NCBI GenBank assembly: GCA_018715645.1
Contig: DVLE01000046.1
Span: 1-64,000 of the forward strand
DNA length: 64,000 bases
Direction of reading: 5' to 3'
Source of the DNA: Candidatus Merdisoma merdipullorum
GTDB lineage: Bacteria > Bacillota > Clostridia > Lachnospirales > Lachnospiraceae
Position numbers and translations under genes: made by a program
Shown here: positions 1 through 64,000 of the stretch, piece by piece
Numbering within the stretch: the stretch's first letter is position 1
Layout: every line of letters begins with the position of its first letter
Notes under the pieces: generated by a model
Told to the model about the DNA's origin: nothing
Databases searched by the model: none
Seen by the model: only the letters and a program-made list of their open reading frames with translations

Positions 1-6
1 CGGATT

Positions 7-330
7 ATGAAAACAGATTTTTCCGCAAGGCCGGTTTATTTACGGGATGAGAACCGGATCCAGGCACATTTCCTGATCTGTTTCCTTGCATTAACCATCT
101 ACCGTTACCTTGAGAAAAAACTGGATTCGAAATACACCTGTGAAGAATTGCTGGACACGCTGAAAGCAATGAACTTCGCCGAGATACAGGAACAGGGCTT
201 TATCCCGCTGTATAAACGGGAAACCATCACAGATGATCTTCACGAGGCCTGCGGATTCCGGACAGACTACCAATTCATAACCAAAAGTAAAATGAGAACA
301 ATCCAGAAGAAAAGTAAGAGGAAGGAATAA
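7..330 (+). pseudogene. C-terminal fragment of an IS1634/IS4-type transposase (5' part outside the window or missing)
   Basis: Protein ...DENRIQAHFLICFLALTIYRYLEKKL...FITKSKMRTIQKKSK resembles the C-terminus of IS1634-like transposases; only 107 aa in the window. Confidence 0.7.
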
Positions 331-356
331 ATTACTATAATTCGAAACAACGGCAG

Positions 357-400
357 AAATCGCTGTAGCCCAGTAAATACGAGGGATACAGCGATTTTTT
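357..400 (+). terminator. Terminator hairpin after the transposase fragment
   Basis: AAATCGCTGTA ... TACAGCGATTT followed by TTT. Confidence 0.7.
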
Positions 401-574
401 CTTTTCTCAACTGTCAAAGATGGGATTGTAGGCCACGAAAGCTTTTCTGTCAATACATAATTTGCAAAAAAATGAGAAAACTGACTGTAGCAGATGACTG
501 TTTCTACACGGCAAAAGCCTGCTGTGCAAGAACAGGATTTGGTTCATTGGGTTCTGTCAGAAATACGGAGGAAT

Positions 575-1435
575 ATGAAAATGGAACAGTTTCAGATTCG
601 CACAGATTTGGCCATGGAAGCCAGAGAACGCTTTGAGGAGGATGTGGAACTCCGCGGAGTAGCAATTGAGGAAGACTATGACGAGAAACGGGACATCCGG
701 GTTACGACGGTCCGCATTGAGTCGGAAAACGGGGCGAAGGCGATGGGAAAGCCTATCGGCACTTACATTACACTGGAAGCGCCTAAGCTCTCGGATCCGG
801 ATGAGGATTATCACAGAGAGGTCTCAGAAACGCTGGCAGAATACTTAAAGGAACTGCTCGGAACAGGACAGGAGCGTTCGGTGCTGGTCGTCGGTCTGGG
901 AAACAGAGATGTGACGCCGGATGCTCTGGGACCGGAGGTAGTGAATAATCTGCGGATTACCCGTCATGTGGTGCGTGAATACGGCAGAGCTGCCTTTGCG
1001 AAGGAAAAGATCCATATGGTCAGCGGAATCGTACCGGGCGTTATGGCACAGACAGGAATGGAGACGCTGGAGATTGTGAGAGGCGTGGCGGAAGAAACTC
1101 GGCCTGATGTGATCGTGGCAATAGACGCGCTGGCTGCCCGAAGCAGCAAGCGGCTGAACCGGACCATACAGATTTCGGACGCAGGCATCCATCCGGGTTC
1201 CGGTGTGGGAAACCACAGGCACAGCCTGACGAAAGAGACGACGGGTGTTCCCGTGATAGCTATAGGAGTTCCCACGGTCGTGGATGCCGCGACCATCGTG
1301 TACGATGCGACCAGAGACAGAAACGCAGTTCTTCCGGGGCTGAACAGTATGTTCGTGACGCCGAAGGATATTGACGAGACGATTAAGCGGCTGAGCTTTA
1401 CGATTTCCGAGGCATTAAATATCGCCCTGTCATAG
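575..1435 (+). CDS. gpr: GPR endopeptidase (germination protease)
   Basis: FQIRTDLAMEARE N-terminus and VVGLGNRDVTPDALGP motif. The ORF is open from 494, but the ATGs at 575/581 follow ACGGAGG. Confidence 0.93.
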   Translation: MKMEQFQIRTDLAMEARERFEEDVELRGVAIEEDYDEKRDIRVTTVRIESENGAKAMGKPIGTYITLEAPKLSDPDEDYHREVSETLAEYLKELLGTGQERSVLVVGLGNRDVTPDALGPEVVNNLRITRHVVREYGRAAFAKEKIHMVSGIVPGVMAQTGMETLEIVRGVAEETRPDVIVAIDALAARSSKRLNRTIQISDAGIHPGSGVGNHRHSLTKETTGVPVIAIGVPTVVDAATIVYDATRDRNAVLPGLNSMFVTPKDIDETIKRLSFTISEALNIALS

Positions 1436-1506
1436 AAAATTGTCAGCAGGAATATACTGAAGGAAGATGGTCATTCGGGTAAAGGCCTGGTATGGGGTGA
1501 AAGAAA

Positions 1507-2829
1507 ATGAACCGACTGCAGAAAATCATAAATGGAATCGTCTGGCTTGTCATCGGGATCCTCGGACTCTATATACTGGGCTACGGAATCAAGGGGCAGT
1601 CATTTTCAAAGGCAGCTTACGCCTGTATGAAGGTTTTGACGAATGCGGAGGGGGATCTGCAGAATGCCGCGGCAAAATGCCTGTATCCGGGACTTGCCTT
1701 CGTGGCGGGAGAGCCAAGGTCATCCGCAAGCTTTGATGAATTTCTCATCAGAAAGGCTATGGGCATCTTTCCGTTGTTTTCCTTTATGGACGGGCAGGAG
1801 CTATACGAAACCGAAACAGAGAGCGCGGTTACTTATGAAATTCTGATACAGGGCGGAGCCCATGATGAAAATGAAATAGACATCCAGACAGGAGAAGCCT
1901 TCGACATTGCGGAAAAAGTGGAGGAGGAAAACTTAAGAGCAGCCCAGGAGGAACAGGAAGCGCTGGAGCAGGAAAGGCGCGAGCAGGAAGCGGAAGGCCA
2001 GGCGGAAGGTCAGACGGATACGGCTCTAGCCGTTCAAAGCGGGGAGGTGCTGGGAACAGAGTATACGATGGAGCAGCTCTCGGATTTTGATTTTCTGAAA
2101 AATAATTTTTACATTGTGGAGAGTAATACAGACATCAGCAGCGATCTGCTGAACGCGGAGACGCTGCTGGGAATGGATATGACTATGCAGCAGGACAATT
2201 CGGCGCCTCAGATATTGATTTATCATACCCATTCCCAGGAAGGCTTCGTGGATTCCGTACCGGGAGACAACAGTACGACCATAGTGGGAGTGGGAGAATA
2301 TCTGGCTGAAATTCTGCGGGAGACCTACGGCTATAATGTCATCCATAATACGAACGTCTATGATTTTATTGATGGCGAGCTGGACAGAAACCAGGCGTAT
2401 ACACTGGCGGAGGCCGATGTACAGCAGATTCTGGCGGAGAATCCCTCGATAGAGGTCATTATTGATCTGCACAGGGACGGGGTACAGGAGGATACTCATC
2501 TGGTGACAGAGATAAACGGAAAGCCTACGGCGCAGTTTATGTTTTTTAACGGACTGAGCTTCAGTAAACGAAACGGTCCCATCGACTATCTGCAGAATCC
2601 GTATATCGGGGAAAATCTGGCCCTGTCTTTGCAGCTAAAGCTGGCCTGCGAAAAATATTATCCGGGACTTAGCAGAAAGGTCTATCTGAAAAGTCTTCGC
2701 TATAATCTTCATCTTCGCCCCAAGTCTCTTCTTGTGGAGGCCGGAGCCCAGACGAATACGGTAGAGGAGATGCTGAACGCTATGGAACCGTTGGCGTACA
2801 TATTGAATCAGGTGCTGAAGAATCCCTGA
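1507..2829 (+). CDS. spoIIP: Stage II sporulation protein P
   Basis: SpoIIP-type core ILIYHTHSQEGF...VIIDLHRDGV...; directly downstream of gpr. Confidence 0.93.
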   Translation: MNRLQKIINGIVWLVIGILGLYILGYGIKGQSFSKAAYACMKVLTNAEGDLQNAAAKCLYPGLAFVAGEPRSSASFDEFLIRKAMGIFPLFSFMDGQELYETETESAVTYEILIQGGAHDENEIDIQTGEAFDIAEKVEEENLRAAQEEQEALEQERREQEAEGQAEGQTDTALAVQSGEVLGTEYTMEQLSDFDFLKNNFYIVESNTDISSDLLNAETLLGMDMTMQQDNSAPQILIYHTHSQEGFVDSVPGDNSTTIVGVGEYLAEILRETYGYNVIHNTNVYDFIDGELDRNQAYTLAEADVQQILAENPSIEVIIDLHRDGVQEDTHLVTEINGKPTAQFMFFNGLSFSKRNGPIDYLQNPYIGENLALSLQLKLACEKYYPGLSRKVYLKSLRYNLHLRPKSLLVEAGAQTNTVEEMLNAMEPLAYILNQVLKNP

Positions 2830-2933
2830 ATTCAGAGACAGTTGGATGCTTATTGAGAAAAATTATCATTTACAACCGCCCTCATTTTGTAAAGCGAGTG
2901 ATATAATAAGAAAGAAAAAGGAGGCGGATTGGA

Positions 2934-3014
2934 ATGAAACAGCATAGATTTTGGGCCTGGGCTATGGCGGTTTGCCTGTTTATGACGCTCTATACGGGAT
3001 ATAAGCACAAATAA
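2934..3014 (+). CDS. Putative 26-aa membrane microprotein MKQHRFWAWAMAVCLFMTLYTGYKHK
   Basis: AAAAAGGAGGCGGATTGGA ribosome-binding site before ATG; one hydrophobic segment; below the ORF-track length cutoff. Confidence 0.55.
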   Translation: MKQHRFWAWAMAVCLFMTLYTGYKHK

Positions 3015-3110
3015 AAGCCGGTTCAAAAAACAAAACAATGTGGAAAAGGCGGCGGATTCGGAAGCAAGGAATCGCTGCCAAAGGATACGACAGAAAAGGA
3101 GAATGAAAAA

Positions 3111-3401
3111 ATGTTGAATTGTTTAAAATGCATTGACTGGAAGAAGACAGGAATTTTTGCGGCAGGCGTGCTTTTCGGCACAGCCGGAATCAAGATTTTG
3201 TCCAGTAAGGACGCCAAGAAGGTGTATACGAACTGTACGGCGGCGGCGCTGCGGGCCAAGAGCTGTGTGATGAAGACGGCGGCCACGATTCAGGAGAATG
3301 CGGAGGACATCTATGCAGAAGCTCAGCAGATCAACGAGGAGCGCGCGGCGGCAGAGGCGGCTGTAGAAGATGAGAAGGTAACGGCGGAGGCGGCCGGGTG
3401 A
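3111..3401 (+). CDS. DUF6110-like small protein linked to the metal P-type ATPase
   Basis: 96-aa N-anchored protein whose stop overlaps the start of the ATPase gene; family from memory. Confidence 0.65.
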   Translation: MLNCLKCIDWKKTGIFAAGVLFGTAGIKILSSKDAKKVYTNCTAAALRAKSCVMKTAATIQENAEDIYAEAQQINEERAAAEAAVEDEKVTAEAAG

Positions 3402-5470
3402 AATTTGTAATCAAACATGATATAAAAGGAAGAATCCGTGTTCGGCTTGTTCAGAGGGAGATGACTTTTGAACAGGCGGACACGCTTCAATATTACCTGG
3501 ATGGTCAGGAAAACGTGATCTCAGCAAAGATTCAGCGGAGGACGTCAGGCGTAGCCGTCTGCTATCAAGGGGACCGGGAGGAGATCATCCGGCTTTTGAA
3601 ATCCTTTCATTATGGAGATGTGGAGGTTCCCGACGCAGTTCTGCAAAGCTCTGGCAGGAAGCTGAATGAAGAATACTGGGAGAAGCTTGTGACCAGAGCG
3701 GTCCTTCGCGCAGGCGGCAAACTGTTTGTACCTTATCCGGTCCGTGCAGGAATCACGGCCGTACGCTCATGCAAATATCTGTGGCACGGCCTTAGAACGC
3801 TGGCCAGAAGGCGCATGGAGGTTCCGGTGCTGGATGCGACAGCGATCGGCGTGTCCGTATTCCGGGGTGATTTTGAGACGGCGGGTTCTGTGATGTTTCT
3901 CCTTGGAATCGGGGAAATCCTGGAGGAGTGGACGCATAAGAAGTCGGTAGGTGATTTGGCCCGCAGTATGTCCCTGAATATTGAAAAGGTGTGGATCCTG
4001 TGCGACGGGCATGAGATTCTTGTGGATTCCTCCAAGGTTCGCGAGCAGGATTTGGTAGTCGTCCATATGGGAAATGTCATTTCCTTCGACGGAACCGTAG
4101 AAGCGGGAGAAGCGATGGTCAACCAGTCCTCGCTAACAGGGGAATCCGTTCCGGTAGCCCGCGCTGCGGGGGCTTCCGTCTATGCGGGAACCGTAGTGGA
4201 AGAGGGCGAACTGACGATTCGTGTGAGAACCGGCACAGGGACCAGCAAGTATGAACGGATCGCGGCCATGATCGAGGAATCCGAAAAGCTGAAATCTTCT
4301 GTGGAAGGAAAGGCGGAGCATCTGGCGGACCGGCTTGTGCCTTATACCCTCGCGGGAGCAGGGCTGACCTGGATGTTCACAAGAAATGTGACGAAAATGC
4401 TGGCTGTACTCATGGTGGATTTCTCCTGTGCTTTGAAGCTTGCGATTCCTATTTCCGTATTGTCTGCGATTCGGGAAGCCGGAAGCTTCCATGTGACGGT
4501 AAAGGGAGGAAAATATCTGGAGGCGATAGCGGAGGCTGATACCATTGTATTTGACAAAACGGGTACCCTTACCAAGGCGCGCCCCACTGTGGCGGAGGTA
4601 GTCTCCTTTAACGGAGCGGATCCGGACGAGCTTCTGCGCCTTGCAGCCTGCATGGAGGAGCATTTTCCGCATTCCATGGCGAAGGCTGTGGTGGATGCGG
4701 CGAAGGCAAAGAATCTGCAGCATGAGGAGAAACATTCCAAGGTGGAATATCTGGTGGCTCACGGCATCTCCACGACTGTGGAAGGGAAAAAGGCCGTCAT
4801 CGGCAGTTATCATTTTGTGTTTGAAGATGAAAAATGCGTATTACCGGAAGGTACGGAAGAAAAATTCGCATCTCTGCCTCCGGAATATTCCCAGCTTTAT
4901 CTGGCTGTGGAAGGCGTGCTGGCGGCTGTGATCTGCATCGAGGATCCGCTGAGAGAGGAAGCTTCGCAGGTGATTCAGGCGCTGAAAAAAGAAGGGATCT
5001 CCAAGATCGTTATGATGACGGGAGACAGCGAGAGGACTGCCAGGGCTGTGGCGGCTAAGGTCGGCGTCGATGAATATTACTCCGAGGTCCTTCCGGAGGA
5101 CAAGGCCCGCTTTGTGGAAGAAGAACGGGCAAAAGGCAGGAAAGTCATGATGGTGGGAGATGGGATCAATGATTCCCCGGCTCTGTCCGCTTCGGACGTG
5201 GGGATTGCCATAAGTGATGGCGCCGAGCTTGCGAGAGAAATCGCGGATGTGACCATCGGGGCGGAGGATCTCTGGCAGCTTGTCGCTCTGAGGCGGCTTG
5301 GCAGCGGACTTATGGAGAGAATCCATCGAAATTATCATTCAATTGTGGGCTTTAATACGGGACTGATTGTGCTGGGTGTAGCGGGAATTTTGCAGCCCTC
5401 GGCTTCCGCCCTGCTCCACAATACGTCTACACTACTCATCAGCCTAAAAAGTATGAATCCTGTTTTGTGA
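3398..5470 (+). CDS. Heavy-metal-type (P1B) P-type ATPase with atypical TM metal motif
   Basis: DKTGTLT, TGES, MMTGD, GDGINDSPAL motifs; N-terminal HMA-like domain. Confidence 0.92.
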   Translation: MKFVIKHDIKGRIRVRLVQREMTFEQADTLQYYLDGQENVISAKIQRRTSGVAVCYQGDREEIIRLLKSFHYGDVEVPDAVLQSSGRKLNEEYWEKLVTRAVLRAGGKLFVPYPVRAGITAVRSCKYLWHGLRTLARRRMEVPVLDATAIGVSVFRGDFETAGSVMFLLGIGEILEEWTHKKSVGDLARSMSLNIEKVWILCDGHEILVDSSKVREQDLVVVHMGNVISFDGTVEAGEAMVNQSSLTGESVPVARAAGASVYAGTVVEEGELTIRVRTGTGTSKYERIAAMIEESEKLKSSVEGKAEHLADRLVPYTLAGAGLTWMFTRNVTKMLAVLMVDFSCALKLAIPISVLSAIREAGSFHVTVKGGKYLEAIAEADTIVFDKTGTLTKARPTVAEVVSFNGADPDELLRLAACMEEHFPHSMAKAVVDAAKAKNLQHEEKHSKVEYLVAHGISTTVEGKKAVIGSYHFVFEDEKCVLPEGTEEKFASLPPEYSQLYLAVEGVLAAVICIEDPLREEASQVIQALKKEGISKIVMMTGDSERTARAVAAKVGVDEYYSEVLPEDKARFVEEERAKGRKVMMVGDGINDSPALSASDVGIAISDGAELAREIADVTIGAEDLWQLVALRRLGSGLMERIHRNYHSIVGFNTGLIVLGVAGILQPSASALLHNTSTLLISLKSMNPVL

Positions 5471-5631
5471 GAGTCTCTCTCCCGTCGTGCAGTTTTACCT
5501 CTGCGCGGCTCGGCGGCCGGGGACATTCTGTAAAACTTAATGAAACTTTATGAAATCGCCCGGCGGACTTGATCGCCGGGCGATTTAAAGGTAAGATAAA
5601 GGATAAGAACTTTTGACGGAGGAGTATTTGG

Positions 5632-7446
5632 ATGACAACGACAGAACAGAGCAGAATTCGCAATTTCTGTATTATCGCACATATCGACCATGGAAAATCT
5701 ACTCTGGCAGACCGTATCATAGAGAAGACGGGACTTCTGACGAGCCGTGAGATGCAGGCCCAGGTTCTTGACAATATGGATCTGGAACGGGAGAGAGGCA
5801 TCACGATAAAGGCTCAGGCTGTCCGTACAATATATAAGGCGGAGGATGGGGAGGAGTATATCTTCAACCTGATCGACACGCCAGGACACGTGGATTTTAA
5901 TTACGAGGTATCAAGAAGTCTGGCGGCCTGCGACGGAGCGGTTCTCGTCGTGGACGCGGCCCAGGGAATCGAGGCTCAGACGCTTGCCAACGTATATCTG
6001 GCTTTGGATCACGATCTGGATGTGATTCCTGTGATCAACAAGATCGATCTTCCAAGCGCTGAGCCCCAGCGAGTGATCGATGAGATCGAGGACGTGATTG
6101 GTCTGGAGGCTCAGGACGCTCCGCAGATCTCCGCAAAGACAGGGCTGAACGTGGATCAGGTGCTTGAGGCGATTGTGAAAAAGATTCCCGCGCCGGGAGG
6201 CGATCCGGAGGCTCCCCTTCAGGCGCTGATTTTCGATTCCCTCTACGATTCCTACAAGGGTGTTATTGTGTTCTGCAGGATCATGGAGGGAACGGTACGC
6301 AAAGGAACGCCTATCCGCATGATGGCTACGGGCGCGGAAGCGGACGTGGTAGAGGTAGGCTATTTTGGAGCTGGACAGTTCATTCCCTGCGAGGAGCTTT
6401 CCGCCGGAATGGTAGGCTATCTGACAGCCAGCATCAAGAATGTGCGGGATACCCGTGTGGGCGATACCATCACCGACAGGGACAGGCCCTGTGAAAAGCC
6501 TCTGCCCGGCTATAAAAAGGTGCTTCCGATGGTGTACTGCGGTATGTACCCGGCGGATGGGGCAAAGTATCCGGATCTGCGCGACGCTCTGGAAAAGCTT
6601 CAGCTTAACGACGCGTCCCTTCAGTTTGAGCCGGAGACTTCTGTGGCCCTCGGTTTTGGCTTCCGCTGCGGCTTCCTGGGACTTTTGCACCTGGAAATTA
6701 TCCAGGAGCGTCTGGAACGCGAGTACAACCTGGATCTGGTGACCACGGCTCCGGGCGTTATCTACAAGGTATATAAGACCAACGGAGAGGTCATCGAGCT
6801 TACGAACCCCTCCAATCTTCCGGATCCGGCCGAGATCGAGCATATGGAGGAGCCTTTTGTGAGCGCCGAGATTATGGTGACGACGGAATTTATCGGTCCG
6901 ATCATGGAGCTTTGCCAGGAAAGGCGGGGCGTCTATCTGGGCATGGAATATATGGAGGAGACCAGAGCGCTGCTCAAATATGAGCTTCCCCTGAATGAGA
7001 TTATTTATGATTTCTTCGACGCCCTGAAGTCCAGATCCCGCGGTTACGCTTCGTTTGATTATGAGATGAAAGGGTATGTGCAGGCGGATCTGGTGAAGCT
7101 TGACATTCTGATCAACAGAGAGGAAGTGGACGCTCTTTCCTTTATCGTACACAGCAGCACGGCTTATGAGCGCGGCCGGAAGATGTGCGAGAAGCTCAAG
7201 GAGGAGATTCCGCGTCATCTGTTTGAGATTCCGATTCAGGCGGCCATCGGCAGCAAAATCATTGCCCGCGAGACCGTAAAGGCTGTGCGTAAGGATGTGC
7301 TTGCCAAGTGCTACGGCGGCGACATTACCCGAAAGAAGAAGCTTCTGGAAAAGCAGAAGGAGGGCAAGAAGCGGATGCGCCAGATCGGAAACGTGGAGAT
7401 TCCGCAGAAGGCCTTTATGAGCGTACTGAAGCTGGACGACAGGTAA
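5632..7446 (+). CDS. lepA: Elongation factor 4 (LepA)
   Basis: [31 protein letters not shown] GTPase motifs and LepA C-terminal domain. Confidence 0.97.
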
Positions 7447-7453
7447 GGAGTCT

Positions 7454-8644
7454 ATGGAACATAGAAAATATGCAGAGAGGCCAAAGCAGAAAAAGGCCTC
7501 TCTGGCAGATCAGGGAGAAAAGGAACGGCTGGGAATCTATATCCATATCCCGTTCTGCGCGCGCAAATGCGCTTATTGTGATTTCCTGTCGGCTCCGGCC
7601 GGGAGTGAGACCATCTCCCGGTATGTGGAGGCGGTAAAGCAGGAGATTCGGGAAGCGGCGGAACTTGGCGGGAAGTACAGGGCAGCCACGGTTTTCTTCG
7701 GAGGCGGAACGCCTTCTCTGATGGAGGGGCGCCAGACGGCTGAAATTCTGGAGGAACTCTCCCGGCATATTGTGCTGGAAGCCGGGGCCGAGATCACGGT
7801 GGAGTGCAATCCGGGTACGTTGACGGAGGAAAAGCTCGGCGCTTATCGGGCGGCGGGAGTGAACCGCCTAAGTCTTGGCCTCCAATCGGCGGATGACAGT
7901 GAACTTCGCCTTCTTGGCAGGATTCACAGCTATCAGGATTTTCTGAAAAGCTATGAGCTTGCGCGAAAAAAGGGATTTGAAAACCTGAATGTGGATCTGA
8001 TGTCGGCGCTTCCGGGACAGACGCGGGAGGGCTGGCTTTGCACCCTGCAAAAGGTGGCTGATCTGGAGCCGGAGCATATCTCGGCTTACAGTCTGATGAT
8101 TGAAGAAGGCACTCCCTTTTATGAAAAGTATCGGGAGGGAGGGCCTTGCAGCAGGGAGCTGCCTGACGAGGATACGGACAGGCGGATGTACGAGGATACA
8201 AAGCAGTTTCTGGGTTCCAGAGGCTATGAGCGGTATGAGATTTCCAACTATGCAAAGCCGGGATACGCCTGCCAGCATAACCTTTCTTATTGGGAGAGAG
8301 TAGATTATAAGGGCTTTGGGATCGGCGCCTCCTCCCTGATTCACGGAGTCAGGTATCAGAACAGCTCGGATTTGGACGCCTGGCTTCAGGGAAATTTTTC
8401 TTATGAGAGCGTGATTCCGTTAAGCCGGAAGGATATATTGGAGGAGACCATGTTTCTGGGCCTTCGGAAAATGGAGGGCGTGGTCCTGACCGAACAGATA
8501 AGGGTGGTCTACGGAGGGCTTATAGAGCGGCTTGTCCGGGAAGGACTGCTCCTTCAAAAAGAAAACAGGATATTTCTGACAGACAGGGGGATAGATGTCA
8601 GCAACTATGTGCTATCAGAGTTTTTGCTGGATGAAGAAATATAA
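7454..8644 (+). CDS. hemW: Radical SAM family heme chaperone HemW
   Basis: IYIHIPFCARKCAYCDF (CxxxCxxC) and GGGTPSL; directly downstream of lepA. Confidence 0.93.
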   Translation: MEHRKYAERPKQKKASLADQGEKERLGIYIHIPFCARKCAYCDFLSAPAGSETISRYVEAVKQEIREAAELGGKYRAATVFFGGGTPSLMEGRQTAEILEELSRHIVLEAGAEITVECNPGTLTEEKLGAYRAAGVNRLSLGLQSADDSELRLLGRIHSYQDFLKSYELARKKGFENLNVDLMSALPGQTREGWLCTLQKVADLEPEHISAYSLMIEEGTPFYEKYREGGPCSRELPDEDTDRRMYEDTKQFLGSRGYERYEISNYAKPGYACQHNLSYWERVDYKGFGIGASSLIHGVRYQNSSDLDAWLQGNFSYESVIPLSRKDILEETMFLGLRKMEGVVLTEQIRVVYGGLIERLVREGLLLQKENRIFLTDRGIDVSNYVLSEFLLDEEI

Positions 8645-10520
8645 GTGGCAGCTGTTGTTTGCGGCCTTGTTTTTGTGCCTTCTGGCCTTTCCGCCGGCGG
8701 TGCTGACAGAGGTGCGTGTGGAATTTCAGGACAGCAGCTATGAAAAGGCGGAAAATCTGAAGATCCTGACTTCCAGGAGCGACGATACGATTCCGTTCAG
8801 CGGTCTTCAGATTACTTATGGGAAGAAGGACGAAAGCAGGATTTGTTTTTTCGATCCGATTTACCGGAGGGGGACTTATATCAGGCGCCTGGATCCCATA
8901 GATTCGGAATATGACGAAGTGATACGGATACGCTCCATCACGGTAACCTGCAACGGATTCTGGGACTTTACGCTGGAAGGAGAGGAACTGAAGGCTGCAT
9001 TTACAGCCAACGATCAGGCGGAGATTCTGGAGGACGGGGAAGAAGGGCTGAGTCTTCGGATCACCGGAGCGGATTCTCAGCTTTATCCTACGGAAAGCTT
9101 TCAGAGGCTTTATGCCGCTGCCGCCCGAAAGAGCGCGCGTCCGGGGATTCTGCTTCTTTTTGCGTTTCTTTTGGCGGTCTATGGCATAAGCCGGCTTTAC
9201 GGCAGGATTCGGGGAAGCAAAAGAGAGGAACGAAGTCTGGATCTTGCGGATACGATTCTGGCTTTTGCCGCTGCCGGAGCTTTGCTTTTGATGTTTTTTA
9301 CAGTCCTTTACGGAGATCACAGGCTAAACCCGGACGAATGGGAGAGCAGGGACGCGGTCCGCTACTACGCGGATCACAATCTGCCGCCGGACATCCGGGA
9401 CGAGGAGGTGTCTCCTACCATCGGCACCTACGGGACGACGCGGCTTGCGGAAAAAACACCCTATTATTTTTATGCGGGTAAGCTGTTTTCTCTGTTTCAG
9501 GGAGAGCATATGGAGAGACTTTTTGGTCTCTGTCTCGGAGCAGCCCTTGTCCTGTTCGTTCTGTCGCAGCTTCGGAAAAACCGGTATCTGGCAGCCGTCT
9601 TTTTCCTGACGCCTCAGGTCTGGTATCTGTATTCCTACTGCACCTCGGACGCCCTGGATTATGCGGTGTCTGTCCTGGTGCTGTATCAGCTTGCCTGTGA
9701 AAAAAGTATGCTGAACCAGCTTCTGCGCAGAGGCGTGGAAAAGAGAGATTGGGGAAGAATCCTGCTCCTTGGAATTTTGTTCGGCCATGTGCTGATGGCC
9801 AAAGCCAACTACTACGTGATTCTGATCTATGCCTTTCTGATGCTGCTCGTTCCGTTTCTGCAGGCGGACAGAGAAGGAAAACGGCGCTTGTTCCGGGCTT
9901 ACCTGTGGATTGTCCTGGCAGCCTTTCTCGTCTTTGGACTGCGGCTTTTGGCGGATTTTGTCCATTACGGTTTCGGAAAGGGCGAGGTGGTGACGCAGCT
10001 TAGCACGGAATATGCTGTGGATGAACTGAATCCAAAGGCGCCGCCGGAAGAACAGGCATGGTACTTTATGATGTATCGGCATGGAATTTCCTTCTGGGAT
10101 TTCCTCACGGAATATGGATTTTTCGGCAGCCTGTTTCGTTCCACACTGGGAGTCTACGGCGGGATGAAGATAACGAGCGCTTCCTGGTATTACCTGTCTA
10201 TGGCGGTTGTGTATGGACTGCTCTACGTGATAACCGTACACTCCGTCTGGAAAAGGGGAGGAAAGTCAGGCCGTCAAAGCCTGCTTCTGCTTCATCTGCC
10301 GGTCCTGGTATCCTTTCTGCTTGTGCTGTACAACGGCTATTTTGTGGATTTTCAGCCCCAGGGGCGGTATCTGCTTCCCGTATTTATCATGGTCGGACAC
10401 GGTTTGTCTTTGGACAGGGAGTTTACGAAAAGAAAGTCCTTTCAGGTCCTGCTCCTCGCGGCTGCGGTCCTGTCGCTCTACTCCTTTGCCAGAGGAGTTC
10501 CGCAGCTTTGGCAGATATGA
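8631..10520 (+). CDS. Polytopic membrane protein, DUF2142-like
   Basis: Many hydrophobic segments, GDHRLNPDEW...; resembles DUF2142 family. Start taken at MKKYKWQLL. Confidence 0.65.
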   Translation: MKKYKWQLLFAALFLCLLAFPPAVLTEVRVEFQDSSYEKAENLKILTSRSDDTIPFSGLQITYGKKDESRICFFDPIYRRGTYIRRLDPIDSEYDEVIRIRSITVTCNGFWDFTLEGEELKAAFTANDQAEILEDGEEGLSLRITGADSQLYPTESFQRLYAAAARKSARPGILLLFAFLLAVYGISRLYGRIRGSKREERSLDLADTILAFAAAGALLLMFFTVLYGDHRLNPDEWESRDAVRYYADHNLPPDIRDEEVSPTIGTYGTTRLAEKTPYYFYAGKLFSLFQGEHMERLFGLCLGAALVLFVLSQLRKNRYLAAVFFLTPQVWYLYSYCTSDALDYAVSVLVLYQLACEKSMLNQLLRRGVEKRDWGRILLLGILFGHVLMAKANYYVILIYAFLMLLVPFLQADREGKRRLFRAYLWIVLAAFLVFGLRLLADFVHYGFGKGEVVTQLSTEYAVDELNPKAPPEEQAWYFMMYRHGISFWDFLTEYGFFGSLFRSTLGVYGGMKITSASWYYLSMAVVYGLLYVITVHSVWKRGGKSGRQSLLLLHLPVLVSFLLVLYNGYFVDFQPQGRYLLPVFIMVGHGLSLDREFTKRKSFQVLLLAAAVLSLYSFARGVPQLWQI

Positions 10521-10610
10521 GGCGGATAGTAGAGAAGCGGGGAAATCAGGATGAAAGCAGAAGCGAAAAAGCGGCTTACATAGGTCATAAAATAAGGGAG
10601 AATATAAAAA

Positions 10611-11324
10611 ATGATAAAGGAAGTAATTTTTGATATTGACAATACGCTTTATGATTACGAAATCGGTCATGCGGCCGGAATGAAAAAAATGGGAGAGTAC
10701 GTAAAGAAAGAGTTTGGAGCAGAGCCGGAGGAATTTGAGAAGAACTACAAGAGGCTGAATCAAGAGATTGCGGAACGCCTGGGACGGGACAATGCGACGA
10801 TCCACAGCCGGAGCATCCGCCTGCAGAATCTGCTGGAGGAGTGGGAAAAGCCCCTGTTTCCTCATGTAAACGTGCTTTATCATCTTTATTGGGACACCCT
10901 GATCGATGTAAGCAGAGCAGAACCCGGAAGCCTGGAAGCCGTAAAGGAGCTTTACAAAATGGGAATCGGCATCGGAATCGGCACGGACATGACGGCGCAG
11001 ATGCAGTATGCGAAGCTGGAACATCTGGGCTTTGCTCCTTATATCCGCCATATCGTGACGAGTCAGGAGGCAGGCTATGAGAAGCCTCATCGGGAGTTTA
11101 TGTCCCTTTGCATCCGAAAAGCGGGATGCGCCCCGGACGAATGCGTATTCGTGGGAGACGCCTTCAAAAAAGATGTGGTCGGAGCCATGAACGCGGGGAT
11201 GCACGCGGTCTGGTATAATGCGAAGGAAAAAGCCTTGCCGGAGGACCTGGAGCTGAATGGGAGAAACTATAAGGAAATCCGGCATTTTGACGAACTGGTG
11301 CCGTACGTTCGATCGCTGGCATAG
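10611..11324 (+). CDS. HAD family hydrolase
   Basis: VIFDIDNTLYD, GTDMTAQMQ and FVGDAFKKDVVGAMNAGM motifs. Confidence 0.9.
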   Translation: MIKEVIFDIDNTLYDYEIGHAAGMKKMGEYVKKEFGAEPEEFEKNYKRLNQEIAERLGRDNATIHSRSIRLQNLLEEWEKPLFPHVNVLYHLYWDTLIDVSRAEPGSLEAVKELYKMGIGIGIGTDMTAQMQYAKLEHLGFAPYIRHIVTSQEAGYEKPHREFMSLCIRKAGCAPDECVFVGDAFKKDVVGAMNAGMHAVWYNAKEKALPEDLELNGRNYKEIRHFDELVPYVRSLA

Positions 11325-11345
11325 GGAAAGAAAGAGGAGAGAAAC

Positions 11346-12260
11346 ATGAAAGAACTGAGTTTTTTGGAGGAGCAGCAGGTAGATCCGAAACTTCTTTTAG
11401 AGGTGGAAGATTTTCGCAGAGAGTACCCGGTGCCGGAGGAGGCGCGGATTCGGATCGAAAAGCCTCCGATTCCTTTTTACGGAAAAGAGATTCTGGAAAT
11501 GGCCATTGCGGCTCTGCTGCAGGGGGAGAACGTACTCCTGAGCGGCTCCAAGGCCACGGGAAAGAATATTCTGGCGGAAAATCTGGCCTGGATTTTCAAT
11601 CGTCCATCTTACAATATTTCGTTTAACATCAATACGGACAGCAGTTCCCTCATCGGAACGGATACCTTTGTGGACAATGAGGTGAAGCTTCGCAAAGGGC
11701 CTGTCTACCAGTGCGCGGTAAACGGCGGCTTTGGCGTCTTTGACGAGATCAACATGGCGAAAAACGACGCGGTTTCCGTTCTGCATGCCACGCTGGATTA
11801 CCGCCGCCTGATTGATGTGCCGGGTTACGACAGGATTAAGCTCCACCCGGCCACCCGGTTTATCGGTACGATGAATTACGGCTATGCGGGAACCAGGGAG
11901 CTTAACGAAGCACTGGTGTCCCGGTTTCTGGTGATTGATATGCCGCCTCTTGAGGAGGAGACGCTGATGCTGATTCTGCGTTCCAGCTTCCCGGATGCGA
12001 AGGAGGAAGGGCTTCGCAGTTTTGCCGGTCTCTTTCTCGATCTGCAGCTGAAGGCTTCCAACGGAGAGATCTCCACGAAGCCTCTCGATCTGCGGGGAAT
12101 GATGGGCGCGCTAAAGACCATTCGCTGCGGACTGAAGCCCCGGATGGCGGTGACCATGGGAATTACGAACAAGAGCTTTGATATGTTTGAGAAAGAGATT
12201 GTCGGGGATATTGTGATGACAAGGATCCCGGAGGACTGGACAGCGGAGCAGATTTTCTAG
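11346..12260 (+). CDS. MoxR-like AAA ATPase (NorQ/CbbQ-like)
   Basis: GSKATGKN (atypical Walker A), FGVFDEINMAK (Walker B), sensor GTMNYGYAGTRELNEALVSRF. Confidence 0.85.
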   Translation: MKELSFLEEQQVDPKLLLEVEDFRREYPVPEEARIRIEKPPIPFYGKEILEMAIAALLQGENVLLSGSKATGKNILAENLAWIFNRPSYNISFNINTDSSSLIGTDTFVDNEVKLRKGPVYQCAVNGGFGVFDEINMAKNDAVSVLHATLDYRRLIDVPGYDRIKLHPATRFIGTMNYGYAGTRELNEALVSRFLVIDMPPLEEETLMLILRSSFPDAKEEGLRSFAGLFLDLQLKASNGEISTKPLDLRGMMGALKTIRCGLKPRMAVTMGITNKSFDMFEKEIVGDIVMTRIPEDWTAEQIF

Positions 12261-12262
12261 GT

Positions 12263-14047
12263 ATGGAACACAAGGATTTGGAACGGGAATATTTGGAAGA
12301 TTATCAGTATGAAATAGAGAACAGGATCCGGAATCTGTGCTGGACGGTCAGCGGGGACTACAGTCTGAATCTGAAGCTGGATACGGTCTCGTTTGCGAAA
12401 TCACCCTATGTCTCCTTGTATGACGCGGTGAAGCAGGGGGCTTTTTCCCGGTATTTTGACCGGAATGCCTTTGGCCTTTATCTGGTGAAAAAGCTGTATT
12501 ACGGGGCGGATGAACAGCCGCTTACGAATCTGGCGCAGATGGCGGTGGACAGCGCGGTCTACCGTAAAGTCAGCCGGGAAAGGCCGGGAGTCCTTGAGAT
12601 CCGAAAGAAAGCGTTTTCAGATATTCTGGAATATGATTTCACAAGACTTGCGGCCATGTATATCGGTCAGATCAAGATTGCGGTGATGCAGGAAGCGGTC
12701 CGGGGCGAAAGTCTGGTGCAGGCCAGGATGAGAAAGGCTCTGGATATGCTGAAAAGTCTGGAAGATACAGAGGATGTCATGGACATCATCCGTGTGGTAG
12801 ACGAACTGTACAACTGGCTGGTAGATCCGTACTTTGAGCGGAATCACGGAAATCTGGAAAAGGTTCTGGCTGTCACCCTGGAGGAACTGAAAGAATTTAG
12901 CTGGAAGGACTACCTGGAAGAAGAAGCCATGGAGGAGGAACTCACCCAGGTCATGACCAGGATGGAGCAGGCGGTCACCCAGACGGCTGAGGTTCCCTCA
13001 GATTCGGAGGAGAAAAAAGAGATCCGCAGGAAAAAGATTCTGGTGGACGCTGAAGCGGCGGCTAAAATGTACTCTTACATTGAGCTGAATTATGGAAGAT
13101 CCTACCTGACGCCCGGAGAGCAGGAGAGAATGAACCGCAGTCTGTGCCGGGGAGCCCACGCGGACTGCAGCCTGTATTTTACGGATGGAATTCTCTCCAA
13201 TATGGTAAAGAAAAATTATCAGTCTGAGTATGCCAGACGGGCCAGATCTGACAATCTGAGAGTTTACGGACACCATATGCGTGTTTCCAGAAGGAATATC
13301 GAACAGCTCTCTGATACCCTGCGGCGGGCGCTGACGGTGCGGAGCGAACGGGAGTCGGTCCGGTCGGAATACGGAACGATTGTTCCTGCCCGGCTCTGGA
13401 AGCTTGGACGCAGCAATGACAGAAAGCTCTTTGAGCGGGAGGTCAAGAAGGACAGCTCCGAATTTGTGGTCCATGTCCTGATTGACGCCAGCGGTTCCCA
13501 GCGGAGCAGGCAGAGCCTGGTAGCGCTTCAGGGCTTTATCATCAGCGAAGCCTTAAGCATTGTAGGAATTCCGCACCGTGTCATGGGATTTTGTACCTTC
13601 TGGGATTATACGGTGATGCAGAGATACCGGGATTACGATGATCCCAGGGAGGCCAATAAGCGGATCTTTGAGTTTCACGCCTCCTCCAACAACCGGGACG
13701 GTCTGGCGATCCGGGCTGCCGCGGCCAGCCTTCGGGAGAGACCGGAGGAAAACAAGGTCCTGATTGTCTTAAGCGATGGCCGGCCAAACGATATTATCGT
13801 AAACCGCCCAAACAGCAAGAACCCTGCGCCTTATTTCGGCGATTATGCCGTGAGGGACACGGCCTCGGAGGTGCGGAAGGTCCGGGCTGAGGGTATATCC
13901 GTACTTGGCGTCTTTGCCGGGGAGGAACAGGATCTGCAGGCGGAACAGAAGATTTTTGGCCGCGATTTCGCCTATATCCGCGACATTATGAATTTTTCCA
14001 GCATCGTTGGACTTTATCTCAGACGACAGCTGGATGATACACCATAG
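12263..14047 (+). CDS. VWA domain protein (NorD/CobT-like)
   Basis: MIDAS LIDASGSQRSRQS and C-terminal VWA; directly downstream of the MoxR ATPase. Confidence 0.85.
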   Translation: MEHKDLEREYLEDYQYEIENRIRNLCWTVSGDYSLNLKLDTVSFAKSPYVSLYDAVKQGAFSRYFDRNAFGLYLVKKLYYGADEQPLTNLAQMAVDSAVYRKVSRERPGVLEIRKKAFSDILEYDFTRLAAMYIGQIKIAVMQEAVRGESLVQARMRKALDMLKSLEDTEDVMDIIRVVDELYNWLVDPYFERNHGNLEKVLAVTLEELKEFSWKDYLEEEAMEEELTQVMTRMEQAVTQTAEVPSDSEEKKEIRRKKILVDAEAAAKMYSYIELNYGRSYLTPGEQERMNRSLCRGAHADCSLYFTDGILSNMVKKNYQSEYARRARSDNLRVYGHHMRVSRRNIEQLSDTLRRALTVRSERESVRSEYGTIVPARLWKLGRSNDRKLFEREVKKDSSEFVVHVLIDASGSQRSRQSLVALQGFIISEALSIVGIPHRVMGFCTFWDYTVMQRYRDYDDPREANKRIFEFHASSNNRDGLAIRAAAASLRERPEENKVLIVLSDGRPNDIIVNRPNSKNPAPYFGDYAVRDTASEVRKVRAEGISVLGVFAGEEQDLQAEQKIFGRDFAYIRDIMNFSSIVGLYLRRQLDDTP

Positions 14048-14061
14048 GAGGAGAAAACAAA

Positions 14062-14292
14062 ATGAAAGAATACGAAGTAGTCCATGAGATTTTTAACCAG
14101 TGCGCCAATAACCAGATGCGGGACGTCTTTATCGAGGAGGTTCCTATTGCGGATCTGGAGCAGTACGTGGTTTCCCGGCATCAGGGTGAGCGGGATTTTA
14201 CCTATGAGCGCGAGGATCTGGCGGACGGTACGGTGATTTATCATGTGAACACCTCAGGACTTTTGCAGAGATACACGTTTACGGAAATTTAA
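14062..14292 (+). CDS. Small conserved-looking hypothetical protein of the MoxR/VWA cassette
   Basis: 76 aa, RBS AGGAGG, 14 bp after the VWA gene. Confidence 0.65.
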   Translation: MKEYEVVHEIFNQCANNQMRDVFIEEVPIADLEQYVVSRHQGERDFTYEREDLADGTVIYHVNTSGLLQRYTFTEI

Positions 14293-14312
14293 CGATATGC
14301 AGGAGGAGGAGA

Positions 14313-14843
14313 GTGGAAGCGTTTTTTCAATGGGAGGAAGATTTTCTTTTATTTTTACAGAATAGTGTGCGCGGACCTGCTTTTGACGCCGTTATGCGGT
14401 TTATCACTTCGTTGGGGGACGGAGGTTTCCTGGCCATCGCGGTCTGCGTTCTGCTGCTTCTCGTTCCCCGTTGGAGAAAGGTGGGGTGTACGGCCGCGCT
14501 TTCGCTGGCGCTTGATTATCTTCTGGTAAACCTGATTCTGAAAAATGTCATAGCCCGCGTACGCCCTTACGTCCTGGTGGAGGGGCTTCAGCTGATTACA
14601 AGGGAACCGTCGGATTATTCGTTTCCATCCGGGCATTCCGGCGCCGCTTTCGCGGTGGCGAGCGTGCTGTTTTTGTGTATGCCCCGCAAGGTAGGAATCC
14701 CGGCTGTGATTCTCGCGGCCTTGATCGCATTTTCGCGTCTGTATCTGGGCGCGCATTTTCCGACAGACGTCATCGGAGGAATCCTGATCGGATGTCTGAC
14801 CGGGTTTGCCGCATGGAAATTGGTTTGGAAGAAACATAAATAG
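14313..14843 (+). CDS. PAP2 family phosphatase (GTG start)
   Basis: KNVIARVRP ... SFPSGHSGAAFA ... SRLYLGAHFPTDVIGG motifs. Confidence 0.92.
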   Translation: MEAFFQWEEDFLLFLQNSVRGPAFDAVMRFITSLGDGGFLAIAVCVLLLLVPRWRKVGCTAALSLALDYLLVNLILKNVIARVRPYVLVEGLQLITREPSDYSFPSGHSGAAFAVASVLFLCMPRKVGIPAVILAALIAFSRLYLGAHFPTDVIGGILIGCLTGFAAWKLVWKKHK

Positions 14844-14887
14844 AAATACAGGAGAGCTGGCTATCATTAGCCGACTCTCCTGTATTT
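14844..14887. terminator. Bidirectional terminator between PAP2 gene and clpB
   Basis: AAATACAGGAGAG...CTCTCCTGTATTT between convergent genes. Confidence 0.85.
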
Positions 14888-14930
14888 GGCTTATATGTTT
14901 TGCTGCAGCGTTCTGTCCGTTGACTGCCGC

Positions 14931-17519
14931 TTACCCCTCCTTCACCCGTGCGGCCAGCTTATCGCCGTCCACATCGATGACGACCGTCTCTCCGGTGGAG
15001 AGATCTCCGCCGAGGATCAGCCGTGCGGCCAGAGTTTCCACGTATTTCTGCATATACCGCTTCAGCGGCCGTGCTCCATATACAGGATCAAAGCCGTGGT
15101 CGGCGATAAAGGTCTTGGCGTCGGCGGTAAGCTCAATCTTAAGCTCCCGTTCTGCCAGACGCTCATTCAGCTCGTTCAGCAGCAGATCGATGATAGAAGT
15201 GATATTACTCTTGGTCAGCGGCTTAAAGAGTATGGTCTCGTCCAGACGGTTCAGAAATTCAGGACGGAAATGGTTCCGCAGATCGTTCATTACCATTTCC
15301 TGCGCTTCCGGCCGGATATTGCCCTCCGCGTCGATTCCTTCCAGAAGATAGGAGGAACCGATATTGGATGTCATGATCAGGATCGTATTTTTAAAATCTA
15401 CGGTACGTCCCTGAGAATCGGTGATTCGTCCGTCGTCCAGTACCTGAAGCAGAACATTGAATACGTCCGGGTGCGCCTTCTCGATCTCGTCAAAGAGTAC
15501 GACGGAGTAAGGCTTCCTGCGGACGGCTTCGGTGAGCTGTCCGCCTTCCTCGTATCCTACGTATCCAGGCGGCGCTCCGATGAGCCTTGATACGGAATAT
15601 TTCTCCATATATTCGCTCATATCGATACGCACCATATTTTGCTCGTCGTCGAACAGACTGGCGGCCAGGGCTTTTGCAAGCTCTGTCTTGCCGACGCCTG
15701 TGGGGCCAAGAAACAGGAAGGAACCGATGGGTTTGGTCGGGTCCTTGATTCCGGCCTTGGAGCGAATGATCGCCTCCGATACAAGGGTTACAGCCTCGTC
15801 CTGGCCGATAACTCTCTTATGAAGCTCGGTATCCAGGTGCAGGGTTTTGTTCCGCTCGCTTTCCGTCAGCTTGGCCACGGGGATTCCGGTCCAGCGGGAG
15901 ACGATACGGGAGATCTCATCTTCAGTAACGGCCTCATGGACCAGGGACAAATCCGTCTTGCTGATAGCTTCCTCCTCCTGCGCCAGCTCCTTTTGAAGCT
16001 GCGGCAGACGGCCGTACTGAAGCTCGGCGGCCTTGTTCAGGTCATAGTTCTGCTGGGCTGTCTGGATTTGTTTGTTGATGTCCTCGATTTCCTCACGAAG
16101 CTTCTGAAGCCGTTCCACTGAGGTCTTTTCGTTATCCCACTGTGCTTTGCGGGCGTTGAAATCATCCCGAAGCTCCGCAAGCTCTCTCTGGAGATGTTCC
16201 AGACGCTCCTGACTTAAGTGATCCGTCTCTTTTTTCAGGGCAGCCTCCTCAATTTCAAGCTGCATGATCTTGCGCCGCAGCTCGTCCAGTTCCGTCGGCA
16301 TGGAATCCAGCTCTGTCTTAATCAGCGCGCAGGCCTCGTCCACCAGGTCAATGGCCTTGTCCGGAAGGAACCGGTCGGAGATATAGCGGTGAGAGAGTGT
16401 GGCGGCGGCTACCAGGGCCGCGTCGGTAATCTTTACGCCGTGGAAGACTTCGTAGCGTTCCTTCAAGCCACGCAGAATGGAAATCGTGTCCTCCACCGTA
16501 GGCTCGTCAACCATGACCGGCTGGAAACGCCGTTCCAGAGCCGCGTCCTTTTCGATATACTGTCGGTATTCATCGAGAGTCGTGGCGCCGATGCAGTGCA
16601 GTTCGCCCCTTGCAAGCATGGGCTTCAGCATATTGCCGGCGTCCATGGCGCCGTCCGTCTTGCCTGCGCCTACGATCAGGTGCAGCTCGTCGATGAACAG
16701 AATAATCTTTCCTTCGCTTTTGCGGACTTCCTCCAGCACGGCCTTCAGACGCTCCTCAAATTCACCCCGGTACTTGGCTCCGGCCACGAGGGCGCCCATA
16801 TCCAGGGAGAAGATTTTTTTATCCTTCAACCCCTCCGGCACGTCCCCGCGGACGATTCTCTGAGCCAGTCCCTCGACTACGGCCGTCTTGCCGACGCCGG
16901 GTTCTCCGATCAGTACCGGATTATTTTTCGTCTTACGGGACAGAATCCGGACGACGTTGCGGATTTCCGCGTCACGTCCGATGACCGGATCCAGCTTTTG
17001 CTCTCTGGCGCGTTCTACCAGATCGGAACCATACTTATTTAATGTGTCGTAGGTGGCCTCCGGATTGTCGGTGGTGACACGCTGGTTTCCTCTTACTGAG
17101 GACAAAGCCTGAAGGAATTTGTCCTTCGTAACGCCATATTCCCGGAACAGTTCTTTGATGGAAGGGCTGGGATCGTTCAGAAGGGCGAGAAAGAGATGCT
17201 CTACGGAGACATACTCGTCACCCATATGCTTTGCCACATCCTCGGCGCTGACAAGTACCTTATTTAAGTACTGTCCTACGTAAGGCTGCCCGCCCGATAC
17301 CTTTACCCTCTTATTTAAAGCCTGCTCTACTCCGTTCATAAAAAGATTCTGATCGATGCCCATCTTGGCGATCAGCTTCAAAATCAGGCTGTCTTCCTGA
17401 CGGAGCAGACCCAGCAGAAGATGTTCCTGCTCGATTTCCTGGTTGCCGTATTCGTATGCCAGCTTTTCCAGATCATTGACAGCCTGAATCGACTTCTGCG
17501 TAAATTTTGTGAAATTCAT
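14931..17519 (-). CDS. clpB: ATP-dependent chaperone ClpB
   Basis: Two Walker A motifs ([18 protein letters not shown]), Clp N-domain, middle coiled coil. Start reset to [10 protein letters not shown]. Confidence 0.96.
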
Positions 17520-17606
17520 AAATCTGACTCCTTTCCTATTATTAATGAAACCTGCAGCACAGCTTTTGTCTGTGTTCTGCGAAAATTCTGCGGAAATAAA
17601 AGAAAA

Positions 17607-17642
17607 CCCGGTATCGGATACTTTTTGTATCAGATACAGGGC
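17607..17642 (-). terminator. Hairpin in clpB 5' leader, terminator/attenuator-like on the minus strand
   Basis: CCC-GTATC-GATAC ttttt GTATC-GATAC-GGG with T-rich tract on the minus-strand 3' side. Confidence 0.5.
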
Positions 17643-17662
17643 CTTTTTCATTTCTAATTTAG

Positions 17663-17691
17663 TGTATACCACGATCATTTTAAAAATGCAA
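17663..17691 (-). promoter_or_regulatory. clpB promoter
   Basis: Minus strand TTGCAT-N17-TATACA. Confidence 0.65.
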
Positions 17692-17761
17692 GTATTTTTT
17701 TATAAAAATAAAATGAAAAATATAAAGAAAGGATGAAATATAAAAAAAATAAGAAACGGGG

Positions 17762-17790
17762 TTGACAAAAGATAGGCATAGTGATATTTT
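17762..17790 (+). promoter_or_regulatory. hrcA operon sigma-A-type promoter
   Basis: TTGACA-N17-TATTTT just upstream of CIRCE. Confidence 0.75.
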
Positions 17791-17794
17791 AATG

Positions 17795-17821
17795 TTAGCA
17801 CTCAGAGGGGCCGAGTGCTAA
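17795..17821 (+). promoter_or_regulatory. CIRCE operator (HrcA binding site)
   Basis: Perfect TTAGCACTC-N9-GAGTGCTAA. Confidence 0.97.
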
Positions 17822-17860
17822 TAGAGAAAAACCAGATAATAAAGAAGGTGAAGTGGCAGT

Positions 17861-18895
17861 ATGGAACTGGATGAGAGAAAACAGAAAATTTTGTATGCGA
17901 TCATCCGTACTTATATGGAAACGGGTGAACCGGTGGGCTCCAGAACAATTTCCAAATACTCGGATCTGAATCTGAGTTCTGCCACGATTCGTAATGAGAT
18001 GTCGGATCTGGAGGAAATGGGCTATATTATACAGCCTCATACCTCGGCAGGCAGGATTCCATCAGATAAAGGATACCGTCTGTATGTGGATCATATTCTG
18101 GAGAGCAAGGATCAGGAGGTCCAGGAGCTGAAGGAAGTGATGCTTGAACGGACCGACAAGCTGGAACAGATGCTGCAGCAGGTGGTCAAGGTCCTGGCAG
18201 CCAATACGAATTATGCGACGCTTGCTTCCGCTCCGGCTCTGAAAGGAAACAAGCTGAAATTTATCCAGCTTTCCAAAGTAAATTCCACGCAGATTCTTGC
18301 CGTCATTATGATAGGAGGGAATCTTGTAAGGAACAAGGTTATCGAGGTAACCGAGGAGCTGGACCAGGAGACGGTGCTGAAGCTGAATATCCTTTTGAAC
18401 AGCGTGCTGAACGGCCTTTCCATAGAAGAGATCAACCTGGCTATGATTCAAAGCCTGAAAAGGCAGGCCGGGATCCACAGCGAGCTTGTTGGGGATGTGA
18501 TTGACGCGGTAGCGGAAGTGATTCATGCGGAGGACGAGGTGAAGATTTACACCTCCGGCGCCACGAATATTTTCCGGTATCCGGAGCTTTCCGACAACGG
18601 AAAGGCCAGTGAGCTAATCAGTACCTTTGAGGAAAAGCAGGAGCTTACGGATCTGGTAAATCAGACCTTGGAAAACAGTGACAGCAAAGGCATTCAGGTG
18701 TACATCGGACAGGAGTCGCCGATACAGGCTATGAAGGACTGCAGCGTGGTGACAGCCACCTATGAATTAGGCGAGGGCCTTCAGGGAACCATCGGCATTA
18801 TAGGGCCAAAGCGCATGGATTACGAAAATGTGCTGAAGACATTGAAGACACTGACCGAACAGCTGGATGAGATTTATAACAGAAAGAAAAGTTAG
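17861..18895 (+). CDS. hrcA: Heat-inducible transcription repressor HrcA
   Basis: ELDERKQKILYAIIRTYMETGEPVGSRTI; CIRCE upstream. Confidence 0.97.
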   Translation: MELDERKQKILYAIIRTYMETGEPVGSRTISKYSDLNLSSATIRNEMSDLEEMGYIIQPHTSAGRIPSDKGYRLYVDHILESKDQEVQELKEVMLERTDKLEQMLQQVVKVLAANTNYATLASAPALKGNKLKFIQLSKVNSTQILAVIMIGGNLVRNKVIEVTEELDQETVLKLNILLNSVLNGLSIEEINLAMIQSLKRQAGIHSELVGDVIDAVAEVIHAEDEVKIYTSGATNIFRYPELSDNGKASELISTFEEKQELTDLVNQTLENSDSKGIQVYIGQESPIQAMKDCSVVTATYELGEGLQGTIGIIGPKRMDYENVLKTLKTLTEQLDEIYNRKKS

Positions 18896-18914
18896 AGAAA
18901 GGGGCAGTTAACCC

Positions 18915-19562
18915 GTGGAAAAGGAAATGAAGCAGGAAGAAATCCGGGAAGAAGATCTGGAAGGCGAAAAGGCTGCGGATACAGCGGATACCTCAGAGGA
19001 TCAGGAGCAGGAAAGCGAAGCCGGTACGGCGGCTGAAGAATCCAAAGAGGAGGAAGCCAGGGCGGAGAAGCAGCCGGAGGAGGCCAAAGAGGAGCCGGAG
19101 AAAATGAGAAAGAAAAAAAAGAAAGAAAAGTGGGAGGAAAAAATCGAGGAGCTGGAGGACCGTGTGAAACGTCAGATGGCGGAGTTCGATAATTTCCGCA
19201 AGCGTACGGAGAAAGAAAAGTCCCATATGTATGAAGTAGGCGCAAGGGACGTCATCGAGAAGATTCTCCCGGTGGTAGACAATTTTGAACGCGGCCTGGC
19301 CGCGGTTCCGGAGGAGGAAAAGACGAATCCGGTGATCGACGGCATGGATAAGGTATACCGGCAGTTGATGACGATTCTTACAGATATGGGCGTGACGCCT
19401 ATCGACGCTGTAGGAAAGGAGTTTGATCCGAATTTCCACAATGCGGTTATGCATGTGGAGGATGAGGAGCTTGGTGAAAATGTTGTAGCCGAGGAATTCC
19501 AGAAGGGTTATCTGTATAAGGATACCGTGATTCGTCATAGTATGGTAAAGGTCGCTAACTGA
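18915..19562 (+). CDS. grpE: Nucleotide exchange factor GrpE
   Basis: AEFDNFRKRTEKEK, LPVVDNFERGL, DPNFHNAVMHVEDEELGENVV. Confidence 0.96.
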   Translation: MEKEMKQEEIREEDLEGEKAADTADTSEDQEQESEAGTAAEESKEEEARAEKQPEEAKEEPEKMRKKKKKEKWEEKIEELEDRVKRQMAEFDNFRKRTEKEKSHMYEVGARDVIEKILPVVDNFERGLAAVPEEEKTNPVIDGMDKVYRQLMTILTDMGVTPIDAVGKEFDPNFHNAVMHVEDEELGENVVAEEFQKGYLYKDTVIRHSMVKVAN

Positions 19563-19603
19563 TGAGATGGATGGGAACTGTTTATCAGTCCCTTTTCACA
19601 TAA

Positions 19604-21526
<1,923 letters not shown>

Positions 21527-21565
21527 AATAGACTGAGGCATGAAAATGCCGGCATGAGAAGCACG

Positions 21566-21600
21566 ATGTCCAGGGAGGGCCCGCAAGGGCTTTCCCTGGG
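21566..21600 (+). terminator. dnaK-dnaJ intergenic hairpin (possible partial attenuator)
   Basis: CCAGGGAgGGCCC gcaa GGGCttTCCCTGG followed by GTTTTG. Confidence 0.5.
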
Positions 21601-21636
21601 TTTTGCGGTAGAAATTAAAAAGAGGAAGAAAGAAGA

Positions 21637-22809
21637 ATGGCAGAACAGAAAAGAGATTACTACGAGGTTCTGGGCGTAGATAAAAATGCAGATGACGCTG
21701 CAATCAAAAAGGCATACCGCCAACTGGCAAAAAAATATCATCCTGATATGAACCCCGGAGACAAGGATGCCGAGGTGAAATTCAAGGAGGCTTCGGAAGC
21801 CTATGCAGTTTTGAGCGATCCGGAGAAGCGCCGTCAGTACGATCAGTTCGGCCATGCAGCCTTTGAAGGAGGAGCAGGCGGAGGCGGCTTTGGCGGCTTT
21901 GATTTCACTGGAGCGGATATGGGAGACATTTTCGGCGACATCTTTGGTGATCTCTTTGGAGGCGGCCGCAGCAGAAGGGCGAACAATGGTCCCATGCAGG
22001 GGGCGAATATCCGTACCCAGGTCCGCATCACTTTTGAGGAGGCTGTCTTTGGCTGCGAGAAGGAGCTGGAGCTGACGTTAAAGGACGAGTGCGCGAGCTG
22101 TCACGGTACAGGCGCAAAGCCGGGAACCTCTCCGGTCACCTGTCCGAAGTGCGGCGGCAAGGGACAGGTGGTCTACACCCAGCAGTCCCTGTTCGGCATG
22201 GTGCAGAATGTCCGCACCTGTCCGGACTGCAACGGAACCGGAAAAATCATCAAGGAAAAGTGTCCGGACTGCTATGGAACCGGATATATTTCCAACAAAA
22301 AGAAAATTTCTGTATCGATTCCTGCCGGGGTGGACAATGGGCAGAGTGTCCGCTTAAGAGGCAAGGGCGAGCCTGGCGTGAACGGCGGGCCGAGAGGCGA
22401 TCTTCTGGTGGAGGTCGTGGTGGCGCGTCATCCGATTTTCCAGCGCCAGGATATGAACATTTATTCCACAGCGCCTATCAGTTTCGTGACTGCGGCGCTT
22501 GGCGGCACCGTGCGCATTAAGACTGTGGACGGTGAAGTAGAGTATGATGTCAAGGCAGGCACGCAGACGGACACCCGCGTGCGGCTCAAAGGCAAAGGAG
22601 TTCCTTCCGTCCGCAACAAAAATGTACGCGGAGATCATTATGTAACCCTGGTCGTACAGGTTCCGACCGATTTGAGCAGAGAAGCGAAAGAAGCCCTGCG
22701 CGCTTATGACGATGTGGTAAATGGAGGAAGCGCGGCGCCAAAAGGCGGCAGAGGCGGAAAAGGGAAGAAAAATATTTTTGAAAAGGTGAAAGAAGCCTTG
22801 GATGAATAG
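21637..22809 (+). CDS. dnaJ: Molecular chaperone DnaJ
   Basis: J domain with HPD; four CxxCxGxG zinc-finger repeats. Confidence 0.98.
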
Positions 22810-22848
22810 GCGATCATATGGATATAGAAAGCCCGGAGGTTTAAAAGT

Positions 22849-23964
22849 ATGTACGACTATCTGATCGTGGGCGCGGGACTTTACGGCGCCGTATTTGCAA
22901 GACAGGCGAAGGATCAGGGGAAATCGGTGCTTGTCATCGATAAGAGACCGCATATCGCCGGAAATGTGTACACAGAGGAAGTGGAGGGAATCCAGGTACA
23001 TAAGTACGGGGCCCATATCTTTCACACTAACAACCGGCAGGTCTGGGAGTATGTGAATCGCTTTGCGGAGTTTAACCGGTTCACAAATTCCCCGGTAGCC
23101 AATTATCATGGAGAGCTTTATTCCCTGCCGTTCAACATGTACACCTTCAATAAAATGTGGGGCGTGGTGACGCCGCAGGAGGCTGAGGCGAAGATCGAGG
23201 AGCAGAAAAAAGCGGCCGGTATCACAGAACCAAAGAATCTGGAAGAACAGGCTATCAGCCTTGTGGGAACAGATATTTACGAGAAGCTTGTAAAGGGCTA
23301 TACAGAGAAGCAGTGGGGACGTCCTTGTACGGAACTCCCGGCTTTTATCATCAAAAGGCTGCCGGTGCGGCTGACCTTTGACAACAATTATTTCAATGCT
23401 CTGTATCAGGGAATTCCCGTGGGCGGCTACACAGGAATGGCAGCAAATCTGCTGGACGGCATCGAGGTGCGCCTGGGCGTGGATTACCTGAAAGAAAAAG
23501 AGAGTCTGGACAGTCTGGCGGACAGAGTCATATACACAGGCCCGATAGACGCGTATTTCGAGTATCGGCTCGGCTACCTGGAGTACCGCTCCGTGCGTTT
23601 TGAGACGGAAACTCTTGATATGCCGAATTTCCAGGGAAACGCGGCGGTAAATTATACAGACAGGGAGACGCCCTGGACAAGGATCATAGAACACAAATGG
23701 TTTGAGTTCGGAAAGGGAGCCGACGGAAGGGAACTTCCGAAAACTGTGATCAGCCGGGAATATTCTTCCGAGTGGAGGCCGGGGGACGAGCCCTATTACC
23801 CGGTCAATGACGAGAAGAACGGCGCGCTCTATGCAGAATACAAAAAGCTGGCGGACGAGGAGAAAAAGGTGATCTTCGGAGGCCGCCTGGGCGAGTATAA
23901 ATATTACGACATGGACGCGGTGATTGCAAGCGCGCTTGCGAGGGCTGAAAAAGAATTAGGATGA
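22849..23964 (+). CDS. glf: UDP-galactopyranose mutase
   Basis: YDYLIVGAGLYGAVFARQA and HKYGAHIFHTNN motifs. Confidence 0.95.
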   Translation: MYDYLIVGAGLYGAVFARQAKDQGKSVLVIDKRPHIAGNVYTEEVEGIQVHKYGAHIFHTNNRQVWEYVNRFAEFNRFTNSPVANYHGELYSLPFNMYTFNKMWGVVTPQEAEAKIEEQKKAAGITEPKNLEEQAISLVGTDIYEKLVKGYTEKQWGRPCTELPAFIIKRLPVRLTFDNNYFNALYQGIPVGGYTGMAANLLDGIEVRLGVDYLKEKESLDSLADRVIYTGPIDAYFEYRLGYLEYRSVRFETETLDMPNFQGNAAVNYTDRETPWTRIIEHKWFEFGKGADGRELPKTVISREYSSEWRPGDEPYYPVNDEKNGALYAEYKKLADEEKKVIFGGRLGEYKYYDMDAVIASALARAEKELG

Positions 23965-23974
23965 CACAAAATAG

Positions 23975-24023
23975 CGGAACCTTAAGTTGGACAAAGGCAG
24001 CGCATGTCCAGTTTAAGGTTCCG
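23975..24023. repeat. 18-bp inverted repeat (long stem-loop) after glf
   Basis: CGGAACCTTAAGTTGGAC / GTCCAGTTTAAGGTTCCG, 13-nt loop. Confidence 0.7.
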
Positions 24024-24314
24024 TTCTGCCGTATTCGGTGCGAAACGCTTCTGCGCAGGGCTCTTTGGTATCCGGAAAGAAACGATAGTCCGGGTATGCA
24101 GCTCTGGTTTAGTGCATGGTGCAGTCTGACAGACGGCTTCCCGTGCCATCCGGGAAATTATCTGGAATTTCTCCGGCGCAAAAGCGGGATGCGCAGGATT
24201 CTTGCTGCGAGAAATACCTTTTGTATCAAGAAAAAACAGAAAACAGGCGTAAAGCTGTAAAATGAAAAAACAGAGGATACAGAAAATAGAAGAAAAAGGC
24301 ATATGCTTCTGATA

Positions 24315-24554
24315 TTACATCCGGTTCATAAATTCTTCGATCGTACGAACCTGACGGGCCAGAAGAAACCAGCGTTTTAGCTGGGGAAAGCTTTTCTGAC
24401 CAAGGATCTGTTCCTGAATGCCAAGAGGAATTTTTCCGTAATCTGATAAAGTTTCCAGAATACATTCCGCCTTTCCTTCCGCCAGTCCGAGATCATGGGC
24501 TTCGGCATGGAGGAGACAGAATGTATCCGTGTTAAAAGCAGGTTTCCGTTTCAT
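24315..24554 (-). pseudogene. Short Rpn-type nuclease/transposase-like C-terminal remnant
   Basis: HDLGLAEGKAECILETLSDYGKIPLGIQEQIL...LKRWFLLARQVRTIEEF resembles C-termini of Rpn-like proteins; catalytic part absent. Confidence 0.4.
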
Positions 24555-24867
24555 TCACTGACCTCCTTTCCCTGATGAGAATTTTGCATAAGCAAAAATC
24601 TGCGCAGAGATCAGCGCCTGAATGTGACAGTCTCATACACGGAATCTCCCGATAAAAGGGATTCACCGGCGATTTGCCAGAAAATCAGAAATGCTTACAG
24701 GATCATTATAGGGGAGGAAAAACGTAAAAGCAAGGAGAATTATGGAAAAGACATTTATAGACATTGCACAACGGGGCGGGGATTTTGCGGGAAATTCCGC
24801 CTGAAATATTGTATAGCGGATGGGCTGTTTTTACCGACAATGTACACCAAAAAATACAACAATAAAA

Positions 24868-24896
24868 TGGACAATCATCAGCCAATATGTTACAAT
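24868..24896 (+). promoter_or_regulatory. nifJ promoter
   Basis: TGGACA-N17-TACAAT. Confidence 0.7.
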
Positions 24897-24921
24897 CAAC
24901 TATGTATGAAGATATAAAAAC

Positions 24922-25019
24922 GCCTTGCCAGGGCTGCCTTCCGTTTACAAGGCCACACACATTTTACGGCGGCGGAACCAGGTTTTTGCGCCACGGTGTA
25001 TGTTCTTGTAAATGGAAGG
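24922..25019 (+). ncRNA. Candidate structured 5' leader of nifJ
   Basis: 15-bp stem CCTTCCGTTTACAAG/CTTGTAAATGGAAGG plus competing GCCTTG/CAAGGC stem sharing the same strand. Confidence 0.5.
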
Positions 25020-25042
25020 TGTGAATTAAGGAGGAAAAACAA

Positions 25043-28000
25043 ATGGCTAGAAAAATGAAGACCATGGATGGAAACCATGCAGCGGCGCATGTATCCTATG
25101 CGTACTCCGACGTTGCGGCAATCTATCCGATTACCCCTTCATCCGTTATGGCGGAAGCCACAGATGAGTGGGCCACACAGGGAAGAAAGAACATCTTCGG
25201 ACAGACCGTACAGGTAACCGAGATGCAGTCTGAGGCAGGAGCAGCAGGAGCCGTACACGGCGCACTGGCAGCCGGCGCTCTGACTACGACCTTCACTGCA
25301 TCCCAGGGTCTGCTGCTGATGATTCCGAACCTTTACAAGGTAGCAGGCGAGCAGCTTCCCGGTGTATTCAACGTATCCGCTCGTGCGCTTGCAAGCCATG
25401 CACTGTCTATCTTCGGAGATCACTCCGACGTATACGCATGCCGTCAGACAGGAGCAGCCATGCTTTGCGAGTCCAGCGTGCAGGAGGTTATGGATCTGAC
25501 TCCGGTTGCACATTGTGCGGCTATCAAGGGAAAGATTCCGTTCATCAACTTCTTCGACGGATTCCGTACTTCTCATGAGATTCAGAAGATCGAGACCTGG
25601 GACTACGAGGATCTGAAGGATATGGTGGACATGGATGCTATCGACGAGTTCCGCAGAAACGCGCTGAATCCGGAGCATCCCTGCCAGAGAGGTTCCGCTC
25701 AGAACCCGGACATCTTCTTCCAGGCAAGAGAGGCATGTAATCCGTATTACGATGCAATGCCGGCTATCGTACAGGAGTACATGGATAAAGTAAATGCCAA
25801 GATCGGCACGAACTACAAGCTGTTCAACTACTATGGAGCAGAGGACGCAGAGCAGGTTATCGTAGCTATGGGTTCTGTCTGCGATACCATCGAGGAGACC
25901 ATTGACTATCTGCTGGCTGCAGGCGAGAAGGTCGGCGTTGTAAAGGTACGTCTGTATCGTCCGTTCAGCGCAGAGGCTCTGGTAGCTGCGATTCCGGAGA
26001 CGGTTAAGAAGATTACGGTTCTTGACAGAACGAAGGAGCCGGGAGCTCTTGGCGAGCCGCTGTACCTTGACGTGGTAGCAGCCCTGAAGGGAACGAAGTT
26101 CCACGACACACCGGTATTTATGGGACGCTACGGCCTTGGTTCCAAGGATACGACGCCGGCTCAGATCGTCGCCGTATACAAGAATGAGACCAAGAAGAAG
26201 TTTACTATCGGCATCGAGGATGATGTGACAGGACTTTCCCTGGAAGTAGGCGCTCCGATCGTTACGACTCCGGAAGGAACCATCAACTGTAAGTTCTGGG
26301 GACTTGGCGCAGACGGTACAGTAGGCGCAAACAAGAACTCCATCAAGATCATCGGCGACAATACCGATATGTATGCGCAGGCTTATTTTGACTACGACTC
26401 CAAGAAGTCCGGCGGCGTGACCATGTCCCACCTCCGCTTCGGAAAGAGCCCGATTAAGTCTACATACCTGATCCACAAGGCAAACTTTGTAGCATGTCAC
26501 AATCCGTCCTATGTACGTAAGTACAACATGGTACAGGAGCTGGTAGACGGCGGAACCTTCCTGCTGAACTGCCCCTGGGATATGGAAGGACTGGAGAAGC
26601 ATCTGCCGGGACAGGTAAAGAGCTTCATCGCAAATCATAACATTAAATTCTACGTGATCGACGGTATCAAGATCGGTAAGGAGATCGGACTTGGCGGACG
26701 TATCAATACGGTTCTTCAGTCTGCATTCTTCAAGCTGGCGAACATCATTCCGGAGGAGCAGGCTATCGAGCTTATGAAGGCTGCCGCAAAGGCTACCTAC
26801 GGAAGAAAGGGCGATGCTATCGTTCAGATGAACTATGACGCCATCGACGCAGGCGCAAAGCAGGTTGTAGAGATTACAGTTCCTGAGAGCTGGAAGAACG
26901 CGGCAGACGAGGGACTTGACTTTACTCATGCAGAGGGCGGCCGTCAGGATGTTGTTGACTTTGTAAACAATGTTCAGGCAAAGGTAAACGCTCAGGAAGG
27001 AAATTCCCTCCCGGTATCTGCGTTCAAGGATTATGTGGATGGTACGACTCCCAGCGGTTCCTCAGCTTACGAGAAGCGCGGTATCGCAGTGGATATTCCG
27101 ATCTGGAATCCGGAGAATTGTATTCAGTGTAACCGCTGCTCCTATGTCTGCCCGCACGCAGTTATCCGTCCGGTAGCTATGACAGAGGCAGAGGCTGCTG
27201 CAGCTCCCGAAGGCATGAAGATGCTTCCGATGACTGGTATGGCAGATTACAAGTTCTCTATCGCTATTTCCGCACTCGACTGTACCGGATGCGGATCCTG
27301 TGCAAATGTCTGCCCCGGCAAGAAGGGCGCAAAGGCGCTTGCTATGGAGAACATGGAAGCAAACCAGGGCGAGCAGAAGTACTTCGACTATGCAGTAACC
27401 CTTCCGGAGAAGACAGACGTTATCGAGAAGTTCAAAGAGGCTACCGTAAAGGGAAGCCAGTTCAAGACTCCGCTGCTTGAGTTCTCCGGCGCATGCGCAG
27501 GCTGCGGCGAGACTCCGTACGCGAAGCTGATTACACAGTTGTTCGGTGACAGAATGTACATCGCGAACGCGACAGGATGTTCCTCTATCTGGGGCAACTC
27601 CTCACCGTCCACGCCGTACACGGTAAATAAGAAGGGACATGGTCCTGCATGGTCCAACTCTCTGTTTGAGGATGCGGCAGAGTTTGGTTACGGCATGAGC
27701 CTGGCTCAGCGCGCTGTCAGAGGCGGACTGAAGGCCAAGGTTGAGGCTCTGATGGAGAAGGCAAACGATGAGGTAAAGGCTGCCGCTCAGGGCTGGCTTG
27801 ATACCTACAATGTAGGCGCGACCAACGGCACAGCTACGGACAAGCTGGTTGCTGCTCTGGAAGCATGCGGCTGCGACGAGGCGAAAGAGATCCTGAAGGA
27901 TAAGGATTTCCTGGCTAAGAAATCTCAGTGGATCTTCGGCGGCGACGGCTGGGCATATGACATCGGCTTCGGCGGCGTAGACCATGTTCTGGCAAGCGGA

Positions 28001-28591
28001 CAGGATGTAAACGTAATGGTATTCGATACCGAGGTTTACTCCAATACTGGCGGACAGTCCTCCAAGGCTACTCCGACCGGCGCTGTAGCTCAGTTCGCTG
28101 CAGGCGGTAAGGACGTGAAGAAGAAAGACCTGGCTTCTATCGCAATGAGCTATGGTTATGTATACGTAGCGCAGATCGCAATGGGCGCTGATTACAATCA
28201 GTGTGTAAAGGCGATTGCAGAGGCAGAGGCTTATCCGGGACCGTCCCTGATTATCGCTTACGCTCCGTGTATCAACCATGGAATCAAGAAGGGCATGAGC
28301 AAGGCTCAGACCGAGGAAGAACTGGCTGTAAAGGCTGGATACTGGCATTGCTTCCGCTTCAACCCGGCTGCTCCCGCAGAAGGTAAGAGCGCATTCACTC
28401 TGGACAGCAAGGAGCCCACTGGAGATTATCAGGAGTTCCTGGACGGAGAGGTACGTTACAATTCACTGAAGCGTGCAAATCCGGAGAGAGCGGCGAAGCT
28501 GTTCGCAGAGTCCGAGGCTTCCGCAAAAGCCCGTTACGAGTATCTGAAGAAGCTTGGCGATCTGTATATGCCGACTAAGGCAGCAGAGTAA
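25043..28591 (+). CDS. nifJ: Pyruvate:ferredoxin (flavodoxin) oxidoreductase
   Basis: 1182 aa; two 4Fe-4S motifs (CIQCNRCSYVCPH, CTGCGSCANVCPG) and TPP site GDGWAYDIGFGG. Confidence 0.98.
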   Translation: MARKMKTMDGNHAAAHVSYAYSDVAAIYPITPSSVMAEATDEWATQGRKNIFGQTVQVTEMQSEAGAAGAVHGALAAGALTTTFTASQGLLLMIPNLYKVAGEQLPGVFNVSARALASHALSIFGDHSDVYACRQTGAAMLCESSVQEVMDLTPVAHCAAIKGKIPFINFFDGFRTSHEIQKIETWDYEDLKDMVDMDAIDEFRRNALNPEHPCQRGSAQNPDIFFQAREACNPYYDAMPAIVQEYMDKVNAKIGTNYKLFNYYGAEDAEQVIVAMGSVCDTIEETIDYLLAAGEKVGVVKVRLYRPFSAEALVAAIPETVKKITVLDRTKEPGALGEPLYLDVVAALKGTKFHDTPVFMGRYGLGSKDTTPAQIVAVYKNETKKKFTIGIEDDVTGLSLEVGAPIVTTPEGTINCKFWGLGADGTVGANKNSIKIIGDNTDMYAQAYFDYDSKKSGGVTMSHLRFGKSPIKSTYLIHKANFVACHNPSYVRKYNMVQELVDGGTFLLNCPWDMEGLEKHLPGQVKSFIANHNIKFYVIDGIKIGKEIGLGGRINTVLQSAFFKLANIIPEEQAIELMKAAAKATYGRKGDAIVQMNYDAIDAGAKQVVEITVPESWKNAADEGLDFTHAEGGRQDVVDFVNNVQAKVNAQEGNSLPVSAFKDYVDGTTPSGSSAYEKRGIAVDIPIWNPENCIQCNRCSYVCPHAVIRPVAMTEAEAAAAPEGMKMLPMTGMADYKFSIAISALDCTGCGSCANVCPGKKGAKALAMENMEANQGEQKYFDYAVTLPEKTDVIEKFKEATVKGSQFKTPLLEFSGACAGCGETPYAKLITQLFGDRMYIANATGCSSIWGNSSPSTPYTVNKKGHGPAWSNSLFEDAAEFGYGMSLAQRAVRGGLKAKVEALMEKANDEVKAAAQGWLDTYNVGATNGTATDKLVAALEACGCDEAKEILKDKDFLAKKSQWIFGGDGWAYDIGFGGVDHVLASGQDVNVMVFDTEVYSNTGGQSSKATPTGAVAQFAAGGKDVKKKDLASIAMSYGYVYVAQIAMGADYNQCVKAIAEAEAYPGPSLIIAYAPCINHGIKKGMSKAQTEEELAVKAGYWHCFRFNPAAPAEGKSAFTLDSKEPTGDYQEFLDGEVRYNSLKRANPERAAKLFAESEASAKARYEYLKKLGDLYMPTKAAE

Positions 28592-28630
28592 AGCTGAACA
28601 GAAAAGCCTGGCAAGGGTGATGAAATAAAG

Positions 28631-28664
28631 AAAAAGAGAGTTCCCTCAGGGAACTCTCTTTTTT
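28631..28664 (+). terminator. nifJ terminator
   Basis: GAGAGTTCCCTCAGGGAACTCTCTTTTTT. Confidence 0.92.
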
Positions 28665-28810
28665 GTTGATTCCATAAAATTTTCACCGAAAAACCAAGAA
28701 AAATACCTATAAAAACCAAGAAATTCATGATATAATTAGGACAAATCTTCTGTTATACGGATTTGAAGCAAAAAACAGTGAAGAAGAAACACAGAGCAGG
28801 AGGGGTAAGG

Positions 28811-29578
28811 ATGCTGGCTATTGAACGAAAGAATGAGATTCTGGCAATTTTGCAGAAGGAACAGCGGGTTCTGGTTTCTGAGCTGAGCAAACGATACGAG
28901 GTGACGGACGAGACCATCCGCAGAGATCTGGAAAAGCTGGAAAGCGAAGGCTTTGTGAAGCGGACCTACGGAGGAGCAGTTCTCAATAAGACGCGGAACC
29001 TTGATATGCCGCTTCGGATCCGGGAGAGGACGAACCGGAGCGAGAAGCAGATTATCGCGGGACTCGTGAGGGCACTGATTGAAGAAGGGGACCGGATTAT
29101 GCTGGACGCCTCATCCACATCGCTGATGATTGCCAAAGAGCTGAAAAACATGGATAAGCTCATTGTAATCACCAATTCCGTGGAAGTGCTGATCGAACTT
29201 GCGGGTCAGGAGGGAATCCAGGTGATTTCCACAGGAGGAAACCTGAACGAAACCTCCCTGTCTCTGGTAGGAAACGCAGCTCAGAAGGTGCTGAATGGCT
29301 ATCATGTGGATAAAGCTATTTTTTCCTGTAAAGGAATCGATATGAAGGATGGAATCACAGACTCCAATGAGCTTGACAGCGATATTAAGACCGCGATGTA
29401 TGCCTGCGCGGATACGGCGATTCTGGCGGTGGACAGCAGCAAGTTTGACAGAGTGTCCTTTGTCAAATCCATGCGTCTGAAAGAGGGCGACATCCTGGTG
29501 ACAGATCAGAAGCCCTCGGAGGACTGGCAGATTTATCTTCAGGACCATGGCGTGCGTCTTGTGACGCCGAAGGAATAA
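28811..29578 (+). CDS. DeoR/GlpR family transcriptional regulator
   Basis: MLAIERKNEILAILQKEQRVLVSELSKRYEVTDETIRRDLEKLE HTH; start chosen after AGGAGGGG. Confidence 0.93.
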   Translation: MLAIERKNEILAILQKEQRVLVSELSKRYEVTDETIRRDLEKLESEGFVKRTYGGAVLNKTRNLDMPLRIRERTNRSEKQIIAGLVRALIEEGDRIMLDASSTSLMIAKELKNMDKLIVITNSVEVLIELAGQEGIQVISTGGNLNETSLSLVGNAAQKVLNGYHVDKAIFSCKGIDMKDGITDSNELDSDIKTAMYACADTAILAVDSSKFDRVSFVKSMRLKEGDILVTDQKPSEDWQIYLQDHGVRLVTPKE

Positions 29579-29612
29579 GCGCGGCTGCGGTAAATATAAG
29601 AAAGGGGAAGGA

Positions 29613-31040
29613 ATGATTATGGGAGAGACTGTTTACAACCTGGCGTTTGACTTCGGAGCATCCAGCGGACGCATGGTGCTCTGCAAGCTGGAGGACGGAA
29701 AGCTGGAACTGGAGGAGCTGCACCGTTTTCCAAACCATGAGGTGCGCGTGGGAGGACATATTTACTGGGATCTGTTCGGCCTTTACCATGAATTGAAGCA
29801 GGGACTGAAGAAGGCGGCGGCCAGAAAGGTGCCGATCAAGAGCCTTGCCATCGATACCTGGGGCGTAGATTACGGCCTGTTTGACAAGGACGGCAATCTG
29901 ATTGGCAATCCGGTCAATTACCGGGATTCCAGGACAGACGGAGTGATCGATGAGATTGCGAAAATTATTCCGCTGGAGGAGCTTTACAACAGAACCGGAA
30001 TCGAGTTCATGTATTTCAATACCATCTTCCAGCTCTATGCGGATAAAAAGATGCGTCCCGTGATTCTGGACAATGCGAAGCGGATTTTGTTTATGCCGGA
30101 GCTGTTCGGCTACTTCCTGACCGGAATCATGTATACGGAATACACCTTTGCAAGTACCTCCCAGCTTCTCGATGCGAGAAAGCGGGAGTGGGATTATGAT
30201 CTGATTGAAAAGCTGGGTCTGAACAAGGAGATGTTCGGAAATATTGTCATGCCTGGTACGGTGATTGGCGATCTGCTTCCTGAGATAGAGGAGGAGACAG
30301 GACTTCACGGAGTCAAGGTCATCGCGGTGGGCAGCCATGACACGGCTTCAGCCGTGGCGGGCGCGCCTCTGGAATCTGACGATGCGGCTTTCTTAAGCTG
30401 CGGAACCTGGTCCTTGCTTGGCATGGTTCTGGATGAGCCGGTTCTCAATGAGGTTTCCTATAAATACAACTATACGAACGAGGGAAGCATCGACGGAAAG
30501 ATCCAGTTTTTAAAGAATATCAACGGCCTGTGGATTATGCAGAATCTTCGCCGCAACTGGAGCGAATTTGAGGGAGAGGTATCCTTCCCGGATATTATCC
30601 GTGAGGCCCGCGCGGCAAAGCGGCAGGATTTTACCATCAATCCCAAGGATCCGCGGTTCACGGCTCCGCTGAATATGATGAAGGAGATCGTTGCTTACTG
30701 CGAGGAGACGGGACAGGGAACGCCGGAAGGACTTGGCGAGATGGCTATGGCGATCTACAATGGTCTGACGGAGGAGTACCGGAAGTCCATTGTGTACATG
30801 GAGGAGATTACAGGCAAGACCGTTTCCTGCATCAATATGGTGGGCGGCGGCATCCAGGATGAATTGCTCTGCGAGCTGACTGCGAAGGCTACCGGAAAAC
30901 GTGTCATGGCAGGTCCGACGGAAGGTTCTGTTCTGGGCAACAGCATTGTACAGTTCGTAGCTACCGGAGCAGTGGAGAGCGTGCAGGCAGGACGTCAGAT
31001 CATCCGGGATTCCTTTGAGGTGAAGGTATACGAGCCATAA
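29613..31040 (+). CDS. rhaB: Rhamnulokinase
   Basis: FGGY-type kinase: LAFDFGASSGRMV, IDTWGVDYGL, GSHDTASAVAGAP. Confidence 0.92.
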   Translation: MIMGETVYNLAFDFGASSGRMVLCKLEDGKLELEELHRFPNHEVRVGGHIYWDLFGLYHELKQGLKKAAARKVPIKSLAIDTWGVDYGLFDKDGNLIGNPVNYRDSRTDGVIDEIAKIIPLEELYNRTGIEFMYFNTIFQLYADKKMRPVILDNAKRILFMPELFGYFLTGIMYTEYTFASTSQLLDARKREWDYDLIEKLGLNKEMFGNIVMPGTVIGDLLPEIEEETGLHGVKVIAVGSHDTASAVAGAPLESDDAAFLSCGTWSLLGMVLDEPVLNEVSYKYNYTNEGSIDGKIQFLKNINGLWIMQNLRRNWSEFEGEVSFPDIIREARAAKRQDFTINPKDPRFTAPLNMMKEIVAYCEETGQGTPEGLGEMAMAIYNGLTEEYRKSIVYMEEITGKTVSCINMVGGGIQDELLCELTAKATGKRVMAGPTEGSVLGNSIVQFVATGAVESVQAGRQIIRDSFEVKVYEP

Positions 31041-31090
31041 GAGATGCCGGAAGAAAGAAATGATGAATTGAAAAAGAAGGAATAAAAGCA

Positions 31091-31130
31091 AAGCCCTGCG
31101 GCCGTATAACATCCGGCTGCAGGGCTTAAA
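31091..31130 (+). terminator. rhaB terminator
   Basis: AAGCCCTGCGGCCG...CCGGCTGCAGGGCTT followed by AAAATTTTG. Confidence 0.7.
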
Positions 31131-31137
31131 ATTTTGC

Positions 31138-31188
31138 TTGACATATAAAGACTACAGATGTAGACTATAAGTGTCTACATCTGTAGTC
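31138..31188 (+). promoter_or_regulatory. blaI-like promoter (TTGACA-N17-TAGACT) with twin BlaI/MecI-type operators
   Basis: CTACAGATGTAG and CTACATCTGTAG (TACANNTGTA type), 23 bp centre-to-centre, nested in perfect 16-bp IR GACTACAGATGTAGAC/GTCTACATCTGTAGTC. Confidence 0.85.
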
Positions 31189-31231
31189 TAAAAAGGAAAA
31201 GGATTGCGCAGGAGATACGGAGGTGCGGTAA

Positions 31232-31603
31232 ATGGAAAAAAAAGCGACGGTTTCCGATGCGGAACTGGAGATCATGGAAGTACTCTGGGAGGAAGGAAAG
31301 GCTTTGAACGCGGCGGAGATCCGCAGCCTTTTGGAAAAAAATAAAAAGTGGGAGCGGACCACGGTGCTGACACTGATTCAGAGGCTTGTGAAAAAGGGAA
31401 TGATAAGACAGGAAAAGCGAGAGGTATATTATTACACTCCCTGCGTGGAGCGAAAGACTTATGTGAAAGAAGAAACCCGAAATTTTGTCAATAAATTTTT
31501 TAAGGGAAGTACCGGGCATATGGCGGCGGCTTTGATGTCTGACGACAGTCTGACCAGGGAAGACATCGAAGAACTCAGGGATTTTTTCAACAGCCGGTTC
31601 TGA
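31232..31603 (+). CDS. BlaI/MecI/CopY family repressor
   Basis: VSDAELEIMEVLWEEGKALNAAEI...WERTTVLTLIQRLVKKGMI winged helix. Confidence 0.94.
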   Translation: MEKKATVSDAELEIMEVLWEEGKALNAAEIRSLLEKNKKWERTTVLTLIQRLVKKGMIRQEKREVYYYTPCVERKTYVKEETRNFVNKFFKGSTGHMAAALMSDDSLTREDIEELRDFFNSRF

Positions 31604-31625
31604 GAGGCCGGGAGGGGAGGTCATC

Positions 31626-33848
31626 ATGGAAAATCAAATTTTTATGGAGGTTCTGAACCTGTCTCTGGCCGGGACTGTACTCGGCTTGCTCTTTCTGCTC
31701 GTTCGGCCGTTTACCAAACGGGTGTTTTCACGGAAATGGCATTATTATCTCTGGCTGGTAGTTCTTTTTCGGCTGGCTGTTCCTGTGCATCTGGTGCCTG
31801 ACATTCCGGTTATCCCGGCGGCAGGTTCGCTCCAGTCGGCAGAAGCGGAGACTGCGGGGAATGGAGAGAATATAGCGGCGGCCTCAGAAGAGACAGGGGA
31901 AAGCTCCGGGGATATGCATGCAGCGGAGGAACAGAATGGGGCAGGCGCGGCGGCGGAGACAGAAGGCGTGTCTGCGGCAGGAAAAGCTGTCACAATAGAG
32001 AAGAGGACTTGGGCCGGGGAAACAGGATATAGAGCGGCAGTCAGGGAATCGGCGGTCCGCTGGCTGTTTCTGATTTGGGTTTTCGGGGCAGTCCTGTCGC
32101 TGGCAGTGAAGCTGAATGATTATCAGAATTTTGTCCGTTACATGAAGGCGGACTGCGTACGTGTGACGGATGACGGAATCCAAAAGCTTGCCAATACTCT
32201 GGCGCAGGAATTTCATATCCGCAGGTGGATCTGGGTATATGAAAGCCCTCTTGTGGCAAGTCCGGTTCTGATAGGAATAGGACACCCTTTTATCGTTCTT
32301 CCGAAGGCCGGGATGAGCGAGGCGGAGGCCAGACTTGTCCTCAGACATGAGCTTACGCATCTCAAGCGGCACGATCTGTGGTACAAATGGCTGTACCAGC
32401 TTGTACTCTGTATACATTGGTTCAATCCATTCGTGTATGTCCTTGGCAGGTTCCTCGATAAAGACTGCGAGCTTTCCTGCGATGAGGCCGTGATCGGGAC
32501 GCTTGACGGGGAGGGACGGAAAAGCTACGGGAATCTTCTGCTGGATACGGCGCAGCGTCAGCTAAGATTCCGTCGCGGCGTTTTGTCCGTCACGCTTCTG
32601 GAAGGAAAGGAAAATCTAAAGGAGCGTCTGCAGGGAATTTTAAGTTTCCGGAAGCAGCGGATACCGGCGCTCATTCTGTCTTTTCTGCTTTTTGCAGCAG
32701 CGGCGGCTCTGGCCGCGTGTACGCCTGCCTGGAATCGGGAGAGCGGAGAGGAAAGCTATTCTTCCGCATCAGATTCATCGAAGGAAGACACTCAAGGGAG
32801 CACTGCTGCTGGAAACGCCACGGAGGAGGGAGGAGAATCCGGAGGCTTTGTTGAAAATTTAGTGGATGAACTGACAGGGGGAAGCTGGAAGGATCAGGTT
32901 TTAAATTCACCCTTTGGCATCAGTGAGACGGATGACGCCTGGCGCGTCTATGAGGATGAGGAACTTCTGGCCGGTCAGGATGTGGACGGCACATGGCGGG
33001 CGTATTTTTACAGCGGAGGCGATGGAGAACTGACGGCGGAGACATTCGCTTTCTGCGGTTCCAAGACGATTCTTATCGCGTACGCAGAGGAGCCTGCCAC
33101 GATTACCCTTTATTCCTGGTGGACGCCCTTGTCAGGAGCATTTAAGCTGGTTCATGTAAAACCGGACGGAAGCGTGGAGACTGTCACGGAAGATGGAAAG
33201 AGCGCTTCGGTTTCCATAGAGCTTGAGGCGGGAAGAAACGCGATCAAGATGGCAGGCAGAGAGGCCAGACTGGAACAGCTTGGGATTTCATTTGAAGGCA
33301 TTGATTCTTCCGCCCTGTCGCAGGTATATTACAATGAGGGAGAGGAAGAAGTGGATCTTTTGACAGACCGTCTGCAAAACGGTTCGGCGGGGAAGGAGGA
33401 GTTTTTGAGCTGTCTGCCTGAATTTTACGATACGGACAAAGCAGCGGAAGCGTTTGAGGCCCTTTTAACCCAGCAGGTGACGTTTACAGCCGGAGAACTG
33501 GAAGAAGTGTTCATCTATGCGGATGAGCAGAAGGCAGGAGAGGCTTTGTATCAAGCTGTCCAAAACGGCAGCTGCCCGCCTCTGTCCGAAGAACAGCTTA
33601 TGGCAATTCTGCCCTATCTGAATGAAGATACGGCGGTGAACCTGGCGTGTACGCTTGACAAGGCGGCTTTCACCTTTGAGATTCTGCAGGAGCTGTGCAT
33701 TTATCTGGATGAGGAAGACTGCGGCACGTGCCTGGAGCATTATCTGGATCTTGGAAATGTCCTGACCTACCAGGAATACGGAGAAATCGAGTATTATCTG
33801 AACAGAGAGACCTTGCAGAGACTTGAGGAAAGGCTGGCCGGGACATAA
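31626..33848 (+). CDS. M56 family (BlaR1-type) membrane metallopeptidase with unusual C-terminal region
   Basis: LRHELTHLKRHDLWYKW zinc motif; no recognisable beta-lactam-sensor motifs downstream. Confidence 0.88.
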   Translation: MENQIFMEVLNLSLAGTVLGLLFLLVRPFTKRVFSRKWHYYLWLVVLFRLAVPVHLVPDIPVIPAAGSLQSAEAETAGNGENIAAASEETGESSGDMHAAEEQNGAGAAAETEGVSAAGKAVTIEKRTWAGETGYRAAVRESAVRWLFLIWVFGAVLSLAVKLNDYQNFVRYMKADCVRVTDDGIQKLANTLAQEFHIRRWIWVYESPLVASPVLIGIGHPFIVLPKAGMSEAEARLVLRHELTHLKRHDLWYKWLYQLVLCIHWFNPFVYVLGRFLDKDCELSCDEAVIGTLDGEGRKSYGNLLLDTAQRQLRFRRGVLSVTLLEGKENLKERLQGILSFRKQRIPALILSFLLFAAAAALAACTPAWNRESGEESYSSASDSSKEDTQGSTAAGNATEEGGESGGFVENLVDELTGGSWKDQVLNSPFGISETDDAWRVYEDEELLAGQDVDGTWRAYFYSGGDGELTAETFAFCGSKTILIAYAEEPATITLYSWWTPLSGAFKLVHVKPDGSVETVTEDGKSASVSIELEAGRNAIKMAGREARLEQLGISFEGIDSSALSQVYYNEGEEEVDLLTDRLQNGSAGKEEFLSCLPEFYDTDKAAEAFEALLTQQVTFTAGELEEVFIYADEQKAGEALYQAVQNGSCPPLSEEQLMAILPYLNEDTAVNLACTLDKAAFTFEILQELCIYLDEEDCGTCLEHYLDLGNVLTYQEYGEIEYYLNRETLQRLEERLAGT

Positions 33849-33876
33849 GAGCAAAGCTTCCGAAAAATATAAAAAC

Positions 33877-33957
33877 GCAGCAGGGGCGGCTTCAAGCCCC
33901 AGGATAAGAGGGTGTTCCTTACGTCATTCCAAGACTTTAGGGACACCCTTTTGCTGC
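33877..33957 (+). other. Nested multi-hairpin intergenic element, possibly terminator containing
   Basis: GCAGCA...TGCTGC enclosing GGGGC/GCCCC and AGGGTGTTCC/GGGACACCCT + TTTT. Confidence 0.55.
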
Positions 33958-34097
33958 TTTGCCCGCCCGGCGGCGCCCGCGGATACTTTTTGCAAATTAC
34001 GGGTTGCTTTCTGAATTGATATTTAGTATTATGATAAAGAACCTGACAGGAGGGGAATTTTGCCTGACCTGGAAGGAAAATCAGGAGGAAAAAATTC

Positions 34098-35111
34098 ATG
34101 CAGGAAATGATTAAGGTTGCGCTGGATGCAATGGGCGGCGACAATGCTCCGGATGAGATTATCAAGGGAGCTATTGAGGCCGTCGGTTTACGGGAAGACA
34201 TCAAAGTATTTCTTGTGGGAAAAGAGGAACTGATTCGGGAAAAATTAAAGGCTTATTCTTATAGAGAGCCGCAGATTGAGGTCGTAAATGCGACGGAGGT
34301 CATCGAGACTGCCGAACCACCGGTAGCGGCGATCCGGAAGAAGAAGGACTCCTCCATCGTGGTAGGAATGAAGCTTGTGAAGGAGGGAACGGCAGACGCC
34401 TTTGTGTCGGCGGGAAGCTCAGGAGCCGTGCTGGTAGGCGGACAGCTTCTGGTAGGACGTATCAAGGGTGTGGAAAGGCCGCCCCTGGCTCCTCTGATTC
34501 CTACGGAAAAGGGCGTGTCGCTTCTGGTGGACTGCGGCGCGAATGTGGATGCCAGACCTTCTCATCTGGTGCAGTTCGCAAAGATGGGTTCCATTTATAT
34601 GGAACACGTCATGGGCGTAAAGAATCCGAAAGTGGCGATCGTGAATATCGGCGCCGAGGAGGAGAAGGGAAATGCCCTTGTTAAGGACACATTCCCGCTT
34701 CTGAAAGAGTGTAAGGATCTGAACTTTATCGGAAGCATCGAGGCCAGAGAGATTCCCCATGGCCAGGCGGACGTGATTGTCTGCGAGGCGTTTGTGGGAA
34801 ACGTGATTCTGAAGCTTTATGAGGGCGTGGGAGCCGTCCTGATCAGCAAGATCAAGGAAGGGATGATGAGCTCTCTGCGAAGCAAGATAGGAGCCCTTCT
34901 TGTAAAGCCTGCCCTGAAGCAGACGGTGAAATCCTTTGACGCTTCGGAGTACGGCGGAGCCCCGCTGCTGGGGCTGAACGGCCTGGTTGTCAAAACTCAC
35001 GGCAGCTCCAAGGCCAAGGAAGTGAAGAATTCCATTATCCAGTGCGTCACATTTAAGGAGCAGCGGATTAATGATAAGATCAGAGAGAATATTTTAAGAG
35101 AGGAAGGATAA
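34098..35111 (+). CDS. plsX: Phosphate acyltransferase PlsX
   Basis: [19 protein letters not shown]; followed by acpP. Confidence 0.97.
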
Positions 35112-35116
35112 AAAGA

Positions 35117-35350
35117 ATGGAATTTGAAAAACTGAAAGGAATTATTGCGGATGTCCTGAATGTGGATGAAAATGAGATTACGATGGAAACTACCTTTGTG
35201 GATGATCTGGGAGCGGATTCTCTGGATGTCTTTCAGATTATCATGGGTATCGAGGAGGAGTTTGACATCGAGATCGCCCAGGATGAGGCGGAGAAGATCG
35301 TATCTGTCGGAGATGCGGTAGAGGAGATCAAGAACGCAATCAACGGCTAG
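35117..35350 (+). CDS. acpP: Acyl carrier protein
   Basis: [14 protein letters not shown] phosphopantetheine site. Confidence 0.97.
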
Positions 35351-35503
35351 AGCTTGGATGATTCCGTATCGGTCAGGGAAAGCTTTCCTGACAGCGGAGA
35401 CAGACTGTATGTTTGATTTGAGGGGCTGCTGCAAATGTAGGAGAAGGAAGTCCTGATTCTATATTTCCGGCAGCCGCTTTGTTTTTTATTGCTTGGGAGA
35501 AGA

Positions 35504-36190
35504 ATGATGAAACTGGAAGAACTGGAAAAAAAGCTGGAATATCATTTTCACGACAGAAAGCTTTTGGAGCAGGCTTTGTGCCACAGCTCTTATGCAAACG
35601 AGCGCCATATAGACAGGCTTTTGAATAATGAACGTCTGGAATTTCTTGGAGACGCGGTTCTTGAGCTTGCGACCAGCGAATATCTGTATCTGAATTATCC
35701 GGAGATGCCGGAGGGTGAGGCGACGCGTACCAGAGCAAGCATTGTCTGCGAGCAGACGCTGGCTTTGTGCGCCAGAGAGCTTGGGCTTGGCGAATGGCTC
35801 CGGCTTGGAAAGGGCGAGGAGCAGACCGGAGGCCGGGAGCGGGATTCGATCACCTCAGACGCTATGGAGGCGCTGCTTGGAGCCATCTATCTGGATGGTG
35901 GTTTTGCTAATGCGAAAGAATTCGTCCGTCGTTTTATTTTGAACGACATTGAGCATAAGAAACTCTTTTTCGATAGCAAGACTATCCTTCAGGAGCAGAT
36001 ACAGAGCGAGACCGAGAAACCGCTTTGCTATAAGCTTGTAAAGGAAGAAGGACCGGATCACAATAAGCGGTTTACGGTCAGTGTCTCCCTGGGAGACGAG
36101 ATCCTTGGCTTGGGAAGCGGACGCACGAAGAAGGCGGCGGAGCAGGAGGCTGCCTACCGTGCCCTTCTGAAAAGACGGAAGAACGGATAA
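35504..36190 (+). CDS. rnc: Ribonuclease III
   Basis: NERLEFLGDAVLEL and C-terminal dsRBD. Confidence 0.97.
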   Translation: MMKLEELEKKLEYHFHDRKLLEQALCHSSYANERHIDRLLNNERLEFLGDAVLELATSEYLYLNYPEMPEGEATRTRASIVCEQTLALCARELGLGEWLRLGKGEEQTGGRERDSITSDAMEALLGAIYLDGGFANAKEFVRRFILNDIEHKKLFFDSKTILQEQIQSETEKPLCYKLVKEEGPDHNKRFTVSVSLGDEILGLGSGRTKKAAEQEAAYRALLKRRKNG

Positions 36191-36201
36191 GGGCGTGAAA
36201 T

Positions 36202-39200
36202 ATGTATTTAAAAAGTATAGAGGTACAGGGCTTTAAGTCCTTTGCAAATAAGATTGTATTTGAATTTCACAACGGAATCACGGGCATCGTGGGACCGAAC
36301 GGGAGCGGAAAGAGCAATGTGGCGGATGCGGTGCGCTGGGTGCTGGGAGAGCAGAGAGTAAAGCAGCTGCGCGGAGGCAGTATGCAGGACGTGATTTTCG
36401 CGGGAACGGAGAATCGCAGGCCCTTAAGCTATGCCTATGTGGCGATTACGCTGGACAATTCAGATCACCAGCTTCCCGTGGACTATGAGGAGGTTACCGT
36501 ATCCAGGCGTCTGTATCGCTCCGGTGAGAGCGAATATCTGCTGAATGGAACTGCCTGCCGCCTGAAGGACATCAATGAACTTTTTTATGATACAGGTATC
36601 GGAAAGGAAGGCTACTCCATCATCGGTCAGGGGCAGATCGATCGGATCTTAAGTTCCAGGCCGGAGGAGTCCAGAGAACTCTTTGACGAAGCTACAGGCA
36701 TCGTCAAATTCAAGCGCAGGAAGAATACCGCGCAGAAAAAGCTGGAGGATGAAAAGCAGAATATCCTCCGCATCAATGATATTCTCGCGGAGCTTGAGAA
36801 GCAGCTTGGACCTTTGGAGCGCCAGTCCGAGACCGCCAGACAATATTTGAAGAAAAAAGAGACATTAAAAATCTATGATGTGAATATGTTTCTTCTGGAA
36901 ACCGACAGATTATCTGAACAGCTCTTGGCTCTTACGGAAAAAGCGGAAACCGCTCAGGTCAATCTAAATGAGACTACTCAGGAATATGAGAAGATCAAAA
37001 GAGAACATTCCCGGATCGAGGAGGAACTGGAAGAACTGAACAGCAGCCTGGATCGGGCAAAAGAGGCCGCGTCCCAGAATGACCTGAGCCGTCAGCAGAT
37101 GGAGGGACAGATCGAACTTTTAAAGGAACAGATCAAGTCCGTCCGTTCCGGCGAGGAGCAGAAACAGGGACGGCTTTCCCTGATAGGCGCGGATATTCTG
37201 GAGCGGCGTGAGACGCGCAAGCGTTTCACGGAAGAACAGAAGCAGTTGGACGCGCAGTTGAAGCAGGTGTCTTCCGTGTCCCTGGCTGCGGGGGAAAAGC
37301 TGAGGAAGATTCGCAGTCAGATTGATGAACTGAACCGGGAGGCGGAGGAGAGCAAGAATGCGATTATCAGCCTGCTCAATGAGAGGGCTTCTACCAAGGG
37401 ACGGCTGCAGCGTTACGATGCCATGCAGGAGCAGGCGCAGCTTCGCAAAGCAGAGCTGACGCAGAAGCTTCTGGAAGCCAGGAGCAGCGAGGAGACGCAG
37501 AGGGAGTCTTTTGAACAGCATCAGAAGGAGCTTGAGAAGGTCAGTTCCCGGATTCTGGAGCTGACAGCTTCCCAGAGAGAGAAAGAAGAGGAGGCCGAAG
37601 GCTTCCGCCGCCAGCTTGGAAAGCTGAACGAGGAGCTGGAGATCGGACAGAGTGCCTTTCACAGAGAGTCCTCAAGGCTGGAGTCTCTGCGCAATATGGC
37701 CGAGCGGTACGATGGCTATGGCAGCAGTATCCGTAAGGTTATGGAGCAGAAGGGAAAGCATCCGGGAATCCTCGGCGTCGTGGCGGATCTCATCAAGGTA
37801 GATCAAAAGTATGAGACGGCGGTGGAGACGGCTCTGGGCGGAAATATTCAGAATATCGTCACCGATGACGAGCAGACGGCCAAGGAGATGATTGATTTCC
37901 TGAAAAAGAACCGTTTTGGGCGGGCCACCTTCCTGCCGCTGACCAGCGTGGGGAACAGAGACAATTTTCCGAAAAAGGAAGCCTTAAAGGAAAAGGGCGC
38001 AGTCGGTCTCGCCAGTACGCTTGTGGAGACGGATAAGAAGTATGCAGGGATAGTCAGTTATCTTCTTGGCCGCGTTCTGGTGGCGGAGCATATTGACGAC
38101 GCCATACGTATTGCCCGGAAGTACGGCCATTCCCTTCATATCGTTACGCTGGAGGGCGAATATTTAAGTCCAGGTGGTTCTATGACCGGCGGAGCCTTTC
38201 GCAATGCCAGCAATCTTCTGGGGCGCAGAAGGGAGCTGGAGCAGCTTGAGGAAAATGTGCGCCGCCTAGAACAGGACATGAAGGATGCCAGAGAACAGAT
38301 CGAGGATCTGAAGGAGAAGCGCCGTAAAAGCCGCAGAGAGGCGGAGGAGCTGAATACCCGGCTTCAGGAGCAGTTCCTGCTTCAGAATACAGCAAAGCTG
38401 AATGCGGATCAGGCTGGGAAGCGTCTGAAGGAGATCGAGGAAAGTTATGGAGGTCTTCAGACGGAGCTTGCGCAGCTTGAGGAGCAGTTCCAGGACATCA
38501 GACAGAGCCGCCAGTCGATAGCAGAGGAGCTTCAGGTATCGGAAGCTCAGGAGAAGGAACGCGAGGAAAAAATCGCGAAGGCGCAGGAAAGTCTGGAAGA
38601 ATGCAAAAAGCAGGAGGCAGACTGTATCCGCGAAGCGGAGGAGGTTCATCTTGAGGTGGCGAATCTGACGCAGAAGGCGGAGTTTGCAGGAGAAAATGTT
38701 GCCCGCCTTGACCGTGAGATTGACCGTCTGCGTTCTGAGGAGGAAGAACTGAAGGCTGGAGTTCTGGAAGGAAGCAAGGATGTGAAGGCCAAGGAGGAAG
38801 GAATCCTGGCTTTGACCGGACAGATTGAACAGCTTACAGCCAGAAGCAAGGAACTTGCCAGGGAGACAGAGGAGCTTTCCGGAAAGAGGGAAGCCTTGAT
38901 GAATGGCCAGAAGGAGTTTTTCTCCAGAAGAGAGGAGCTTTCGGAACAGAGAAATCTGCTGGACAAGGAGGTCTTCCGCCTGAACAGCCAGAGAGAAAAG
39001 CTTGAGGAGGCGGCCGACGCCCAGGCGTCCTATATGTGGGATGAATACGAGCTTACGTATAATATGGCCTGTCCGATGCGCAATATGGAGTTTACCGATG
39101 CCGGCAGCCTGAAAAAGCAGATTGCCGCCTTAAAGGACGAGATCCGGAAACTGGGAGACGTAAATGTGAACGCTATCGAGGATTATAAAAACCTCTCCGA

Positions 39201-39762
39201 GCGCTATACCTTTATGAGCGGACAGAGGGACGATTTGGTGAAGGCGGAGGAAACCCTGCTTGGGATCATCCAGGAGCTTGATACGGGTATGCGCCGCCAG
39301 TTTGAGGAGCAGTTTGCAAAGATACGCGTGGAGTTTGACAAGGCTTTCAGGGAGCTGTTCGGCGGCGGAAAGGGAACGCTGGAGCTTGAGGAGGAAAGCG
39401 ATATTCTGGAGGCAGGCGTGCGGATCATCGCGCAGCCGCCCGGCAAGAAGCTGCAGAATATGATGCAGCTTTCAGGAGGAGAAAAAGCGCTGACGGCGAT
39501 CTCCCTTCTGTTTGCGATTCAGAATCTGAAGCCTTCTCCCTTCTGTCTGCTGGATGAGATCGAGGCTGCCCTGGACGATTCCAATGTGGGACGCTTTGCG
39601 AAATACCTGCACAAGTTGACAAATAATACACAGTTTATTATTATTACACATAGGAAAGGAACGATGGAGGCCGCTGACAGACTGTATGGAATCACGATGC
39701 AGGAGAAGGGCGTGTCCGCTCTCGTATCCGTGAACCTGATAGAAGAAGAATTGGACGAATAA
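36202..39762 (+). CDS. smc: Chromosome segregation protein SMC
   Basis: [21 protein letters not shown], coiled coils, [17 protein letters not shown]. Confidence 0.98.
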
Positions 39763-39790
39763 TTGGCGTTATGACAGGGGGAATTGGAAG

Positions 39791-40723
39791 ATGGCGGAAG
39801 AAAAGAAGGGAATTTTCAGCCGGCTTGTGTCTGGCCTTGCCAAGACACGGGCGAATATCGCGGCCGGAATAGACAATATTTTCAGCGGTTACTCAGCGAT
39901 TGACGATGATTTTTACGAGGAGATCGAAGAAATCCTCATCATGGGTGATATTGGCATCAACGCCACAAATGCGATTCTGGAGGATCTGAAGCAGAAGGTA
40001 AAGGAGCAGAAGATCAAAGAGCCTTCCGAGTGCAAGGAGCTTTTGATTAACAGCATCAAGGATCAGATGCGTGTGGGCGAGGTGGCCTACCGCTTTGAAC
40101 AGGAGAAATCCGTAGTTCTGGTCATCGGCGTCAACGGCGTGGGCAAGACTACTTCGGTAGGCAAGCTTGCCGGGAAGCTGAAGGATCAGGGGAAAAAGGT
40201 GATCCTTGCGGCGGCGGATACCTTCCGGGCCGCGGCAGGCGAGCAGCTTACCGAGTGGGCGAACCGGGCCGGAGTGGATATTATCAGCGGCTGCGAGGGC
40301 GCGGATCCGGCTTCGGTCGTGTATGACGCGGTCTGCGCCGCGAAGGCAAGACATGCGGACGTTCTGCTCTGCGATACGGCAGGGCGGCTTCACAACAAGA
40401 AGAATCTGATGGAGGAGCTGCGCAAGATCAACCGTATCATTGACCGGGAGTATCCGGAAGCTTTTCGTGAAACCCTTGTGGTGCTGGACGGCACGACCGG
40501 GCAGAACGCCCTGGAACAGGCCCGCCAGTTTAAAGAGGTTGTGGATATTACAGGAATCATTTTGACGAAGCTGGATGGAACCGCCAAGGGAGGAATCGCT
40601 GTGGCGATAGAGGCCGAGCTTGGCATTCCGGTCAAGTACATCGGGGTAGGAGAAAGCATTGAAGATCTGCAGAAGTTCGATGCGGATGAGTTTGTCAATG
40701 CGTTGTTTCATCAGGAGAAGTAA
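39791..40723 (+). CDS. ftsY: Signal recognition particle receptor FtsY
   Basis: GVNGVGKTTSVGKLA, DTAGRLHNKKNLMEEL, TKLDGTAKGG. Confidence 0.98.
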   Translation: MAEEKKGIFSRLVSGLAKTRANIAAGIDNIFSGYSAIDDDFYEEIEEILIMGDIGINATNAILEDLKQKVKEQKIKEPSECKELLINSIKDQMRVGEVAYRFEQEKSVVLVIGVNGVGKTTSVGKLAGKLKDQGKKVILAAADTFRAAAGEQLTEWANRAGVDIISGCEGADPASVVYDAVCAAKARHADVLLCDTAGRLHNKKNLMEELRKINRIIDREYPEAFRETLVVLDGTTGQNALEQARQFKEVVDITGIILTKLDGTAKGGIAVAIEAELGIPVKYIGVGESIEDLQKFDADEFVNALFHQEK

Positions 40724-40732
40724 AGGAGAGAC

Positions 40733-41950
40733 GTGGATATGCTTACATTAGAGAAATTTGAGGAAGCTTCTGAGGTAGTGAAAAAAGTTGCCATAGAGAC
40801 AAAGCTTTTGTACAGCCAGTATTTCAGCGAGCAGACAGGAAACAAAGTGTATCTGAAGCCTGAGAATATGCAGGTGACGGGGGCTTACAAGATCCGCGGC
40901 GCCTACTATAAGATCAGTACGCTGACTGACGAGGAGAGAGCCAGAGGCCTGATTACGGCTTCCGCCGGAAACCATGCCCAGGGCGTAGCCTATGCGGCGA
41001 AAGCGTATGGGGCGAAGGCAGTCATTGTCATGCCGACTACGACGCCTCTGATGAAGGTAGAGCGTACAAAAAGCTATGGCGCAGAAGTTGTACTCTACGG
41101 CAATGTCTACGATGAAGCTTGCGAGTATGCCTACAAGCTGGCTGAAGAAAAAGGCTATACCTTTATTCATCCTTTTGACGATCTGGCCGTGGCTACCGGA
41201 CAGGGAACGATCGCCATGGAGATCGTGAAGGAGCTTCCGCTGGTGGATTATATTCTTGTTCCCATTGGCGGCGGAGGACTCTGCACAGGCGTCTCCACGC
41301 TGGCTAAAATGCTGAATCCCAATATCAAGGTGATAGGAGTGGAGCCTGCGGGGGCCAACTGTATGCAGGTATCCTTAAAAAACAAGAAGGTCACTACCCT
41401 TCCTTCCGTAAGCACGATCGCAGATGGTACGGCAGTCAAGACGCCTGGAGAGAAGATTTTCCCTTATATTCAAAAGAATTTGGACGACATCATTACAGTC
41501 AGTGATGACGAGTTGATCGTGGCCTTCCTCGACATCGTGGAAAACCACAAGATGGTTGTGGAAAATTCCGGTCTTCTGACTGTGGCAGCCCTGCGTCATA
41601 TGAATGTACAGGGAAAGAAGATCGTTTCTATTTTAAGCGGCGGAAATATGGATATTATTACCATGTCCTCCGTAGTACAGTTCGGCCTGATTCAGAGAGA
41701 CCGTATTTTCACGGTCTCCACGCTGCTTCCGGACAAGCCCGGCCAGCTTGTACAGGTGGCCCAGCTTATCGCCGAGGAGCAAGGCAATGTGATCAAGCTT
41801 GATCACAACCAGTTCGTCAGCACGAACCGTCAGGAAGGCGTGGAACTGCGCATCACGATAGAAGCCTTCGGCACAGAGCACAAAAACCGCATCGTAAAAC
41901 GGCTGGAAGAAGGCGGATTCCGCCCAAGACTCGTCAAGATCATGATGTGA
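40733..41950 (+). CDS. tdcB: Threonine ammonia-lyase
   Basis: TGAYKIRGAYYKI PLP lysine motif, GGGGLCTGVST, C-terminal ACT-like domain. Confidence 0.92.
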   Translation: MDMLTLEKFEEASEVVKKVAIETKLLYSQYFSEQTGNKVYLKPENMQVTGAYKIRGAYYKISTLTDEERARGLITASAGNHAQGVAYAAKAYGAKAVIVMPTTTPLMKVERTKSYGAEVVLYGNVYDEACEYAYKLAEEKGYTFIHPFDDLAVATGQGTIAMEIVKELPLVDYILVPIGGGGLCTGVSTLAKMLNPNIKVIGVEPAGANCMQVSLKNKKVTTLPSVSTIADGTAVKTPGEKIFPYIQKNLDDIITVSDDELIVAFLDIVENHKMVVENSGLLTVAALRHMNVQGKKIVSILSGGNMDIITMSSVVQFGLIQRDRIFTVSTLLPDKPGQLVQVAQLIAEEQGNVIKLDHNQFVSTNRQEGVELRITIEAFGTEHKNRIVKRLEEGGFRPRLVKIMM

Positions 41951-41954
41951 CATA

Positions 41955-42093
41955 CAGCCAAGCCATGCAAAAGCCGGGAAAATGTCCACTGCGTGCTTGC
42001 ACGCAAGGGGATATTTTTCCGGCTTTTATAGGGCGCAGCCCCGCAGCCAGGGGAAAACGCAAGCGTTTTCCCCTGGCTGACGTGGCTTGGCTG
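41955..42093. other. Branched multi-hairpin intergenic element
   Basis: Closing stem CAGCCAAGCCA/TGGCTTGGCTG around hairpins AAAAGCCGGGAAAAT/ATTTTTCCGGCTTTT, GGGC/GCCC and perfect 17-bp CAGCCAGGGGAAAACGC/GCGTTTTCCCCTGGCTG. Confidence 0.7.
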
Positions 42094-42137
42094 TTGATAA
42101 AGAAAATAAACGAAATGCAATATGAGCGCACCAGCGC

Positions 42138-42173
42138 AGCCCAGGAAAATCATCAGATTTTCCTGGGCTTTTT
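42138..42173 (+). terminator. Strong intrinsic terminator
   Basis: AGCCCAGGAAAATC atca GATTTTCCTGGGCT TTTTG. Confidence 0.9.
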
Positions 42174-42181
42174 GCCTATAC

Positions 42182-42438
42182 CTACGGATGAAAAGCCAGG
42201 AATCGTCTATTTCATCCGTAGAAATCAGGCTCTGTCTACGGATGCAAAACCAGGAATTGCGTATTATATCTGTAGAAATCTGGCTCTGTCTACGGATGTA
42301 AAACCAGGAATTGCATATCACATCTGTAGAAATTCGCGTATGTCTACAGATACAAAGCCAAGAATTGTATATTTCATCCGTAGAAGCTTGCCTTTTTCTA
42401 CAGATACAAAGCCGGGAAATTGCGGATTACATCCGTAG
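42182..42438. repeat. Five-copy 54-bp tandem repeat of inverted 9-mers
   Basis: CTACRGATR starts at 42182, 42236, 42290, 42344, 42398 (exact 54-bp period), each with YATCYGTAG about 31 bp downstream. Confidence 0.9.
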
Positions 42439-42578
42439 AGTGCTGCCGCAATGGCAAGCCGCTGCCCTCAAATTCTATTTTTCTTGCTTAAATCCCCAAA
42501 TTACAAAAATATGTTTCTGGAGTTTTTCCGATACTATACTCATAATTGACAGGAAAACAGTATAAAGGAGGAACTCTT

Positions 42579-43427
42579 ATGTCGTATGAAATCACCCAGG
42601 AATGCCTGTCGGCCTATCTTATCCGGCTGCGGGAGGAGGAAAAAAGTCCCCATACGATTCAGAAATATTTCCGGGATGTGAAAGCGTTTGGAAATTTTGC
42701 AGACGGAGACTTTTCCGGAAAAGAAACGGTACTGCGCTGGAAGGAGCGTTTGAACAGAAATTATAAGCCAAGAAGTGTGAATTCCATGATTGCTTCTCTG
42801 AATCATTTCTTTTCCTTTATGGGCTGGGAGAGACTTCGGGTGCGTATGTTTCGGATTCAGGAAGAAATCTATGAAAGGGAGGAGCGGGAGCTGACAAGAA
42901 TGGAATATGAACGCCTTCTGAGAGAGACGCGTCGGAGAAAAAACAGACGTATGGAGATGCTTTTGCAGACTCTTGGGGCCACAGGAATCCGCATCTCAGA
43001 ACTGCCGTTTATCACAGTGGAAGCCGTGAGAAAGGGAAAGGCTGACGTCAGGGGAAAGGGAAAGCAGAGACAGGTATTCCTTCCTGGAGAATTGTGTCAG
43101 GCATTGCGGCGGTATGGAAGGGAACAGAAGATAACGGCAGGCCCGCTTTTTGTCACGCGGACAGGGCGGCCCCTGGATCGGAGTAATATCTGGAGGGAGA
43201 TGAAAAAGCTCTGCGAGCGTTCCGGGGTAAGTCCGCAGAAAGTATTTCCGCATAATCTCCGTCATCTGTTTGCGAAAATCTTTTACCAGTTGGAAAAGGA
43301 CATTGTGAAGCTGGCTGATATTCTGGGACACAGCAGTATCAATACTACGAGAATCTATACGAAGGAGAGCGGCAGAAGTCACCGCAGGATGATAGAACGG
43401 ATGAAATTGATTTTGTATACAACATAA
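42579..43427 (+). CDS. Tyrosine-type site-specific recombinase (XerD/phage integrase family)
   Basis: LLQTLGATGIRISEL, FPHNLRHLFAK (HxxR), LGHSSINTTRIYTK (H and catalytic Y). Start after AAAGGAGGA. Confidence 0.93.
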   Translation: MSYEITQECLSAYLIRLREEEKSPHTIQKYFRDVKAFGNFADGDFSGKETVLRWKERLNRNYKPRSVNSMIASLNHFFSFMGWERLRVRMFRIQEEIYEREERELTRMEYERLLRETRRRKNRRMEMLLQTLGATGIRISELPFITVEAVRKGKADVRGKGKQRQVFLPGELCQALRRYGREQKITAGPLFVTRTGRPLDRSNIWREMKKLCERSGVSPQKVFPHNLRHLFAKIFYQLEKDIVKLADILGHSSINTTRIYTKESGRSHRRMIERMKLILYTT

Positions 43428-43442
43428 TCTATATCATGTTGT
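43419..43442 (+). repeat. Left recombination-site-like repeat ACAACATAATCTATATCATGTTGT
   Basis: Perfect reverse complement of 43650-43673; overlaps the recombinase stop codon. Confidence 0.9.
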
Positions 43443-43649
43443 TGATACATAGTGCAGTCCGGGTGTATTTTATCACAGACTGCTTAAAAAGACGATCTGC
43501 AGTCAGCTTTTTTCAGAAAACTGGAATGAAAAAGAGCTGGTGAAATTGAAAAATGGCAGGACAAAGAAACCTGTACGGCAAAATGCAGGGAAAAGCTGAA
43601 AATTTTTTCATTTCTTTGTCTGCGATCCGACTGCCGGCGACGCGGAATT

Positions 43650-43673
43650 ACAACATGATATAGATTATGTTGT
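43650..43673 (-). repeat. Right recombination-site-like inverted repeat
   Basis: ACAACATGATATAGATTATGTTGT, reverse complement of the left copy. Confidence 0.9.
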
Positions 43674-43700
43674 TAAGGCGCTGACAGAAGGAGAATACAA

Positions 43701-44345
43701 ATGAAAAAGAGAAGAAGGGGTTTTATTTTTATATTGGCGTTTGCGGCGGCTGTATGTTCCGGCTGTATAAAACAGGAGGAAGAAAGCAGTTCCATGCGCT
43801 CGGTGATCTATCTGTATCCCAGAGATGCTTTGGAGGTCAGTATTCAGCTGAACGGCAGCAGCCTGGAGGATGCCTGTACTTATCCTCGTTATAAAGAGGG
43901 CTGGCATGTAATAGCGAGACCGGATGGGAGCCTGACAAATCTGGACGATGGGCAGGAGTATGACTGCCTGTTCCGGGAGGAAAATGTGGAGGAAACTTTT
44001 GATATGGAGGAAGGCTTTTTGGTAAAGGGGGAGGAGACCGCTGCCTTTTTACAGGAGACTTTCACAGGATTGGGCCTGATTCCGGAGGAATACAATACGC
44101 TGCTTGTCTGGCATCTGCCGCAGATGGAGGAGAATCCCTGGAATCTGATTATGTTTCGTACGGAGATAGGCAGGGGAAGCACGTCGCTTGCGGTCTTGCC
44201 GGAACCGGACAGAGTTTTTCGGGTAATTATGGCGTATCAGGCTTTGGAGAAACCGGTAAATGTCAGGGAACCCAAGCTGGAAGAGCTGGCGCCATCCCGG
44301 AACGGATTTACAGCCATAGAATTTGGAGCGCTGGAACTATCCTGA
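43701..44345 (+). CDS. Putative lipoprotein, unknown function
   Basis: Signal peptide with lipobox-like AAVCSGC; RBS AGAAGGAGA; 27 bp after the right repeat. Confidence 0.75.
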   Translation: MKKRRRGFIFILAFAAAVCSGCIKQEEESSSMRSVIYLYPRDALEVSIQLNGSSLEDACTYPRYKEGWHVIARPDGSLTNLDDGQEYDCLFREENVEETFDMEEGFLVKGEETAAFLQETFTGLGLIPEEYNTLLVWHLPQMEENPWNLIMFRTEIGRGSTSLAVLPEPDRVFRVIMAYQALEKPVNVREPKLEELAPSRNGFTAIEFGALELS

Positions 44346-44424
44346 GCCTGTAGATTTTCTGGGAGCTGTCCTGAGCCTGCGGATTTGCTCTTGCATTCAT
44401 CAGAAAAGTATTGTAGAATAAAAA

Positions 44425-44545
44425 AGCGCGTAAGGGAGTAGTTGGCGTCCTCGGACGTGACAGAATCAACAGATTGGCGAACGCCTGGTTTTGTACGAAA
44501 TAACGAGACTTATCCGCAGATGATTTCTGCGGACAGGTCTTTTTT
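44425..44545 (+). ncRNA. yybP-ykoY-type (Mn2+) riboswitch with terminator platform
   Basis: AAGGGAGTAG ... GGCGAACGCC ... AACGAGACTTATCCGC, then terminator AGACTTATCCGCAG/CTGCGGACAGGTCT + T7; upstream of mntP. Confidence 0.85.
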
Positions 44546-44546
44546 T

Positions 44547-44756
44547 ATTTCATAGGAAAGGCCGTGTTACGTTAATATGTGAAAGTAAAGTGAAAAAAGG
44601 TCTTTCCTATGAAATAAAATGCACTTCGTGCAAGGATGCGCAGCTCGCGGAGAGGAAATTGCTGCTTTGCAGCCCGCTCGCGCGCGAAGAATTTCGCAAG
44701 CGAAATTCGTATTTATTCCCGCGGACAGGAAGTTTTTCCGGCTTTCCGCGCGGGAA
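44547..44756. repeat. Hairpin-rich insert between riboswitch and mntP
   Basis: ATTTCATAGGAAAG/CTTTCCTATGAAAT perfect 14-bp IR, then GCACTTCGTGC, GCTGCTTTGCAGC, GAATTTCGCAAGCGAAATTC, TTCCCGCG/CGCGGGAA. Confidence 0.7.
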
Positions 44757-44814
44757 AAGGACGTTTCACAAGCCCGATTTTTACGATATTCAGGAGACAA
44801 AGGAGAGAAGAAAC

Positions 44815-45390
44815 ATGAGTTTACCGGAATTGTTTGCAATAGCTGTGGCGCTGTCCATGGACGCGTTTGCCGTGTCGGTCTGTAAGGGACTGAGCGTGCG
44901 GAAGGCAGGTGTGAAGGAATGCTGCATTGCAGGTCTGTATTTTGGAGGATTTCAGGCGCTGATGCCTGCGATTGGTTATTTCCTGGGCGTGCAGTTCAGA
45001 GAATATATTACGAGCATCGATCACTGGATTGCCTTTATTCTGCTCGGACTGATCGGCGTCAATATGATTCGGGAATCCAGGGAGAAGGAGAGCGAAGACG
45101 TCTGTCCCAGGGAGGAGCATCCCTTTGCGGTAAAATCGATGCTTCTCCTGGCGATTGCCACAAGTATAGACGCTCTCGCAGTTGGAATCACGCTGGCTTT
45201 TCTCAAGGTAAATCTGGCGGCATCCGTAAGCTTTATCGGTGTGATTACCTTCCTGCTTTCCGCTTTGGGTATCCGTATTGGAAACATCTTTGGTGTGAAG
45301 TATAAGTCGAAAGCTGAGCTGGTGGGGGGAGTGATTCTGATTTGCATGGGACTGAAGATTTTATTGGAGCATGTGGGCGTGTTTGGATAA
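44815..45390 (+). CDS. mntP: Manganese efflux pump MntP
   Basis: [26 protein letters not shown]; preceded by the riboswitch. Confidence 0.94.
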
Positions 45391-45395
45391 AAGTA

Positions 45396-45425
45396 AGACT
45401 GGCCGAAAGGCTAGTCTTTTTTTGA
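45396..45425 (+). terminator. mntP terminator
   Basis: AGACTGGCC GAAA GGCTAGTCT TTTTTTT. Confidence 0.9.
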
Positions 45426-45460
45426 TCGCAGGTACATATACTGTCCTAAGAGGTGAGGAA

Positions 45461-46405
45461 ATGAAGGACAGGGAGGACATTCTGCGTATCTTTTCCCTGC
45501 ATATCCGGCAGATTCTGGAGCGGGCGGACCTGAATTTTAGGAGCCTGCAGGAGATACGGCTCAGGGCGGGAAGACCACTCATGGTGCAGCAGGGGAACAG
45601 GGAAGCGTTTCTCACGGAGCTGGGAGAATGCACCCAGGACGCGAAAAGAGCATGGAGGGTGACAGAGCGGGAGCTTCGGGAAACCATGGAGTTTGTGGGA
45701 AAATATTCGCTCTACGCCTATGAGGACGAGCTGAAGCAGGGATACCTGACCCTTCGGGGCGGTCACCGGGTGGGGGTAGCCGGAAAAACTGTGCTGGAAG
45801 GGGACAAGGTAAAGGGAATCCGGTATATTTCCTGTATCAATGTCCGCCTTTCTCATGAGATACCGGGCTGTGCGGACCGGGTCCTCCCCTATGTATATGG
45901 AGAGAACGGCGTTCACCATACGCTGATTATTTCGCCGCCCCGCTGCGGCAAGACTACGCTTCTTCGGGATCTGATCCGGCAGATTTCAGACGGAACCGGG
46001 GGGAATCGGGGGTATACGGTGGGGGTTGTGGATGAACGATCGGAGATCTGCGGCTGCTATATGGGAATACCGGGAAATGATGTGGGAATCCGCACAGATG
46101 TGATGGACGCCTGTCCGAAGGCTGAGGGTATGATGATGCTGGTGCGTTCCATGGCTCCTGAAGTGATTGCCGTGGATGAGATCGGCCGCTATGAGGATAT
46201 TCATGCGATAGAAACGGTGCTGTTCTGCGGCTGCCGCCTGATCGCTACCGTGCATGGAAGCGACCTGTCTGATATTCAGTCCAAACCTTTATTTCAGCGG
46301 CTGATGGCGGAGCAGGTGTTTGAAAGATACATCATTCTCGGAGGCAGCGGTCAGACGGGTACGGTGCGAAGGATTCTGGACGGAAGGGGGAAGGCGCTTT
46401 GCTGA
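45461..46405 (+). CDS. spoIIIAA: Stage III sporulation protein AA (ATPase)
   Basis: ISPPRCGKTTLLRDLIRQIS; first gene of the spoIIIA operon. Confidence 0.95.
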   Translation: MKDREDILRIFSLHIRQILERADLNFRSLQEIRLRAGRPLMVQQGNREAFLTELGECTQDAKRAWRVTERELRETMEFVGKYSLYAYEDELKQGYLTLRGGHRVGVAGKTVLEGDKVKGIRYISCINVRLSHEIPGCADRVLPYVYGENGVHHTLIISPPRCGKTTLLRDLIRQISDGTGGNRGYTVGVVDERSEICGCYMGIPGNDVGIRTDVMDACPKAEGMMMLVRSMAPEVIAVDEIGRYEDIHAIETVLFCGCRLIATVHGSDLSDIQSKPLFQRLMAEQVFERYIILGGSGQTGTVRRILDGRGKALC

Positions 46406-46917
46406 AATTTGCAGGTGCATGTCTGATTATGGTCTCGGCAGCCGGGATCGGTGTGAGCTTCAGCGCGGATCTTAGGCGCCGCTGTCAGGAGCTTCGCATA
46501 CTGAAGCAGCTTGTGTATATGCTTCGGGGGGAGATTAAATATACGAAGACGCCGCTGCCGGAGGCCTTTTACCATATCTCTGTCAGGCTGCCGGAACCTT
46601 TCGGTTCTTTTCTGTCCAGGGTGGCGGAGGAACTTGCAAAGGCGGAGGGCAGAACTTTTGGGGAGCTGTGGCGGGAGCAGATCAGGGAAACTCTGCATTC
46701 CTCGCGGTTAAACCGCATGGATAAGGAGCAGCTTGCGACGCTGGGAGAGGTGCTGGGATATTTGGATGTGGAAATGCAGCTTGCGGCGATTGATCTTTAC
46801 ATAGAGCAGCTTGAGGAAGGTATCAGGGAGGCGGAAAACAGCATGGGGACGAAGCAAAAGTTATATCAGAGCCTTGGAGTTGCGGGAGGGATCTTTCTTG
46901 TAATTTTATTGATTTGA
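46399..46917 (+). CDS. spoIIIAB: Stage III sporulation protein AB
   Basis: Size, order and sequence in the operon. Confidence 0.93.
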   Translation: MLKFAGACLIMVSAAGIGVSFSADLRRRCQELRILKQLVYMLRGEIKYTKTPLPEAFYHISVRLPEPFGSFLSRVAEELAKAEGRTFGELWREQIRETLHSSRLNRMDKEQLATLGEVLGYLDVEMQLAAIDLYIEQLEEGIREAENSMGTKQKLYQSLGVAGGIFLVILLI

Positions 46918-46961
46918 ACGGCTCCAGGATAACGGAACCATTCCATTGACAGGGAGGAAGC

Positions 46962-47156
46962 ATGAGCGTCAATCTCATTTTTAAAATTGCGGCAGTGGGG
47001 ATCCTGGTCTCCGTGCTGAGCCAGGTATTAAAGCACAGCGGGAGAGAGGAGCAGGCGTTTTTGACAAGCCTGGCGGGACTGATGCTGGTTCTGTTCTGGA
47101 TTCTGCCCTATATTTTTGAATTATTTGATTCCATGAGGCGGCTTTTTACGTTGTAG
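46962..47156 (+). CDS. spoIIIAC: Stage III sporulation protein AC
   Basis: 64-aa membrane protein, operon position. Confidence 0.94.
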   Translation: MSVNLIFKIAAVGILVSVLSQVLKHSGREEQAFLTSLAGLMLVLFWILPYIFELFDSMRRLFTL

Positions 47157-47171
47157 AAAGGGGGCAGTCTT

Positions 47172-47555
47172 ATGCTGCAGGCGGCCGTGATCGGGATTGC
47201 CGGCGTGCTTCTGGCGCTTCAGATTAAGCATACGAAGCCGGAGTACGCCGTATATTTAAGTGTGGCGACAGGGGTATTTCTGCTTCTCCTGGCGGCGCAG
47301 AGGCTGGAAATCGTGGTGGAAAGCGTGAGGCTGATTCAGAACTCTATCTCCATTCAGTCCTCCTATATTCAGGTGCTGCTCAAGATCATAGGGATCACCT
47401 ATATCTCGGAATTTGCATCCGACATCTGCCGTGACGCCGGGTATTCCACGATAGCCGGACAAATTGGAATTTTCGCAAAGCTTTCCATTCTTGCGATCAG
47501 CATGCCGATTGTGACGGCGCTTCTGGATACGATTCACAGCTTTCTGGGCGGATGA
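47172..47555 (+). CDS. spoIIIAD: Stage III sporulation protein AD
   Basis: YISEFASDICRDAGYSTIAGQIGIFAKLSIL. Confidence 0.95.
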   Translation: MLQAAVIGIAGVLLALQIKHTKPEYAVYLSVATGVFLLLLAAQRLEIVVESVRLIQNSISIQSSYIQVLLKIIGITYISEFASDICRDAGYSTIAGQIGIFAKLSILAISMPIVTALLDTIHSFLGG

Positions 47556-48793
47556 GGGCGATAGAAATGAAAGGAAGGGGAGGCAGAAGAGGAAGCTTAG
47601 GAATTTTTCTTGCGGAATTTCTTACAAGCGTCATGCTTGCGGCAGGGCTGTTCCTTCTGATACCGGAAAGAGTCCAGGCGGCGGAAACACCTTCTTCTGA
47701 CTATGAGAGCGAAAGAAACGATACCGGCGAGACGCAGGGGGTGGATACTTCCCTGGTAGAGGACCTGGATTTTTCTGAGGTTCAGCAGACGGTGGACGAG
47801 ATCCTGGAAGGTGATTTTCAGTTTAAGAGTACGGTACTGGATCTGATTACGGGAAAGCAGCCCTTTACGCTGGAGAGCTTCCTGGAGACGTTGATTCATC
47901 AGGCAGGGAACAACTGGGAGACAGAAAAGAGGATTCTGCTTTCTATCCTGGTGCTTGGAATAGCGGCCTCTCTCTTTTCCAATTTTACGATGATTTTTCA
48001 AAGCCAGCAGATCGCAGAGGTGAGCTTTGAGATTACCTATATGCTGCTGTTTCTGATTCTGCTTCAGGTGTTTTCAGGAGCCATGGAGCTGGCTGACAGC
48101 GCGATCACCTCGCTTCGGCAGTTTATGAATGCTTTGCTTCCGGCCTATTGCCTGTCGGTGACCATGGCAGCAGGAGCAACGACGGCCATAGTCTTTTATC
48201 AGTTTCTGCTGGGTCTTATCTATGTACTGGAATGGCTGATTCAGGAAGGACTTCTGGGGCTGATCCATGTGCATGTGATTCTGGTTTTTATCAATCACCT
48301 GACGAAGGAAGAATATCTTTCCCAGATGGCGGAGCTTTTGGAAAGGGCTGCAGGCTGGGTGCTGAAATCCATACTTGCTGTGGTGATAGGGTTTAACACG
48401 ATACAGGGCATCCTAAGCCCCGTAATTGACAGCCTGAAGAATACGGCTTTCAGCCGTGTGGCCCAGATGATTCCGGGAATCGGAAACATCGCCGGCTCCG
48501 TTACGGATGTACTTCTGGGCTCTGCGATTCTGATAAAAAACGGAATCGGAGCGGCGGCCTTGATTGTTATGATTCTGTTGTGTATGGCGCCGCTTTTAAA
48601 GCTGGGAATCCTGGTGGTGATTTTGAAGCTGGCGGCCGCGCTGATTCAGCCGGTCAGCGATAAAAGGATGACGGGCTGTGTGGCGGGTGTAGGAGATGGA
48701 ATAAAACTTTTGTTCCGCGCCGTATTTACAGTAGCGGTACTTTTTGTGATTACGATCGTCGTGGTGACGGTATCCGTACGGAGCATCGTGTGA
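47552..48793 (+). CDS. spoIIIAE: Stage III sporulation protein AE
   Basis: Polytopic protein, operon position. Confidence 0.94.
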   Translation: MRAIEMKGRGGRRGSLGIFLAEFLTSVMLAAGLFLLIPERVQAAETPSSDYESERNDTGETQGVDTSLVEDLDFSEVQQTVDEILEGDFQFKSTVLDLITGKQPFTLESFLETLIHQAGNNWETEKRILLSILVLGIAASLFSNFTMIFQSQQIAEVSFEITYMLLFLILLQVFSGAMELADSAITSLRQFMNALLPAYCLSVTMAAGATTAIVFYQFLLGLIYVLEWLIQEGLLGLIHVHVILVFINHLTKEEYLSQMAELLERAAGWVLKSILAVVIGFNTIQGILSPVIDSLKNTAFSRVAQMIPGIGNIAGSVTDVLLGSAILIKNGIGAAALIVMILLCMAPLLKLGILVVILKLAAALIQPVSDKRMTGCVAGVGDGIKLLFRAVFTVAVLFVITIVVVTVSVRSIV

Positions 48794-49242
48794 TGGCCGC
48801 AGGCAGGGAGGAAGGGATGAAGGAGCTTTTATACGGTTGGATCCGGGACATTGCCTTTTACACACTGCTTATGGAGGTGGTACTCCATGTGCTACCTGAG
48901 CAGGGACAGAGAAAATATCTCCAGTTTTTTATGGGGATTGTGCTGATCATTCTTGTGATTTCTCCGGCTCTTTCCGCGGCGGGGCTGGACCGGAAGCTGG
49001 ATGAGACCTATGTGCGCCAGACCTATGATCAGGAGCTTCAGGAATTTTGGCAGAGGCAGCAGGAGATAGAGGAGGGGTACGAGAGGCGGCTGGAGGAAAG
49101 GGTAGAGGAGGCCGCAGACGAGCTGGAGGCTCTGGAAGAAGACCAGGATGGGACGGGCAGCGGACAGGAAACGGAGGAATCAGAAAATGATATGGAAATT
49201 CCTGAAATCAGAATCGAACTCGGAGAACCCGAAGAAACTTAA
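48790..49242 (+). CDS. spoIIIAF: Stage III sporulation protein AF
   Basis: Operon position; start may be 48817. Confidence 0.9.
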   Translation: MMAAGREEGMKELLYGWIRDIAFYTLLMEVVLHVLPEQGQRKYLQFFMGIVLIILVISPALSAAGLDRKLDETYVRQTYDQELQEFWQRQQEIEEGYERRLEERVEEAADELEALEEDQDGTGSGQETEESENDMEIPEIRIELGEPEET

Positions 49243-49810
49243 AGGGCTGAAAAAAGATCAGCTGGTAATTCTTCTGCTTTTTGGGATCCTGCTGGTGGTC
49301 ATAGCGATTCCCACATCTTCCGGGGAGGAGACTAAGGAGGGCGCGGGCGGAGAAGCCGACAGCATACAGACAGCGGAGACCTCCGTATCAAAGGAAGACA
49401 AAGAGACTTATGAGCAGCGGCAGGAGAGAAGGCTTGAGGAAACTCTCCGGCTGGTGGAAGGTGTGGGAGAAGTGGAGGTGATGATTACGCTGGAAGCCGG
49501 AAGCGAGCTGGTCGTGGAAAAGGATCAGCCGACGACGAGTCAGACCGTGGAGGAGACGGATTCCGATGGGGGAACCCGCAGCACGACGGAGGAGAACTGG
49601 TCTGAATCCACAGTGTACAGCGAGGGACAGGACGGAAGCCGTTCCCCCTACGTCATCAAGGAACTGGAGCCGAAGGTACAGGGGGTGATTGTGATCGCGG
49701 AGGGCGGCGGAAACGCGGCTGTAAAACAGGACATTTTGGAGGCTGTGCAGGCATTATTTCCGGTAGAGGCACATAAAATTAAAATAATGAAGATGGAGGG
49801 TTCAAAGTGA
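49187..49810 (+). CDS. spoIIIAG: Stage III sporulation protein AG
   Basis: LVEGVGEVEVMITLEAG...; start after ACGGAGG. Confidence 0.93.
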   Translation: MIWKFLKSESNSENPKKLKGLKKDQLVILLLFGILLVVIAIPTSSGEETKEGAGGEADSIQTAETSVSKEDKETYEQRQERRLEETLRLVEGVGEVEVMITLEAGSELVVEKDQPTTSQTVEETDSDGGTRSTTEENWSESTVYSEGQDGSRSPYVIKELEPKVQGVIVIAEGGGNAAVKQDILEAVQALFPVEAHKIKIMKMEGSK

Positions 49811-50580
49811 AAAACATATTTAAGAAAAACCAGATGATCATTACCGCCTTGGCGATTATGATTGCAGTGGCCGGGTACTTAAATTATTCCGGGAGCAAGC
49901 TGGACTCCGCAAAAGTCACGACGGATGCGGACGCCTCATCGGCGGAGGACGCGGAAGCTTCGGCAGACATCTCGGCAGAGGACATTTACGCACAGACCGG
50001 ACTGGAGGAGCTGCAGTTCGCGGACGGGGACATTTTAAGCCTTGATCAGGACGCGGAGGACCTGGAAGCAGCCGACGCGGAGACAGCAAATACGGAGACG
50101 GCCGACGCGGAGACGCAGGGGACAGAGACAGCCGACGCGGAAGCTGACGGTACAGATGTGGCGGATGTGGATGAAAACGAGGAGCCTGGGGAAGCAGTTC
50201 TTGCCAACAGCTCCACAGCAGGCGTGGGCGTAGCTGCGGAAGCGAAGCTTACCAGGGAGCAGCTTCGCTCAAAGAATAAGGAGACGCTTCTGGAGGTTAT
50301 CAACAATACGAATATTTCCGACGCTCAGAAGCAGGAGGCCATAGACAGCATGGTGGAACTGACGGACATCGCGGAGCGGGAGGCTGCGGCAGAGATTTTG
50401 CTGGAAGCCAAGGGATTTGAAGATGTGGTGGTCAGCATTACGGATGATCAGGCCGATGTGATTGTGAATATGACGGAGGTGGATGAGGCAGGACGCGCCC
50501 AGATCGAAGACATTGTAAAGAGAAAGACCGGAATTTCCGGTGAGAACATTATCATTACGCCTGTGGCTGCGCAGGAATAG
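49807..50580 (+). CDS. spoIIIAH: Stage III sporulation protein AH with acidic repeat linker
   Basis: Single TM plus EscJ/YscJ-like C-terminal region; last gene of operon. Confidence 0.93.
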   Translation: MKNIFKKNQMIITALAIMIAVAGYLNYSGSKLDSAKVTTDADASSAEDAEASADISAEDIYAQTGLEELQFADGDILSLDQDAEDLEAADAETANTETADAETQGTETADAEADGTDVADVDENEEPGEAVLANSSTAGVGVAAEAKLTREQLRSKNKETLLEVINNTNISDAQKQEAIDSMVELTDIAEREAAAEILLEAKGFEDVVVSITDDQADVIVNMTEVDEAGRAQIEDIVKRKTGISGENIIITPVAAQE

Positions 50581-50657
50581 CTTTCGGAATTATCGTTTGA
50601 CGAATCTGTAAAAGTCCGGTATGATAAACACAGGAAAAATCCGTTTCTGGGTATAAG

Positions 50658-50682
50658 CGGCTCCGTTTCCGGAGCCGCTTAT
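50658..50682 (+). terminator. Hairpin after the spoIIIA operon
   Basis: AGCGGCTCCG TTTC CGGAGCCGCT; weak U-tract. Confidence 0.5.
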
Positions 50683-50721
50683 GTATGAGAAGAACAGATG
50701 AAGAGAAAAGAGGAATTGGAC

Positions 50722-51822
50722 ATGGCAGGTTCGATATTTGGAAAACAGTTCTGCATCTCTACCTGGGGAGAGTCCCATGGAAAGGGTATCGGCGTCGTCA
50801 TCGACGGCTGTCCGGCAGGACTGTCGTTATGCGAAGAAGACATACAGAAATATCTGGACAGGAGGCGTCCCGGACAGTCGCAGTATACGACCAGCCGGAA
50901 TGAGGGCGACAGGGCTGAGATCCTCTCAGGAATCTTTGAGGGGAAAACGACGGGAACGCCCATTTCCATACTTGTGGCGAATACCTCCCAGCGTTCCCAG
51001 GATTACAGCGAGATCGCTTCCTATTACCGGCCGGGACACGCAGACTATACCTTTGACGAGAAGTATGGGTTCCGGGACTACCGTGGCGGCGGCCGTTCCT
51101 CAGGAAGAGAGACCATTGGCCGTGTGGCGGCGGGAGCCGTGGCAGCGAAGCTGCTCTCGGAGATTGGCGTGACGGTATGCGCCTATACGCGTTCCATCGG
51201 CCCGGCGGTGATCGATTATGACCGTTTCGATGAGCATGAGATTCGCAGAAATCCATTCTATATGCCGGATTCCCAGGCGGCGGAGCAGGCCGCTATCTAT
51301 CTGAAGGAATGTATGAGAGAGAAGGATTCGGTGGGAGGCGTCGTAGAGTGCGTAGCAAAGGGACTGCCTGCTGGTCTGGGAGATCCCTGCTTTGATAAAT
51401 TGGACGCGAATCTGGCCAAAGCAATCCTGTCTGTGGGAGCAGTCAAGGGCTTTGAGATAGGTTCAGGTTTTGGCGCGGCGGTCCTTCGGGGAAGTCAGAA
51501 CAACGATCCCTTTGTAAACAGAGGAAACGGTGTGGAAAAAGAGCGCAACCATGCGGGCGGGACGCTGGGCGGAATCAGCGATGGAAGTCCGCTGGTGCTG
51601 CGGGCGGCTATCAAGCCCACGTCCTCCATCGCGGCGAAGCAGCATACCGTAAATAAAAATGGCGAAAACATAGAAATCAGCGTGCACGGCCGTCACGATC
51701 CTGTGATTGTGCCAAGGGCCGTGGTAGTCATAGAGGCTATGACGGCGCTTGTGCTGGCGGACGCGTTGCTTTGCGGAATGAGCGCAAGGCTGGATTATGT
51801 ACAGAAGATATGGGGGAAATGA
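50722..51822 (+). CDS. aroC: Chorismate synthase
   Basis: STWGESHGKGIGVVIDGCPAG and RGGGRSSGRETIGRVAAGA. Confidence 0.97.
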   Translation: MAGSIFGKQFCISTWGESHGKGIGVVIDGCPAGLSLCEEDIQKYLDRRRPGQSQYTTSRNEGDRAEILSGIFEGKTTGTPISILVANTSQRSQDYSEIASYYRPGHADYTFDEKYGFRDYRGGGRSSGRETIGRVAAGAVAAKLLSEIGVTVCAYTRSIGPAVIDYDRFDEHEIRRNPFYMPDSQAAEQAAIYLKECMREKDSVGGVVECVAKGLPAGLGDPCFDKLDANLAKAILSVGAVKGFEIGSGFGAAVLRGSQNNDPFVNRGNGVEKERNHAGGTLGGISDGSPLVLRAAIKPTSSIAAKQHTVNKNGENIEISVHGRHDPVIVPRAVVVIEAMTALVLADALLCGMSARLDYVQKIWGK

Positions 51823-51824
51823 AT

Positions 51825-52763
51825 ATGGGACTGAAATACGTGATTGCAGGCTCCGGCGCCACAGGCGGGAGCATCGGAGCGTTTCTGGCTGCCGATGGCC
51901 AGGATGTAACCTTTCTTGCGCGGGGCGCGCAGCTTGAGGCTCTGAGAGAAAAAGGCATCTCCGTGAAACATTCGGCAAAGGGAGATTTTACGGTCTGCCC
52001 GGTGAAAGCTTCGACCATGGACGAGTATCAGGAGGGGCCGGACGTGATCTTCGTCTGCGTAAAAAATTATTCTCTGGAGGATGTCATTGCGCTTGCAAAA
52101 CGGGTGGGTTCGCCGGAGACGGTGGCGATCCCGATTCTGAATATCTATGGAACCGGAGAGAGGATGCAAAAAGAACTGCCGCAGATGACGGTGACGGACG
52201 GCTGTATCTATATTCCCGCCCATGTGTCGGCGCCTGGCGAGATTACCCTGGGCGGAGATATTTTCCGCGTGGTGTACGGGCTGCGTCCCGGTCAGGAGCC
52301 TGGCGAGATTCCGCTGCGGAAGCTTTCCCAGGTAAAGCAGGATCTGGATCATGCGGGTATCAGCGGCGAGTATTCGGACAATATCCGGCGGGATACCTTT
52401 AAAAAGTTTATGTATACCAGCCCTATGGCGGCCGCAGGCGAGTATTTTCATGCCCTGTCCGGAGATTTCCAGCAGGAAGGAGAGCCAAGAGAGACCTTTA
52501 TCGCCATGGACAAGGAGCTTTTGCGTCTCTCTGAGGCCATGGGCCTTGGAGTTCCCAAAGACATGGTAGAAGTAAATCTGAAGATTCTGGCCGGCTTAAG
52601 CCCGGAGGCCGGAACTTCCATGCAGCGTGATATTGCGAAGGGCGGAAAGTCCGAGATAGCCGGACTTGTCTATGCGGTGGAGGATATGGCTGCGGCTTAT
52701 CATGTGGATATGCCGGTCTATCATAAGGTGATTGAAGGACTGAAGGCGAGAGGATTAAAGTAA
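51825..52763 (+). CDS. 2-dehydropantoate 2-reductase (ketopantoate reductase) family
   Basis: VIAGSGATGGSIGAFLA Rossmann motif, ApbA/PanE-like layout. Confidence 0.88.
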   Translation: MGLKYVIAGSGATGGSIGAFLAADGQDVTFLARGAQLEALREKGISVKHSAKGDFTVCPVKASTMDEYQEGPDVIFVCVKNYSLEDVIALAKRVGSPETVAIPILNIYGTGERMQKELPQMTVTDGCIYIPAHVSAPGEITLGGDIFRVVYGLRPGQEPGEIPLRKLSQVKQDLDHAGISGEYSDNIRRDTFKKFMYTSPMAAAGEYFHALSGDFQQEGEPRETFIAMDKELLRLSEAMGLGVPKDMVEVNLKILAGLSPEAGTSMQRDIAKGGKSEIAGLVYAVEDMAAAYHVDMPVYHKVIEGLKARGLK

Positions 52764-53894
52764 ATGTACCGGATATTGAAACGAGATGGAAATGCAAAGC
52801 GCGCGGAATTTACGACCGTGCATGGAACCGTACAGACGCCGGTGTTCATGAATGTGGGAACAGCGGCTGCGATCAAGGGAGCCGTGGCGACCTCCGATTT
52901 GGAGCAGATCGGAACGCAGATAGAACTTTCCAATACCTATCATCTGCACGTGCGTCCCGGAGACAAGATCGTCAAAAAACTGGGAGGCCTTCATAAATTT
53001 ATGTCCTGGGACAAGCCGATTTTGACGGATTCCGGCGGATTTCAGGTATTTTCTTTAGCCTCCCTGCGCAAAATTAAGGAAGAAGGAGTATACTTCAACT
53101 CCCATGTGGATGGGCGGAAGATTTTTATGGGGCCTGAGGAGAGTATGCAGATTCAGTCCAATCTGGCCTCTACTATTGCCATGGCTTTTGACGAGTGCGC
53201 TCCGGCTCTGGCAGAGCGGGATTATGTGGAGCGCTCTGTGGCCAGAACCACACGCTGGCTCGTCCGCTGCAAGGCGGAGATGAAGCGTCTGAATGCCTTG
53301 CCCGACACGATCAATCCGCACCAGCTCCTGTTTGGCATCAATCAGGGAGCAGTGTATGAAGACATCCGGATCGAACACGCAAAGCAGATTTCAGAACTCG
53401 ATCTGGATGGCTATGCCATCGGAGGCCTGGCGGTGGGAGAAAGCCACGAGCAGATGTATCAGATCATCGAGGCAGTGGTTCCCTATCTCCCTGCGGACAA
53501 GCCTACTTATCTCATGGGCGTGGGAACGCCGGCCAACATTCTGGAGGCTGTGGACCGGGGCGTAGACTTCTTTGACTGCGTGTATCCCAGCAGAAACGGA
53601 CGTCACGGACATCTGTATACAAATTACGGAAAAATCAATCTATTCAACGCAAAGTACGAGCTGGATGAGCGCCCCATTGAGGAGGGCTGCCAGTGTCCGG
53701 CCTGCCGCCGTTACAGCAGGGCTTATATCCGGCATCTTCTGAAGGCGAAGGAGATGCTCGGCATGCGGCTTTGCGTGCTGCACAATTTATATTTCTACAA
53801 TACCATGATGACGGAGATTCGGGAAGCCATCGACCAGGGACGGTATCAGGCTTACAAAAAAGAAAAGCTGGATAAAATGCGGACTGGCTCTTGA
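52764..53894 (+). CDS. tgt: tRNA-guanine transglycosylase
   Basis: LTDSGGFQVFSL; zinc-binding CQCPACRRYSRAYIRHL. Confidence 0.97.
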   Translation: MYRILKRDGNAKRAEFTTVHGTVQTPVFMNVGTAAAIKGAVATSDLEQIGTQIELSNTYHLHVRPGDKIVKKLGGLHKFMSWDKPILTDSGGFQVFSLASLRKIKEEGVYFNSHVDGRKIFMGPEESMQIQSNLASTIAMAFDECAPALAERDYVERSVARTTRWLVRCKAEMKRLNALPDTINPHQLLFGINQGAVYEDIRIEHAKQISELDLDGYAIGGLAVGESHEQMYQIIEAVVPYLPADKPTYLMGVGTPANILEAVDRGVDFFDCVYPSRNGRHGHLYTNYGKINLFNAKYELDERPIEEGCQCPACRRYSRAYIRHLLKAKEMLGMRLCVLHNLYFYNTMMTEIREAIDQGRYQAYKKEKLDKMRTGS

Positions 53895-54031
53895 CCGGAG
53901 ATCTGTAGATATGCTACTATAACAATAGTGCGTCCTGGCATTTGGAACTTCTGCCAGCTGGGGAACTATATGGCAGAAATGTGATTTTATTGGAAATGGC
54001 GGACGGCAGTTTTATTCTAGGAGGAAAGAAC

Positions 54032-54331
54032 ATGAATTTACTTGCATCAGGCGGCAGCGGAGGATGGGAGATCATCATCCTTTATGTAGTAGTCATTGGA
54101 GCGTTTATGTATTTTGCGGCTATTCGTCCGCAGAAGAAGGAGCAGAAGCGTGTGAACGCCATGCTTTCTACGATGGAGGTAGGCGACGTAGTGGTAACCA
54201 CAAGCGGATTCTACGGGGTCCTGATTGATATTACCGAAGACGATGTGATCGTCGAGTTCGGAAGCAACCGGAACTGCAGAATCCCCATGAAGAAATCAGC
54301 GATTGCAGAGGTGGAGAAGAGCAATGAGTAA
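54032..54331 (+). CDS. yajC: Preprotein translocase subunit YajC
   Basis: [32 protein letters not shown]. Confidence 0.95.
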
Positions 54332-55865
54332 GAAACCGACAGTACTAATGATTCTGGACGGCTATGGTCTCAATGAGAATCCGGAGGGCAACGCTATCGC
54401 TATGGCGGCTACGCCGGTCATGGATCAGCTTATGAAGGAGTATCCTTTCGTACAGGGAAATGCGAGTGGTCTGGCTGTGGGACTTCCTGACGGACAGATG
54501 GGAAATTCCGAGGTAGGCCATATGAATATGGGAGCGGGGCGTATCGTATATCAGGAGCTTACCCGCATCACCAAAGAGATTGAAGACGGAGACTTTTTTG
54601 AAAATGAGGCTCTTGTAGCGGCTGTGGAGAATGCGAAGGCAAAAGATTCTGCCCTTCATATGTTCGGCCTCGTGTCCGACGGAGGCGTGCACAGCCACAA
54701 TACGCATATCTATGGACTTCTGGAGCTGGCGAAGCGTCACGGACTTAAAAAGGTCTATGTACACTGCTTCCTGGACGGCCGCGACACGCCGCCCACATCC
54801 GGAAAGGACTATGTGCAGGAGCTTACCGATAAGATGAAAGAGCTGGGCGTCGGAGAAGTGGCGTCCGTTATGGGACGTTACTACGCGATGGACCGCGACA
54901 ACCGCTGGGATCGTGTGGAGCTGGCCTACAAGGCGCTGACCAAGGGAGAGGGCGTCGAGGCTACAGATGGCGTGAGCGCCATCGCAGCTTCTTACGAGAA
55001 GGATGTCAATGATGAGTTTGTGGTGCCGGCAGTCGTGATGAAAGATGGAAAGCCTCTGGCGACGATCCAGGATGGCGACTCCGTTATCTTCTTCAACTTC
55101 CGTCCGGACCGTGCAAGAGAGATTTCCAGAGCCTTCTGCTGCGATGAGTTTACAGGCTTCCCGCGGGAGAAGAAGCTTGATCTGACTTACGTATGCTTTA
55201 CCGAGTACGATCCGACGATCCCGAACAAGCTGGTGGCCTTCCATAAAGTAGAGCTTCACAATACGTTCGGCGAATATCTGGCCGCCCACAATCTGACACA
55301 GGTTCGTCTGGCTGAGACAGAGAAGTACGCGCATGTAACCTTCTTCTTTAACGGCGGCGTGGAGGAACCGAACAAGGGCGAGGATCGTATCCTTGTGAAG
55401 TCCCCGAAGGTGGCGACCTACGACTTGCAGCCGGAGATGAGCGCGCCGGAAGTGTGCGACAAGCTGGTGGAGGCGATTAAGTCTGACAAGTATGATGTGA
55501 TCATCATCAATTTTGCGAATCCCGACATGGTAGGCCATACGGGTGTGATTCCTGCGGCGGTGAAGGCCATTGAGACTGTGGACAGCTGCGTGGGACGCGC
55601 TGTGAAGGCTCTGAAGGAAGTGGACGGCCAGATGTTTATCTGCGCGGACCATGGCAATGCAGAGATGATGATTGACTATAAGACAGGCGAGCCCTGGACG
55701 GCTCATACCACCAATCCGGTTCCCTTTATCCTGGTAAATGCAGATCCGGCTTACGGTTTGAGAGAGGGCGGCTGCCTGGCAGATATTATCCCGACGCTGA
55801 TTGAGCTGATGGGAATGGAGCAGCCGAAGGAAATGACAGGAAAATCTCTCCTGGTGAGAAAGTAG
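54324..55865 (+). CDS. gpmI: 2,3-bisphosphoglycerate-independent phosphoglycerate mutase
   Basis: [34 protein letters not shown]. Confidence 0.97.
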
Positions 55866-55945
55866 GAAACTTTTTCAGGGAACGGACTTGATCCGGGAGA
55901 AAACCTGTGGTAGAATAACCCTGTTTGACCGTAGGAGGTGTAATC

Positions 55946-56182
55946 GTGGGTATTTTCAGAATTATTTTGACGGTTCTGTTTGTTTTGGTATGTATCGCTC
56001 TGACTGTGGTTGTACTGATGCAGGAGGGAAAGTCCTCCGGACTGGGAGCGATCGCAGGCGGCAACTCCTTCTGGGAGCAGAATAAGGGACGTTCCGCGGA
56101 AGGAAAGATCGTGCTGGCGACAAAGATACTGGCAGTGGCATTTATCGTGCTGGCTTTGGTACTGAATCTGAACCTGATTTAA
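55946..56182 (+). CDS. secG: Preprotein translocase subunit SecG (GTG start)
   Basis: Two TMs, MQEGKSSGLGAIAGG; RBS AGGAGGTG. Confidence 0.93.
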   Translation: MGIFRIILTVLFVLVCIALTVVVLMQEGKSSGLGAIAGGNSFWEQNKGRSAEGKIVLATKILAVAFIVLALVLNLNLI

Positions 56183-56255
56183 AAAGATACAGGTCGTACT
56201 CTGACGCGGACATTGGGCGCTCAGAATGTGATTTGTACAGTTAAAGAGAGAAACA

Positions 56256-56292
56256 TACAAAAGCACTCCCGGAGATTCCGAGGGTGCTTTGT
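56256..56292 (+). terminator. Terminator-like hairpin before rnr
   Basis: AAAAGCACTCCCGGA gat TCCGAGGGTGCTTTG. Confidence 0.65.
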
Positions 56293-56356
56293 GCTTCTGC
56301 GGGACTTTTCCTGTGCCTGCCTGAAGAAACAAAAGCTGGAGGATGCCCTGTGAAAT

Positions 56357-58471
56357 ATGGAACACAAGACCTTTGAAGAAAGAAAGAAAATTATATATGA
56401 ATTTATCTGCGACCGGCATTATGTGCCGATGAAGCAAAAAGAGCTGGCGATGATTCTCCAGGTGGCGAAGGAGGACCGGGAGGAGCTTGGAAAAGTGCTG
56501 GACGAGCTTTTGAGCGAGGGAAAGATAGAGCTTTCCAAGCGGGGCCGCTACAGCAAAGCCCAGCCCCGGAAGGCCGTTGGAATCTTCACAAGCCATGCCA
56601 GAGGCTTCGGCTTCGTATCCGTGGAGGGGCAGGAGCAGGATATTTTTATCGGCGAAAACGACACGGGCGACGCCTTCCTTGGAGATACGGTGGAAGTCGT
56701 GATCAAGGGACGGGGAGGCCGCCGGCCGGAAGGCGTGGTGACGAAGATTCTGTCCCACAGCGTGACGGAGGTGATCGGAACCTTTGAGCGGAGCAAAAAC
56801 TTTGGCTTTGTGATCCCGGATAACCAGCGGATCAACCGGGACATCTTTATTCCGCTGGAACGGACAAGGGGAGCCGTCACAGGGCAGAAAGTGACGGCTG
56901 AGATCATGGACTATGGCAGAGGACGGAAAAGTCCGGAGGGACGCATCACGCAGATTCTTGGCGAGGCCTCGGATCCGGAGACAGAGGTTCTGTCGCTGAT
57001 TTTGGCTTATGGACTTCCCACAGACTTCCCGGAACGTGTGGAAAATCAGGCGAAGCGGGTGGCGAAGCCTGTATCGGAGGCTGACCGGGAAGGGCGCCTC
57101 GATCTGCGCGGGGAGGTCTGCGTCACGATTGACGGAGAGGATGCGAAGGATCTGGACGACGCCGTCTCCCTGCGCCGGGAAGGCGAGCATTATCTTCTGG
57201 GCGTTCACATCGCGGACGTGGCCAACTATGTGCAGGAGAACAGCGCTCTGGACTGGGAGGCCCGCGAGCGGGGGACCAGCGTCTATCTGGCGGACCGGGT
57301 GATTCCGATGCTGCCCCGGACTCTTTCCAATGGGATCTGCTCGCTGAATCAGGGGGAGGACCGGCTGGCTCTGAGCTGTATCATGACCATTGACGAGAAG
57401 GGAAAGATCGTCGGACACCGACTGGCGGAGACTGTGATTCGCGTGAACCGGCGCTTAAGCTATACAGGCGTGCAGAAAGTCCTGGACGGCGAAGAGACCG
57501 AGCGGTCTGCGTATCCGGAGCTTGTGCCGATGCTGCTGGAGATGGAAAAGGTATCGGAGCTGCTCCGTAAAAGACGCAGAAAGCGGGGCTCCATTGATTT
57601 TGATTTTCCGGAGACGAAGGTGGTTCTGGATGAAAAAGGGCATGTGCTGGATATTCGTCCTTATGAGAGAAATACGGCCACGCGGCTCATCGAGGATTTT
57701 ATGCTGGCGGCCAACGAGACTGTAGCGGAGGATTACTACTGGCAGGCGCAGCCCTTTGTGTACCGGGTACATGAGAAGCCGGACGCGGATCGGATGCAGA
57801 AGCTGGGAATCTTTATTCGGAATTTCGGTTATCGTCTGCGGACGGCCGGAGACGAGGTGCATCCGGGAGAGATCCAGAAGCTCCTGGACCGAATCGCGGG
57901 GACGCCGGAGGAGGCCATGCTCAGCCGTCTTACGCTGCGGTCTATGAAAAGGGCTCAATATGCCACAGACTGTACCGGCCATTTTGGACTTGCGGCTCCC
58001 TATTACTGTCATTTCACGTCGCCCATTCGGCGCTATCCGGATCTGCAGATCCACCGCATTATCAAGGAAAATCTGCGGGGACGTCTGAACAGGGAACGTA
58101 TAGAGCATTATGAGTCGCTCCTGCCTGAAGTGGCGAAGCATTCCGGCGAGATGGAGCGGCGGGCCGACGAGGCGGAACGGGAGACTGTGAAGCTGAAAAA
58201 GGTAGAGTATATGGAGGCCCATACCGGAGAGGAATACGACGGCGTTATTTCCGGCATCACAGCCCATGGCCTGTATGTGGAGCTTGCAAACACGGTGGAA
58301 GGGCTTGTACACGTGAATTCTCTGAAGGATGATTTTTATGAGTACGACGAGGCGGTAAGCGAGCTCAGGGGCGCCCATACGGGCTATGCCTACCATCTGG
58401 GCGAAAAGGTGCGTATTCGTGTAAAAGGCGCAGACCGCCTCTGCCGCACGATTGATTTTGAATTACTCTGA
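56357..58471 (+). CDS. rnr: Ribonuclease R
   Basis: RNB catalytic [17 protein letters not shown] and C-terminal S1 domain. Confidence 0.96.
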
Positions 58472-58542
58472 AAAGCGGCTTCTGCCGGGACCGGCAGCAA
58501 GGGTTTTTCGGAAGGGATAGAGAACAAAGGAGCTTTGGAATT

Positions 58543-59010
58543 ATGGGGAAGGATAACTTTAAGCTGATTGCCAACAACAAGAAGGCGTATCATGATTATT
58601 TTATTGACGACACCTATGAGGCGGGGATTTCTTTGGCCGGAACCGAGGTAAAATCCGTCCGCATGGGAAAGTGCAGCATCAAGGAAGCCTTTGTCAAGGT
58701 GGAAAAGAATGAAGAAGTGTATGTCTACGGTATGCACATCAGTCCGTATGAAAAGGGAAATATTTTCAACAAGGATCCGCTTCGTCCCCGGAAGCTGCTT
58801 CTTCACAAATACGAGATCCGCAAAATCGCCGGGAAAGCTGCTGAGAAAGGCTATACACTGGTTCCGCTGCGGGTATACCTGAAGGGAAGTCTCGTAAAGG
58901 TGGAGATAGGACTGGCAAGGGGTAAGAAGCTTTATGACAAGCGGCAGGATATTGCGAAAAAGGATCAGCGCAGGGAAGCGGAGAAGGAATTTAAGGTCAG
59001 AAACCTATAA
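58543..59010 (+). CDS. smpB: SsrA-binding protein SmpB
   Basis: [26 protein letters not shown]. Confidence 0.97.
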
Positions 59011-59017
59011 AACAGGA

Positions 59018-59123
59018 AAATGTTAGAAAGTGTTATGAAGCCTGCAATAAAGTGTTATAATTGTGATAAAAAGTGTTAAAAAAAGAAAATTACGACTTGA
59101 TTTCCTGGGAAAATGTATTAAAA
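59018..59123 (+). promoter_or_regulatory. metV-metF promoter region with repeated AAAGTGTTA boxes
   Basis: AAAGTGTTA at 59027, 59049, 59070; downstream TTGATT-N16-TAAAAT promoter-like element. Confidence 0.5.
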
Positions 59124-59175
59124 TATTTGATATAGCGTCGTCTCCATGACGGCGGGGGAAGAAGGAGAGAATATC

Positions 59176-59823
59176 ATGATTATCACACAGAAAAAGCCCA
59201 TCGAAGAACTGATGGCAATGATCGGCGATGCACAGAAGATCGCGATCCTGGGCTGCGGAAGCTGCGCTACGGCCTGCGCTACCGGAGGCGAAAAAGAGGT
59301 GGCCGAGCTCAAAGCGTATCTGGAGTCCCAGGGAAAGACCGTAGTGGCAACCGGAATGGCAGACTACTGCTGTATGAACATGGGCGTGAAGACGGCTATG
59401 AAGAAGCTGACTGCAGCGGGACCGGACGCGGTTGTCTGTATGTCCTGCGGAGACGGCGTTCAGGTGGCTGCGAACCACAGTCCGGCTCCGGTTTATCCCT
59501 CCAATAACACGATGTTCCTGGGCGAAGCCGTTCGCTTTGGTCTTTTTGAGGAAGCCTGTCATCTCTGCGGCGACTGCGTGCTGGGAACCACAGGAGGAAT
59601 CTGCCCGATTTCCCGCTGCGCGAAATCCCTGGTGAACGGTCCCTGCGGCGGACAGAAGAACGGAAAATGCGAGGTCAATCCGGAGAACGACTGCGCGTGG
59701 ATTATGATTTACAAGCGTCTGGAATCCTTAGGACAGCTTGACAAGCTGTCAAAGAGGAGACAGGACAAAGGATATGAGAAGGTTGCATATCCCAGAACAA
59801 TTAATATTAGGGGGAACAAGTAA
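59176..59823 (+). CDS. metV: Methylenetetrahydrofolate reductase C-terminal domain / zinc-finger partner (MetV-like)
   Basis: Cys-rich (GCGSCATAC, CMSCGDG, CHLCGDCVLGTTGGICPI); paired with metF. Confidence 0.88.
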   Translation: MIITQKKPIEELMAMIGDAQKIAILGCGSCATACATGGEKEVAELKAYLESQGKTVVATGMADYCCMNMGVKTAMKKLTAAGPDAVVCMSCGDGVQVAANHSPAPVYPSNNTMFLGEAVRFGLFEEACHLCGDCVLGTTGGICPISRCAKSLVNGPCGGQKNGKCEVNPENDCAWIMIYKRLESLGQLDKLSKRRQDKGYEKVAYPRTINIRGNK

Positions 59824-60749
59824 TGGGAATGTTGGAAAAAGCGCTGGAAAGCGGAAAATTTGGTGTAACCGTTGAGATGGCTCCCCCCAAGGGATATGAT
59901 TTCACAGAGCAGATGGAGGCAGCCGAGCTTCTGAAGGGAAAGGTGCATGGCGTCAATGTGACGGATATGCAGTCAGCCTGTCTGAAGGCATCCTCTCTGG
60001 GACTTTGCATCAAGCTGAAGCAGGCAGGTCTTGATCCCATCGTCCAGGTAACAGGACGTGACCGGAGCCGTATGGGTATCATGGGCGATATGCTTTCTGC
60101 AGCGGCCTTTGGTATCGACACGATGCTGGCTCTGACCGGCGACCATCCGACCGTCGGCGACTGCAAGCAGTCCAAGCCGGTTTACGATCTGGATTCCGTA
60201 GGTATCCTGCATATGCTGTCGGCTATGGAAGCGACAGACCGGGACTGCGGCGGAAATGAGCTGGAAGGAGGAGCTCCGACCTTCTACAAGGGCGCTGTTG
60301 TAACGCCTGTATACGATCCGCTTCCCTTGCAGATCAATAAGCTGCGCCAGAAGGTGGAAGCAGGCGCGCAGTATATTCAGACGCAGGGTATTTTTGATCT
60401 TGAAAGCCTGAAGCGCTTCATGGACGAGGTGGACAAGGCTGGCATCAAGACGCATATCATGGCCGGAATCATTCCGCTGAAGGCTGCAGGAATGGCCAAG
60501 TATATGAATGAGAACGTACCCGGCATCGCAGTGCCGCAGGATATGATTGACCGTCTGGCTGCCGCTGCGGCTGAAGGAAAGGCGAAAGGCGTCAAAGGAC
60601 TTCCCACGCAGCTCGGTATCGAGATGGCAGCCGAGATGATCGCGAAGATCAAAGACGAGGGAATCTGCGACGGCGTACATATCATGGCTATCGGCGCGGA
60701 GAAGAATGTGCCGAAGATTCTGGAAAAAGCAGGACTCACCATCGAGTAA
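59823..60749 (+). CDS. metF: Methylenetetrahydrofolate reductase
   Basis: TVEMAPPKGYDF, LALTGDHPTVGD, IMAGIIPLK. Confidence 0.93.
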   Translation: MGMLEKALESGKFGVTVEMAPPKGYDFTEQMEAAELLKGKVHGVNVTDMQSACLKASSLGLCIKLKQAGLDPIVQVTGRDRSRMGIMGDMLSAAAFGIDTMLALTGDHPTVGDCKQSKPVYDLDSVGILHMLSAMEATDRDCGGNELEGGAPTFYKGAVVTPVYDPLPLQINKLRQKVEAGAQYIQTQGIFDLESLKRFMDEVDKAGIKTHIMAGIIPLKAAGMAKYMNENVPGIAVPQDMIDRLAAAAAEGKAKGVKGLPTQLGIEMAAEMIAKIKDEGICDGVHIMAIGAEKNVPKILEKAGLTIE

Positions 60750-60783
60750 ATAAAAGGAAACTTTGAAAAGGGACCTTTGCGGG

Positions 60784-60817
60784 AATAAGCCTTCCGGTTA
60801 TACCGGAAGGCTTATTT
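60784..60817. terminator. Bidirectional terminator between metF and the histidine kinase
   Basis: AATAAGCCTTCCGGT tat ACCGGAAGGCTTATT. Confidence 0.93.
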
Positions 60818-62216
60818 TTATGCTGTGGCAGACGTCTTTTTGAAGCTCAAATTCAAGCCGGCCACCGTGCGCTTCCACGATCTGCTTCACAATGCGAAGT
60901 CCCATAACGTGCGGGCCGGTATGGGGGATCTGCTTCGCGCCGGATCGCGGAGCGGGGGTGTCTCCTGCGGCAGGAGAAGAAGCCGGACGGTAAAGGGTTT
61001 TGATTACAGACACAGGGATGCCGCTTCCTGTATCGGAAAAACGAAGCACAGCCATGCCGGATGCAAGAGCAGCCTGAATCCGAATCAGACAGCCCTGCGG
61101 ATTGTGGCGGATGCTGTTGCCCGTGAGATTGCGGAAGGCGCGGGACAGAAGATCGGCGTCCGCCTGTATGGTGACGCCTTCCATTTCGGGAGAGATGTCT
61201 ATCTCAAGCTGGAAGCTTTCTGGCAGGCCGTTGTTGATGTGCCAGGCAGCCAGACTCCGGATGAGAGCGGCGGGCGAACAGGCAGCGGGACGTAAGGGAT
61301 AAGAGCCGTATTCCAGTTTGGAGGTCAGATTCAGGTCAGCAATGAGATTCCGAATCTGCACGCTGTTTTCCCGGATCGACGCGGCCTCCTTCTGTCCTTC
61401 AGAGTCCAGAGAAGGATTTTTTTCCAGACTGTCCGCGTGTCCCATGATCAGGGAAAGGGGCGTGCGGATGTCGTGGGAGACGCCGGAGATCCATTCAGTC
61501 CGGGCATTGTCCCGCTTGTCGAGCGCCAGCTTCTGCCGGAACAGAAGAATGGAGGCGTCGTTCAGCTTTCTGGCCAGGGTAGCGGTCGCTCCCCGTTCCG
61601 GGAGATTTAAGGGTTTTTGGTAGTGCAGGTTTTCAATTCCGCCTGCAATGGTTTTCATAGAAGTATATAGGCGGGAACCGAAAAAGACGGAGAGAAATAT
61701 CACCATAAGCAGATTGCAGAGGAGATAGGCCCCAAAGTAGGCGGGAAGGGACTTAAGGGTGGATACGTTTATCGCCATATCATATTTGGCCAGAGAGTCC
61801 TTAGCGCCGGCTATGACGAAAAGGCCATCGGGGTGTTCCCATACCTTTACCGGGTAGTCTTTCAGATACCAGCGCGTCATGGAGGCAATGTCGCTAAGGG
61901 AGTAGGAAAGCGGAATCTCATCCGGAAGATTTCTGCTCCAGACTACGCTGCCCTGCTGGTCGATCAGCATGGCAAAGGCATAGTTCGCGTCGATCTGTTC
62001 GGCGGCTTCGGCGGAAAGGGCATATTCATCCCCATCCCATACCAGAGATTCGGAAAGCCGCGCAATTCGCCAGCTATAGTAACTTTCGTCAGCCTTGTAC
62101 ATATTTTCCCGCACCAGATAGACGAAGAAAAAAAGGATGTTCATACCAAGGACAAGGCAGACAGTCAGGATGGCCGTCATAATATACCGGCGGCAGATCT
62201 TCAGAAGGTCCTTCAT
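60798..62216 (-). CDS. Sensor histidine kinase
   Basis: H-box EWISGVSHDIRTPLSLIMGHADSL, N-box FRNLTGNSIRHNPQG, G-box FSDTGSGIP. Confidence 0.95.
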   Translation of the reverse strand: MKDLLKICRRYIMTAILTVCLVLGMNILFFFVYLVRENMYKADESYYSWRIARLSESLVWDGDEYALSAEAAEQIDANYAFAMLIDQQGSVVWSRNLPDEIPLSYSLSDIASMTRWYLKDYPVKVWEHPDGLFVIAGAKDSLAKYDMAINVSTLKSLPAYFGAYLLCNLLMVIFLSVFFGSRLYTSMKTIAGGIENLHYQKPLNLPERGATATLARKLNDASILLFRQKLALDKRDNARTEWISGVSHDIRTPLSLIMGHADSLEKNPSLDSEGQKEAASIRENSVQIRNLIADLNLTSKLEYGSYPLRPAACSPAALIRSLAAWHINNGLPESFQLEIDISPEMEGVTIQADADLLSRAFRNLTGNSIRHNPQGCLIRIQAALASGMAVLRFSDTGSGIPVSVIKTLYRPASSPAAGDTPAPRSGAKQIPHTGPHVMGLRIVKQIVEAHGGRLEFELQKDVCHSIKISLPV

Positions 62217-62932
62217 TCCGTCTCCCCCTTTTCCAGACGGTAGCCGATCCCGCGGGCGGTAAGCAGCCACCTGGGATGAGAGGGATCTGCTTCAATCTTC
62301 TCCCGAAGCCGCCGTATGTGTACCATCAGAGTGTTTTCATAGGTATAATAACCGTCGCCCCAGACTGCGTCGCAGAGGGCGTCGAAGGTCACGATTCTGC
62401 CGCGGTTCTCATAAAGCTTTTTCAGAATCAGCAGTTCTTTGGCTGTCAGGGAGCTTTCTCCCTGGGGAGAGCTTACGGTTCCACGGTCAAAATGCACGCT
62501 CCTGTCTCCGAGCGTGAGTATAGTCTCTCCGCTTCTGGCGCCGGGGCCGGACAGATAAGTTCTGCGGATAATCGCCGCAAGGCGGAGCGTCAGCTCCTTT
62601 GGCAGAAAGGGTTTCGTCAGATAGTCGTCCGCTCCCAGTCCAAGCCCCAGAAGTCTGTCGTTGTCCTGATCTCTTGCGGACAGAAAGAGAATCGGAAGAT
62701 CCGCCTGCACGCGGAATTCCTGAAACAGGGAAAAGCCGTCGCCGTCGGGCAGCATAACATCCAGGATGATAAGATCCGGCGTCTCTGCGGCGAAGACTTC
62801 CCGTGCGCTTTTGCAGTCCGAGGCTGTGCGAAGGAATTGATAGCCTTCTTTTTGAAGGATAGAGGTGAGCATATCCAGAAGCTGCTGGTTGTCGTCTATG
62901 ATTAAGATTCTGCATTCATATATGTGATTCAT
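62213..62932 (-). CDS. OmpR-family response regulator
   Basis: ILIIDDNQQLLDML, LIILDVMLPDGDG, C-terminal winged helix. Confidence 0.95.
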   Translation of the reverse strand: MNHIYECRILIIDDNQQLLDMLTSILQKEGYQFLRTASDCKSAREVFAAETPDLIILDVMLPDGDGFSLFQEFRVQADLPILFLSARDQDNDRLLGLGLGADDYLTKPFLPKELTLRLAAIIRRTYLSGPGARSGETILTLGDRSVHFDRGTVSSPQGESSLTAKELLILKKLYENRGRIVTFDALCDAVWGDGYYTYENTLMVHIRRLREKIEADPSHPRWLLTARGIGYRLEKGETE

Positions 62933-63153
62933 CTGCAAGCCTGCCTTTCCGCTCCTGCAGCGAGGACAGGAGTCTGATTTGAGTATAGCCCAAATTCCCG
63001 GAAAATGCATTGGTTTTCGGGCAATTTAAGGTAAAATTAAGGAGGAGCTTGTGAACGCGGCAAGCGGGGACGCGGCAGGCAAAGAAACAGGTGAATTGTT
63101 TTTCCGGATCTGTTATAATAGAAAAAATGATAGCAGAAAGGAAAGGACAGCTT

Positions 63154-64000
63154 ATGGAGTATCAGATTACAGGCTACCAGCCTGAAAAATTGTTTCATTT
63201 TTTTGAGGAGATCAGCGCGATTCCCAGAGGATCCGGCAATGAAAAGGGAATCAGTGATTATCTCGTGACTTTTGCGAAGAGGAGAGGTCTCTGGGTACAT
63301 CAGGATGAAGCGTGGAACGTCATCATCAAAAAAGCGGGAAGTCCGGGAGCGGAAGATCGCGAACCCGTTATGCTTCAGGGACACATCGACATGGTCTGCG
63401 AAAAGCTGGCGGGAGTAGAACATGATTTTACAAAAGAGGGGCTCAAGCTGCTGGTAAAGGATGGAGTGCTGACTGCGGATGGAACGACTCTTGGGGCCGA
63501 CAATGGCGTTGCGGTCGCCCTGATGCTTATGGTACTGGATGACGAGGAAATTATACACCCTCCGGTGGAGTGTGTCTTTACCACGGAGGAGGAAGTGGGG
63601 CTGAATGGCGCCACAGCTCTGGATAAATCTTTGATCGACGCGCGCATTATGATTAATATGGACTCCGAGGAGGAAGGCGTGGGGACGGTAAGCTGCGCCG
63701 GCGGACTGCGGGTTGAGTGCGCAAGGCCGGTGAAAAGAGAGACGGCAGGGGGAACGCTGATCGAGCTTGAGATCACGGGACTAAAAGGCGGTCACTCCGG
63801 AATGGACATTGACAAGGAACGGCAGAACGCGAATCGCCTTATGGCCAGAGTCGTATGGCAGCTTTTAAAGAATACGGAAGGTAAACTGGTTGATTTTTCG
63901 GGCGGCAATAAGGACAACGCGATTCCCAGAGAGTGCCGCGCCTCGCTGATCTATGCGGATCCCGCAGAAGCCGGAAAGGCGGAAGAGCTGGCGCGCAGAC
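63154..64000 (+). CDS. pepD: Aminoacyl-histidine dipeptidase (PepD, M20), truncated by the window end
   Basis: MEYQITGYQPEKLFHFFEEISAIPRGSGNEKGISDYL...MLQGHIDMVCEK...; missing from ORF track because it runs off the end. Confidence 0.92.
   Translation, partial: MEYQITGYQPEKLFHFFEEISAIPRGSGNEKGISDYLVTFAKRRGLWVHQDEAWNVIIKKAGSPGAEDREPVMLQGHIDMVCEKLAGVEHDFTKEGLKLLVKDGVLTADGTTLGADNGVAVALMLMVLDDEEIIHPPVECVFTTEEEVGLNGATALDKSLIDARIMINMDSEEEGVGTVSCAGGLRVECARPVKRETAGGTLIELEITGLKGGHSGMDIDKERQNANRLMARVVWQLLKNTEGKLVDFSGGNKDNAIPRECRASLIYADPAEAGKAEELARR

Follow-up and report, generated by a model that had tools for sequence, protein, structure and literature searches.

A candidate invertible-promoter switch beside its own tyrosine recombinase and ahead of a lipoprotein gene in a Lachnospiraceae genome, with relatives across the Clostridia

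The stretch of DNA analyzed here (the window; 64,000 nucleotides of Candidatus Merdisoma merdipullorum, contig DVLE01000046.1) carries a locus which, judging from its sequence and that of its relatives, is very probably an autonomous invertible-promoter (phase-variation) switch for a lipoprotein. The first-pass annotation had proposed a switch that the adjacent tyrosine recombinase inverts, toggling either the lipoprotein or an antisense RNA, and this reading is strongly supported by the pattern found across the recombinase family, which comprises a conserved architecture, homologous cassettes in both orientations, and a private core at each switch. The features of the locus are as follows.

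42579..43427, plus strand: tyrosine recombinase of 282 aa, presumed invertase (Pfam, active site)
43419..43442, plus strand: left recombination site, ACAACATAAT-CTAT-ATCATGTTGT, holding the recombinase stop codon
43443..43649, no strand: 207-bp invertible cassette, aligning in the same orientation with its orthologues at 57-64%
43467..43472, minus strand: predicted -10 element TAAAAT with TG extension (TGATAAAAT), pointing to the recombinase as assembled
43490..43495, minus strand: -35-like TCGTCT with a 17-bp spacer (TTGTTT, TTGTAT, and TTGTGC in orthologues)
43650..43673, minus strand: right recombination site, exact reverse complement of the left site
43687..43693, plus strand: ribosome-binding site GAAGGAG of the lipoprotein gene, outside the invertible segment (direct reading)
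43701..44345, plus strand: switched lipoprotein gene of 214 aa, a diverged paralogue of a conserved lipoprotein near recA

In the proposed mechanism, the recombinase would bind both inverted 24-bp sites, each with a 4-6-bp crossover core between arms of 9-11 bp, and strand exchange between the sites would flip the 207-bp cassette. In the assembled orientation, the cassette's single predicted sigma-A promoter, with its extended -10, would read into the 3' end of the recombinase gene, a state in which the lipoprotein would be OFF and antisense RNA to the recombinase would be made. In the inverted state, the promoter would read out through the right site and the lipoprotein would be ON. We infer that flipping occurs in the source strain and is done by the adjacent recombinase, that orientation governs expression, and that the antisense RNA has a role.

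The 255-bp segment sits between the recombinase gene (42579-43427) and the lipoprotein gene (43701-44345). A re-check of the sequence agrees exactly with the perfect 24-bp inverted repeat described earlier (43419-43442 and 43650-43673, with 207 bp between), and this repeat is not due to chance, as a perfect repeat even 16 bp long occurred in none of 7,100 shuffled 3' windows. The left copy takes in the end of the recombinase gene, with its two final sense codons and stop (ACA ACA TAA), and the computed inverted sequence gives the same recombinase product, as had been predicted, because the stop codon lies within the left site. The right copy stops 27 bp short of the lipoprotein start codon at 43701, and the segment holds no ORF longer than 36 codons in either orientation, both in line with the earlier description. 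A short element bounded by perfect terminal repeats might instead be a MITE-like mobile element that landed beside the recombinase. We regard this origin as extremely improbable, given that the position behind the recombinase is fixed at orthologous loci and across the class, and that neither of the marks of MITE or transposon membership was found: the element is present in a single genomic copy, with no other copy of the 24-bp repeat detected in the 97-contig genome at up to three mismatches, and direct reading of the flanks revealed no target-site duplication. A flipped copy of the cassette was also looked for elsewhere in the assembly, and none was found.

The recombinase matches the Pfam families Phage_integrase (2.5e-25) and Phage_int_SAM_1 (1.1e-8) and has a full R-K-H-R-H-Y active site (R142, K166, H229, R232, H255, and Y264), the residues of which are kept in 76-78 of 78 relatives. 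Its scores for XerD (129.3 of 329.6 bits), XerC (122.9 of 335.15), and XerA (143.7 of 220) are all below the equivalog cut-offs, and both a Xer identity and a Xer/dif reading of the locus were rejected. The switch lies in a chromosomal stretch which, with ORFs named by reading, we take to be rnc-smc-ftsY-ilvA ... mntP-spoIIIA, an arrangement typical of Lachnospiraceae. The gene order is common to Lachnoclostridium sp. An138 and An131, and a Merdimonas MAG has it likewise with one extra gene; the recombinases at these three loci are 78-79% identical to that of the window. Upstream of the recombinase, a 54-bp tandem repeat (4.8 copies, 42182-42439) was observed, each unit of which can form a CTACGGATG/CATCCGTAG hairpin and of which related copies occur at six further places in the genome. 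Between ilvA and the recombinase (41961-42087), there is also a sub-threshold match to Clostridiales-1 RNA (RF01699; 40.6 bits against 48).

Promoters were predicted with a simple weight matrix by scanning 5-70 bp inside each site, with the 95% level of the null as the cut. One promoter-like block, on the minus strand, is kept across all four orthologous cassettes, with -35 elements TCGTCT/TTGTTT/TTGTAT/TTGTGC (window first), a 17-bp spacer, and extended -10 elements TGATAAAAT/TGCTAAAAT/TGATAAAAT/TGGTAAGAT. The window's own predicted promoter is moderate, with a degenerate -35 (TCGTCT) and a score of 9.7 against null 95% and 99% levels of 8.8 and 11.0. The plus-strand TTGATA-18-TATTTT noted in the first-pass annotation does exist (9 of 12 matches), but its role as a promoter is not borne out. 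Matches of this type are no commoner in the region than in shuffles (4 vs 2.8 +/- 1.8), the -10 block is conserved in the orthologues but the -35 is not, and, taken as minus-strand sequence, this block is the extended -10 that is accompanied by a 17-bp spaced -35 in four species. Similarly, the GACTGC/GCAGTC hairpin is present but does not hold up as a terminator, being unconserved in the orthologues and failing the terminator scan. No strong terminator was seen, so the OFF state may be leaky. Because the conserved promoter lies on the minus strand, the assembled state would be OFF for the lipoprotein rather than ON. When the inversion is computed, 75 bp separate the end of the -10 from the lipoprotein ATG, and the predicted leader, roughly 70 nt long, contains the right site and the GAAGGAG ribosome-binding site.

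All four orthologues of the locus, each from a different species and seen in assemblies only, are in the same OFF orientation, which, together with the degenerate -35 of the window, would also fit a relic inverted repeat locked OFF in this lineage. This possibility appears very unlikely, since both 24-bp sites of the window are perfect, the catalytic residues of the recombinase are intact, and the right sites are identical in the four species despite the divergence of the enclosed DNA to 57-64%; such matching between distant sites would not persist in a relic.

The working-switch reading draws strong support from the wider family, for which 81 recombinases of 39-100% identity were gathered together with the sequence 3' of them; these loci are not independent samples, as orthologues share history. 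The repeat count was limited to relatives with over 400 bp of sequence on the 3' side, 71 in all; in 57 of them, the 3' end of the recombinase is marked by a perfect inverted repeat of 16 bp or longer. The repeats nearly always begin within 90 bp of the recombinase end, and their arms are mostly 155-360 bp apart. As controls, 20 distant recombinases of about 30-33% identity were taken from the same family's genomes, and one of them had such a repeat. A 33% identical control recombinase (L208; G131:C14:26500-27480) is followed by a 17-bp inverted repeat with copies 124 bp apart, and possibly belongs to a sister family of switches. The recombinase itself was found in 50 of 288 genomes of the class (E <= 1e-50), and a Monoglobus megaplasmid carries the same module with a 22-bp perfect repeat. 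In a phage record with a 47% identical relative (MT836497.1), no repeat was seen in the stretch searched.

Across the family, the site consensus is TACAACATAAT-N4-ATTATGTTGTA. The site finder scored the arms only, thereby avoiding selection for matching cores, and its threshold of 11.5 was lax, being reached by 5 of 20 control recombinases, with genuine pairs mostly above 14. The two N4 cores of a locus were identical, in inverted order, at 62 of 66 two-site loci (chance 1/256 each), and 40 distinct cores occur among these loci, only one of them palindromic. In a fresh sample of 29 loci from other Clostridia families, 26 had two sites, 25 of which shared the same inverted core. Paralogous switches within one genome mostly have different cores, for example CTAT, GGTG, GCCG, and ACGG in G222; in G149, there are six cores among seven switches, and the shared core belongs to a recent duplicate. 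If the recombinase needs homology in the overlap, such private cores would keep the switches of one genome apart. The 3' flanks of two loci (L042 and L085) have three sites, the third repeating the left site in direct orientation, so that deletion or other inversions would be possible.

Cassettes were oriented by one predicted sigma-A promoter just inside one site, with OFF meaning toward the recombinase and ON toward the next gene. Predicted promoters above the 95% null level point toward the recombinase in 49 of 64 cassettes and toward the gene in 11 of 64, with about 3 expected each. The first sample, weighted toward Lachnospiraceae, gave 45 OFF and 8 ON among 53 oriented cassettes; in the fresh sample, 11 were OFF and 10 ON, and TTGACA-17-TATAAT was present in many. 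Nine of 53 alignable cassette pairs are in mutually inverted orientation, and the recombinases of one inverted pair (L160/L165) are 81% identical. On the recombinase tree, orientation changes at least seven times. Moreover, contigs end within 310 bp of the recombinase on the 3' side at 6 of 62 loci and on the 5' side at 1 of 62, with 0.74 expected, and mixed orientations would cause such breaks at the switch. Taken together, the two orientations among related cassettes, the changes on the tree, and the assembly breaks constitute strong evidence, at the level of sequence comparison, that the module flips in the family. Terminator-like hairpins lie behind the promoter in 23 and 24 of 53 cassettes on the two strands, compared with about 7% in shuffles, and are weak in the window. 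Two cassettes (L056 and L176) have about equally strong predicted promoters both ways, so that one gene direction may always be on.

The genes behind the family's switches include pilus genes, SipW-type signal peptidases, sortase, CpsB, Wzz, NusG-like and polysaccharide genes, as well as large repeat proteins, BTAD regulators, a GGDEF protein, and a few others. Odd targets were seen at L061, L075, L067, and L068 (TIR-domain, AbiGi/DUF2971-like, methylpurine-DNA glycosylase, and GGDEF protein). In the window, the target has an invariant lipobox cysteine (Cys22) after its signal peptide, and searches of Pfam, NCBIfam, and PDB gave no match for its family. A paralogue with no recombinase lies just upstream of recA in the source genome and its relatives, and in a comparison across the same species, identity is 74-83% among the unswitched copies and 46-51% among the switched ones. 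The window points to a lipoprotein with two copies, one unswitched and conserved, the other switched and evolving fast. At L124 (G000:C87; 491-1345 and 1465-2106), the unswitched paralogue adjoins another gene of lipoprotein type, which by eye resembles a D-Ala-D-Ala carboxypeptidase; this pair lies upstream of recA and is conserved in the genus.

The switched lipoprotein gene of Lachnoclostridium sp. An138 (L033; G222:C59:49993-50631) contains an in-frame TAG, indicating that the target may be dispensable. Since the recombinase of this relative is intact, and cassettes point toward the recombinase at 45 of 53 loci in the Lachnospiraceae-weighted sample and at 11 of 21 in the fresh one, the segment might flip mainly for feedback on the recombinase, with OFF-state antisense RNA lowering its expression and biasing the switch and with the lipoprotein a secondary or accidental target. 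We consider this unlikely, because three or more of the four species retain the lipoprotein downstream and because the target genes, which vary by locus, are nonetheless mostly co-directional and of surface or regulatory type.

As a kind, invertible-promoter switches are already known, and the window locus adds one more, which would work like the invertible promoters of gut bacteria and C. difficile. Mpi of Bacteroides is a serine master recombinase, and its motif and lineage differ from those of the present family. Invertible promoters of Bacteroides (Mpi and others) also lie ahead of capsule and surface loci (PMC8748976). The RecV switches of C. difficile (flg, cwpV, and cmrRST) resemble the present ones in combining a tyrosine recombinase with short inverted repeats upstream of surface genes for phase variation (PMC8890394, PMC5903667). 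However, RecV is one enzyme that serves several switches of modest repeat similarity, whereas each switch here has its own adjacent recombinase and a private core; nearly all loci have one recombinase immediately 5' of the switch, and a RecV-type arrangement with one trans-acting recombinase was rejected. PsrA of streptococci, a distantly related tyrosine DNA invertase (29% to a plasmid-borne PsrA), inverts hsdS methyltransferase genes instead of a promoter cassette (PMC7096588). The closest published counterpart is inverton group 139 of the 2025 hCom2 survey, which by its main text comprises 33 invertons, 32 of them from Clostridia, and is statistically linked to a nearby tyrosine-type recombinase family, invertase group 35 (PMC11892184). 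Orientation shifts of this group were seen in reads, e.g., in Clostridium sp. D5 and Intestinimonas, and the inverton of Clostridium sp. D5 has 26-bp repeats about 205 bp apart (PMC11892184). Groups 139 and 35 are probably the same family as the present switches, a likeness drawn from lineage, spacing, and recombinase linkage rather than from repeat motifs (PMC11892184). A literature search found no published description of this recombinase-switch family beyond PMC11892184; private cores and cross-species orientation are absent from the main text of that survey, and the private-core rule is the part not found described in the papers searched.

Tentatively, and with somewhat less than an even chance of being right in full, we suggest that one-recombinase/one-promoter cassettes occur class-wide, that a private core has evolved at each locus so that paralogous switches flip independently through overlap homology, and that antisense RNA in the OFF state feeds back on the recombinase. 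The signature of a recombinase, an inverted TACAACATAAT-N4-ATTATGTTGTA pair, and a gene would make phase-variable surface genes of Clostridia legible from single genomes, their ON or OFF state included, and the variable core provides a testable rule for how similar switches may coexist without cross-recombining.
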